Part shown: in pieces, positions 1-64,000 of the stretch
Layout: each line of letters begins with the position of its first letter
How positions within the stretch are numbered: the first letter of the stretch is position 1
Origin: an uncultured Candidatus Altimarinota bacterium
GTDB lineage: Bacteria; Patescibacteriota; Gracilibacteria; BD1-5; UBA2023
Direction: 5' to 3'
DNA: 64,000 nt
Assembly (NCBI GenBank): GCA_936941205.1
Contig: CAKZJF010000028.1
Span: forward strand, 1-64,000
The notes under the pieces: generated by a model
The model's input: only the letters and a program-made list of their open reading frames with translations
Database searches by the model: none
Told to the model about the DNA's origin: nothing
Program-made: the position numbers and the translations under genes

Positions 1-48
1 ACGGAATGAAATGATTCAATATAATCATAGAACATAATCATAATATAC

Positions 49-543
49 ATGAATACGGTTGCCAAAGAAACTACATTAGATTCAGGAAAAACTATTCCAA
101 CTGGATATAAAGAACGAGGATTATGGTTTGCACAAGAATTCTGAGAAACCCTTCAATATCATATTCAGAATTTATTAAGATTTTGTGAACATCTCCCAAA
201 AAGTCAGGCTATATCTTATTCAGAAATAACAGAAGATAATTTTGTACATGCTCACTATGGAAAATTTGCGATTTTTTTTCCAGTAGAGAAAATTCTACAA
301 AAAATTCCACCAGCAGATTGGATGCATCAATATAGTATTGAAATAGATAACAAGGAAGTGATATTAGATAGTTGAATTCAGGAAGTATGAACTTCAACAA
401 TCAAGAGGGTCAATGGTCAATTGGAAACAAGGAGTGAGAGAATTCTTGGAAAACTCCTTCCAGAACGCATTTTATGAAACAATGCAACTTCCAGAAATAC
501 TATCATCAAGCGAATGATCCGAGTTCGAAAAAATTGAGTGTAG
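49..543 (+). CDS. hypothetical protein (164 aa, table 25)
   Basis: ATG-to-TAG frame open when TGA=Gly (MNTVAKETTLDSGKTIPTGYKERGLWFAQEFGETLQYH...); ends 10 bp before a convergent gene. Confidence 0.6.
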
Positions 544-553
544 ATATAAATAG

Positions 554-1240
554 TTACTTAAATCGGGAAAAAGCATTAATACAGTTGGATTGTGTTTCTT
601 TGTTTCGTACCTTCGTACAAATAGCTCTATCATGCTTTCTTATGGCTAAAATAAGATATAAACGGTCAATCTTATAAATAAGTTCGGTTCTGCAAGCAAT
701 ATTTTTGTCATCATGAAGTTCATCACAATAATAGAGTATTCATTCCAAAGTTTCAGAATCAGAGGATGAACTAATAACTTGTTTCATAAGAGTCAAAATA
801 CACTCATCAAGAACTGATATTTTATGAATTTTCTTACAAAGAGGAATACTATTATTCGTTACGGCATTCGTAAAAAATATCTGGTCTATACATTCTGCCT
901 GTCTTTCCGGAGAAATAATTTGTTTACATAAAATTTCACTCGATTGGGTTGTTCATTTTTTATAAATCACCTCGTCATAACAGTCTCGTCGAAAGATTCC
1001 AGTTCCTATTTCAGAACATTGTTTTTCATCTGAGGCAACAATTGCCTTTCGAATCATAGAAGCATCATGAACACGTTCTTCTTGTTTTTTCAATGCTTGT
1101 TCAGTATAAGCTTGACTCACTGTTTTATCTTCAGAAAATTGAATTGGATTCACCAAAATAGGGTCAACAATTTTTTCTTTACTAGAAAAAAAACAACCTG
1201 AAAGTGATAAAAGAATAAGTATAGATACAAATAGTTGCAT
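554..1240 (-). CDS. lipoprotein with about five C-x11-C repeats
   Basis: Lipobox-like N-terminus MQLFVSILILLSLSGCFF; frame continues through TGA at 953 to TAA; repeats CSEIGTGIFRRDC, CKQIISPERQAEC, CKKIHKISVLDEC, CDELHDDKNIAC, CTKVRNKETQSNC. Confidence 0.75.
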
Positions 1241-1255
1241 AAATAAAAGTAAATA

Positions 1256-4081
1256 TTACCAGCTAATGTCTTTAAAGCCAGTTGGTGGATTTGGGATAAC
1301 TCTTGAATCGTATTCAAGAACAAATGAATTATACTCAGATCAAGATGGAACAGTAAGTGATGGTAATCAGGTTACTCCATTATAATATCGAAAATGATTA
1401 AAGTCATATTGATAAGCTGTACTTGAATTACATCATGGAGCATCATACGGACATTTTGCAATATATTGTGGTGATCAACCTATTGTATTATTTGCTATGA
1501 GTGTACCAACAAAATGGAGTTGATTTTCCTTTTGTTGAGGGAGTGTATATGATCAACATCCAGGTCAAAAAGTTTCACCACAATCGCCAGAAAATAATGT
1601 TTTATCAGCATACATAACAAGTGCAATATCAGTAACTCATGATCCAATATAGATATTTCCACCATTTCAGTTTTCATCTTTTAATGCAATTAATCATTTT
1701 GGAGTAGAACGTGAAAGATCTATAGGTATATCTCAATTAATATATACATCTTGGCCGTAGATGATAAGTGTCTCTTTTGTTTTTCCAGCCTGTGTCCAAG
1801 TTCATGGTCATCCTATTTGAAAGAATGAAGCAGGTTCATGATACCAGTATGATCCATCCGCTAAATTTATATTAGAGGTATCTGTTCATCGGGTAAGCAG
1901 TGCCACATTTTTTTGAACTAACAAACGAACATCTTGCTTTGTAATCGTTCATACCGGTTCTACTAAGCTTTGATCAGTAGTCACAAATATATTATTATGA
2001 TTTGTTCTTCCTATAATATGAACTCCTGAAAAAGATAATCACGCCTGTAAAATTGCGTTAGCAGTTGCCTGAAAACTTGGATATGCAATCCGGATTCAAC
2101 CTGAAAACTCATAATATATCTCAGATGAAAACTGAAGTGGAATATATGTCCCACTCAATATCGATGTAGAAAGAGCAGGACGAGCTTGAAATGGATAGAA
2201 TGATCCTGTAAAAAGTATATTTGTAAGACTAAATACAATATTGGACGCTCCTTTTAATGAACGATCACAATACGGATTTCATCCATATTGATATGTCCCA
2301 CTTCCATCAAGATATCCGCTACACTCTGTATAGGTATCCATTGTTCAACCGGACATTTCTACAAATGTAATACCAGAATCAGTATATTCATTACTTGCTC
2401 ATATAATATTACTTATATACACTTGATTAATATCAGCCGTTCATGTATGGATCAATTCTCATTCCAAATAAATAGGAGCACCAGCATACATATATCCGCC
2501 AGTAAAATTATTCACTCGAGCAACTTGAAACAATGGGTCGAATCGCAATGCACCTGTATTTATAAGAGATGATATATCTATAATTGATGTCTCACCCATT
2601 CATGTACCAGAAACAAGAGAGACAATCTCATATTTCATTGATACAAGTCGAATATTATTTCAACCACTTCAAGCCCAAGGATATGCCACTGAAGTTGGAG
2701 CATAAGAACTCATGGGTATAACGTAATCTCCTGATACAAAAAAACCTCATGTCAGAAAATTTGCTCATTCATTTTGCCAAATACCTCAAGTAAGTATCGA
2801 ATCTCAAAATATACCTAGTCAAAAATCATTATATCAGAAACGAATAGCTGATCATGAATTACTTCATGCAGCTCAAACAAGATCATACATAGGACCTGAT
2901 TCAAGTTGATTTAATTTTACGTCATTTTCTATACCAACGGAAAGTCGAATTCACTTTATACCATCTATAGGAATAACTGGATTTCCGTATTTATCCCGCA
3001 GTCGAAGTACTGCTAAAAATTCAGAAGTTCCATCAGCAGCAGTTGATGTGGTGGTCAGAATATTATTAAATGGGTCGAGTGGATCTTGAAAAGGATAAGT
3101 AGTAAGATATGATGTATCCCCTGTTGTTTCACATCCACCAGTATAAATACTTAACTGACAAGCTCATGAAAGGAATGGTGTAGAAGTAGGTTCTCACGCA
3201 TAAATTCGAGTCGTTCCTGTCATAATCCATCCATCTGGAGTTTTAATTTCATAATAATAATCACCAGCACGTCGAAAATCATGATTAATGGTTGGCGGAT
3301 TTCATGAACTTACAGGAACGATATAAGTATATAATGATCCTCCTGTCCAGGTTTCTATTTTAACATTCCAATCACCAGCACCATATCAACTTCCATAAAA
3401 TTGTGGCATATTTACTATTTTTGCATCATCGGTAGTTCCACTCATTGCATAGTTACACAATCCTCATGGAGGAGGGGTAACTGAAGCATGAATTCATGAT
3501 AGACTTAAATATCATGCTGCAGGACTCCATGCATATCAAGAAAGCATTTGTGTTTCAGGAATATAATCAACCTTACAAGAACTTCCACAGATAGCATCTC
3601 AAAAAAGTATCCATCCAACATTTTCTCACCAGGCATATCAAGTTACTGTTCAAGTATTTATATACGGGTTGGGCATACCGAGATTTACCTTTACTCTATC
3701 GACAGTCATAACATCAAATGTTATCCATCAAACTCAAGCGGAATATATGTCTCAATAAAATGCTGTATCAGTAATACCTGATCATATTCTTGGTTCAATA
3801 TAGGTAATACCTGTATCTGGGTCTGTCCAACCCGTTAATGTATTAATAGTTGGTTCCCAATTCCAAATAGTGGATCCACCAAATAATGAATCCTTTCAAT
3901 CAATTCAAAAATCATCAATACTCGTTCATAATATACCAACTCCATTCAGGTCTTTTGATACAGTAAGCATACCCGTACAATAGGTATGATCATAAATAAT
4001 ATCTCCCCATGATACAGATGAAAGTGAGAAAAATGGAAGAAGAAAAAATGGAAGAAATACTATCGTTCTAAAGAGTACCAT
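1256..4081 (-). CDS. large secreted/surface protein (941 aa), Gly/Ser/Thr/Tyr-rich
   Basis: Signal peptide MVLFRTIVFLPFFLLPFFSLSSVSWG; a single table-25 ORF spanning many in-frame TGAs; ends ...GFKDISW-TAA. Confidence 0.75.
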
Positions 4082-4258
4082 AATAAAAAGGATAACACTA
4101 CCAGAAAGTATACAAGAAAGAAGATACTTTTCAAAAAAGAGGTATAAAAAATAGATATATTCTCTACTATTTTATTTTCTAATATAGTTTCTTCGAAATA
4201 ATTTCACATATTATGTTTTTTTTATATAGTTTATAGTGTATTTTCTAGGATTTCTTTT

Positions 4259-5020
4259 ATGGCAATATTTCAAATTCATTTTCTATGATTCCAAATAAGT
4301 CCAACCTGGTATGGACTGATGTATTTTCTAGGATTTCTTTCTTGATTTCTTATTCTTCAAAGAAGGTGATTTTTTACAAGAAAAGAACTTGATTCACTCA
4401 TTTTATATATATTTCTTTGAGTTGTCTTATGATGAAGAATTGGCTATGTGCTCTTTTATAATCTTCCATATTTTATTGAACATCCTTCAAAAATTCTCTC
4501 AACATGGGAGGGTGGTATGAGCTTTCATGGCTGAGCAATCGGTGTGATAATAGCTCTTATTTTGTATGCAACATTTAAGAAAAAATGATTATTCCTTATT
4601 GCTGATGAAGTAACAAGTGTTCTCCCTATTGGACTTGGACTTTGAAGAATAGGAAATTACATAAATGGTGAGCTCTTATGATATGCAAATTATAATGGAC
4701 CTTTTTCTATTCTTAGAAATAATATTTCCTATTTCCCATCAACTCTCCTCGAAGCTTTTCTTGAAGGAATTATTTTGTATATTCTACTTCAAATAATTTA
4801 CAAATTCAGAAAACACCAAGGTGAAGTTGCTGCAGTATTTCTTATCGCCTACTGAATTCTTAGAAGCTTTTCCGAATTATTTCGACTTCCAGATAGTCAC
4901 ATTGGCTATCTTCTTTGAACAAACTGGATAACAATGTGACACATATTGTCTCTTCCAATGATTTTAATAGGGATAATCCTTCTTTTGTATCTGAAAAATA
5001 AAGAAAATATTAAACATTAA
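4259..5020 (+). CDS. lgt: prolipoprotein diacylglyceryl transferase
   Basis: [24 protein letters not shown] and multiple TM segments typical of Lgt; UGA at invariant glycines. Confidence 0.88.
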
Positions 5021-5519
5021 TCGGATACAACTCATGAAATGGAACTAAAAATCAGATAATTGTAAATTTTTTCCAATATAAGAATTTATTATATAGGATT
5101 ATATCTTTATTAATTTCTAGTAAACATTTTCTCATTTCATTTTCATACTGGAGAATAAAATCTCGAATATGATGGAATAATTCATCGTGCTGAATATCTG
5201 AAATACGAATAGTGAGTTGAAATAAAAAAAGAATTTTTCCATGAATTCGAATATTTAGCTCTAAAATATCATATATATTATACACATTACTCATTACTGC
5301 CTCATGATGAAGATGAATAATATCATCATACACCTCTGGATCAATATGGTATTTCTTTAAGAGTTCTATCAATCCTGGGATTTTTCCAAGTTTTTTCATA
5401 TATATATCTATTACCAACGATTCTTTTCTCATTACTTTACTCTTTAAAAAAATACCAATTGTGAATAAAAGGATTAATAAAATTATAACAATACTGGCTG
5501 GGAAAAGAAATATTCACAT
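5010..5519 (-). CDS. LemA-like membrane protein (N-terminal TM, helical)
   Basis: MGIFLFPASIVIILLILLFTIGIFLKSK TM, then a helical domain; C-terminus ...[13 protein letters not shown] resembles LemA; overlaps the end of lgt. Confidence 0.45.
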
Positions 5520-5525
5520 AATTTG

Positions 5526-7097
5526 ATGGTTACAAATAATATTCTTAAAAAGAAAGTATATGAAAAGAGGAAATTATTCAATGTTGATTTTTCAATCATT
5601 TCATATACATTGAAAATACTGACACTCATTATTATGAAACGACATTTCATACTTCTGTGAATTATAAAATCTCCGATTGATTTTCTACTCATTATTGGGA
5701 GTTTTTTTCTTGCCAAAGAAATAAGACTTATTACCGACCTAATTCCTACTATACAACTCCCCATAAAAACAATTCCATCTGAGGATTTATGGATATTCGC
5801 TCTGAGTGGAGCAATATTATTTTTCTTTATCCTTGCTGGAAGATGACTGTATGCCATAGAGATAAAAAAAACACTTCTTGAGGAAATTATTGAAATTTTT
5901 AAAAGTGCGTTTCTCTGGTTTCTGCTCTATATTGGTTTTGTATATCTCGCAACTGGTTTTATCTTTCCAAAGGAAATTCCAAGACTCATTATATTTTTTG
6001 CATGGGGCATATCTCTTATTGCCATTATAAACTTTCGCCTCATATATCATATGATATATGAGGCGATACTCCGTTCTGGGAAATTTGAACTTCAAAAGAT
6101 AGTTATTATAAGCAATAAAGATGCAACTGAGTACTCGGAATCCATCGAAAAACATTCTGCATATAAGATTGAATATATATTTCATCCAGAATGAGGAGAT
6201 AACCAAAAAAATCATATTTCTTACAAAGAACTTCTTTTATTAATACGAACAAGAAGGATTGATGAAATTGTATATATCAATGGTGATCTTACTCATACTC
6301 AAAAAGATGAAATCACTCGTTTATCAAAAATATATGGTGTAATTTTTGCTTACACTACAAATTTCTTTTGAACAGAGCCTTCATTTCATCATGCTACAAA
6401 TATTGGGAATCTTCCAATTATTGAAATCCGACCTATAACTATTACCCCCTGAGAACGTGTGCTAAAAAGAACAATTGACCTGATTTTAAGTTGTATTGGA
6501 TGAATTTTACTTTCCCCACTCTTATTACTTATCGCTATCTGCATAAAAATAGAAGATCCGAGTGGTCCTATTATATTTCGAAATCGGAGAGTGGGTATTG
6601 GGGGAAAAGAATTTTTTCTATATAAATTTCGGTATATGTATTGGAAATACTCAATAAAAGATGCCTATTGAGTTGATAATAAAGATGATACTGCACTTCA
6701 ATATGAAGAAACTCTCAAACGGAAACTCGATTCAAGAAATGGTCCACTTTATAAAATAGAAAACGATCCTCGGAGAACGAAAGTTGGGAAATTGATAGAA
6801 AAACTATCTCTCGATGAACTCCCACAACTATGGAATGTTTTTCTCTGAAATATGTCACTCATAGGACCTCGTCCACATCAACCAAGAGAAGTAGAACAAT
6901 ATGAAGAAGATAACTATCAGGTACTCACTATTAAACCCTGAATAACATGAATGGCGCAAGTACATGGAAGAGAAAAAAATAGCTTTCAGGAAGAGATTCA
7001 GCTTGATACCTATTATATTGAACACTATTCTCTTTGGATGGACTTGGAAATACTTTTACGAACAATCTGAATAATACTTTTGCGCTGAATACGTTAA
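5526..7097 (+). CDS. bacterial sugar transferase (undecaprenyl-phosphate glycosylphosphotransferase, WcaJ/WbaP type)
   Basis: N-terminal TM helices; C-terminal KRTIDLILS, DPSGPIIFRNRRVG, SLDELPQLWNVF, MSLIGPRPHQP, KPGITGMAQVHGR motifs. Confidence 0.9.
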
Positions 7098-7111
7098 TAT
7101 AATAATATCCA

Positions 7112-7453
7112 CTAAAGAAGAGAATCAATAAGAATCTCTGCGGTATTTATTTCATTTATCCTTGAGGCAGTCTCTTCTTTTTTTCGTTCCAGCATTCTTG
7201 TAAATACCTCTTTGAAATGTTTTGTTTCAGCATTTTGAATAGTATCATTGAGAGTAAAACGTGTTTCTATAGCTGCTAAATAAACATCCATGAGATCTTG
7301 TTCTGTTGGATCTCATTCAGAAATATATTTATAAATTTCCTGAAAAATATCCCCCTGTAAGACAAAGGGCGATAATACTTCAATGATAAGTTTCTTCTTT
7401 TCAGAGAGATCCAATCCTTCAAATGCGTGAATGTAAGTGTCTTTTGAAAGCAT
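7112..7453 (-). CDS. hypothetical protein (113 aa)
   Basis: Table-25 ORF MLSKDTYIHAFEGLDLSEKKKLIIEVLSPFVLQG...IDSLL; convergent with the sugar transferase. Confidence 0.55.
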
Positions 7454-7606
7454 ATTTACTATTTAATCCATACTATCAGATTTTTTTACAAATCGCAAAA
7501 ATAGTGAAGAATATGAATAGGATGGGAAAATTTGCGATTTTTTCAACTATCGGTATATTTGTAATGTAGAAATCTGGATTCTTATTTCTTTACATCTTTT
7601 TTACCT

Positions 7607-10252
7607 ATGGAATTTCCGAAAAATTATCAACCAAAGGAGTTTGAAAAAACAATATATGATCAATGGGAAACTGAGTGATGTTTTTTGCCAAAAAGAGGAA
7701 AAACAGGCGAGAAATTTTATATACCCATTCCTCCACCAAATGTAACAGGAAACCTTCATATTGGCCATGCTGTAACTCTTACTCTGGAAGATATCATGAC
7801 GCGTTATCATCGTATGAAGTGAGATGAAACACTTTGGGTTCCAGGGACTGATCATGCTGGAATTTCTACACAAGCAAAGGTAGAAGAACGTCTAGCAAAA
7901 GAAGGAAAACGTCGACAAGAATTAGGACGAGAAAAGTTTCTTGAAGAAGTACTGCAGTGGAAAGATGAATATGCAAAAAATATCAATAATCAGATTAGAA
8001 AAATGGGCGCTTCTGTCGATTGGACAAAAGAACGCTTCACTCTCGATACAAAACTAAATGAGGTAGTTGAGTATACTTTTGTAGATCTTTATAAGAAAGG
8101 ACTCATTTATCGAGGAGAATACATGGTAAACTATTCCCCAGCACTTGAATCAGTTATTTCTGACATAGAAGTTGATTATAAAGAAATTGAGGAAAAGATG
8201 TACTATATAACATACTTTGTATCTGGATCTGATAATGAGCTTATCATAGCAACGACTCGCCCTGAAACACTTCTTGCTGATCAAGCATTAGCAGTACATC
8301 CTAAGGATAAACGATATAAAAAACTGATTGGTCGAAATGTCATCCTTCCTATTGTAAATAAAGAAATTCCTATTATTGGAGATCCAATGGTAGATATGAA
8401 CTTTGGAACAGGAGTAGTAAAGATAACACCAGCACATGATCCTGCAGATTTTGAAACCGCAAAAAGAAACAATATACGAACTGACTATGCTGTTATCGAT
8501 AAGAAGGGCTACATGACGAAAGAAGCTGGAACTTTTGCATGACAATACGCAGCAGAAGAGGCTCGGTCAAATATAGTAGAACTTCTAAAAGCAAAGGGGA
8601 ATCTTGTAAAAATTGAACCCTATACTCATAAGGTATGATTCTGTTCACGTGGTCACTGTAGAATAGAAACTGTTATTTCTACACAATGGTTTGTTCGAGC
8701 AAGTGAAATGGCAAAAAAAGTAATTGTTGGTTATAAGAAAAAGGAATTTGCCATAATTCCAGAAAGGTTCAATAAAACATTTGAGGATTGGATATATAAT
8801 CTTCGTGATTGGTGTATATCCAGACAACTTTGGTGGTGACATCAAATTCCAGCTTATTATCATAAAGATACTAAGGAACTTCTTGGTGTAACACTTGATC
8901 CAACGGAACTATTTAACCAATATTGAGAAGAAAATATTATCCGAGATGAGGATGTCCTAGATACCTGGTATTCAAGTGGGCTTTGGCCTTTTTCTATTCT
9001 TGACTGGCACCCAGAAAATCCTGGTGAACTTTTTAAACGTTTCTACTCTGCTGATGTTTTAGAAACGGGATATGATATTCTTTTTTTCTGGGTAATACGT
9101 ATGCTTCTCATGGGATACGAATATACCGAACAAACACCATTTAAGACAATATATCTTCATGGACTTACTCTCGATGAAAGCGGAAGGAAGATGTCAAAAT
9201 CTTGGTGAAATGTTATCGATCCACTTGTAGTAATTGAGGAATTCTCTGCTGATGCACTCAGGCTTACTTGAGTCCTTGGAAATACCCCAGGAAACAATGC
9301 AAGTTTCTCTATGAGAACGGTTGAAGAGAATTCACTTTTCCTCAATAAATTTTGGAATATTGCCCGATTTGTCTGGATGAATATAGGCACCATTGAAAAA
9401 ACAGATATAGAACTTGCTGAAATTCTAAAAGCAAATAAACGTTCCCTTCTTCCTTATGAAAAATGGATTCTTTCCAGATTATCTCACATTACAAAAGAGG
9501 TAACAAAATGAATGGAAGATTTTACTTTTTCACAAACTGGAACAGAACTATTCAGTTTTATTCGTGATGAATTTGCTGATTTTGCAATTGAAGCCTATAA
9601 AATTACAAAAGATAAGAGTAAATTCGGAAAAGAAACTCTTGCCTATTGTCTTCTTACTATTTTGAAACTTTCCCATCCATATATTCCGTATATTACTGAG
9701 GCACTTCACCAACATATTACCAATGGAAAACGTCTCATGACCGCAGAATGGCCAGAAATTGTATTTTCAAGAGATATCGAACTTGAGGTAAATATGAATA
9801 CTATTTTTGAGATTGTTCGATCTATTCGAAATATACGAGCCAAAACTGGTATCAAACCTGGTGAACTTAGAGAAATTCAAATTCTTCCAACTATCAGTAC
9901 CGAGGAATATATAGAAAAAAATCTAGATTTAATTGCTTGATTGAGTAAATGAACTCAGGCGAGCATTATTCATGATAAAATTGAATCCAATAACTGGTCA
10001 TATGATGTAGTAAAAAATATCGATATATATGTTGATACTCATATTGATGCATCTGAAATTGATAATGAAAAAAATAGAATTAAAGAACAAATAGAAGATA
10101 AAAAAGAATATATTCGTATACTCAACATTAAGCTCATGAATCAACATTTTGTTGCAAATGCTCCAGAAAAAGTTGTACGAATTGAGATGGATAAAAAACA
10201 TCAAGCAGAAGATCAACTCAAAAAGTTGGAGGAAAAATACCTGTCTTTTTAA
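7607..10252 (+). CDS. valS: valyl-tRNA synthetase
   Basis: [63 protein letters not shown] (TGA 9206-9208 = Gly), C-terminal coiled coil. Confidence 0.97.
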
Positions 10253-10299
10253 CTCAGATTGGTCAGTATTAAGTACCGATTTTCATAAACATTATTCAC

Positions 10300-11058
10300 A
10301 TGGAAGCAGATATTCGACTTGCAATTTTGATAGATGGTGACAATATACCATCGGCATATGTAAAAGAGATGATGGAGGAGATTGCAAAATATGGTAATCC
10401 GACAATTAAACGTATTTATGGTGATTGGACTCGCCCATGACTTACTAAGTGGAAAGATATTCTTTTGGAAAATGCAATCACCCCTATACAGCAATATGGT
10501 TATACGACAGGGAAAAATGCAACAGACTCAGCGATGATTATTGATGCAATGGATATATTATATTCTGAAAAGGTGGATGGCTTCTGTTTAGTATCGAGTG
10601 ATAGTGACTTTACACGACTTGCTACTCGCCTGAGAGAAGCTGGGATGAGAGTATATGGAATTGGTGAAAAGAAAACACCAAATCCTTTTATAGTTGCATG
10701 TGATAAATTTATATACATTGAAATACTAAAAAAACCTACTGATAAGATAGTAGAAAAAGGGAAGAAACAAAAAGGTTCAGAAAAGAAAGAAACAGGAATA
10801 AATGAGTGACTTGATTCTATAACCCCAATAGTCATAGAACTTATTTCAGACACCATTTCTGATTTAGCAGATGATGATGGTTGGGCATTCCTCTGAGATG
10901 TTGGAAGTCTTCTTCAGAAAAAACAACCAAATTTTGACCCAAGAAATTATTGATTCAATAAACTTACTCCCCTTCTTGCTTCAACTGGTGGATATGAAAT
11001 AACTGAACGGGATGGATGAAAAGGAAGATATAAACTTATATATGTAAGAAATAAATAA
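10300..11058 (+). CDS. NYN-domain (LabA/DUF88-like) RNase with C-terminal LOTUS/OST-HTH-like domain
   Basis: LAILIDGDNIPS, KNATDSAMIIDAMDILY, GFCLVSSDSDFTRLATRLREAG; C-terminal DDGWAFLGDVGSLLQKKQPNFDPRNYGFNKLTPLL. Confidence 0.85.
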
Positions 11059-11065
11059 TAAAAGA

Positions 11066-12727
11066 TTATTTCTTCATAAATAATCTTGCTATTCGAATTT
11101 CATCGTAAGAAATATTCATATCACACTCTTCAGAAAGATATTGTTTCACAGGAGAAAGGCTATACGTTTGTAATTCAGAAAAGATACTGAGTATAGTAGA
11201 AAGTTGTTCTTCATCGATAGGACGAAGATAACCAATATCCAAATCCTCTTTCTCATCAAGAATTTTCTCTATATGTGATAGAATGGTAGATGATTTTAAT
11301 CAGCGAATTTCTGCAATCTCAGAAATTGAATTTTGTTCAAGAAGAAGCTTATAAGTATCTTCATGACTGAATATTTTAATTCATACTTCTTTTTTTCATT
11401 GGTCAGAAGAAACTACTTCTATTGTGCCATGAAGATGGACAATATTATTTTGTTCTTGTTTTAGTTTTTCTTCGGAAGAAAGTGTACAAATATATTGTAA
11501 GAGTGTTGCGGATGTATTTCAGAAATTTGTTATATAATCACGAACTCTTTGATCAATTTGTAATGATATAGTATTAAATCATCGTAAAATAAGTCAATTA
11601 AGAGTTCGAACTCGAGATAATGCTACATAACCTTGTCATGGAATGAAAGCATCAGAAAGATCTATAACTGCCTCATCAAGTGTCATTCATTGAGATTTAT
11701 GTATAGTAATGGCCCATGCAAGACGAAGCGGAATTTGTGTAATGGAAGCTTTTATTTTTCCATTTTCCTCAATAAGCCACGACATTCTTTTTGCACAAAT
11801 AATGGATTCATCGAGTAATTTTACAAGAGGAAATCCATCTGATTTTCAGATTACATGACCAATGGTTCAATTCATGTAACCAGATTCAAAATTATTCTTT
11901 ACAAACATAACACGCGTACCTATTTTCAGAGTTAATTTTTCTGGAGCAAGACATCATTTTTTAAGAGATTCTACTAATTTTTCTGGACCTTTTGTTTCCA
12001 TAAAAAATTCTAAAGACTCAGATGGAATTTGATGGAGTTTTTCTATATTATAAGTATCTACAGAGATATTTTTAGTAAATAGTTCCGTATGATCATTATC
12101 TTCTATTCAGATACATCGGGAAGAGAGTTGATGGAGGGTTATTTCTGAAATATTTCAACTTCGAATATCAGAGAGTATATTCCGGAGTGGATCGTCTCAT
12201 TGACGAAATTGTGTACTGAGTGAACAAATAACAAGCTCAAAATTGGACCAAGAGGGATGCTCAAAAGCATATTCAATAAACGAATTACTGGAAACTGGAG
12301 GGAGTTGAAAGAAATCTCCAACAAAGATAATTTGCATACCTCAAAATGGAAGAGAAGACATTCGAGCAGTCTGGAGTAATATATCTAAACTCGCAAGAAA
12401 ATCACCAGTTAACATGGATATTTCATCGATAATAAGAACATGTGTATTGAGAAATCGTTTCATAAGATATTCTTTTGATAACATATCATCAATATCATCA
12501 TGATTCAACCGAGTTCGAATTCACATTCCGCTCCAAGAGTGTATAGTTATGCCTCCGATATGAGTTGCAGCTATTCCAGTAGATGCGGTAATTGCTACTG
12601 ATATAGTATGTTCTTTACAATACTGAACACACTGATTTACTAAATATGTTTTTCAGCTTCCAGCTGGCCCCGTAAGAAAGAGATTATATCAAAGAGTAAA
12701 TATCTCAAATGCCTGTTTTTGATTCAT
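11066..12727 (-). CDS. PIF1-like SF1 DNA helicase with C-terminal HTH-like region
   Basis: LFLTGPAGSGKTYLV Walker A (Gly by UGA), LIIDEISML, FVGDFFQLPPV, ITIHKSQGMTLDEAVIDL, YVALSRVRTLNGL. Confidence 0.92.
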
Positions 12728-12801
12728 GTACACAAAGTACAAATTTCTTGAGAAAAAACAAATCCTATTTAAGGGAAATACAGAAGCAAGGGAAAGGATG
12801 T

Positions 12802-14781
12802 TTATTTAATTCGAAAATTATAATCATCCTCGATAAAGCGTCATTTCATTGCTGACAAACAATGAATTACATTATTATGCCAATTCGTTTTACTCGAAGC
12901 ATAAATTGATCATGTCTTATTACCCCATCATGATAATTCACTCACTTTATCGTATTTTGATAAAAATTTATTATTGAATGTCTTTGCCATCCAGTTGAGT
13001 CCTTCACGTGCACTGGAAAAAGAATAGGTATCTCCACTATCTGTGTTTCAGATATTTCAGATATTATATGCCGTCTTCAAATGAACTCAAAGAGATGTTT
13101 CAGCCAATCATACACACATCATGAAGCTTGGATCTATTTTTGCAACTAATGATTCCTCTGTCCATACTTTCCAATCATTAAATGCTGTTGTTGCATATTG
13201 CCAAAGAAAATATTTCTGCCTCTCTGTTTCATTTGCTCAACGAATAACTAAGCGTGTTTGATATTTGGAAATATTTGCTCAAGAACCATATAATTCTTTT
13301 ACATCCTCAATATATTTATATTTATAACGAGATGGGAGATTTTCCATATTTAAATCAGAAAGGTTTAAATATCGGAGTGGATCTATAGGTTCACGATTTC
13401 TCCAAATTTCAAAATGCAAATGTGGTCAGGTTGTCATTGGTCATGCACCCGGAGTTCATGGTTCTCAACCAGATTTTCAAATAATCTCACCTTGTTGTAC
13501 AAACTGAAACATTGAAACTTTCACTTCTGATAAGTGTCAATATACACTGACAATTCAATCTGGATGGCGTATAGCAAGATAAGAGTATCATCCAGGAGTT
13601 GGTGGTAAAATATAATATACATAACCAGGTGCTACAGATTTTACATCACTTCATTGGTTCACTGGAATATCTATCGCATCATGTTCACTTCAAAATTCAC
13701 GATAATATCACTCATCGTGAAACAGTGTAGATATTCTATTTGATTGAACGGGCCAACGAAGAATATTTCATGATGAAGAAGAATCATGCGGAGTATATTG
13801 AAGAAGTTTTTGTTCCATCTGATAAAACTGCTTTACACGTACACATTCTTCTGCTTCATTTACAGTATTTGTAAAATCCGTATCTGTACAGTTATATTTT
13901 TTAGCTATATCTTTAAAATCACCAATATAGGAAGCATACATTTCTTGCCATTGTTTGCGTAGATTTTTCTCTGCAACATCTTGTTCCATAAGGTATTGTT
14001 CATACAATGATTCTTCTCATTTTGTTGTTATTAATAGTTGATCTTTTTCAGCACGCTTATAAATAAGTTGTCTCTTTTCGTAATCAAGACGATCTTTTTC
14101 TTGTTGAAGATCACTCTTTTTTTCTTCTAGTTCCTGCTTGATAAGATAAAACTTTCAAAGTATCATTCTATAATCATCAACATATCATTTTCAAAGTCGT
14201 GTAACTAAACTTTTATAATAAATATCAAGAAATAATGAGGAAATATCTCATTCATTCATTACTATTACACGAAATATATCAACATCTTGGTTATTATAAA
14301 TAACAGAACTCTTACTATAAATAATTGAAAGATATTTCATTAATGTTGCTCGAGTTTCAATAATTTTCTTTTTCATATCAGATATTTGTCATATAAGAGA
14401 TGTGATTTCATTCTCTTTAACAGCAATAACTCATATTATTTGATTAATTTGGTATATGGTTGTATCAATGCTTGTATCATATTCTTTTATAACATTTTCA
14501 AGCGTTAATTTCTTTCGTGTGGCAAAATCTTTCTGTACTTTATATTGATTCTTTGCATTCTCAATTCTTTCAAGAAATGATTCTAGTCAATTCACTTTAT
14601 TTTCTCTTTCAAAAAGCTTTTGTTCCTCGGTCTGTGAAAATGGGATAACATCAAATAAATATTCCTTTTGTTGTAATTTAAAATCATCAAGTATCTTAGA
14701 AGTTCGAGATATTTCTGCACCGAAAGTAATCCCACATATAAAATATGAGACAAGAAGAGTGCAAAAATATAATAATTTCAT
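12802..14781 (-). CDS. M23 family peptidase with coiled coil and C-terminal glucosaminidase/lysozyme-like domain
   Basis: Signal peptide, long coiled coil, M23 motifs (HDAIDIPVNQGSDV, YGHLSEV, TGPHLHFEIW), then GLAETSLGVHLKTAYNIGNIGNTDSGDTYSF. Confidence 0.85.
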
Positions 14782-14861
14782 ACTACTAGTGAAAAAAAAC
14801 AACTACTTAATTCTATCATAAATATCTAATTTAATACAATAGAATATGAGCCTTATTATAA

Positions 14862-16166
14862 TTATTGATTGACAAGATTGCTAATAAGATTATTAAAATA
14901 TTTATCTTTTTTATGAATCCATGATTCTGACTGTCTACAGAGCATATTTATATCATTTTTATTCAATAAAAATTCTTTAATTCCTTCCTCCAAAAATATA
15001 GTATTTTGACTTCATTTTACATAAATTACACATCTATTTTTTGATTCCTTAATACGTCACAAAATATACAGTCCAGCAATTTTAGAATTATTGAAATGTC
15101 TTATGTCACATGATTGAATATCTTTTAAATATGGAAAAACATATTTCCCCATATTTTCACCAACAAGAATAATTGAATAAAATTGGTGAATATGTTTATG
15201 GGAAGTTAGTATATAATTTAATAAGTCTCGATGAACTGACTCTGTCAAATCACCAAGTTCCCTCATATCTCATAAAAAAAGTATAATATTCTCATCTCAT
15301 TGAATTTTTGATACTTCTTCTATTCATTTCGTAATAGGTAAATATCACCCATTATAAGATCCGTCAATAATTCTACTATCATACATTCAGGAAAGTATCT
15401 TTCATCGACCTTTTTCAACCATAAAATATTCACACGCCCGAATACAATCATCGAGTGGAATTCAAAGGATGGAAGCAACTCATAATACCGGTAAGATATT
15501 TTCAGCTTGATACGATCAAAATATTGGAACACTAAATTCTGCTATCTTCCCTTCTATTGTTGCACTAAAATGAATACCTTCAAGTGTACTTTTTACATCA
15601 GATAAACTTATATGATTCTCAATAGAAAATCAATATCTCAAAGCTCATTTAGGCGATACTTTTGGTGAGATGCTTTCATGTACAATCTGATATAAAGATC
15701 GTGATAGTATTTTTTCTTTCTCAAGTGCATATTTTTCAAAAGTACCAAATTGCAAAAGATGATTTGGTGAAATATTAGTAAGAATAGCTATTTCTGGCTC
15801 TATAATATTCAGTAAAAAATCCATCTCACCAGGATGATCAATTCAATATTCTAAAATAATATACTTGGGATATTTTTTATAGAGAAGCCTCATTCAGGAA
15901 ATAAAAACTACTATCCATCAAAACAAATTCTTTCATGGTGATTTCTGTTGTAATAATGTGAGTGGAAGTCCATATTCCCCATTATAACTATAGGGTGAAA
16001 TATATACTAAATCTTTTCAAAAATGAAATGAAAGAAATTGATATACAAATCAAGACACTGTCGTCTTTCAGGCAGTTCCAGTTATTCAAATAACATATGG
16101 CTTATGTTTTTGAATAACTTTTTTTGCGAGAAATGATAAAATAAAGAGGAGAATTTTTTGTATCAT
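14862..16166 (-). CDS. murF: Mur ligase family protein, MurF-like
   Basis: VIGITGTAGKTTVSGFVYQFL P-loop (Gly by UGA), ILEYGIDHPGEMDFLL, AILTNISPNHLLQFGT, RIIDGSYNGGYLP, LFLGDMRELGDLTESVHRDL. Confidence 0.8.
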
Positions 16167-16286
16167 AAAAGGAGAATTTATATAGAAACTAATATATAGG
16201 AGTTGAACTGAAAATCAACCGAAGAAAATTTTGAGAAATAGAAAAAGGGAATATACTACCGGCAGAATATTCCCTTTTTCTTTATC

Positions 16287-16664
16287 ATGGCACAAATCAG
16301 TCACAATGATTTTAACTTTATTTTACTTGATGAAATTCAATTAAAATACCCAGAACTTATAAAACTTATACTCCATACAGAGTCTATGGATAATAATGAA
16401 AAACAGTACTGGTTTGACATTCTTCCATCCATGACGGATGAACAAATTGATCGACTTTTTAATATTCTTGAAACCGAACGTCATCAATTAGAAGAATTGG
16501 AAGTAAGATATCAGGAAGAGATTAAAACACTCAATGAAAAACACCTTATTCAATGGCAAGATCTTCAATCAAAAAAGACAAAAGACAAAATCCAAAAAGC
16601 AGAATCCCAAGATAAATGACAAGATGAGGCTGATGATGTCCTTTCTATGCTCAATGATTTATAA
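16287..16664 (+). CDS. hypothetical coiled-coil protein (125 aa)
   Basis: MAQISHNDFNFILLDEIQLKYPELIKLIL...; extends past the TGA to TAA. Confidence 0.6.
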
Positions 16665-16694
16665 TTTGTACTTATATTCCCGTGTTTATTACCT

Positions 16695-18632
16695 ATGCTT
16701 TCGATCTCACTTTTTCATAATAATCTTTCGAGTCATTCAAAAATGGAGAAACTGCGAAAACTCTCTCTCAATGATTCAATTACGGGATTAATACGTATTA
16801 GTTCGAAAGATGAAAATATTTCTCAAATTATTGAAACTTCGATAATTGATATTATTTTAAATACCCCTTGGAATAATGATGGTAAATCTATAGAAGTTGA
16901 TTTTTCACACACGCTTGATAAAATCAATACTTTCTTAAGTTCAATACGAAAAAATACTCCAAAAATTGAAACAATTGATATATTTTTTGGAGTTATTTAT
17001 GAAGATATTCTTTCTTTTTCGATTATAGGAAATTCATATGTTTATCTTATTCAGAATGAAAAGATATCCCTTATTTCAGATGGTATGTGCTGAGAAAAGT
17101 ATGAATTTTGTCAGAAATCTTCTTGAGCTATTGATCCGGAATCTTGTATTTTTATTTCAAATATTACCCTCCTCAACACTTTAACAAAACAAGATCTTAT
17201 AGAGTTAGGGAATATGAATGAAGATATCTATAAATGAGCCATTGAACCACTTATAGAAAGGGAGATCACCGAAGGAAAGGTTGATATTGCACGAATTGCA
17301 AATATTGCAGTCAGTATAAAAAAATCCCCTCTTCATAAAATAGGTCAACATATCGAAAAAGTTCGACCGAAAATATCTGCAGTTTGAGAAAAAATACTGA
17401 AACACCCAAAAACACAACGGTATATATTACCAATTAAAGAAGCACTCCAAAAAACACAAGAAAAACATATCCAATGATTCTTACTTATCACTGGTACAAT
17501 TCTTTGTGTATTTCTTTTATACTATATTATTGATAATATATATTCACTTAGGAAAGCTCAAATTCTCCCACAAGATAATCAAAATAAACTCATAGAAGTA
17601 CGTAATATAATTGAGTGAGCTTGAAAAAGTCTCGCAAGTAAAGATATATTTACCTCAAATATTACAAAAGCAAAAAAAGTTCTAAATGAAGTAAAGGATA
17701 CTAAACAACTCCTTAAAGAAACTGAAGATTTGGAAAGTCAGATAATTATACTAGAAAAACAGTTTAATGGTATAGAAACTATTGATATTAGTAAGAAAAA
17801 ATCAGACCTTGTAATTATTCCACAAGAAATACAGGCCATAAAAGTATTTGAAGCAGAGAAGAAAGTATTTATAGTTGGAAAGGAGGGAGTCTTTTGACCA
17901 AATATTCTTGGTTCAACAGATTCAAATGTTGCTAATAAATTAATTAAATATCCAGACTCGGAAGAAGCAATAGATGCTGATATGCAAAACTGAGTGCTCT
18001 ATATTCTCACAAAGACGAACAGAATACTTATGCTTCGAAAAAATGAATTTACCTATGTAAATGTCACCAATCAAACCGAGTGGGAAAATGCACTTCATAT
18101 AACACTTTTTGATGATAAGCTGTATCTTATATCGAGCGATTGAACTCAAATTTATCGTCACAAACCAGGATTAAATGGATTCTCTCAAAAGGCATGAATC
18201 ATAGAGGGATGAACCAAAAATTACACTATTCTAGATCTCTGAATAGAATGAGCTATTTATAGTCTCAAGAACACACTTATGATTGATAAGATTGTTACCT
18301 CACCAAAAACACAAATTACAAGCTTAAAAATAAATTGAATCCCTTGAAATGGTTATGAACTAAAAGAATGAGAAAAGGCATCGATTTTTCTTGGAAAGAA
18401 TTTAAACTATTTTTATATTCTTGCATGAAAGAAAATATGGATCTTTAAACCAGATAGTAGAAATTACAAAGATCTCTCATCTTTACAATATATCTGACAG
18501 TTGGAGGTATCTTCTACTGAAAATTTATCTGATATATTTATTCCATTTGACTGAACGATACGAATACTCCTCGAAAGTGGACTATATACAGTATCATTTG
18601 ATATTGTTGAAAATAAATTAATTCTTCGGTAG
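16695..18632 (+). CDS. membrane protein: N-terminal PP2C-like region, single TM, C-terminal propeller-like region
   Basis: FFGVIYEDILSFSIIGNSYVYLIQNEKISLISDGM resembles PPM phosphatase strands; TM GFLLITGTILCVFLLYYI; repeated beta-strand-like C-terminus. Confidence 0.6.
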
Positions 18633-18633
18633 T

Positions 18634-19215
18634 GTGTTTATTGTTTCTGGAATAATTCTTAAGAAGACGCCAATCAGAGATAAAAAGACTCTGATTATAC
18701 TTTTCACAGAAGAATTTTGAATCATCCATGTCTGGTATAAAAAACCACCCACTTGAATAGAGACCGGATGAATCATACAGGCATTTATAGATAGGAAAAA
18801 TTCCATATCTATACTTGATTCATTTCATGTCAAGAAGCAAATTCTGTATGAACAATACTCCTATACCTCCCTTTTACAATTTCTCTGGCTCATAAAAATA
18901 TTACTCGTTATTCTTCCCGAATGACTTCCACAACAGAAAATATTCCAAATATACAATGAAATTATTTCTTGAGATATTCCGGAAGAATCTTTCTGTAATT
19001 TTATAAAATTAAGAATAATTCAAATTCTAAAACACATCTGAATAATTGATCCTCGATTATTTATCTGAGAAAATCAAGCTAATATATACACTTATATTGA
19101 TAAAATCGAGATAAAACGAATTCTTTTTTCCGAGAAGATTACAATTGATGATTTTTGAAATCTCAACAATATAATCCAACACTCATTACTCCCTTATACA
19201 AACTACCAATGCTAA
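18634..19215 (+). CDS. RecO-like protein (divergent)
   Basis: GTG start adjacent to the upstream stop; N-terminus VFIVSGIILKKTPIRDKKTLIILFTEEFGIIHVWYKK resembles the RecO OB-fold. Confidence 0.45.
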
Positions 19216-20081
19216 TACTTATCTTGTGAATCTATATATTTACTATAGGAACCATATTTGGAAGTTTCTGAAGCGTCCTCATCGAACGGTGGCATTCTGG
19301 AAAAAGCGGAATTATCGCTTGAAAAAGTGAGTGTCCAAAATGCCAACACAAACTTTCCTGGTATGAACTTATTCCAATTTTTTCTTACCTTTTCTTAAAA
19401 TGAAAATGTAAGAATTGTCACATGATTATTCATTGGTCATATCCAGTATTGGAATTCACTATGTGAATGTTATTTTTTATGACATATATATCTGTATGAG
19501 TCTCTTATGGTTGGGAAATATGAGGTAATTTCATTCCTCAGCTCTGTTTTGATTTACTACTCATATTTATTGTTGTTATATTTTCAATATATGATATCAG
19601 GTATATGGAAATACCAGATCAACTTATGATAACAACTATACTCTTTTTATTTATATTCCTCGGAATTGATGCCTTTATGCAGGTATCATGAATTGCAAGT
19701 ATATCTTCCATATTGTATGAACATTTTCAAGATTTCTCAGCCGGATCAGTATGGAATCTGCCTCTTTTTAATGCTATGCTTTGAGGAATTTGATTATTTT
19801 TATTTTTCTATTTACAAATTCTTATATCGAATGGAAAATGGATGGGGTGATGAGATTTACGTATCGCACTCTTTTTATGATTTACATTAGGAGCTATAAA
19901 AACCCTTATTGCCACAATGCTTGCTTACTGTATAGGGAGCATTATTGGTTTACTTATTCTTTTAAAGGTACGGAGAAAAAATATAGCCATTCCATTTTGA
20001 CCATTCTTGGCAATATGATGGCTATTGACGTTTCTATTTTATGAAGATATATTAATATTATATAATCTTCTGATTTTATAA
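19209..20081 (+). CDS. pilD: prepilin peptidase (type IV leader peptidase)
   Basis: GSFGSVLIERWHSGKSGIIAGKSECPKCQHKLSWYELIPIFSYLFLKGKCKNC, IYDIRYMEIPDQL, MGGGDLRIA (two UGAs), IPFGPFLAIG. Confidence 0.95.
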
Positions 20082-20183
20082 GAGCAATATGATATAAATA
20101 CGGAATTTGTCAATATAACTCTGCTCGACAATGCTATAAAATAGCATATACTTCGTCATCAATAATACCTAAACATATATCAT

Positions 20184-20723
20184 ATGGAACAAGAGAAAAA
20201 GCTTCGAGCTATAAAAGAGCTTATACAATCAGCACAAAATGCTATTATTAACGCAAGAAAAATTATCAATGAACTGACATGAGATTCAAAATGAGACGAT
20301 ATTGATATGGATACGAATGGGCTTACTTCATATTCAAGCTGAGATACTAAAATAATTGAGGGCGTATTTACAGGTGAATCTATGCTTTGATCTGATGGAA
20401 ATATATATCCAATTCCTCAGAATTATGCATCGAAATCCCACCTTATACAAGGAAGTAAATTAAAGGCAACAATTGACCGAAATGGAAAAATTCTTTATAA
20501 AATAATCGAAGAGATGGAATATGAAAGTCATGTAGGAGTACTTACAAAGAACCAGGAAAAATATCAAGTAATAACCGATACAAAATCCTATCACATACTC
20601 CTTGCTGCTATCACATTTCATAAATGTGAGATTTGAGATACTGTTTCTATTCGAATCCCAAAATGAAAAGATGCAACATATGCAGCCATAGAAGCAAAAA
20701 TCCCAAAACTTGATATTTCATAA
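20184..20723 (+). CDS. conserved hypothetical protein
   Basis: MEQEKKLRAIKELIQSAQNAIINARKIINELTG...VFTGESMLGSDGNIYPIPQNYASKSHLIQGSKLKATI... Confidence 0.65.
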
Positions 20724-20733
20724 TTTTTATCGT

Positions 20734-22170
20734 ATGCCTCCTGTTCGACGAAGACAACAATCCCGCGAAAACCAACCTATCATTACATATGCTATTGTAG
20801 CTATCTTTTGAGTGGCTCTTTTCTTTTTTCTTTCTGGAAATAATCAAGATTCTTCCAATGGAAAAAAACAAGAAGTAATCACCTGAGCAACATTAAAGGC
20901 ATCTGCAAATTCTTGAACGGAAGCATATGTTATACTTTCCAATGATTCAAAACAGATGATATTAACAAATGTATCACTTTCAAAAGAGGATAAAAAAATT
21001 CGTGTAGAAAAATGAGAGCTCTCTATACAAGCAAGTGATGGAAGTATTCGTTCATATCTTGATAAGAACTCTGAACTAAACTATAATTGATTTCTTTGAT
21101 GATCACAAGTATTTACTTTTACAAATGGTCAATACTGGATAGAAAATATTACAACACAATCTACTATACATTTACGAAATTTTGATATACAAGCAGAAAC
21201 AGGAAGTATTTTACTTCTTGATCAAAACCAAATATCAAGTCGTGTATATGTTTTACAATGAAAAGCAAATGTATCGAGCGAAGGAAAAACAGCAGAGGTA
21301 TACGCATGAAAAAAACTATCACTCTTGAACTCTGAAAAAAACCTTGCAACACTTCGTATTTCTGAAAAAGTTGAACCATTTGATGATATAGTTAAACAAA
21401 ATAATTTTTTCCTTGATCATTGATGAGATGTTTTATTAGTGAGTCTTGAAGATTCAAATACAACAAATACATGAGATATTATTACGCATTCTTGAATTAT
21501 TCAAACGAATTCTTGAGATACTATTTTAAATGATTCATTTATCACTGTAACTTCTCCAGAGGATGAGAGTACGATATCTACTGCCCTCATAAATATTGAA
21601 TGAACTATTTCAAATAAGCAAGTTTCTAAGATTACCATCAATGATAAAGATGCTTCGATAAATAAAACAGCTAATACTTTTATTTATAAAGACTTTAAAC
21701 CAACCTGAGATATTAATAATATTGTTTTTAAGGCTTTTTCATCAGATGGAAATCTCTTACAAAAATGAGCTATTTCAATTTATACCAACAAAGAAAAAAT
21801 ACTCAATGAAACAAAGCCAACTGTTACAGCCTATCCTATTTCAGAAAAGAATTTTAAAATTACTGCACCAACAGAAAATCCATACAAAACAACGGAAGAT
21901 GTAATAAAGATTCAATGAGTTGTAATGGCATGAATGGTGAAGTATATAACAATTAATGATTATAGACTTACGAGCTTCAAAGCATGAGGAACTATTTGGC
22001 ACTATTTTGCAAATAAAGATTTTGGAACTCTAAAGGATGATAGTATTAATACATATGAAATAAAATATTTCTGACAAAATAGCGAACTTCTCTCTCGTCA
22101 ACAATTTACTATTATAAAAGAGAAGCGTACAACTACAGTTATTAGTGGGGAGGTAATTACAAACCGTTAA
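20734..22170 (+). CDS. membrane-anchored FecR-like surface protein
   Basis: N-terminal TM (YAIVAIFGVALFFFLSG); FecR-like segment GSILLLDQNQISSRVYVLQGKANVSSEGKTAEVYAGKKLSLL. Confidence 0.55.
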
Positions 22171-22176
22171 TATTTT

Positions 22177-22833
22177 ATGTTTCTATTTAAAAAGAATACA
22201 GCATGAATGACTATTATTGAAATAATAGGAGTTATTATGGTTGTATCTATTGGACTCATGTCAGCATGGTATACCATTGCTAAATGACAAGAAAATGCCT
22301 ATAAAACAGAATTACGAATTACTGCCATTAATATTGCTAGAGAATGAGCTGAGGTTATGCAGAATATTCGGAATACCAATTGGATTAAGCTATCAAGTGA
22401 CCGAAAGAACTGTTGGAATGTATATAATTACAATACAGATTGCATAGGTGATCCTCTTTATATTAATGCTATTGGAACTGGATGTTACATTTTAGCGAAT
22501 ACTTGAGGGGAATGGAGATTATCAACTATAATAACAACATATCCACCACCTGCACCAAATATAGCAACTTTTCGAAATAACTTTCCAGTATACTTTGATG
22601 CTAACGGACTTATCACTCAAACTGGATCATCACTCCCATCTATAACAAGATTATGTGCTGGTAAAACATCCAATAATTGTAAAAGCATATTTTGAAGAGC
22701 TGTTTGTGTTACAAGCGTAGCAAACAATCGTATGAAAATAAAAAGTATTGTAAAATGGGTATGATGAAGTGTAAATACAATTCAAGATATTACCTTTGAT
22801 CTTACTCTTACGAATTGGAAAGCGAACTTTTAG
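22177..22833 (+). CDS. type IV prepilin-like protein
   Basis: Class III signal MFLFKKNTAG|MTIIEIIGVIMVVSIGLM with Glu at +5; Gly(-1) is encoded by TGA at 22204-22206. Confidence 0.88.
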
Positions 22834-22843
22834 ATTTCCACAT

Positions 22844-22876
22844 AATAAAAAAGCATCACAATGATGCTTTTTTATT
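22844..22876 (+). terminator. intrinsic terminator
   Basis: Near-perfect hairpin aataaaaaagcatca-caa-tgatgcttttttatt just after the pilin stop. Confidence 0.8.
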
Positions 22877-22971
22877 ACACTATCAATATTTGCATTTTAT
22901 ATTTTTTTATGTTAAAATATAAAAAATATTAAGCAAATAAAAATATGCAAATAAAAATCAATCCATCTATT

Positions 22972-24360
22972 ATTGTTATCTGGAGCATTAATTGTGTTCT
23001 TTGAATGAGTATAGCCATACAGCAAATATGGATACCATACATGAGTGCTTATCAAGATAGTTATACATCTATTAAAAGTGACAATTTTAATTGAACGATA
23101 GCGCCAATTGCTTATGTTCCAAATTATCAAAATGCGATCAATGCTGATAAGCTAAAAACGTTTGATCAATATAATATAACCGATTTTATACCAACTCCAA
23201 AATATGATACCCTTCTTCTTGAGAATACATCACTTACAAATAAAGATGTATTTATGCAAAAGTACATTTATATAACACCTTATATGGGCAGTTATAGAAT
23301 GAATTATAAAGAATTTGATGGTTCCCATCTTTGAGTTGATATACGAGCGCCAATAGGAACTCCTGTATTATCCATAGCGAACTGAGTAGTTATAAGAACA
23401 ATAGATGGTGATTCTACTTGAGCAAAGCATATTGTTATTCGTCATGATAATGTTCCCTATAATGGAAAAATTGTAACACTCTATTCAGTATATACCCATT
23501 TAAGTGAAATTGTAATCTGAGAATGACTAAAGGTACGAAAATGAGATTTTATTGGACGAGTTGGAATGAGCTGAATAGCCACAACTCCTCATCTTCATTT
23601 TCAGATTGAAACGAGTGATGCACCATCTCATCCATACTGGCCATATACATCAAAAGATGCAAAGAATGCTGGAGTGAATTGGTTTGATGCGATAAATATC
23701 GGTCTTGGAAAAGAAAATGCACTAAAATATAGTATTCATCCTTTAAAATTTATTCAAAATGAATCCGTTAGTATTACCAAAAATACAAAACAACCCATAA
23801 TAGCATCAATTACTACTATCATCGATAATCAAAATTGTAATCGAATATTTTCTGATGTACCAAAACAATCGAGTTTATGAAAATTCTTATATCCACTTAC
23901 AGAAAGATATTGCATTTATAATGAGAAATGAGACTTTTCACCAAAAACACAAATCTCAAAAAAAGAAGCCCTCATGGTGCTTATGAAATATTTAAATATT
24001 GAACCGAGATCTTGAGATATAAGTCCTATGCTTGATGTACAAGTGTCTGACAATCTTCATTGATATCTCTTAAAGGCATTGCAACTTTGAATCATAGAAT
24101 GAGTCTACTTTCAGCCAGATAATACAATAACACGAGGAGAAATGATAGATTTACTAATGAAGCTATCAAGAAAATCGGATAATATTTCCAATACATCACT
24201 TGTAATATATACTGATATACCGAAGGATTACCCACATATACAAAATATTAATAACTACGCGAAAGTAATTCATGCAAAATGAGGAAGATTTTATCCAACA
24301 AATATCATTACACGTCAAGAACTTATAAAGATACTTAGCACATTTGAAGCATATCGATAA
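22972..24360 (+). CDS. M23 family metallopeptidase with C-terminal SLH-like repeats
   Basis: FDGSHLGVDIRAPIGTPVLSIANGVV, YTHLSEI, TPHLHFQIE motifs; C-terminal ISKKEALMVLMKYL, ITRGEMIDLLMKL, ITRQELIKIL SLH-like signatures. Start uncertain (TTG 22972 or ATG 23005). Confidence 0.8.
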
Positions 24361-24420
24361 TATTGTAATTTTGCATTTTTCGAATATTATGCCTCACACT
24401 ATATATATTTAAGATTCTGT

Positions 24421-25815
24421 ATGGAGTACTCACAAAACAAGGTTATATTCTTTATTATAATGGGTATATTATGAATAGGAGTTTTATATGGAGCATGGAA
24501 ACTTTCTGATTCTAGAACAACAGCAAATACAACAAATATTCCAAAAGAAATGACTATCTGGATATTATGAGATGATACCAATTGATATAATCTCATAAGT
24601 GAAAAATACAAAAAAAAATATACTGAATATAAAAATACAAAAATTACCTTTATTAAGCAGGGTTCATATCAGTCATACGATGAATATGAAAAGATGCTTT
24701 TAAATATGCTTGCTGATGGAAATGGACCCGATGCTTATGCAATATATGCAAATGGTTGATCTTTTCTTGAATCAAAAGCGCGAGCAATACCATCTGAATG
24801 GATAAATCCAGAAATTATTCAAAATGAATATGATCATTTATTTGATGAACTTATTATTCAAGATACTGATAAGAATAATCCTGGGATATTCTTAAAATGA
24901 ATCCCATTATGATATGAATCTATGGGTGTTTTCTATAATAGAGATATCATAGAAAAAATACCAGATACATGGGATGAATTAGATTCTGCACTAGGTAATA
25001 TTGAACAAAATAATGAACAAGTTGCTATTGGTTTATGATTATCATCACAATATATACCAAATAATAATGACATAATTAGCTTATTTCTGGTTCAAGAAGG
25101 AATAAAGTCATATCAAGATTTTGGAAACAATTGAGCAAAGGCACTCGATAAATATCTAGCCTATTGAAAAATATTTGAGGCAGATGAAAATGGAAATGGA
25201 TGAAGACTCTCAATAGAAATGGATGAAAAAAATAGAAATATAGTTGATTTATTTGTAGCTGGGAGAGTTGGTGTCATCTTTTGATTTCCCTCTTTATCAA
25301 AAGATCTTGAAGATTCATTAAAGCGTGAAGGTAAAGATGTGCCAGACTTTATTCTTACATCTGGAAATATACCACAATTTGAATCTGAAAAGAAAAAACA
25401 AAAAAATATTGCCCGTTATTGGTATTTTGGGCTTTCTAAGAATAGTAAAATACCAGATCATACTGCTAAATTTTTATGATATCTAACAACAAAAGAAGCT
25501 GGGGATATTTTTAGCAAATCCCTTCCCTACTATATACCTGCAAGATTGGATATACAAGAAGAGAGAAAGATGGAGCCAATTTCAGAGAAATTACCAAAAA
25601 CAAAAATAAGCTCATTTATTAACAAGGAAAAGGGAGTTAATGCATCAATTCTCTATATTGGAAATATCGCTAAATATGAAAATACTCTTCACAAGTATGT
25701 ATCTGAAGATCCGATAAAAGGTTCTGATGAAATAATAGAAAATCTTCAAAAAATTCTCATGTGTGAAGAAAAAAAGGTCAATTGAGTAAATGTAGATACG
25801 AATGAGTGCCCATAA
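24421..25815 (+). CDS. extracellular solute-binding protein family 1-like
   Basis: N-terminal TM, MTIWILGDDTNGYNLISEKYKKKY, LADGNGPDAYAI, GIPLGYESMGVFYNRDIIEKIPDTWDEL, YYIPAR. Confidence 0.75.
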
Positions 25816-25882
25816 TCAATGAAATCTTTGCTTTTTTAAGAAAATGTGATATTATATATAAAATATTCTATATGTATAGATT

Positions 25883-28800
25883 ATGAATCTAAAGAAAATA
25901 TTCTCATCTGTTGTTATTCTGACATGATTACTGTTTACGGTTTCATGGCAATCCAATATAGCAGTAAATGCTACCTGCTTAATAGGTGGCATACTTTGTA
26001 CGACAGATGTAGAATCTAAAGTACAAAATATTTGTAATGGAGATAATTGTATTCAAAAGTGAGTTGATACTATAGGAAATGATACTTCCTTGAGTAATAC
26101 GCTTTCAAAACAAACACTACAAACTTTTATTCAAAAGGTTGTAAAGTATCTTCTTGCCTTTATTAGTCTTGTTGCTATATTATATATAATATATGCTGGA
26201 TTTCAGGTGATGACCTGAGCTGGTGATGAGGAAAAATTAAAGAAAGCGAAAAATATAATACTTTATGTTATTATAGGGATACTTATAATGTGGCTTGCTT
26301 ATGCTATAGTAAACTGGTTCATGTCTAAGATACTAACACCAGCAACTGTTATTACCTATAATTCACAAGAAGAACAAACTCATTTTTGATTTTCAGATCT
26401 TCAAGAATACTTATTACCAAGTGTAAATGCCTATACAGAAAGTGATTTTAATACATTTGACTACTATAAGCGAGAAATAGAAAAACTAAAAAATCTTGCT
26501 TGAACTGAATTTTACGAAAAAAAAACGATTAACGAATGAACACTTCGGAAAATACAACTTCTTGTAACTCAAGCAATAGATACACTTCCAGATGATCCAG
26601 ATAATGAAGTTGAAAATCAAAAAACAATAATTCAACTTCAAGCAATCATATCAAAAACGATTAGCGAACCAAAATCAAGCACCCAAGCCAAACAACTCAT
26701 TGAATGAATCGATGGGTTTTTAAAGGGAGTGAAAATTGATCGAATAACTGCTGAAATACAAGCTAATCCAGATAATGGAAGTGCACCTCTTTCAGTAACA
26801 TTTCGAGCAGTTAAAGCAAGTGATCCATCATGAAATGACATTCCAAAAGAAAATTATATTTGGTGGATTCGATGACAATGAAGTAATAGGGTTGAACTTG
26901 GAAGATGACCTGTTTTATTATATACTTTTAATGACAACAAAAACTACAAAGTATTTCTCGATATAGTTTCTGCACATAGGAATAATAAAGGGAAGGTTGA
27001 TGTCCTTCCTTTTTCAGAATCAAAAGATATACAAGTTAATCCTCCACCATGAGTGATTCAATTACTAATCAATGGGGTAAATGCTAGTAAGCTCAATACT
27101 ATAAAAATACATCCCAATATAGCCAAAATGGGGCTTATTTTTGATGCAAGTGCGTCAAAAGCTGATGGTGGAATGAATATTACAACAACTCGTTGGGAAT
27201 TTTGAAATGGTGAAGAAATACAGTATGAATGATGACCTGGTGTTGAAAGGCAAGTATTCTCTAATGAAGGAAAATATCAAGTAAAAATAACCCTGGTGAC
27301 AAATCAAGGTCAAAAGATAGAAAAGAATATAAATATTGAAATACATGATCCGAGTGCGGTAATACAAGCATCAAAAGTTAAATGATTTATAGGTGAGGAT
27401 TTTACATTCAATGCACTATCTTATTTATGAAATAATTCAAATGTGAATTATCAATGGTCTATACTCGATGCAAATTCAAACAAACAATTTTGAAATGGAA
27501 AATGAAATATATTTTCATATAAATTTCCAGAAATTGGATCATATATTATTACCCTAAAAACCACCAATTCAAATGGGAAGGTAGATAGTGATAGTAAGGA
27601 AATTACGATTGAATCTCGTGAACCAATAGCGAATTTTGAACATAAGGTTATTAACTCGGAAAAGCCAAATACATATATATTTGATGCCACACAGAGTTAT
27701 GATCAAGATACAAAGGAATGAGAAAGTTTAAAATATGAATGGCTTATTGATGGAAAACGAGTTGAGCTCAGCGAAATAGAAAAAAAATGAGCCATTGGGA
27801 ATTATACATTTGATACTCCTTGAGCACATAAAATTGAACTTACCGTTATTAATAAAAATCAAAAGACAAAAACAAGTGAGCAAAGTATAAATGTACCTTC
27901 TATTCTTGCAATTGATGACTTTATTATTGATCCGAAAGTATCACAAAGAAAAACTGTTAATTGAGCACGTATTGACGCAAGCATTAATGCTCCAAATGCA
28001 CGATATTTTGAATGGGATTTTGGTGATGGAACAAGTCAAGTTATAGGAAATGAATCTCAACTGTATCATACCTATAATAAATCATGAAAATACACTATTA
28101 CTGTACGCATTAAAGACTCGACTGAAACATATAATAACACAGTAACTCGAACCGTATATGTGACAGATGCTGATACACCATTTTCAGTAGTAGAGATAAA
28201 ACAAAATGGAAAAATCATACTACCTACGAAAGATATCCAGTGTAATCAACAAGAATGAGAAGATGTATATCTTATAGATCGAATCAATCCTATTAGCATA
28301 GACTGAACAAAAAGTATTAATATAGATTGATCAAATTCAAATATAAAATATTGATGGCAATATCAGTGACAAATTTCAAATGAATCTACATTTAATCAAA
28401 AATTTACAGAACTTTGATGTTTCCCTGTAACCCTCTCTATACAATGAAATAATTGATCAACTCATTCTACTCGAACCTTTTTCCGAGTGAGTAACATAGC
28501 ACCAAAAATTGGAACGATAACAATTAATGATGAGAGTGCAAATGGTGGTTGAAATACAAATGGTGGTTCAAATACACAACAAAATCAAAGCTCTAAAATA
28601 ATCATTTCAGCATCAACAACAAATGCAAAAGATGAAGATGGTGTAATTACATCATACTTATGGTACTATTATACAGAATCTGACAAAGAACCTCAAGATT
28701 TTAGAACAACACAAAATTCAAAAACAACGTTTGTAGTTCCAAATATTAATGAAAAATACTATTTCTGAGTTATCGTTGAAGATAATGATGGTCTTGTATC

Positions 28801-31147
28801 TGACAGTAGGGATATGATTGGTGAAAATACGCCAAATTTTATTACAAATAATGGAAATATAAATCTTCCAATTATTACAATAACCACAACAAATACAAAT
28901 ATTATTGCAGGAAATGATATGACATTTGATGTATCTGTAAAGAATGTACTTTGAAAAGTTCTTACGGAAAAATCAGATTTTCAATGGGATTTTGATGGTG
29001 ATGGCATAACTGACATTAAAACAAAAGATTCACGAATTACTAGAAAATTTGATACTCCTTGAACATTCAATGTAAAGGTAAAGGCTACATATAACTGAGC
29101 ATCAAATACAAAATATCAAACTATAGTCGTAAAAAATGAATTAACACCAAAAACTATTACCTATAAGTATAAAGATAAAAATATTGTACTCAATACAACA
29201 AATGGTGTATACAAAATGGCAAAATGGTTATATGGTGAAAGCTCATCAGATAATACCTACTATATAGTTATAGATTGAATAAATGATGTTACCGGAACCA
29301 TGGAGGTAAGTGACTCTGTGGAAAGCAAAATGGTGGATTTCTCAACAACAGGTTGAGAAATAGTAAGTGACCAATTAATCACCTATCCACAGTCAGAAAG
29401 TGGAAGTATTCATATAAATCAGCAAAATACAAAGGTTTTTATACTTCCAAGAATAGAAAACTCTCCTGATGTAAGATATGCTATTGATTCTGATATTAAT
29501 ACTGATTCTGACTTAAATGGAACGAATGATGATGATATTGATAATAAAGATACAGAATCTTACGAACATTGATACCCTTTTATTATTAAAGATTTTACGA
29601 ATCAAAAAAGAAATTCAAGAACCATTCGTATAACCTTTCTTCGAAATAATACAAAAATATCTTCAAAAGCTATTGTATTACGCTTTGATTATATAAAAGA
29701 TATCCAAGTTACTCAGGGTTCTACAAGTTGAAGTTGAAATGAAACATCGAGTTGAACAATACAATTAGAAGAAATGATTTCAAAATATGATCGTGAAAAT
29801 ATTGCAAAATTTGAAGAAATTATCAGAACACTTCCACAAGATGATAGAACATATCTGATGAAGAATAAAAATCTTCTCATCGAAAATTGGGCAGATCCTC
29901 AAGAAAAAACAAGAATCCTTCTTACTATACAAGAATATATTGATTCACTTACTGATAATTCATCAATAAAAGAAACGCTCTGAAATATTATTACTTCCCT
30001 TCTTATTGCCGAAAATCAATCTGCAGATGATATCAGTGTTGCCCTCTCTGTAATTCGATCTCTTATATCACAAAATCATCCACAATACTCATCAATATCT
30101 GAAAAACTTGATAGTATTGCCGGACATCCAAGTAACTTTTCAGAAAATAAAAAATTATGAACGGAAATTCTGAGTATCATTAAGGATGATACTACTCTTA
30201 CTACAAAAGATAAAACAAACATAAAGAGTCAACTTATTATAATTACCGCAGGGTGATCTCAGAGCGTTAGTGAAGATGATGTGAAAGAAATCGTGAGTAC
30301 TACAAGTTCAATTGGTGGAATTGCTCAATTTTTGGTAGGCTTCTTTAAATTGTTTTTATATATTATCATACTTCTTATACTTGGATGATTATGATCATTC
30401 GCATTTTATAAGGTGAAAAATAAGAATTCTGATATTGCATTTCAAGATTGGATTATAGAATTATTCTCGCGAAAGTCCGATAAAACCAAGCAATGATTAG
30501 ATATAAGTCATTTGCCAATAAAAACTGAAAGTATTACACAAAATATACCATATACAATAGAAAAGAATGATATTCTTAATACAAATGAGAAGATTTGAAT
30601 AAGTAATGGTAGTATTTCCTCAAATTGATCAATCCCTAATTGGCTAAAAACAAAGGAAGAATCTATTCAAGAAAGTTGAGTTCAGAAGGCAGATAATGCA
30701 GAAATTGATCCACTTGGAAATTTTTCAAGCCAGTCAGCAGTGGTAGTTGAGAATACTAATACTCAATCATCTTTAGGTGATAATAAGTTACCAAATTGGT
30801 TAGTTAATCCTTCTAAAAATGAAGAAGTAGCTCCTCAAGAAGAAGTAGCTCCTCAAGAAGAAGTAGCTCCTCAAGAAGAAGTAGCTCCTCAAGAAGAAGT
30901 AGCTCCTCAAGAAGCCACATCTTCAGAAATTATAATAACTGAAGATGAAAAAACTCAGATATCACCATCTATAAAGGAAGAATCTCCTCAAATGCGTGAT
31001 ATACCAGATTGGCTAAAAGATTCTGTTCTAACAAAAACTGAGGAAACGAAAAAAGTTGAGCCAACCGTAGATAAACAACCTACTCCCATAAAAAATGATA
31101 CCCAAAAGACCGCTGTTGATGATGATATTCCAGATTGGCTCAAATAA
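25883..31147 (+). CDS. giant surface protein (1754 aa): TrbC/VirB2-like TM module, multiple PKD-like domains, C-terminal TM and cytoplasmic tail with [IL]P[ND]WL repeats
   Basis: FIQKVVKYLLAFISLVAILYIIYAGFQVMTGAGDEEKLKKAKNIILYVIIGILIMWLAYAIVNWF; PKD signatures such as ARYFEWDFGDGTSQVIGNESQLYHTYNKSGKYTITV; TM FLYIIILLILGGLGSFAFYKV; EEVAPQ x5. Confidence 0.85.
30821..30910 (+). repeat. 18-bp tandem repeat (gaagaagtagctcctcaa) x5 encoding EEVAPQ
   Basis: Five identical consecutive 18-bp units. Confidence 0.97.
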
Positions 31148-31172
31148 ATACCCGAATTCGGGTATTTATTTT
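31142..31172 (+). terminator. intrinsic terminator overlapping a stop codon
   Basis: Palindrome aaataaatacccgaattcgggtatttatttt. Confidence 0.85.
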
Positions 31173-31227
31173 GCAATGTACCATTTTTGAGTTATATTAG
31201 TATGGAATAGTTATAATTCTGATTAAT

Positions 31228-33639
31228 ATGAATCCTGAAACTCCAAATTCATCCGAATGAGAAAAAGAGAAATTTCTCCATTTGTCGAATACTACAGAAC
31301 CACAAATATCCCCCACAAATACTCAAAAAGAGGCAGATACTACTTCACCTCAAAAAGAAGAACAAAAACCCGGATTTTTAGCCACCATACTAGCACAGCC
31401 TGATAAGGTAACAAGTTGACCAGTATGACAAAAAATTGAACAAGAAAGCACTTCTGCAACAAATCAAATAGGAAATACTATTCCAAAGAAAAAAATAGAT
31501 CCTATTACACCTGCTGTATTTTTTAAATACATTAGTGCACTTTTACTAGTAAGTTTCATATTTTTCTGAAGCTTCCTAGCCTATATCGTATTTAATCCCG
31601 AACAAACACAATTCTTTGTTCGTTTCGGAATAGATCCAGATGAGATAAAGGTTTTATTAAGAAAATTAGTAGATATCGTTTTTGGAATAATGACTCTCAT
31701 TTTTTCGATTATTTGGATTATTTATCTTTTTCGATCATTTTTGACTCCGAAAGAATACCAAAAAAGAAAAACTCTTGCTATTATGCTTGCAATTTTCTTT
31801 GGAATTATTCTATTTGGGAATATTACTGCATGGGCAAAGCTCGTTCAACAAATTAAAGTCATAGACCCTGAAAATCCATTCTGAAATGTACTTATATATG
31901 ATAATGAACTTTATAAATCAGAAACAGGAAAAGATAATGCGAAAATCCGAAAAACTTCTGAACTCATAGGTCCTATCACATTATTTTTTGATATCTCCAC
32001 AAATGCACAAAGAGTCGAAGAAAAAGAAACTATGACAATTGGTTCATTTCAAATTAATTTTAATGGAGCAAAATGTGTAAATGGAAAAGATGAAATAACA
32101 GGGACTGATCCAAAAGATAATAAAACACTCATATGTACATTTGACGAAGTAAAAACATATAATATCACAGGAAAATACACCTGAATACACAAGGTAAGTC
32201 GAGAAAAAAAGGAGGTAAATATTACTTTGCCTTGAATTGATATCAAATGACTCATCGAGAAAAAAGAGGGGAAAAACCTAAAATGAGAAAAAACTATTAT
32301 TCTTGATGCAACAAAATTGCAAAAAACCATTTGAAATCCTCTATGGATTGAGCCAGATGGTACAGAGAATAAGAAAACAAGTCTGATTCGAGTGGCAAAT
32401 GGACAAGAGCAACTTATATGTTTACGAATCATACAAACAAATGGTTGTGATAGAATATTTCTCATTAGTGATACTAATACTGAAAAAGTACATTGAGAAA
32501 TTACAGCAACACAAAACCCTGTTAATGCATTGGTATACGAATTTGAACTAAAAGATACCGATATTAATGTGGATGAAATTCAGTGATATAAATGGATAAC
32601 AAATGAATGAAATATTATTTGTGAATGAAATACAACAGGAAAGTGTGAATATGCCCTCCCAAAGTACGGGAAATACTCAATCACTCTTGAGATTATCCTG
32701 GCAAATAATGAGATTATACGAATTAAGAAAGATGGAAATGTCCAAGCTCCAGTAAAGCTTATGAGACCACTTAGAATTATGGGGCCAGATAAGACAAATT
32801 TAGCTATAGATAACAACTTTGACGACACCCTGAAGGCCTTCGTACTCAAATGAGTACCAACCCCAACAGAACTCATTCTTGATGCTCAAGATGTCGTTCC
32901 AAATAATCAATGACTCACCCTTCAATCAGTCGAATGGGAAATAATGGAAATATGACAACCTGTAAAGAAAAAAATAGGAATTAAAATAACAGCGGATATT
33001 TTAACAAATATGCGACATGAAATTATTGGAAAATATACTTTTAAGAATAGAGAATCCTGAACATTGGAGTATGCACAAGAAAGGATAATTGTTGAATCAA
33101 ACCAAACTGAAATTATTCCTGAATTATATATTGAAAAGGAATCTGACTATGCACCAACTATCGTACGAGCTGATGCATCAGCCAGTACTACAAAAGAATG
33201 AAATATTAAGAAATTTATTTTTGATTTTTGAGAAGGAAGACCACCAGTAGAAGGAGACTCTATACAAGAATACCAGTATTTGAAAGATGGAGAAAAAACT
33301 ATTACACTTACTATTATTCGTGAAGATGGAGTAAAGGCAGTGCTTCAAAAAAATATCGTATTAAAATCAAAACAAAAAACTATTGTACTCAATGCAAGCA
33401 ATTGGATTTGGTTTGCTAATAAAGCTGTAGATTTTGATGCAAATGGAACTGAGTGACAAATAGATACCTACATATGGAACTTTTGAGATAATACTCAAGC
33501 CTCATATGATCCTGCGCCCTCTCATGTATATAAAGAACCTGGACAATACAATGTACAACTCAGTGTAACCTATGATGATGGAACGATAAAAACTGCCTCA
33601 AAAACAATAACTATAGAAGCAACATCGGAAGATGAGTAA
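31228..33639 (+). CDS. membrane protein with PKD-like domains (803 aa)
   Basis: N-terminal TM helices (FFKYISALLLVSFIFFGSFLAYIVF; IMTLIFSIIWIIYLF; LAIMLAIFFGIILFGNITAWA), C-terminal PKD IDTYIWNFGDNTQASYDPAPSHVYKEPGQYNVQLSVTYDDG. Confidence 0.8.
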
Positions 33640-33676
33640 TATAAAAACCCTCTTAACTTAAGAGGGTTTTTATATT
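33640..33676. terminator. bidirectional intrinsic terminator between convergent genes
   Basis: Perfect inverted repeat tataaaaaccctcttaa-cttaagagggtttttata. Confidence 0.85.
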
Positions 33677-34387
33677 TTAATGAATATACGTTCATTCGAG
33701 AGTTTCTTCATCTAGCTTATCAATATCCTCAATTCGGCATACGAATATTGGCATCTTTTCATCCTTTGCAAGAGCAATTGCAGATTGATCCATTATTCGA
33801 AGTCATTGATTTAAGGCATCTTCAAGAGTAATGATATCATATCTTTTAGCATCAGAATGTTTTTTTGGATCCTTATCATACACTCAATTTACTTTCGTTC
33901 CTTTTACCACACAATCACATTCAAGCTCTAATGCTCGAAGTACAGCAGTTGAGTCTGTTGTAAAATATGGATTCCCCGTTCATCAAACACAGATAACCAC
34001 TCTTCCCTTCTCTATATGGCGCAAGGCTCGTAATCTGATAAATTCTTCGCAAACCTTCGGAGTGGGAACAGCACTCATGACACGAACTTCAGCATTTTGT
34101 TCTTTCAATGCTTCTCATAATGCAATACCATTAATCATAGTTGCAAGCATTCACATATAATCTCCCATAGAACGATCCATTCAGCCTTTCTCCAGAATAG
34201 CTCAACGAAAAATATTTCCCCCACCAATTACTACTACTACTTGAATATTTTTCTTTGTGAGTGCAATGACTTTCTGAGCAAGAAAGGAGAGAAATTCAGG
34301 ATCAATTCCATATCCCAATTTTCACTGAAGAGCTTCTCCTGAGAGTTTCAAAAGTACTCTCTTAACTGTATGTCCGTATTTTTTCAT
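33677..34387 (-). CDS. pyrH: uridylate kinase
   Basis: [78 protein letters not shown]. Confidence 0.95.
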
Positions 34388-34400
34388 AAGAATATAATAA

Positions 34401-34422
34401 AAAAGACCATAATTGGTCTTTT
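34401..34422. terminator. intrinsic terminator upstream of pyrH
   Basis: aaaagaccataattggtctttt hairpin. Confidence 0.6.
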
Positions 34423-34999
34423 AGAAAGTAAAAAATCACTGAATAAATAATACAAAAACTGCTGAAAATGCGAGAGCAAGAACAAAGAGGATAGATAATC
34501 CAATAATAATTGTATTTCGCTTCTTGAGCTCATGCTCCAACCCAGAAACTGTATATTGCAATGTTTTTGAGTCAGTCTCATTTCGCTCTTTAGCGCTTTC
34601 TAGAAGAAAAGTAGCCTTTTTGTATTCAATTAAAGAAATGGAATTTTGCAATTCTGTTTCTGTTTTTCAGAGTTTATATGATAAATCCTGAATAAGCGTA
34701 TCCTTCTTATCGATTGTTTCTTGAGATTGTTCGTACAGATGTCGGTAATCTACCATATAACCATCCTGTCATACTAAAGAAACTGTATGATCTGATGATT
34801 CATTATGAATAATCTCATAATCATCTGCCATATACCCAATATTCTCTTCCTTTACACGTGCAACATCCTCATCATCAAGAAATACTTTCTTTCCGATACG
34901 TTTGGTATTAATTCTTCCTGCCTGTATAAAACGATCCACTGTTCTTGTGGAAACACCAAGACGAAGAGAAGCCTCAACTCTATCAATAGTAAACGCCAT
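34421..34999 (-). CDS. helix-turn-helix (MerR/excisionase-type) protein with coiled coil and C-terminal TM
   Basis: VEASLRLGVSTRTVDRFIQAGRINTKRIGKKVFLDDEDVARVK HTH; coiled coil; TM IIIGLSILFVLALAFSAVFVLFI; joined through TGA. Confidence 0.75.
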
Positions 35000-35153
35000 A
35001 GAAATAAAATATATTGAATGTGGAAACTATAATATAGAAAAAATCTAAATTTCAAAAAAATACTCTTAAAGTCCTTATGTTTATATAAATTGACTTTATG
35101 TGAAATTTAATATAATTGATATATCAAATATTATTCAATAATATATCATCCAT

Positions 35154-35582
35154 ATGTCATCTATTAATGCTCCTATTGATTTTCTTTTTCAAACAGTAAA
35201 AACATACTCTATACTCTCTAGAAAATTTGACGGATACCTCGGTGGAATAAGTCTTAATGAGTTTATTATTCTTTCATATCTTGAGAAATCTCCAGAAAGT
35301 AAAATGCGTCGGGTTGATCTTGCTGAAAAGATTGGACTTACTGCATCAGGAATAACAAGACTGCTCCTTCCTATGGAGAAAATATGACTCATCCAAAGAG
35401 AAAAAAATGAACACGATGCACGTGTAAGTTTTGTATTAATTGCTCCAGGAGGAAAAAGAAAGTTATTTGAAGCAATGGATCGAATTGAATTAATATTGCA
35501 AGAATCGTTTCCAAGTTATGAATCCTGAAGACTAGAAAATACAACAAAAGTTCTCCAAGAGATATGACAATTCATGAAATAA
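35154..35582 (+). CDS. MarR family transcriptional regulator
   Basis: LSLNEFIILSYL-type wHTH; MRRVDLAEKIGLTASGITRLLLPMEKIGLIQREKNEHDARVSFVLIAPGGKRKL. Confidence 0.88.
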
Positions 35583-35606
35583 TTCTAACAGTTTTTTCTT
35601 GCACGT

Positions 35607-36197
35607 ATGATATATAATACCTCTCACTTTATATGAATTTGAGTTAAAATAGAAGAAGTATTGCCTATTTTTCAATGCATAAACACCACTCTAAATACTG
35701 TACAGACTATTTATTCATTTCACATGCGCAATCCCCTTTCTGCGCATATTACACTTCAATATTTACCTCAGGTGATAGAGAAAAATTATATAGACAAAAT
35801 ATCTAAATTATTCCTCTATTATTCCAAAAAAGATATACATATACAATGATATGCTATTGACTTTTTTCTTTCAAAAAACACAAACAAATGTTACTGTTAT
35901 CTCAAATGCTGAATCTCAAATGATATACTCCTTTTACGAAATAACTTAATTTGATTACAAGCATTCTCAGAGGTTATGGATAATTCCCTTCCATTCATAA
36001 GTCATATTACTTTATGCGATATAGAATTTAAAGAGGGCTTTACTGAATATGACAATCTCTTTAAACATCTCAATACAGTTACTCGTGATCTTATAAAAAA
36101 TAGTAATATCGCGGACAATATATCCCTCTATATAGTTGATTCTACTATGATTCCTGAATTACAAATCCCAAAGATACAATATAAACTTCATGAATAG
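35607..36197 (+). CDS. 2'-5' RNA ligase (LigT/CPDase)-like protein
   Basis: Two HxT motifs: SAHITLQYLP and ISHITLCDIEF; N-terminal HFIGIGVKI; frame joined through TGAs. Confidence 0.72.
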
Positions 36198-36287
36198 CTT
36201 TTTAGATGTACGTCTTAAGTTGTTACTTGTATATTCTGGAATTCTATGATATCATAGAATAGCCACAACTATCTATGGAGGTGTAAC

Positions 36288-36590
36288 ATGGCGGTACAAA
36301 TTCGTGTCATGAAAAATGGGCGTCCCGTTTCAGGGGTGAATGTGTATTACAGAAAGAAGTCTTCTGGTTCGACTGGAGAAAAAACTACCGATGATCAGGG
36401 ATATGTCACTTTTCAAGTTGATGCTGGAATGGCTGCAATTATTCGTATTCGTGGGAAAGGAATTTCTTATGAAGAAAATGATTACTATCTAAAAAGCGGG
36501 TTAAATGAGTTCAAATTCTGAATTTCATTCAATCCAATCCTCCAACTCCCCCCACACCAATCTGAAAGGGACATGGTGTGGGGTTTTTAA
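36288..36590 (+). CDS. small Ig-like/carboxypeptidase-regulatory-like protein (100 aa under table 25; 77 aa if TGA at 36519 acts as stop)
   Basis: Strong SD ggaggtgtaacATG; MAVQIRVMKNGRPVSGVNVYYRKKSSGSTGEKTTDDQGYVTFQVDAG...; no UGA before codon 78. Confidence 0.7.
36550..36588 (+). terminator. intrinsic terminator
   Basis: ccccacacca...tggtgtggggttttt. Confidence 0.85.
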
Positions 36591-36665
36591 TACTACAAGA
36601 AAATAGAATATACATCAAAAAAATAACCCCAATTTCTTGGAGCTATTTTAATGATTCAAATCAAA

Positions 36666-37118
36666 TGGTGGAGGTGACGGGAACTGCCCCCGTGTCTTGA
36701 AAGGTGCAACATATACATCTACCTTTTATAGTTCTTTTTTATACCACATATACAGGGAAAAAGAACAAAACAGTATACATGGAGACGGATTTCTAATACC
36801 TCAAGATGAATGAATACCTATCCAATAAGATTCATCTTGGGTCTTGAAGTAATGAAAGAGCTACAAGATTCCTTCTTTCATGTTGCAGCAAGCCATCTGG
36901 CATTCATCTATAAAGAAGGCTGCGTTCTTGTAGTTAAACTAGGCAAGAACTGTCGCAGGAGTAGTATTGCCGAAAAGACGAGCAAGTACACTACCACGAG
37001 TCGAACGAGAAGTTTTAGCACTTCTTTTTTCCGCATTTGATAAGGAAGCGTCGGACCGCTCCCAAAAGGCACATACATCACACATAGATTCTCCCAATCG
37101 AATACTAATATCACCCCC
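36666..37118 (-). ncRNA. ssrA: transfer-messenger RNA (one-piece)
   Basis: 5' GGGGGTGATATTAGTATTCGATTGGG and 3' ACACGGGGGCAGTTCCCGTCACCTCCACCA form a 7-bp acceptor stem (GGGGGTG/CACCTCC) with encoded CCA; internal tag ORF ends TAG at 36939-36941. Confidence 0.9.
36939..37019 (-). other. tmRNA tag-peptide reading frame (proposed AKTSRSTRGSVLARLFGNTTPATVLA*)
   Basis: GCT resume-type codon after A-rich ...GCGGAAAAAAGAAGT; in-frame to TAG; located between 5' and 3' tRNA-like halves. Confidence 0.65.
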
Positions 37119-37156
37119 ACAGACATCTATCATATATAAAAAATGGAATAAACCAA

Positions 37157-37188
37157 AAAAAAACTCCCCTATATTTCAAGGGGAGCAA
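37157..37188 (-). terminator. intrinsic terminator (minus strand) downstream of 37214..37738
   Basis: Minus strand gctccccttgaaatataggggagttttttt. Confidence 0.8.
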
Positions 37189-37213
37189 ACACGATGGAAA
37201 GCGAGTGTGACCT

Positions 37214-37738
37214 TTAGCGATTATGCAATGTGGTAAGAACCATTTTGGCTGTATCAGATGAAAGATTTCATTCAATAACAACCGTACCAGAAGTGAGTTT
37301 TGCATATGTTCGTTCAACAGGTTTATTTTTATCTTCAAGTTGCATAATTTGTTCTGGAGTCTTTCATTTATAGAAATAAACTCGAACTGCAGCGTTTAGG
37401 AAGACTGTTGGCACATGCTTTTTATCAATTCCGATTGTATCATTTGCATTCTCAATCTCTTTAAATTTTTTTATAAAATCATCATTAGCGACGGTGAATC
37501 CATATCATTCTTGTTCGTTCCAGTAGGAATTGCCCACCGAACGAGAGTGTTCCGTATTTTTTCATGTCTCCAATTGTTTTGGAGTTATTTCCATATACTG
37601 AACACTCGCTTGGAGTGTAGAATTCTGCGCCTCTGATGCGTTTATAAAGAAATACACTCATAAGAGGAAGAGGAGAGAGAGGATTGCCTGGGTCCACTCT
37701 ACGGTTACCCGTTTAACGGGAACACTTCTTGTTGTCAT
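37214..37738 (-). CDS. hypothetical protein with N-terminal TM (174 aa)
   Basis: MTTRSVPVKRVTVEWTQAILSLLFLLGVYFFINASEAQNSTLQASVQYMEITPKQLE...; table-25 ORF to TAA. Confidence 0.65.
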
Positions 37739-37900
37739 ACCAATACTTTACAAAAAGAGCAAAGCTATTGTAACATACAATTTTTGATATGTCAATATTT
37801 ATTAAATAAAAATCATATATGTCAATAACATAAAAAATGTACAGTTGATTTTACTATCTCGTTTTATATACTTCAAAACCCTTTTCATTGGAGTATATAC

Positions 37901-38038
37901 ATGGAACAAAACAATGCACTTCCACAACAAATTCTTGAGGAACCTGTCATGAATACCCCAGGGACATTTGCAAGAGATGATGAAGCATGGCTTCAAGAGG
38001 TAGAGCAAGTAGTAATGCTTGCAGGAGCTCATGATTAA
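37901..38038 (+). CDS. small acidic protein (45 aa)
   Basis: ggag SD-like element upstream; MEQNNALPQQILEEPVMNTPGTFARDDEAWLQEVEQVVMLAGAHD; followed by terminator. Confidence 0.6.
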   Translation: MEQNNALPQQILEEPVMNTPGTFARDDEAWLQEVEQVVMLAGAHD

Positions 38039-38060
38039 TTTTCTCATGTAAAAAATAAGC

Positions 38061-38087
38061 TGCGGAAGATACTCTTCCGCATTTTTA
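38061..38087 (+). terminator. intrinsic terminator
   Basis: tgcggaagatactcttccgcattttt. Confidence 0.85.
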
Positions 38088-38154
38088 AATGGAAAAAATT
38101 GAAAAAATTGAAAAAATTCATACCATCGTATTATAAATAATATATTCCCATACT

Positions 38155-39663
38155 ATGCCTCTTGTTATCTACAATACACTTTCACGCGAGAAAGAAACAT
38201 TTAAACCACTTCGTCAAGAAGAAGTAAAAGTGTATTATTGCGGACCGACTCCATATAACTATGCACACATAGGGAATTTACGAGCATACCTATTTGAAGA
38301 TTTTGTAATTCGAACTCTCAAATTTCTCTGATATAAAGCAAAAACCGTAATGAATATCACTGATATTGATGATAAAACTATTCGAGATAGTCAAAAAAAT
38401 GGAAAGGAATTAAAAGCCTTTACTGAATACTATACAGAAGCATTTTTAGATGATCTTACAAAGCTCAATATCAAACATGCAGACACGATAGCTCCGATAT
38501 CTACCCTTATTACTGATATGGGGAAAATAATTCAGTGACTCCTCGATAAAGGATTTGCATACTTAGCAGATGATGGTAGTATCTACTATAGGGTAGAAAA
38601 ATTTAAAAAATATGGAAAACTTGCTCATCTTGATATGAGTGGAATGATTTCAAATGTTCGGGTGAATAATGATGAATATGAGAAAGATCAAGTAGCGGAT
38701 TTTGCTCTTTGGAAAGCATATTCAAGTGAGCACGACGGACCAAATTCTTGGACTATTGAAGTCATAATAGAGAATGAAAAAAAGACTATTATTGGACGCC
38801 CAGGTTGGCATATAGAGTGTAGTGCATGTAACTATCGCTTCTTCTGAGAACAAATCGATATTCATATGGGATGAATTGATAATCTATTCCCCCATCATCA
38901 AAATGAAGTCGCACAAACAGAAGCATTTACTGGAAAGCAGTTCTCAAAATATTGGATGCATTGAGGTCATCTTTTGGTAGATAATAAAAAAATGGCGAAA
39001 AGTGCAGGAAACTTTTACACACTCAGAGAAATTATCGAGAAAGAAAATAACTTTTCCGAAACACTCGTATGTCGAGGATTTCGCCTGATGGCACTTCAAA
39101 ATCAATATCGTGAAAATTTCAATTTTACATTTGATAGACTCCATGCAGCGATTAATACGATAAAATGATTGGATGAGATGATAAAGCGACTCGGTCGATA
39201 TAAATCCCAATTTACCCCTACTGAAGAAATAAGAAATAACCACGGTAAATTAAAATTTCATGAGATTTCTCGAGAATTTCGTGATAATCAACAATATTTC
39301 ATGCAGGATTTTATCGAGAAAGTGGAAGATGATTTTGATACGAACTGTGCAATGACTTCAGTATTTGAATATCAGACGTATATTAATTCTTGAATTGATG
39401 AACAATCATTTTCACTCGAAGAAAGCAAGTCAATTATTGATCTCCTTCGAAGTTGGAATGAAATAATAGCTATAATTGATTTTGATCTTCTTGAAATACT
39501 TCAAGAAGTTCCTAAAGAAATTGAAGCTCTCTGAGTTGCACGCACGGAGGCAAAAATCCAAAAGAATTGGGCAGAGGCGGATGCAATTCGCGAAGAGCTT
39601 ACCAAACTCGGTTGGAAGATGATTGATGAAGCAGATGGAAAATGGAGAGTAGAAAAAATATAA
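38155..39663 (+). CDS. cysS: cysteinyl-tRNA synthetase
   Basis: [91 protein letters not shown]. Confidence 0.97.
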
Positions 39664-39679
39664 TATCTCAATATATACC

Positions 39680-41620
39680 ATGCAACATATACAAAACATT
39701 ATCACACAAACTATTCACGCACTCTATGGAATAGACCATATACCAGAAATATCCCCTGCCCCAAAACCAGAAGTAGGAGAATACTGTATAGGCGTGTTTC
39801 AGCTTACAAAAATAGTAGGAAAAGCACCAAATATAATTGCAAATGAAATTGCCTGAGAACTTCAAAAGTATGATACTATATTTCTTTCTACCAATTCTAT
39901 CGGTGGATACGTCAATTTTTTTCTTACCAATACACTCTGGTGAGAGCTTCTCAATTGAATCTACAAAAGTGAGAAACCAAAGAATGCTGGGAAAACTATA
40001 GTCGTCGACTATATTGGTGCCAATGCTGGAAAACCTCTCCATATATGACACCTCTGTACCCCATCGGTAGGTCAATCTATCTGTAATATCTATGATTATC
40101 TCGGATACAAGGTTATCGGAGATTCTCATTTTGGGGATTGGGGAGGAATTTTTGGGAAGTTGATTTATGGGTATAAAAAATGAGAAAATAATAATAATTT
40201 ATCAATCTCATACTTATTAAAAGTATATCAAGAAGTACATACTGATATTATAAAAGATACCTCAATACTAAATCAGCTTCTAAATGAATATATAAGCAAA
40301 CTTGATGAATCTGTGTGGCCTGAAAAATGCAAAAAATGATGATACAAAAATTTAGTTGATGGAAAAGATATTGAATGATTCCTTCTATTGGAAGATAGTT
40401 TTCAAAAAAATAACCCTCGTATATTTGAACAATTAAGAGTAGTATGGTGAGAATTTAAAAATATTGAATGAAATACTCGTGAAGAATTCAAAAAGTTATC
40501 TCAATGAGATTCTGAAAACGTCGAACTCTGGAAAACATTTACAGGTATCTCTATTACGGAAATAGAGAAAAAACTTGAACTTCTCAATGTTCATGCGAAA
40601 TACAATATTGGTGAGAGCTTCTATGAATGACTTGGGCTTCCTCGTCCCAATAATGAAGATTACCCAGAATTAAAGGATAATATGAAGGCTATTGTTGCAG
40701 AACTCATCGAGAAATGAATTGCAACGGATAACTCAATTCTATCAAATTGAGAAGATAAAAGTGTTGGTGTGGTTTTCCCAGAAGAGATGAAACTCCCCTC
40801 TTGTATCCTCCAGAAAAAAGATGGAACAGGACTTTATCTTACGAGTGATCTTGCAGCAATCAAATATCGCCTCACGAATGGTTGGAATCCATCAAAACTT
40901 ATCTACTCTGTCGATGTACGTCAACAACTCCACCTCCGTCAAGCATTTGCTATTGCAAAGATGGCTTGGCCAGAACTCACTGAATGAGTTGAATTTTTTC
41001 ATGCGTTCAACGGATTCATCAAGTTGAAGGAATGAGCCATGTCGACTCGCCATGGAACCGTCATATTTCTCGAAAAACTCATCGAAGAAGGAGAAGAAAG
41101 GACAAAGAAAATATTATCAGAAAAAGGACGAATACTTTCTGATAATGACATAGAAACTATTACTGTTGCAGCTATCAAGTATTCTTATCTTGCACAGGAT
41201 CGTGAAAAAGATGTGGTATTTGATTGGGATAAAGCACTTGCATTTGAGTGAAATTCTGGACCATATATCCAGTATGCCTACGTTCGAGCAAAGAAGATAC
41301 TTCCTGAGGATTTTAAGAAATGAGAAAACTTCAGTAAAGACATACCATTCTCAGAATACGATAAAAAACTTATTCAGATACTTCTGAGAAAAGATGCTAT
41401 AATACAAGAAACTGCATCAAAATATAAGCCTCATATACTTGCAAACTACGTTTACGAAGTTGCAACAACGTTTAATAGCTTCTATGTCCATACTCCGAAG
41501 ATTCTCGAGGAAACAAATAAAGAACTCAAGAATATACGTCTTGGAATTATTCTAGAGACAACAGAAAATCTTAAATGTTGCTTTCATCTTCTCGGTATAC
41601 ATATGCCTACCGAGATGTAA
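39680..41620 (+). CDS. argS: arginyl-tRNA synthetase
   Basis: VDYIGANAGKPLHIGHLCTPSVGQSI, GDSHFGDWGGIFGKL, GTGLYLTSDLAAIKYR, GNSGPYIQYAYVRAKKIL. Confidence 0.96.
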
Positions 41621-41675
41621 ATTTGCTCACCTTCTATTTTTTCATATACTCCCTTTTATATTTTTTCTGTATCCT

Positions 41676-43247
41676 ATGGCACAAATATACTCTGAAGAAT
41701 CGCTTACTCGCATAGAGAAACTAAAGAAAATGCGCGCACTTGGAATCGAACCATATGCACAAAGTTTTAAAAGAACACATAAAATATGTGCTCTTATTGG
41801 AACTTCTCCTGAAACACTTCGTCCCATCGAAACTATTATAGAAAGTTCAACAAATTTTATATCACTTGCTGGAAGAATTACACTCCATAGAAGTTTTGGG
41901 AAAATTCTCTTCATGACCATAATGGATGGAACTGCCAAAGTGCAAGTTATGTTTTCTCGAGAAAATTGCTCTATAGTAACAAAAGAAGGTGTAAAAAAAG
42001 AGGTTTCCAATGAATTAACCGCATATAAATTTTCTGAAAAATTGGTGGATATTGGTGATTGGATAGGTGTTTCTGGTGAACTTTTTTATACACATAAAGG
42101 TGAACTTACCCTATTCGCAAAAGAATTTACTTTTCTTTCAAAAGCAGTAAGACCACTTCCAGAAAAATGGCACGGACTTTCAGATGAAGAGACACTCTAC
42201 CGTGAACGATATCTTGATCTTATAACAAACGAAGAAACATATAATCGTTTTTTACTTCGTTCAAAATTCATGAAGGCACTTCGAGATTTTTATGAGGAAA
42301 ATGATTTTCTTGAAGTAGAAACACCAATTCTCTGAAACTCAGCAAGTGGAGCAGCAGCAAAGCCATTTATCACACATCATAATGACTATGATTTGGATGT
42401 ATTTCTTCGTATATCACCTGAAACTGCACTAAAAAAAGCAACTGTTGGTCGATTTGAGCGTATATTTGAGATTGCTAAAGATTTCAGAAATGAAGGAAGT
42501 GACCCTTCCCACCTTCAGGAATTTACAATGGTTGAACACTACGCAGTATATTGGAGTTATGAAGATAACATGGATTTTGCAGAGAAAATGGTGAAAGCAC
42601 TTTTTCAAAAACTCTGACTTCCTCCAGTAATTTGTATTGAAGATAAGGAATGAAATGCCCGAGATGTTGATTTTATGAAAGATTGGGAACGTATTGATTA
42701 TTCTGAACGAATAAAAGCAGATACTACTATTGATATTCGTGAATTTTCTATTGGTGAAGAAGATAAAATGAGAAAGGCTATTTTAGATATTTGAGTAAAA
42801 ATAGATGGAATAGAGAAAATGTCTCTTGCTGTAATGATAGATTACCTATATAAGAAAAAAACTCGTCCACAAATTGTATGACCTGCATTTATTTTCAATT
42901 ATCCAAAATTCATGCAACCACTCGCACGTACGAGTGATACTAATCCATACATAGTAGAACAATTTCAGTTACTTATAAATGGTTGGGAAATAGTAAAAGC
43001 ATATTCCGAACTTGTAGACCCGATTGATCAAAGGGAGCGATTCGAAGAACAAGCAAAAGCCATTGAGGCAGGTGATGAAGAGGCAACTTCAGCAGATTAT
43101 GATTTTGTGAGAGCTATGGAATATGGTATGCCACCTCAATCATGACTTGGCTTTGGTATCGATAGATTCCTTACGCTCATTACTGGGCAAAAGAATCTTC
43201 GTGATGTCATCCTTTTTCCTCTTATGAAACCAAAATCAGAAGAATAA
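41676..43247 (+). CDS. lysS: lysyl-tRNA synthetase (class II)
   Basis: [68 protein letters not shown]-terminal [24 protein letters not shown]. Confidence 0.96.
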
Positions 43248-43253
43248 AATATA

Positions 43254-43296
43254 CACTTTTTAAAAAATCATCCATTCGGGTGATTTTTTAAAAAGT
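43254..43296 (+). terminator. intrinsic terminator
   Basis: actttttaaaaaatcatcc-attc-gggtgattttttaaaaagt. Confidence 0.85.
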
Positions 43297-43359
43297 AAAA
43301 AATGACTTGAATTTTATATAATAAAAATTATTATAAAATTAATATATTAAAATGTAAAT

Positions 43360-44106
43360 ATGATTGTTGTTAAGATTGGTACCGAATCTCTTGAAAATTT
43401 TGAAACATCAGAAAAGGTAAACAGAATGATCCGTGATATTGGTTTACTTATTCAAAAATATAAAGAAGAGATTATACTTGTAAGCTCATGAGCTGTCTGA
43501 GCATGAAGAAAGAAACGACCAGATATTGAAGACAAGAAAGTACTTGCACAGATTGGCTGGACTGAACTTATGAGTGGGTATGATAGAAAATTTGCAACCC
43601 ATGGAATATCAGTTTGATGACTTCTTTTAACCCATGCAGATATAACTGATTTTAAAGAAAGAAAAAATACACTTATAGATACTGTAAAACGAGATTGGAA
43701 TAATAACATACTTCCAATAGCAAATGAAAATGATCCAATTGCTACAGAGGAAATGATTGCCCTGAAACGATGAGCTGATAATGATAAAAATGCCCTATTA
43801 CTTGCACAACTCTTTCAGGCAAAATTCATGGTGATAGTAACAAGTGAAAATGGCTGTTATCAAGATAAAAGTGATCCAAATACAAGAATAGAAAGAATTT
43901 TTGGTACCGATATAACGGATACATGGATTGAAAGAATATGTTGAAAGCCTACAAAATGATGAACTGGGGGGATGGCATCGAAACTTGAGGTGGGACGTGA
44001 ATGAATAAAACATTGAATAGAAACCATCATATGTGATGGTATTCATTCATGACTTCTTGACCACTATGAAGGAAGGCATATTGGTGGGACAATTGTCCAT
44101 TCGTAA
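43360..44106 (+). CDS. proB: glutamate 5-kinase-like amino acid kinase
   Basis: MIVVKIGTESL, ILVSSGAVGAGRKK (UGA Gly), ENDPIAT, DNDKNALLLAQL, GTGGMASKLEVG. Confidence 0.88.
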
Positions 44107-44165
44107 TATTTGCATCTTCTTAGAAAAATTATATACTAAAAAGCATATTTTTGATATAAGTTTTT

Positions 44166-47093
44166 ATGTTTTGGATACGTATTCTTCTTACCTTTTTCAT
44201 AAGTATTATTGGTATTCAAAATACTTATGGTGAAGGGTTGCTTCCTTTTACTGATATTAAAACAACCGACACCTATTATTCTTCGGTTTTGCAGCTCTAT
44301 AAACAAGGAATTTTAACCGATACTGATGAACATCTCTTTTATCCAAATGAACTCATTGCCCGTGATTTATTTGTATGAATTGTAGTATGAGTATCTTGTC
44401 ATAAATGTATTAGCCCTAGTATAGAAGATTATATAAAATATCAGGTAAATCCTTTTATTGATGTTACAAAAATAAATCCATATTTTTACTGTATTTCGTA
44501 TTGAAAAGAAAAAGGGATTATTCAGTGATATAACTATGATATAAATTGAAGTGTAAGTTGCCAAAATAATACAACATTTACAAAAAATGAAAATCCAACA
44601 AGTACTCCTTTTTGTCCAGTCAATAATATTACACGTATAGAAGCTGCTGCTGTACTTCTTCGTCAGGCTAGCCTATGGAATGAGGCTATGAATTCATCCC
44701 TTCAATCACAGCTTTCATTTCCAAATAACACAGGTGATAAAGGAATGCGTTACTGGTTTTGATATACAAAAAAGGCAATACAAGTCTGACTGATTGATAA
44801 TACATATCAAAATATTGTTTCAGATAATATCATAACAGAAGATGAACTAAATACTCTCATTTCTCTTACATCTACTCAAATCACAAGATGGGAATTTGCT
44901 GTTATGGCTGCAAAAATGCTCTCTCTCAATCAATGTAGCAATACATCGCGAGATTCGAATGATTTCTGAGTGCAGATTCTCATTTTTGATAAAGAAAGTT
45001 CAGACTCAAAAAATGGAAATGGAAATCAACCAAAACTCTGAACTACAGAAGATACATTTGACCTATATGGGAAAATATTTTCTACTCAAGAAGATGGACC
45101 AAAAGAATCAAATCTTATATATAAATGGAATTTTCTTCATCCGAATTCGCAAACAGAAATAAATAAAACAGGAAAATGGCTTGATAATTTTCAATTCCCT
45201 AATGACTGAACTTGGGTTATCACACTTACGACTACCGATAAATCATCAGGAAAAGAAAGCGTATCGGTGGCTCAAGTTTCAATCGAAAAATCTACAACCA
45301 TCCTCCCACTTTTATCTTCATTCATTTGGGCAAATGAAAAGCCAGCATGAGTTGCTACATTATTTTTCTCAAAAGTTTCATGATGAGTTCAGCCCTATAG
45401 TTATCTATGGGATTTTGGTGATGGATGACAAAGTACTGAGGCAAATCCAAATCACGTATATCTAAAATCATGAATATACCCAGTAACACTCACGGTACGT
45501 GATGCGGCTGGAAATATATCAGTAAATAAAATAGTTGTAAATATCACAGAAAACTGTGATCCAGATAAAGATACTGTACTAAGTTGTAAGCCATCAGAAT
45601 GAGTAAATATAAGAAATACCCCTGCTGCTGATATTATCATTCTAGAGAAAGAATGAGTAAATTGTAATGGTGAAAAACCCTCAAAATATACAGATAATAC
45701 CTATGATTTCCTTGCGAAAACAAGTACTACTGGAAACTACAGTTATAATTGGGTGTTTGTGAATCAAAATACATGAGAAAAGGTTTACAAAGAAGGTAAA
45801 TGTATTAATGATCTTACTCTCAATCCTGGCACATGGACTGTTACTCTTACGGTAACCGATAAAGATACAGATGAGAGTACAACAGTAAGTACTCAGCTTC
45901 ATATTCCATGAGAAACAACAGAAAATCCAAGCGTTAATACACTTACGGTTTGAATTGATGCAAATCCAATATCATGAATAGGAACGCTTACAAGTACATT
46001 TACCCCTTATGTTTCATGAGGCTCATGAGGTTATACCTATAAGTGGGATTTCGGTGATGGAACAACAAGTACAGAAATAAAACCAACACATACCTATGAT
46101 ACTGTTGGAAGCTATACTGTTACACTTATAGTAACAGATTCCACAGGACATACAGCAACAAGTAGTGTAGTAGTGCGCGTGTTACCAGTAGAAGTAAAAA
46201 TAACCCCTGCTGCTGATATTATCATTCTAGAGAAAGAATGAGTAAATTGTAATGGTGAAAAACCCTCAAAATATACAGATAATACCTATGATTTCCTTGC
46301 GAAAACAAGTACTACTGGAAACTACAGTTATAATTGGGTGTTTGTGAATCAAAATACATGAGAAAAGGTTTACAAAGAAGGTAAATGTATTAATGATCTT
46401 ACTCTCAATCCTGGCACATGGACTGTTACTCTTACGGTAACCGATAAAGATACAGATGAGAGTACAACAGTAAGTACTCAGCTTCATATTCCATGAGAAA
46501 CAACAGAAAATCCAAGCGTTAATACACTTACGGTTTGAATTGATGCAAATCCAATATCATGAATAGGAACGCTTACAAGTACATTTACCCCTTATGTTTC
46601 ATGAGGCTCATGAGGTTATACCTATAAGTGGGATTTCGGTGATGGAACAACAAGTACAGAAATAAAACCAACACATACCTATGATACTGTTGGAAGCTAT
46701 ACTGTTACACTTATAGTAACAGATTCCACAGGACATACAGCAACAAGTAGTGTAGTAGTGCGCGTGTTACCAGTAGATACAACTGATCTTTGTCCAGAAA
46801 TAGCATGACCAGTAGATAATCAGTGATGCCCTATTATAGAAACTGGAGATCATTACACGGATATTATCACTGAAATTGGTGAAACAAATAAATGTATGAT
46901 GAATGCGATGAATGGTGAAAATTTGCTCATTTGACAAGCAGTTTGTGTACAATGTCCATGCAAATATACGCTCGATTTCAATGCAGTATTTCGTGTATGT
47001 GATATTATTTTTCCAACAATTCTCTCTACTGATAAATTAAACACATTTGCAAGAGGAACGCTTTATCAAGTGCCAAAATATACTAATCAATAA
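44166..47093 (+). CDS. large surface protein (975 aa) with SLH-like N-terminus and tandem PKD-like domains
   Basis: Signal peptide [59 protein letters not shown] and YTYKWDFGDGTTSTEIKPTHTYDTVGSYTVTL (twice); Cys-rich C-terminus. Confidence 0.85.
45618..46777 (+). repeat. apparently perfect tandem duplication, 575 bp identical, 585-bp period
   Basis: 45618-46192 matches 46203-46777 by eye; ORF track also shows two identical 73-aa antisense ORFs offset by exactly 585 bp. Confidence 0.95.
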
Positions 47094-47106
47094 CAAGTAG
47101 CATTAT

Positions 47107-47946
47107 ATGCTTCGACTTATTTCACACAAACGATCTACTTCAGTTTTTAGCGGAAATCAGCACTCTAAACATATAGGAACAGGAGTTGAATTTACAAATC
47201 TTCGTGAATATAATACGAATGATAATGCTCGACTTATTGACTGGAAAATGAGTGCAAAAAGTGATAGAGTGTATAGTCGTGAGTATGAAGAATCTACAGA
47301 ATTAAAGGTATTTCTTATTATTGAGATATCCCCAAGTATGTACTTTGGTACAAATAAAACAACAAAAATACATACACTTATCGAAACAATAGAAACTATT
47401 TTACGAAGCTGTGATCAATACAATCACATACTTGGGTGAATTATTTGAGATCAAAATTGACTTAACTACATATCCCCTAAATGAGGAAAATATAATCGTT
47501 ATCTTTTTTCTCAAATTCTAGAAAAATCTCTAAAATATCCACCAAAAATCTCTAAAACATCCACCAAAGAAATTATAGAAATGCTTATAGAGAGAAAAAT
47601 TACAAATCAACTTATATTGTATATTACAGATAATACGTCCATACAAGAGATAAAAAAAATCACCAATCTATCATATATGAATGATTTCATATATATAAAT
47701 ATATTTGATACCATGGAATCAAATATATCGAAAGAATTCATAAAATCACCCATAAGAATATCTACAAATATTACATCAAATGACATTGGATCATTGGCAA
47801 TTAACTATCAAAATCTTAGGAATCTATCTCTTCAAAAACTAGAACATACCATCAAAATTATTGGTGCATCATATCTAACAATATTTACACATCAAAAACC
47901 CTCAATTATTCTTGAGAATTTCTTTTTAAGAAGAAAGAAACATTAA
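47107..47946 (+). CDS. DUF58 domain protein
   Basis: GTGVEFTNLREYNTNDNARLIDWKMSAKSDRVYSREYEESTELKVFLIIEISPSM. Confidence 0.85.
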
Positions 47947-47958
47947 TGACAAAAGAAT

Positions 47959-49062
47959 ATGAATATTTTCTTCCTTGCATTTTTACATACTATTGGCTTT
48001 ACTCAACAAGATCTTAAGAAGATATTTTTAGAAAATGAATATTACGAAGATTTTTATAAATCTATTTCCTATGATATATTAGTAAATATCTTCTGAAATA
48101 AGACAGAAAAAATTAAAAAAATACTATCAAATATAGATAAAATTGATACAGAAGATATACTGAAACTCATTCAGAGACTTGATATTGTTCTCATTTCTAT
48201 TCATGATGCACGATATCCAGAAATATTAAAACCATTGAATCACTCACCATTTTTTCTATATGTTCGTTGAAATGTAGATATTCTTAATACAAATATCCTA
48301 GCTATAGTATGATCGAGGAAACATAGTCCTTATGCCAAAAAAATACTAGAGGATTTTATTCCGATACTTATCAAAGAAGATTTTACAATCATAAGTGGAG
48401 GTGCTTACGGTATTGATACATTAGCTCATGAAATTACCATTCAAACAAAAAATAACGGAAAAACCCTGGTAGTATTTGGTACTGGAATTGATCGTTGTTA
48501 TCCTGCAAAAAATAAAACACTCTTTGAAGATATTATAAAATATAATTGAGCTCTTATTTCTCATTTTCCCCTTGGAACATGACCAGAAGTATATAATTTC
48601 CCAATCAGGAATGAGATTGTTGCATGAATGAGTAAGGGGATAATAATACCTGAAGCTTGAGAATGATCTGGCACCCTCATTACTGCCCAACTATGAATCG
48701 AACACGGAAGGGATATCTTCGTTATTCCATGAGATATATATAGAGAAAGTAGCAAAGGAAGCAATAGTTTACTTACGACTGGACAAGCAAAATGTGTATG
48801 AAACATACAAGATATACTTGAAGAATATATATTAATGCAGCATAATCATATGTTCTCACTAGAAACCAAAGGAAAACATCAACCTTTTCAAAATTCAGAA
48901 GCAGAAGCAATATATTCAAGTATTGAAAATGGATACTGAACTGTAGATGCAATCCAACTCGAAACGGACTATTCAACTACTGATATCCTTATGCACTTAT
49001 CAATACTCGAAATTGAAGGACATATTGAAAATGATAAATTATGAGGATATTATGTCTGTTAA
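47959..49062 (+). CDS. dprA: DNA processing protein DprA
   Basis: ILAIVGSRKHSPYAKK, IISGGAYGIDTLAHEI, VVFGTGIDRCYPAKN, FPIRNEIVAGMSKGIIIPEAGEGSGTLITAQLG. Confidence 0.95.
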
Positions 49063-49609
49063 AATGTTTACTATTGATTTTTATAAAAAGAATTCATATA
49101 ATTCAACCTACATATATCTATATAAGCCTATGAAATCACTATTTAAGCCAGTTGTACGAGCTATCATTATAAATGATACTGATGAAATCCTTATGGTAAA
49201 ACATACGAAAGATAGCCTGTGGGTACTTCCAGGATGACACGTCGAAAGTGATGAATCAATTCATGATGCTATTTTACGAGAGTTAAAAGAAGAACTTTGA
49301 TTAGAAGCTTTTTTCACCCCTATTGATGATCATGAGATTCTTCATCATAAAAAAATAGAACTAGAACATTTACCACTTCCACTTACTTCTTATAAGCTCT
49401 CATATACGAGTAGTTCATGAAAAGATAAATCTCGTACAGAATATATCTTTCTTATGATGTCTTCACAAAAAGATTGTATAAAACAGGAATGAGAAATAGT
49501 AGATTATAAATGGTTTGAACCCGAGGAAATTCTTCTTATGAAATGAAATATTGAAACATATGACTTTTATATTGAAATGATAGAAAAACTGCTTTATGGT
49601 GAAGAGTAA
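49052..49609 (+). CDS. NUDIX hydrolase
   Basis: Nudix box GGHVESDESIHDAILRELKEELGLE. Confidence 0.92.
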
Positions 49610-50696
49610 AAATACAATAATTCTCGTTGGTGGATGAACTGGTTGACATATAACCCCTCTTGTCTCTCTTTCAAAAATTTTATGACCCAATAATAACTAT
49701 GAATGGATTGGAGAAAGATGATGACTTGAAGAGAATATTTCAAAAAGTGAGAATATCCCATTTCATCCAATTCATGCGGAAAAATTGCGTCGAGAGTTTT
49801 CATGGAAAACATTACTTATACCAGGAAAAATGTTACTTGGTGTATTTGAATCTATTATCATCATTTCAAAATTAAAACCTGATTTTATATTTTCAAAATG
49901 AAGTCATATTTCAATCCCTGTTGCTTTTGCTGCAAAAATACTTTGAATTCCATTTTATTTACATGAATCAGATACTATTCCATGATTAGCAAATCGAATA
50001 ACTGGAAAATTTGCGAAAAAAATCTTTCTATGATTTCAAAGTGCAAGTAAATATTTTCCAAAAACAAAAACAATTGTCATCTGACAAATCATTAATCCTG
50101 AACTTATTGCCCTATCAAATAAATGAATTGATACAGTAATATCAGGAAAAATTCGACTGCTTGTCATATGCTGAAGTCAAGGATCACAAAATATTTTTAA
50201 CTGGCTTATTAAGAATATTGATAGATTTAATGCATCATTTGATGTTTGTGTGGTTCTTGGGTTAAAAAATATTGGATTGAGGTCACAATTCACCAAAGCC
50301 CATGTAAAAACAATTGATTTTGCAAACATACAAGAATTATGAGAACTCTACAATTGGGCTGATATTGCCATTACACGCTGAAGTGCCACAACATTAGGAG
50401 AACTTGATATTTTTCATATCAAAAAGATAATAGTACCCCTTCCTTGGTCTTGATGAAATCATCAATACTATAATGCTCTCGAATACAACACACCAGACAA
50501 TCTTATAATTGAAGAAAAGAATCTGTATAATCCAGAGACTATTCAGCTTATAATTCAAAAATTCTCGTGCTGAGAAAATAAGAAAATACAACAAATTATT
50601 CAATCATCCAATTCAGAAAAACAGATTTATCTCCTTAAGAAAACACTTATAAATCATGAAAAATACACCTCAGATAAAAAAATTTACGACTCTTAA
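49596..50696 (+). CDS. murG: MurG-like UDP-GlcNAc transferase
   Basis: IILVGGGTGGHITPLVSLS, YLHESDTIPGLANR, CGSQGSQNIFNWL, ITRGSATTLGEL, PLPWSGGNHQYYNA. Confidence 0.87.
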
Positions 50697-52431
50697 ATCC
50701 GTTTTTTCTCATCTTATTGAGGTAAAAAAAGCAAAATATACAATATGATGACTGCTCCTGTTGTATATTTCCATGATAGTAAGTGAGCCTTATTTTTATA
50801 AAATCCTGGTTGATCGGCTTGAAGTTGAATTGAAAAATCCAACATGACACATTCCAGATATTATGCTTATTACTATCGGTATATGGATAGGTATAACTAT
50901 ATTGTCAATTTTAGCTCGTTACATATTTGCCAAAACACTCCTTACCCTCCAAAATCGTGATTGGCAAAATTTTCTGCTAAAAGGAATGCAAAAAATGTTA
51001 CTTCTCCCTATTGATTATCATATAGGCATTCAACATGGGGAAAAACAGAAGATTATAGATCGAGGTGCGGAAGCTGTATGGCAAGCTTGAGATATTATTA
51101 TACTCCGTATTATCCCACAGATTACAATAGCAGTCTGTCTTATTATATTTTGATTTATCATTGATTGGAAAATGACGGTACTTAGTCTCATCTTCTTACC
51201 AATCAGTATCTACTTTATATTTCATATAGGAAAATCTGCACATACAAATCAAAGAACTGCAAACAAATACTGGGATAAAGTATTCTGACGAATCTCAGAT
51301 AGTTTCACAAATCTTCAAATTATGAGAATATTTGATAGAAATGACTACGAGGTTGCAATACTCTCTGAAAGAATAGATCATGCTTCACGAGAACAAAATA
51401 AAGTCCGTAAACTCTGGATATTATTTAATTCATTTGGTTGAGCATTCGTATTCGTTGCAAAAGTGCTCATACTCTCAATAGGAATTATACTTATCTATAA
51501 ATGACAACTCAGTCTCTGAACCCTTCTCTTCTTTCTGGCATTTGCGGATCGAGTATACGGACCTATATTTAGTGTATTTGAATGATATCAAAACATGATG
51601 ATAAATATCGCTCATTATGAAAAAATTGAATCAATTTTTACTATGGAAAATGAGCAAGATACTGGGAATAAAGAACTCACAAAACTTGAAAATAATATTA
51701 CCTTTGATTGAGTTTCTTTTATATACCCATGAACAAAAAGGAGTGTACTTTCTAATATACAGATGACTATCAAGAAATGAGAAAGAATTGCTCTTATTGG
51801 ACAAACAGGAAGTGGAAAATCAACAATAGTTCAACTTCTTATGAGATTCTATAAACCCACACAATGAACTATTCTTATGAATAATGGAGATATTTATTGA
51901 TACACGCTTGATTCATTCAGACAAAAATTTGCAGCCGTATTTCAAGATACAACACTCTTTAATGAGACCATTCAACATAATCTCGAATATGTACGCGATA
52001 ATATAACACAGCAAGATATCGAGGAGGCTTGCAAGAAAGCAAATATACTAGAATTTATTGAATCTCTTCCTGAAAAATGGGAAACAGAAGTTGGAGAAAG
52101 ATGATTAAAACTTTCTGGAGGAGAAAAGCAAAGAATTGCAATAGCACGAGCCATACTTGCAAATCCAGAAATTCTTATTCTCGATGAAGCAACGAGTGCA
52201 TTGGATACAAAAACCGAAAAACTGATACAGAATGCTTTTGATAATCTCATGGAGTGACGCACTTCAATTATCATTGCCCATAGACTCTCAACTATAATCA
52301 ATGCTGATACCATCTATCTTCTCGATAAAGGAAAAATAGTAGCACAGTGATCTCATGATATACTCTATAAAGAATCTCCAGAATATAAGGAAATGGTAGA
52401 CCTACAACATAACTGATTCGTAAAAGAATAA
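50656..52431 (+). CDS. ABC transporter, fused permease/ATP-binding protein
   Basis: TM domain; [57 protein letters not shown]. Confidence 0.95.
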
Positions 52432-52434
52432 TTT

Positions 52435-52467
52435 AAAAAAATACCAGCATTCATCTGGTATTTTTTT
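52435..52467. terminator. intrinsic terminator between convergent genes
   Basis: aaaaaataccag-cattcatc-ctggtattttttt-type hairpin. Confidence 0.75.
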
Positions 52468-53914
52468 AGGAAACAAGTATTCATTGGAGATTCCATCCAT
52501 CAAGAGAATGAATATGAACACGAACAAGATCTCAAATGGCAACATTTGATTCATTTGAAATATACACTTCTTTGAAGTTTCGTGTTCGACCAACCCAACC
52601 ATTACTTCGTCACTTTCCAGAAATTAATATTTCCTCTTCCCTTCCAATCATGAGTTTTGATCGATTCAATACTGACTCTTCCAAAAGATTATTCAAGGTA
52701 TTCCAGCGTCTTGCCTTTTCATGAGGTGTAATATCATCCTTGTATGCATCATATGCATACGTTCCAGAACGAGGCGAATAACGAGCTATATAAGCAAAAT
52801 CAAACTGACATTCTTTCATGGCATGGATAGTATCTTGAAATTCTTCTTCTGTTTCACCCGGAAATCATACGATAATATCGGTAGAAATCGAGAAAAGTGG
52901 ATCACGCTTTCTAAGATATTCAACCTGTGCCTTAAAATCCTCATATGTATGCTTCCTATTCATTCGTTTCAAAAGTGAATTACTCCCTGATTGCATGGCA
53001 AAATGAAGGTAATTACACATCTTTTTAAGCTGAACATGAGCATCAAGAATATCTTTGGTCATATCATGCGGATTGGAACTTGTAAATCGAATACGATCAA
53101 TTCAATCGATTGCATCAATATGATTCAATAACTCACGAAATGGGGTTGTTACATCTTTATGTATCCAAGTTAATTCTTTCATATCCCAAAGCTTTTTCCT
53201 TACTTCTTTTCCATAACTATTTACATTTTGACCTAAGAGAGTTACTTCTTTCGTTCCGGATAAAACAACGGTTTGAATTTCTTGGATGATATCATCAATT
53301 GAACGACTTATTTCACGTCATCGTGTATATGGAACAATACAATATGTACAATAATTGTCACATCCTGTTTGGATGATTACATTTGCACTTGCAGGATTTT
53401 CTTGAAGTTGTTTTACTGCAAGATATTCGTTAAATTTTGAATCATTTCCGATATCTTTATTACATATAAGAGTGAGTAGTTTTGTAAGATACGAAACTTC
53501 TTCTATTCGAAATGTAAAATCAATTTCCTGAGATCGTAAAAAAAGTGCATCATCATAGTTCCCGAGAAGATCTTCAGAATGTAAAAGTGAAATATCTTGT
53601 ATTTGACTTCTTTGATATGCATCATTTTGAATATATCGTTTTGCCATTCAAGTTTTTCGAACCATACATCCAGTAATCCCAAAAAGAGGCTTCTGTTTTG
53701 TATCATTCTTTTTATGATATAATCAAACTTCATGAATAAATCAAAATACTCTATCTTCTCACTTTTGCCGAACACTACATGTATTTAAAATAATGATGTC
53801 GGCCTTTACAGGATCAATAACTTTTTTATATCCAGCACCTATTAATATCATATGAATCTTCTCGCTATCTGCATAATTCATCTGACAACCAAATGTTTTC
53901 ACAAAATAATTCAT
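52466..53914 (-). CDS. miaB: tRNA-2-methylthio-N6-dimethylallyladenosine synthase (MiaB-type)
   Basis: [100 protein letters not shown]. Confidence 0.95.
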
Positions 53915-54175
53915 AAAGCTCCGTAGAAATGATACAAAATAACAAAATATGAGAGTTTTTAACACTCGTAACGTGGCAAGTGTATCGAAAAAACGACGTT
54001 TGTAAAATAATGATATGTTCAAACAGTGTATACATGGAAAAGACTTTCGCTTTGAAAAAGAAATTCCCCACCGTATAATGTACCCAACAAATACAACAAA
54101 AGAAAAACAAATTCCTGATTACAATCAAATGCTCATGTATAACTTTTTTACTCATATAACTTTTTAACACTATAT

Positions 54176-55405
54176 ATGGTACCTGGAGAAACTTTTGTTG
54201 CAATAGATATAGGAAGTTCCAAAATAAAAAGTGTTATTGGAACTTTTACCGAAGACAAAAAACTTCGTGTCATGGGAGTTGGAGTGGCTGAATCCCGTGG
54301 AATTAGAAAAGGAAATATTCTCGATATGGAAGAATTTAAGAATAATCTAGATTGAGCCCTCGGAGATGCTGAGAAAATGGTCGGTGAACAAGTATCACAT
54401 ATATTCATTGGACTTTCATGAATTCATATTGATATCCTTCGTAATACTGGAATTATAGCTATTCCCGGAATCGAAGTAACGGAAGATGATGTAAATCGAG
54501 CACTTGATATTTCACAAAATGGTCTTGATATGACCAATAGAACCGTACTTAAAGTCATACCTGAAAGCTTTTCTCTTGATTTTGAATCAGGAATTAAGAA
54601 TCCTATTGGAATGAATGGGAAAAAATTAGAAGTACGAAGTCATATTTTTTCAATCGGAACAAATACTATCAATAATATCAAGAAATGAATTTATGATGTA
54701 TGAGTTGAGATTCTTGATATTTATCCAAATATTCTTTGAAGTGGAGAAGCAATACTTTCTCGTCGACAAAAGGAACTTGGGGTTGTATGTCTTGATATTG
54801 GAGCAAGTACAACAAATGTGTCAGTCTATGAAGAAGGATCGCTTATATATGCTGGAATAATTCCTCTTGGTGGAGAGCACGTGACAAGCGATCTTGCTCT
54901 TGGACTAAGAATATCGATTGATACTGCTGAAAAATTGAAGCTTGAATATGGAGATCTTGGATTTTTAAAGAATGATTCCGATGAAGAAATTGATCTTTCT
55001 AAATTTTCAAGTATCGATACAGTAAATATATCAAGAAAATTCATGACTGAAATAATGAAAGCGCGCTATCAAGAGATATTTCATTATGTAAACTTAGAAC
55101 TAAAAAAAGTTGGTAGAGATTGAATGCTTCCAGAATGAGCAGCACTCACTGGATGAGCATCAAAAATCCGATGAATTCTCGATCTTGCAAGAGAATCACT
55201 GAGACTTCCAGCAAGTATTTGAGTTCCTGAGGAGATAGATAGTATGAGTGGGACAACCGTTAGTGATCCAACCTATTCTGCCGTAATTTGAGTACTTCTT
55301 TTGTCACAAAAATATTGAACTCACAAAAGACCATTTAAGCTCAATATCTCATTACACGGATGGGTAGAATCAGTCAAAAACTTCTTTCATAAAATTCTTC
55401 CTTAA
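54176..55405 (+). CDS. ftsA: cell division protein FtsA
   Basis: TFVAIDIGSSKIKSVIGTF, GVCLDIGASTTNVSVYEEGSLIYAGIIPLGGEHVTSDLALGL. Confidence 0.93.
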
Positions 55406-55442
55406 ATTCTTCTTATTTTATTAATTCCCTTAAATTATAGCT

Positions 55443-56717
55443 ATGTCAACATTCCATACTGAAGACCGTCTAAAATCACTCTTAAGAAATGCTGGAAATC
55501 CAAGCAATACACCAACTCATGATACAAGTGTTCACGAGGTGAAACTTGATGCTCGCATTTCACCTATTGCCAATATTAAAGTTATTGGTGTGTGAGGTGG
55601 TGGAAATAATGCTGTTAATCGAATGATAGAAGCAGGGGTTGAAGGAATTGAATTTATAGCCATAAATACTGACGCACAAGCATTATTCTCTTCAATGGCG
55701 CCAACACGAATTAATGTAGGTCGATCTACTACAAAAGGACTTGGTGCTGGTGGAAACCCGGAAGTCGGTAAAAAAGCTGCTGAGGAATCCAGCGAAGAAA
55801 TAAAACAAGCACTTGCCTGAGCTGATATGGTTTTCATAACTACCGGGCTTGGTGGTGGTACTGGTACTGGTGCTGCACCAGTAATTGCAGAGATTGCTAA
55901 ATCACTTGGTGCACTTGTTGTTTGAGTGGTAACAAAACCATTCTCTTTTGAAGGTCAACGTCGAGCCATGCAGGCAATTGAAGGATATGAACGATTAAAA
56001 GAGAAGGTTGACACTCTCATTACTATCCCAAATGATAAAATACTTTCAATTATTGATAAAAAAACCCCTCTTCTTGAAGCATTTAAAGTTGCAGATGAGA
56101 TACTAAAACAAGGTATTCAATGAGTATCTGATCTTATTACCATTCCTGGAGTTATTAATCTTGATTTTGCTGATTTACAATCAATCATGCAAAATGCAGG
56201 AAGTGCACTGATTGGTATTGGATATTGAAGCGGTGAAAATCGTGCCGTAGAAGCTGCACGTACAGCAATCGATTCACCTCTTCTTGAACTTTCTATAGCA
56301 TGAGCAAAGGGACTTATATTTAATATTACTGGTGGAATGGACCTTTCTATGTTTGAAGTAGAAGAAGCTGCGCGCATTATTACAGAAGCATGTGATACTG
56401 ATGCAAACATTAAATTTGGTACGAGCCTCAATGAGGACTATACTTGAGAAATACGTATTACTGTTATTGCTACTGGGTTCAATGAAGAAACGAATCGACA
56501 AATAGGTGAAATAAACCGTGGAGGATTTAATCAGTCATCTATATTCTCTCGTCAAGGAAACCAGTGAAACCAATCTCGTCAAAATACTGATCGATGAGTT
56601 CCGAATATTCCAACTGGATTTCCTCAATCTAATAATACTACTATTCAACCAGTAAAAAATACGGAACCACAAAATGATTTTGATGTTCCAGCATTTTTAA
56701 GAAATAAAATTAAATAA
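55443..56717 (+). CDS. ftsZ: cell division protein FtsZ
   Basis: [51 protein letters not shown]-terminal [13 protein letters not shown]. Confidence 0.98.
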
Positions 56718-56729
56718 TTCTTCTTAGAA

Positions 56730-56771
56730 AAATAAAAAATCGCCACAATCAAAGTGGCGATTTTTTATTTT
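56730..56771 (+). terminator. intrinsic terminator
   Basis: aaaaataaaaaatcgccac-aatcaaa-gtggcgattttttattttt. Confidence 0.9.
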
Positions 56772-56813
56772 TCCATTACTATTGGTATATTAGATATTAT
56801 ATTTCTTCTTTTC

Positions 56814-59198
56814 ATGATATATTCTTTCATTGCTCTCGATCTTGAAACAACATGACTCAATCATGAATGTGATAGTATTATGGAAATTGCCATGGTACAA
56901 TTCACAGTTGAAAAGAATGAAAAATGACTTCATATGGAAATCTGAGAGAGCTTCTCATATCTCATTAATCCGAATAAAGAAATCCCTGAAAATATTCAGA
57001 TAATAACAGGTATTACAGAGGAAATGGTCATTTGAGCACCATTAATTCATACATTACAGGAAGATATTTATAAATTTATTGGAAACAATATTATTGTATG
57101 ACATAATGTACTCTTCGATACGGGAATGCTTCAGAGTCATGATATAGATATTTCTGGAAACACGGTGGTTGATACTTTTGAACTATCTGAAATCCTTTTT
57201 CAAGAGGCGGAAAGTTTAAACCTCGCATTTTTATCGGACAAATTTTGAATAAAAACATGAAACGAGCACCGTGCACTTGATGATGTTATTATGTCCATTC
57301 AGCTCTTTTGGAAGATTATTCAAGAAATACAATGATTATCAGATCAAAAAAAGAATATGTTTTCGTATTTTGAGAACAAAGATACATCATGAATGTTTTG
57401 AATTATTTGCGACATATTAAATATCAGTAATCCGACTATAACACATACAGAAATAATACCAGAAAAATATCTTAAAAAGGAGTATGATAATACCATGCCG
57501 TGTAGTATCTTAAGAAATGGACAAGAAAATAATATCAAACTCCTTTCTTTATGAAATAATTTCCAAGAAGAAATAGACTACATACATCAAATTTTTGTAT
57601 CAAAGTGAGCAAGCATACTTTTATACAAAAATACCTCATCAATTGATGAGGTGAATAAGGAATTAAAAAAGAGAGGAGTAAATTCATACATCTATCATCC
57701 GATTGATTCCTTTTTATCACTGCATCGCTTCTTTTATATACTCTCCAAATGAATTCAATTCAAGCGAAAAGTATGAATACTCTATTTAAAAATACTTATA
57801 TGGTTGCAAGATACAAAACAAGGAAATTTGGATGAATTAAAATTCTATGGGGATGAGTATAATGAATCATTACTCCTGAGATGTAATCAAAATGATATTG
57901 ATGAATATTTCATAAATCATCAAATCGATTCCTGTAATAAAGCAGATACTATTGTATGATCCCAGAAAGAATGTTTTGAAATAACGAGTGCTATAAAAAA
58001 AACACACCATAGGAATCTTATTATTGGTGATATAGGTTTTATGGAATCGTCTATTCGTGAAGCCTTAAGTATTCATATTCAGTTCAACGAAATAGAAAAA
58101 TTTCTGATGATAGAAATGAGAAGAGATGAGAGTGAAGAACAATTAAAAGAAAAAATCTTCTTTCATCTCAGTATAATCAAAGATTATATAATACGGACTG
58201 CGATAAAAAATACAGAAGAAAATAGACAATCAAAGAATGAATACGCAAACAATGTTGAAACATATCTTCTTTCACAAGAAATGATATGGAAAGAAGGAAG
58301 AGAAACTCTTATATTAAGTGCAAATAGTCTTTATAATTCCTGGAGTCAATTTATTAAAATACTAAATAAAGAAATTTTTATAGAATATAACTCATCTATT
58401 TATAGCATTCAAACATATATACAAACCCTATGTACATTTATCTGCAGAAAGAATGAGAATATATCAACCATCCTTCGGAAAGATTGAGATACTATCTCTT
58501 TAAACATTATAAAGCGAAATATATCAGATGATTTTTATTCATTGGTACATGACACTCAGTATGAGAATATATTTTTATACTGAATATACATCCATACACC
58601 AATTATAAGTAAATTCATACAAGATCAGCTGAATTGCATGAATGAAATACATCATATACAAAATAAAAACCACAATACACCGGTAATACATTTTTTAGCA
58701 TGAGAAAGAAATATAAACGGAATTATTCAGAAAAATCATGGAATATGAGGGGTTGCAATTATTGCTCCAAATATGAAAGAAGCACGTGCACTTCATTCAT
58801 ATTTCAAGAAATCTCTTGCACAATATACCATACTAAGTCAGTGACTTTCTGGTGGAAAAAGTAAAATTTTTTCAAATTTTTATAAAAATCCAAATAATTC
58901 AATTATTATAGGAAATCTTTCATTTTTTCTCCAGGAAACAACTTTTTGGGAATCAATACGATCTGTTATAATCATAAAAATACCATTTGAATCACCAAAT
59001 GATCCCTATTTCTTAGGAAAAACATATGAAATGCATAATAGTTTTCTAGAATATAATTTTCCAGTTACCCTCCATAAGATGAATTTTCTTATAAATAATA
59101 TAACAAAATATCATTTTTCATTACCCATATGGATAATGGATGAGAAAATATCTCTCACTGAGTGGGGATGAAAATTTAAAAATGAAATTACAAATTAA
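56814..59198 (+). CDS. DnaQ-like 3'-5' exonuclease fused to a divergent DinG-like region
   Basis: Exonuclease IALDLETTGLNHECDSIMEIAMVQF, VGHNVLFDTGML, EHRALDDVIMSIQLF; C-terminal SVIIIKIPFESPNDPYF resembles DinG; no Walker A recognised. Confidence 0.7.
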
Positions 59199-59359
59199 TT
59201 TACATATCTTCTGATATATACAAATGATTTTTTAATTTTATGAAAATATATATTGAAGAAAAAAATGCACACGACAATAAGAAATACACGTGATTTTTTG
59301 CAAAAAGCATCCTTTCATGATATTCTTAAAGACAAGTTAGCATTTTCCCATATTTTCAT

Positions 59360-60214
59360 ATGACTGAACTTACTCCTCCATGACAAGATGGAAAAGATGA
59401 AAAGAAATTTATAAATACAAATACTCTATTCAATAAAAACTCAGGTGATATTGATAGTCTTTTTGCTGATATAAAAACAGAAGCAACTTGAAGCCTGTTT
59501 AAAATAAGAAAAACCTCACTCGTACCAATAGCGAGCATCCTTACAACTATAACGTCAATTACTGTAATGGTATTTTTATATTTTCTAGGTGATACATGGA
59601 TTCGATTGAAAGAAGATAATAGTTTTATTATAAACTATCCATTTCTTTGTACTTATATTACCAAAGGGATTACTATTAATACTGATTCAAGTAAGTGTGA
59701 AACAATAAAAATGATTCATGCACGAATAAATAAAGAAAAGGATGGAATTGAATCTCAAATAATTGATAAACTATATACCTATATTCCTCTGAAGGTACGT
59801 GAAAATACATTTGTGTTTAATAATTCTCCTGAAAAAAGATTAATTGATAAAATCCAATCTGAGAGAATTTTTATACAAGATATTATTAATCAATTTGATA
59901 AAATCCAAAAAACCACAACATTTAAATGATGAGATATTGATTGTAGTGCCCTTTCAATTACTGAAGATGGAAATGTAAATACAAACTGTATGATATTTGG
60001 TCTTGGTATTGGAAATGGGTCATCTCGTATAGAAGCTATAAAATTCATAGAAAGAATATCACAACCTGAGCAAAGTAATTTTATGCTTCTCAATCCGCCA
60101 AGTGCTTTAGCAGTATCAGAATATACAAATAATGACTCTGGTATAAAAAGTATATTTAGCACTCAGACCAATCTTATGCTCAATTTAAAGTATATTAATA
60201 ATCTGAAACGATAA
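59360..60214 (+). CDS. single-TM protein, possible PilN-like T4P assembly component
   Basis: TM LVPIASILTTITSITVMVFLYFLG; first of an apparent operon with a PilO-like protein, PilB and PilC. Confidence 0.5.
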
Positions 60215-60233
60215 TCACTAATTTTTAAAAAAC

Positions 60234-61463
60234 ATGTGAACTCCATCTGGAAACATACAACAACTCAATAGTCTCAATGACGAGCTTATGCTCAAAAGAC
60301 AAAAACAACGGGCTATTAAGGAAATTATAATCAATATCGTTATTCTTATTGGAATAATGATAGCGGGATATTTTTATATATACCCGCAAATATCGGAAAT
60401 TTCTTGGGAACAAGAAAGCCTTACGGCCATAATAAAAGAAAAAGAGACTATACAAAGAGATTGAATTACCGATATAGATAAGCTTTCAAATTTAGCACAA
60501 CGACTAAAAAAACCCGCAAAAGAAATTGAAGCATTTTCAAAACTGATAAAAGCCAACTCTTGAGCTATTGCTCCAATTATTATAAAATCTGCAAAAGAGA
60601 AAGAATGAGCCTATTTACCATGGCTCGAAAAACAAATGGTAGATGCTCCAGAACTTCAGAAAATTATTGATGCACAAAATGCTATTATTGATAATATAAT
60701 CCCAAGTATTTGAGAAAATGGGCTGGATTATCAAAAAAAACCATTTGCTATGAAACAACTTATTGAATATGTAGAAAATATACTCTTTGCTCGATTTAAA
60801 TTATATAATTATTGATCTCTTGGTATTCCTGATATTAAGTTTTTGAATAAAACAGAAAATATTTGATACTTTGATATATCATTTTGAGAGTTGAAATGAA
60901 CCAATAAAAGTCTTTTGAGTTTTATACGTTATATTCAATGTTCCGGATATGAAAAAAATGATATTATTCCGGAATGATGTCCACAAAAATATAATCCACC
61001 GAGAAATTCCCCTGACATGTTTGATAACATCCTTATGGGTATAAATAATTTAGCCTTTACTCGACCTATAACGAATGAAAATGAAAAAAATACACTTACA
61101 ATTTCCATTCGAATTTATGTACGATGAATATCAGCAAAAGATCTTCTTATAGTTAAAAAAGATTTACAAAAAGATTTACAAAATGTTAAAGAAATCACAG
61201 ATAGGGAAAGAAATGTACTTTTAAGCTGTACAACGTCAAGCTGTAAAGATCCCAAAAAGAATATGGAACACCAAAAAGAATATTCTACTATCATGGGACA
61301 AATTCTTATCCTTGAGAAAAAAGTCTACGATATGATTCTATCAAATGGGAACATCCCACAACAAGTGCAAGAACTTGGAGTTATTAAGAAAGGTATAACA
61401 CAAATCAGATTGAATATTGAAACTATAAAAAGAACAAAGGAAGAGCTCAATCTACAAAAATAA
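60234..61463 (+). CDS. PilO-like membrane protein
   Basis: MGTPSGNIQQLNSLNDELMLKRQKQRAIKEIIINIVILIGIMIAGYFYIYPQISEI then coiled coil; directly upstream of pilB. Confidence 0.5.
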
Positions 61464-61499
61464 TTATAAAAATCTGTATATTTAAAAAATAATACCAAT

Positions 61500-62762
61500 A
61501 TGAATGATAAGACTATTGAAAATCTCCGTGAACAAATATATAAATGAGAAAATATTCAAAGCATTTGTGATATGATCATTAATGCAGGTGTTGAAAATAA
61601 AGCCTCTGATATTCACATAGAACCACTTACTGCCGTTGTACGATTACGATATCGTGTCGATGGTGCACTGCGTGAAGTTCTTGAATATCAACCTTTTCTT
61701 CATCCACAAGTAGTTGCCAGATATAAGATTATGGCGAACTTAAAAATTGATGAGTCTCGTATGCCACAAGATGGACGTATTTCAACTATCATTGAATGAC
61801 GTGGACTTGATTTACGTGTTTCTACTCTCCCAACAGTACATGGTGAAAAAATTGTAATGCGTATAGTAGATAAAAGTAAAAAAATTCCAGATCTTGATCA
61901 ACTTGGTATCGAATGACACAATAGAAGAGTTTTGGAAGAAGCTATTGCTCTTCCAAATGGAATTATTCTTACAAGCTGACCAACTGGTTCTGGAAAATCA
62001 ACTACACTCTATTCTTGTCTTACCCGACTGAATAAACCAGATGTTAATATTATGACCTTGGAAGATCCAGTGGAAAATCAAATTGATGGAATTAATCAAA
62101 GTCAAGTATTTCCAGACATTGGTTATACATTTGCATGAGGACTTCGCACTGCTCTTCGTCAAGATCCAGATATTATAATGGTTTGAGAAATTCGTGATCA
62201 TGAAACAATTAATATTGCTATTGAGGCAGCATTAACATGACATTTGGTAGTTTCAACTATCCATACGAATTCAGCCTCAGAAACGATAACTCGTATTATT
62301 AATATGGGGATACAGCCATTTCTTCTTCCTGCCGCGGTGAATGGAATTATTGCACAAAGATTGATCCGACGATTATGTCCTGAATGTAAAAAACCAGTTC
62401 ATGTTCAGGATCTAGATGCTCATATGCAAAAAAAGATACAAAAAGCACTTTCAAGAACAAATAAAGAAGAGTTGTTTAGTCGAGTTCCAAAAGAAATTTT
62501 ACAGAATCCTGTTTTCTATGAAGCTGTTGGATGTGAAGCATGTGGGAATATTGGGTATAAATGACGGGTTGGTATTTATGAGATCTTAGAAATTACTTTA
62601 AATATCAAAAAGATGATTCTTGATGGGGCGAGTGCTACCATGATTAATGAAGTGGCAATTAATGATGGCATGATATCTTTGGAGCAAGATGGTCTTATGA
62701 AATGACTCAATGGACTAACCTCTCTTGCAGAAGTGTATGCAGCAGCCAAAGAAGAAGATTAA
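61500..62762 (+). CDS. pilB: type IV pilus assembly ATPase PilB/GspE
   Basis: [96 protein letters not shown]...[19 protein letters not shown]. Confidence 0.96.
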
Positions 62763-62786
62763 TTTACTATTTATTAAAGATTTTAT

Positions 62787-63923
62787 ATGGTTGATATTGT
62801 AATTTTAGATTCACAAACTGGAAATATTGAGAAAAAAAGCGGTTTTATACTATCCAAATGGTTAAAACAATTTTCAGGGAGTACAAAAATCGGTCTTCGT
62901 CAAAAAGTGATTTTTTTTCGAATGATGGCAACCATGGTAAATGCAGGTATGACTGTTTTAAAATGACTTTGAGCCCTTGAAAAACAAGAGAAAAATCCGG
63001 CTATGAAATTACTCTATAGTACACTCATGGAGAGTCTTCAAACAGGTAAATCTCTTAACGAATCACTTAGAGATTACTATGGAAATTTCTGAGATGCTGA
63101 GGTTTCTATTATTGAAGCTTGAGAGAAAACTGGTAAACTCAATACAGCACTTATTCAAATTGCTGATCAAACTGAAAAACTTGATAGTATTACCCGAAAG
63201 ATTAAATGAGCCCTCATGTATCCAATAGTAATTGTTGTAGTAATGTTTGCTACAGTAGTCGTACTCATGGTTCAAGTGGTTCCAAAGATTGTGGAAATAT
63301 TTGAAGATAAAAGCAAGCTCCCAGAAATGACAAAAATCTTGATTAATATTAGTGAGTTCTTTCAATCTTCATGGCTTCTTATGGTTGCAGTGATATGAGC
63401 GGCAATAGTTATGCTTAAAATATGGAAGAAAACTCGCGGTGGGAAATATAAATGGGACTGGATTATGCTTCATCTTCCTGTTTTTTGAGGTATGATTAAG
63501 CGTGTTCTCCTCTCTCGTTTTGCTCGAGTATTTTCAAATCTTATCTCTAGTTGAGTATCAATCGTTGAATCTATACGAATTGTATCTGATGCTATGGGAA
63601 ATGAAGTATATCGACAACGCTTGGTATTATTAAGAGAAGATGTTCGTAAGGGTATTAAAATGGGGGAATGACTTGAAGAAGATCCTCTATTTCCAGATAT
63701 TCTTGTTCAGATGATTAAAGTAGGTGAAGAAACAGCGAAGATTGGAGAAACCATTATTAAGATTGCTGATTTTTATGATGAAGAAGTTGATATTGCTGTA
63801 GGAGCATTGCAGAAATCACTCGAGCCAATAATCATTTTCGTACTTGCCTTTGTAATTGGTTTTATTGCTCTCGGAATCTTTCAGCCAATCATGAACATGG
63901 CAAATGTGGTAAGTTGATGATAA
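62787..63923 (+). CDS. pilC: type IV pilus inner-membrane platform protein PilC/GspF
   Basis: LRQKVIFFRMMATMVNAGMTVLKGLGALEKQ, IIEAGEKTGKLNTALIQIADQTEK, LLSRFARVFSNLISSGVSIVESIRIV, MIKVGEETAKIGETIIKIADFYDEEVD. Confidence 0.94.
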
Positions 63924-63938
63924 TACATCAACAAAAAG

Positions 63939-63975
63939 AAAGACGACTTTTATTTTATAAGGGTCGTCTTTTTAA
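63939..63975 (+). terminator. intrinsic terminator
   Basis: aaagacgac...gtcgtctttttt hairpin after pilC. Confidence 0.75.
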
Positions 63976-64000
63976 AAATTTGCATTTTTAGGAAATTATA

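Follow-up and report, generated by a model that had tools for sequence, protein, structure and literature searches.

A divergent one-piece tmRNA with a long basic tag and an altered T-loop in a UGA-recoded Gracilibacterium

The window, which is the whole 64 kb stretch of DNA analysed here, carries a one-piece tmRNA gene (ssrA) on its minus strand (Table 1). The gene is the sole Rfam match in the window detected by cmscan, and it matches the tmRNA model RF00023 over its full length (model positions 1-374, E-value 1.1e-17) with a score of 52.2 bits, which exceeds the gathering cut-off of 47 by only 5 bits. A divergent tmRNA had been proposed at this position in a preliminary description made from the sequence alone; the Rfam search bears this out and adds the strand. 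A better tmRNA elsewhere in the genome was also looked for, and no second full-length RF00023 match passes the cut-off anywhere in the genome (1.31 Mb, an assembly fragmented into 90 contigs), the remaining matches being short and mostly tRNA-sized. Full tmRNAs over the cut-off are present in 21 of the 27 genomes of the window's family, and SmpB is present in all 27. The search for smpB in the window's own genome recovered a protein that exceeds both NCBIfam SmpB cut-offs (157.7 bits for NF003843, cut-off 130). A second terminator-like hairpin (37163-37186, minus strand) lies immediately upstream of the tmRNA, after an open frame at 37214-37738 (minus strand). A phage origin of the tmRNA was considered and rejected, no similar DNA being found in the phage collection.

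Table 1 Features of the tmRNA locus in the window
Feature	Position	Strand	Evidence or remark
tmRNA gene (ssrA), one-piece, 453 nt including encoded CCA	36666-37118	minus	cmscan; unique full match; 20 full family homologues
Acceptor stem, 5' strand GGGGGUG	37112-37118	minus	7/7 pairs with 36670-36676
D-loop region AUAUUAGUAUUCGA, with AG (37105-37106) where GG is usual	37098-37111	minus	AG accompanies altered T-loop
Helix 2, 5' strand UUGGGAG	37091-37097	minus	pairs with 36697-36703
Putative pseudoknot 1, with first helix GGGAGCG/CGCUUCC and 4-bp second helix UCCG/CGGA	37030-37063	minus	layout common to relatives
Tag frame, resume codon GCU (37019) to stop UAG (36939), AKTSRSTRGSVLARLFGNTTPATVLA	36939-37019	minus	translation; conserved in L025
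Helix 2, 3' strand CUUUCAA	36697-36703	minus	covariation across relatives
T-arm ACGGG-GGCAGUU-CCCGU, loop 36682-36688	36677-36693	minus	stem covaries; loop departs from UUCRA in 19/21 family members
Acceptor stem, 3' strand CACCUCC, with ACCA	36666-36676	minus	cmscan; sequence
Terminator-like hairpin with T-run, 3' of tmRNA	36620-36649	minus	consensus scan; pattern match only

The gene shares with the standard one-piece tmRNA (RF00023) its gene order, the acceptor stem with a G3-U70 pair, helix 2, a resume codon with A at position -4, a tag with its stop codon, SmpB as partner, and probably the layout of pseudoknot 1. The acceptor stem suggested by the preliminary description pairs completely, and its G3-U70 alanine identity pair is found in all 21 tmRNAs of the family. 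Covariance in relatives, when checked in the same 21 sequences, was found in both helix 2 and the T-stem; every one of the seven pairs of helix 2 has two-sided changes that preserve pairing, and two-sided compensatory changes occur in 33 of the 44 consensus pairs of the family alignment. Pseudoknot 1 is clear in many relatives, and its second helix reaches 8-9 bp in many family members. That helix has 4 bp in the same-genus relative L025 (CCAG/CUGG) and also in the window, where it is too short for significance on its own (p 0.33 against shuffles). Putative pseudoknots 2-4 are aligned only in part by the RF00023 model, and RNAalifold does not handle pseudoknots.

The T-loop, described beforehand as atypical, is a real variant and not a sequencing oddity. 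It reads GGCAGUU and not UUCRANY (UUCRA is common in tmRNA, although not strictly defining), and the D-loop has AG in place of the usual GG, in both of which the gene differs from the standard one-piece tmRNA. GGCRGUN or UGCGAUU T-loops are found in 19 of the 21 family members and UGCRANN in other families of Patescibacteria, and the variant T-loop is likewise present in Alphaproteobacteria and in members of the phylum that do not belong to the recoded class. It is a feature of the lineage and not a consequence of the recoded stop codon. The T-loop change U342 to G in Caulobacter, and the change of both U to G in the Reclinomonas mitochondrion, were reported in 2005 (PMC1168896). The GGCRGUN T-loop with a D-loop AG is shared with the alphaproteobacterial two-piece tmRNA (RF01849), in which this loop is widespread, but which is a two-piece RNA from a permuted gene, whereas the window tmRNA is in one piece and in standard order (5' acceptor strand, tag, 3' acceptor strand). 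All 87 sequences that were chosen for G55 from the alphaproteobacterial search have AG or AGG in the D-loop. A permuted tmRNA with a GGCAGUA T-loop was observed at L170:663-982, on a contig labelled Sinobacteraceae.

Among Patescibacteria the two loops vary together. A D-loop AG accompanies T-loop G55 in 35 sequences from 16 families and a D-loop GG accompanies U55 in 84 sequences from 42 families, with no crossed combination among these unambiguous sequences; 43 sequences with AGG were set aside as ambiguous in this classification, and nine have other D-loops. A Fisher test on these counts takes no account of relatedness, and the recurrence of the coupling across many families is the better argument for it. 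The coupling suggests a preserved tertiary contact, of which the simplest reading would be that A18-G55 takes the place of the tRNA contact G18-U55, with G19-C56 kept. The tRNA-like elbow is therefore probably retained, since the D-loop has changed in step with T-loop position 55, and the altered T-loop would be a structural variant, the coupled change providing natural evidence for the elbow contact in tmRNA. The full-text literature search returned no paper on this coupling, although key older papers lay outside its reach, and as far as could be checked its recurrence in Patescibacteria is new. The joint change of U55 to G and GG to AG was observed in L231, L235, L239, L246, L284, L292, L301, L304 and others, in many families of the phylum.

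ARAGORN detected no gene in the 64 kb window, and it misses 19 of the 21 tmRNAs of the family (L001, L009-L028), so that annotation based on ARAGORN will report no tmRNA there; of the two that it detects, L010 and L017, only the former has an ordinary T-loop. The altered T-loop is the likely reason for these misses. The ARAGORN result, the low covariance-model score and the short second helix of pseudoknot 1 could be taken to mean that the tmRNA is decaying and that the T-loop change marks a loss of function. This is hardly credible given the compensated helices, the invariant G3-U70 pair and A at -4, a tag frame conserved across the family, a D-loop change coupled to that of the T-loop, and the retention of SmpB throughout the family. 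A tmRNA that is invisible to ARAGORN is thus shown to be real.

The tag frame reads as the preliminary description gave it, including its TAG stop and the use of GGT and GGC for glycine, and the encoded peptide, with 26 amino acids and a net charge of +4, indeed exceeds the canonical type in both length and basic character. All 21 family tmRNAs have A at position -4 of the resume codon, the known frame-setting position of tmRNA (A86 in E. coli). This subject is treated in PMC2481249. The commonest tag length is 10 amino acids (PMC11915505), against which the window tag is long. The same-genus relative L025 has the tag AKTSRTYRGLAAIFGSTPATVLA, in which the frame, the start and the TVLA end are kept. 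Two patterns prevail in the family, A[N/K]TRVARGLAAFKxAFAPxxxAA and AKTSPLARLAASFKKSxTPAxxFA, and the tags retain a small hydrophobic end, mostly Ala-Ala. Reassignments of CGA and CGG have been reported in the group (PMC8629427); the window tag is unaffected by these because all of its arginine codons are CGU.

The host was described as a UGA-recoded cell, and this is upheld by nine in-frame TGA codons in its own SmpB gene and by the lack of a prfB match in its genome. Each family was classed as recoded or standard by two criteria, in-frame TGA in SmpB and prfB, and these agree: no prfB match was found in any recoded family searched (f1, the window's family; f2, its sister family; f13; and f15, in the genomes where this is shown), prfB is present in the other families, and a few f1 genomes lack TGA in SmpB. 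That BD1-5 lacks prfB was previously known (PMC6851277). The TAG stop had been expected from a lack of RF2, and that lack stands. As a sign of recoding the stop codon fails, because all identified tags in the class end with TAA or TAG whether the family is recoded or standard.

It had further been suggested that ribosome rescue may face different substrates in a UGA-recoded cell; on this view the loss of RF2 alters the rescue substrates and the long basic tag arose in response. Tags for the comparison were picked by hand and the counts are uncorrected for phylogeny. The window's family (n=21, 21-30 amino acids, net +3 to +4) and its sister family (n=11, 21-28 amino acids, net +3 to +5), largely recoded and without prfB, do show higher minimum charges than the rest of the class. 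However, the recoded family f13 has shorter and less charged tags (n=12, 17-24 amino acids, net +1 to +3, median about +2), and the standard-code families, taken together with f3, for which the code was not determined, have tags that are as long and in some cases as basic (n=42, 18-36 amino acids, net -2 to +5, median +2). The median length is 18-24 amino acids in recoded families against 26 in standard-code families that have prfB, and the stops are alike in both groups. Other Patescibacteria tags (n=18) have 9-31 amino acids and a median charge of +1. An adaptation of the tag to UGA recoding is accordingly very unlikely, and the link was rejected on the comparison of recoded with standard-code families. 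The sequences compared indicate instead that the long tag is class-wide and its charge graded by lineage, and that recoding explains neither; recoding and tag evolution, which are easily confused, are thereby separated.

The reader of the tag was approached through protease content, derived from targeted searches of genomes. ClpX, the usual reader of ssrA-type tags, is over the cut-off in none of the 27 genomes of the window's family and in none of the 127 class genomes searched, with all ten bacterial controls positive; a gene could be hidden by the fragmented assembly, but for ClpX the class-wide count makes this unlikely. ClpP is present in 24 of the 27 family genomes, including that of the window, where it lies on contig C45. 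An ATPase of 853 amino acids with an IGF loop adjoins groEL (L275:3568-6129, on the genome's own contig C42), and since loops of the IGF/LGF kind bind ClpP the protein is read as ClpC-type, although it matches general Clp models without reaching any NCBIfam equivalog cut-off and its best Clp-model matches start only after about residue 160-200. A second Clp ATPase in the genome is ClpB-like, and FtsH is present on contig C83 (736.8 bits). Lon was not found in the window's genome, where the sole Lon_C match is a YifB/ComM protein, and the Lon_C matches across the family are weak (about 34 bits or less) and not individually identified.

The window tmRNA resembles the Mycoplasma tmRNA with an extended tag read by Lon in its similarly long tag, its UGA-recoded host and the lack of ClpX. 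It differs in that Mycoplasma tags are acidic whereas the window tag is basic, and in that its genome yielded ClpP and a ClpC-type unfoldase but not Lon. A comparable switch, in which the extended tag evolved for Lon after loss of ClpXP, is highly improbable here and was rejected, since Lon was not found in the genome and ClpP is retained. PMC3985003 describes the Mycoplasma case with reference to Gur and Sauer 2008 and Ge and Karzai 2009.

As the searches yielded neither ClpX nor Lon, the tag is likely to be read by ClpCP or FtsH. Judged from gene content, the best candidate is ClpP together with the ClpC-type unfoldase, perhaps assisted by FtsH, and FtsH is the main alternative. That FtsH itself reads the tag while ClpCP serves other substrates is unlikely, if far from negligible: FtsH is strongly matched where Lon and ClpX are not found, and in E. 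coli some tagged proteins are substrates of FtsH, but these are membrane-associated ones (PMC3985003), ClpP and its IGF-loop partner are both present, and the family tags keep their small hydrophobic ends. For the ClpC-type reading, a wider proposal is offered tentatively, as possible but short of probable, namely that Gracilibacteria in the broad sense trans-translate without ClpX and that their long, mostly basic tags co-evolved with a ClpC-type partner of ClpP as primary reader. No description of such a pairing of tag and protease was found, and the combination of long tags with no ClpX found across the class is, as far as could be checked, new; it poses the testable question of which unfoldase acts on ssrA tags in these bacteria.

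Taken as a whole, the locus very probably encodes a functional one-piece tmRNA of a Gracilibacterium that reads UGA as glycine, with a long basic tag inherited in the lineage, a T-loop variant that probably preserves the elbow, and degradation of tagged proteins presumably by ClpP and the ClpC-type unfoldase. On this reading, based on sequence features, the RNA would be charged with alanine by way of G3-U70, bind SmpB and enter stalled ribosomes, where translation would move to the GCU resume codon; the 26-residue tag would then be added, and RF1, which is expected to be the sole release factor, would free the product at UAG. The length and basic charge of the tag are inherited with the lineage and do not stem from the reassignment of UGA. 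The tmRNA belongs to a known kind, its T-loop variant has precedent, and tags vary by lineage as a rule. These tmRNAs may already be listed in an existing database that holds 97,179 tmRNA sequences (PMC11915505).

Unusual tags were also observed within f13. L087 is an unusually short tmRNA of 301 nt with an 18-residue tag, ANNMRLAAARAYAPAFAA. Two others have an in-frame UGA in the tag, L091 (ANA-G-KSLLKRAELVKAYA) and L092 (ANEKT-G-LLSRVKAAFARQNALSFA), which are readable only if UGA is glycine and in which the recoded codon lies within the tmRNA tag itself.
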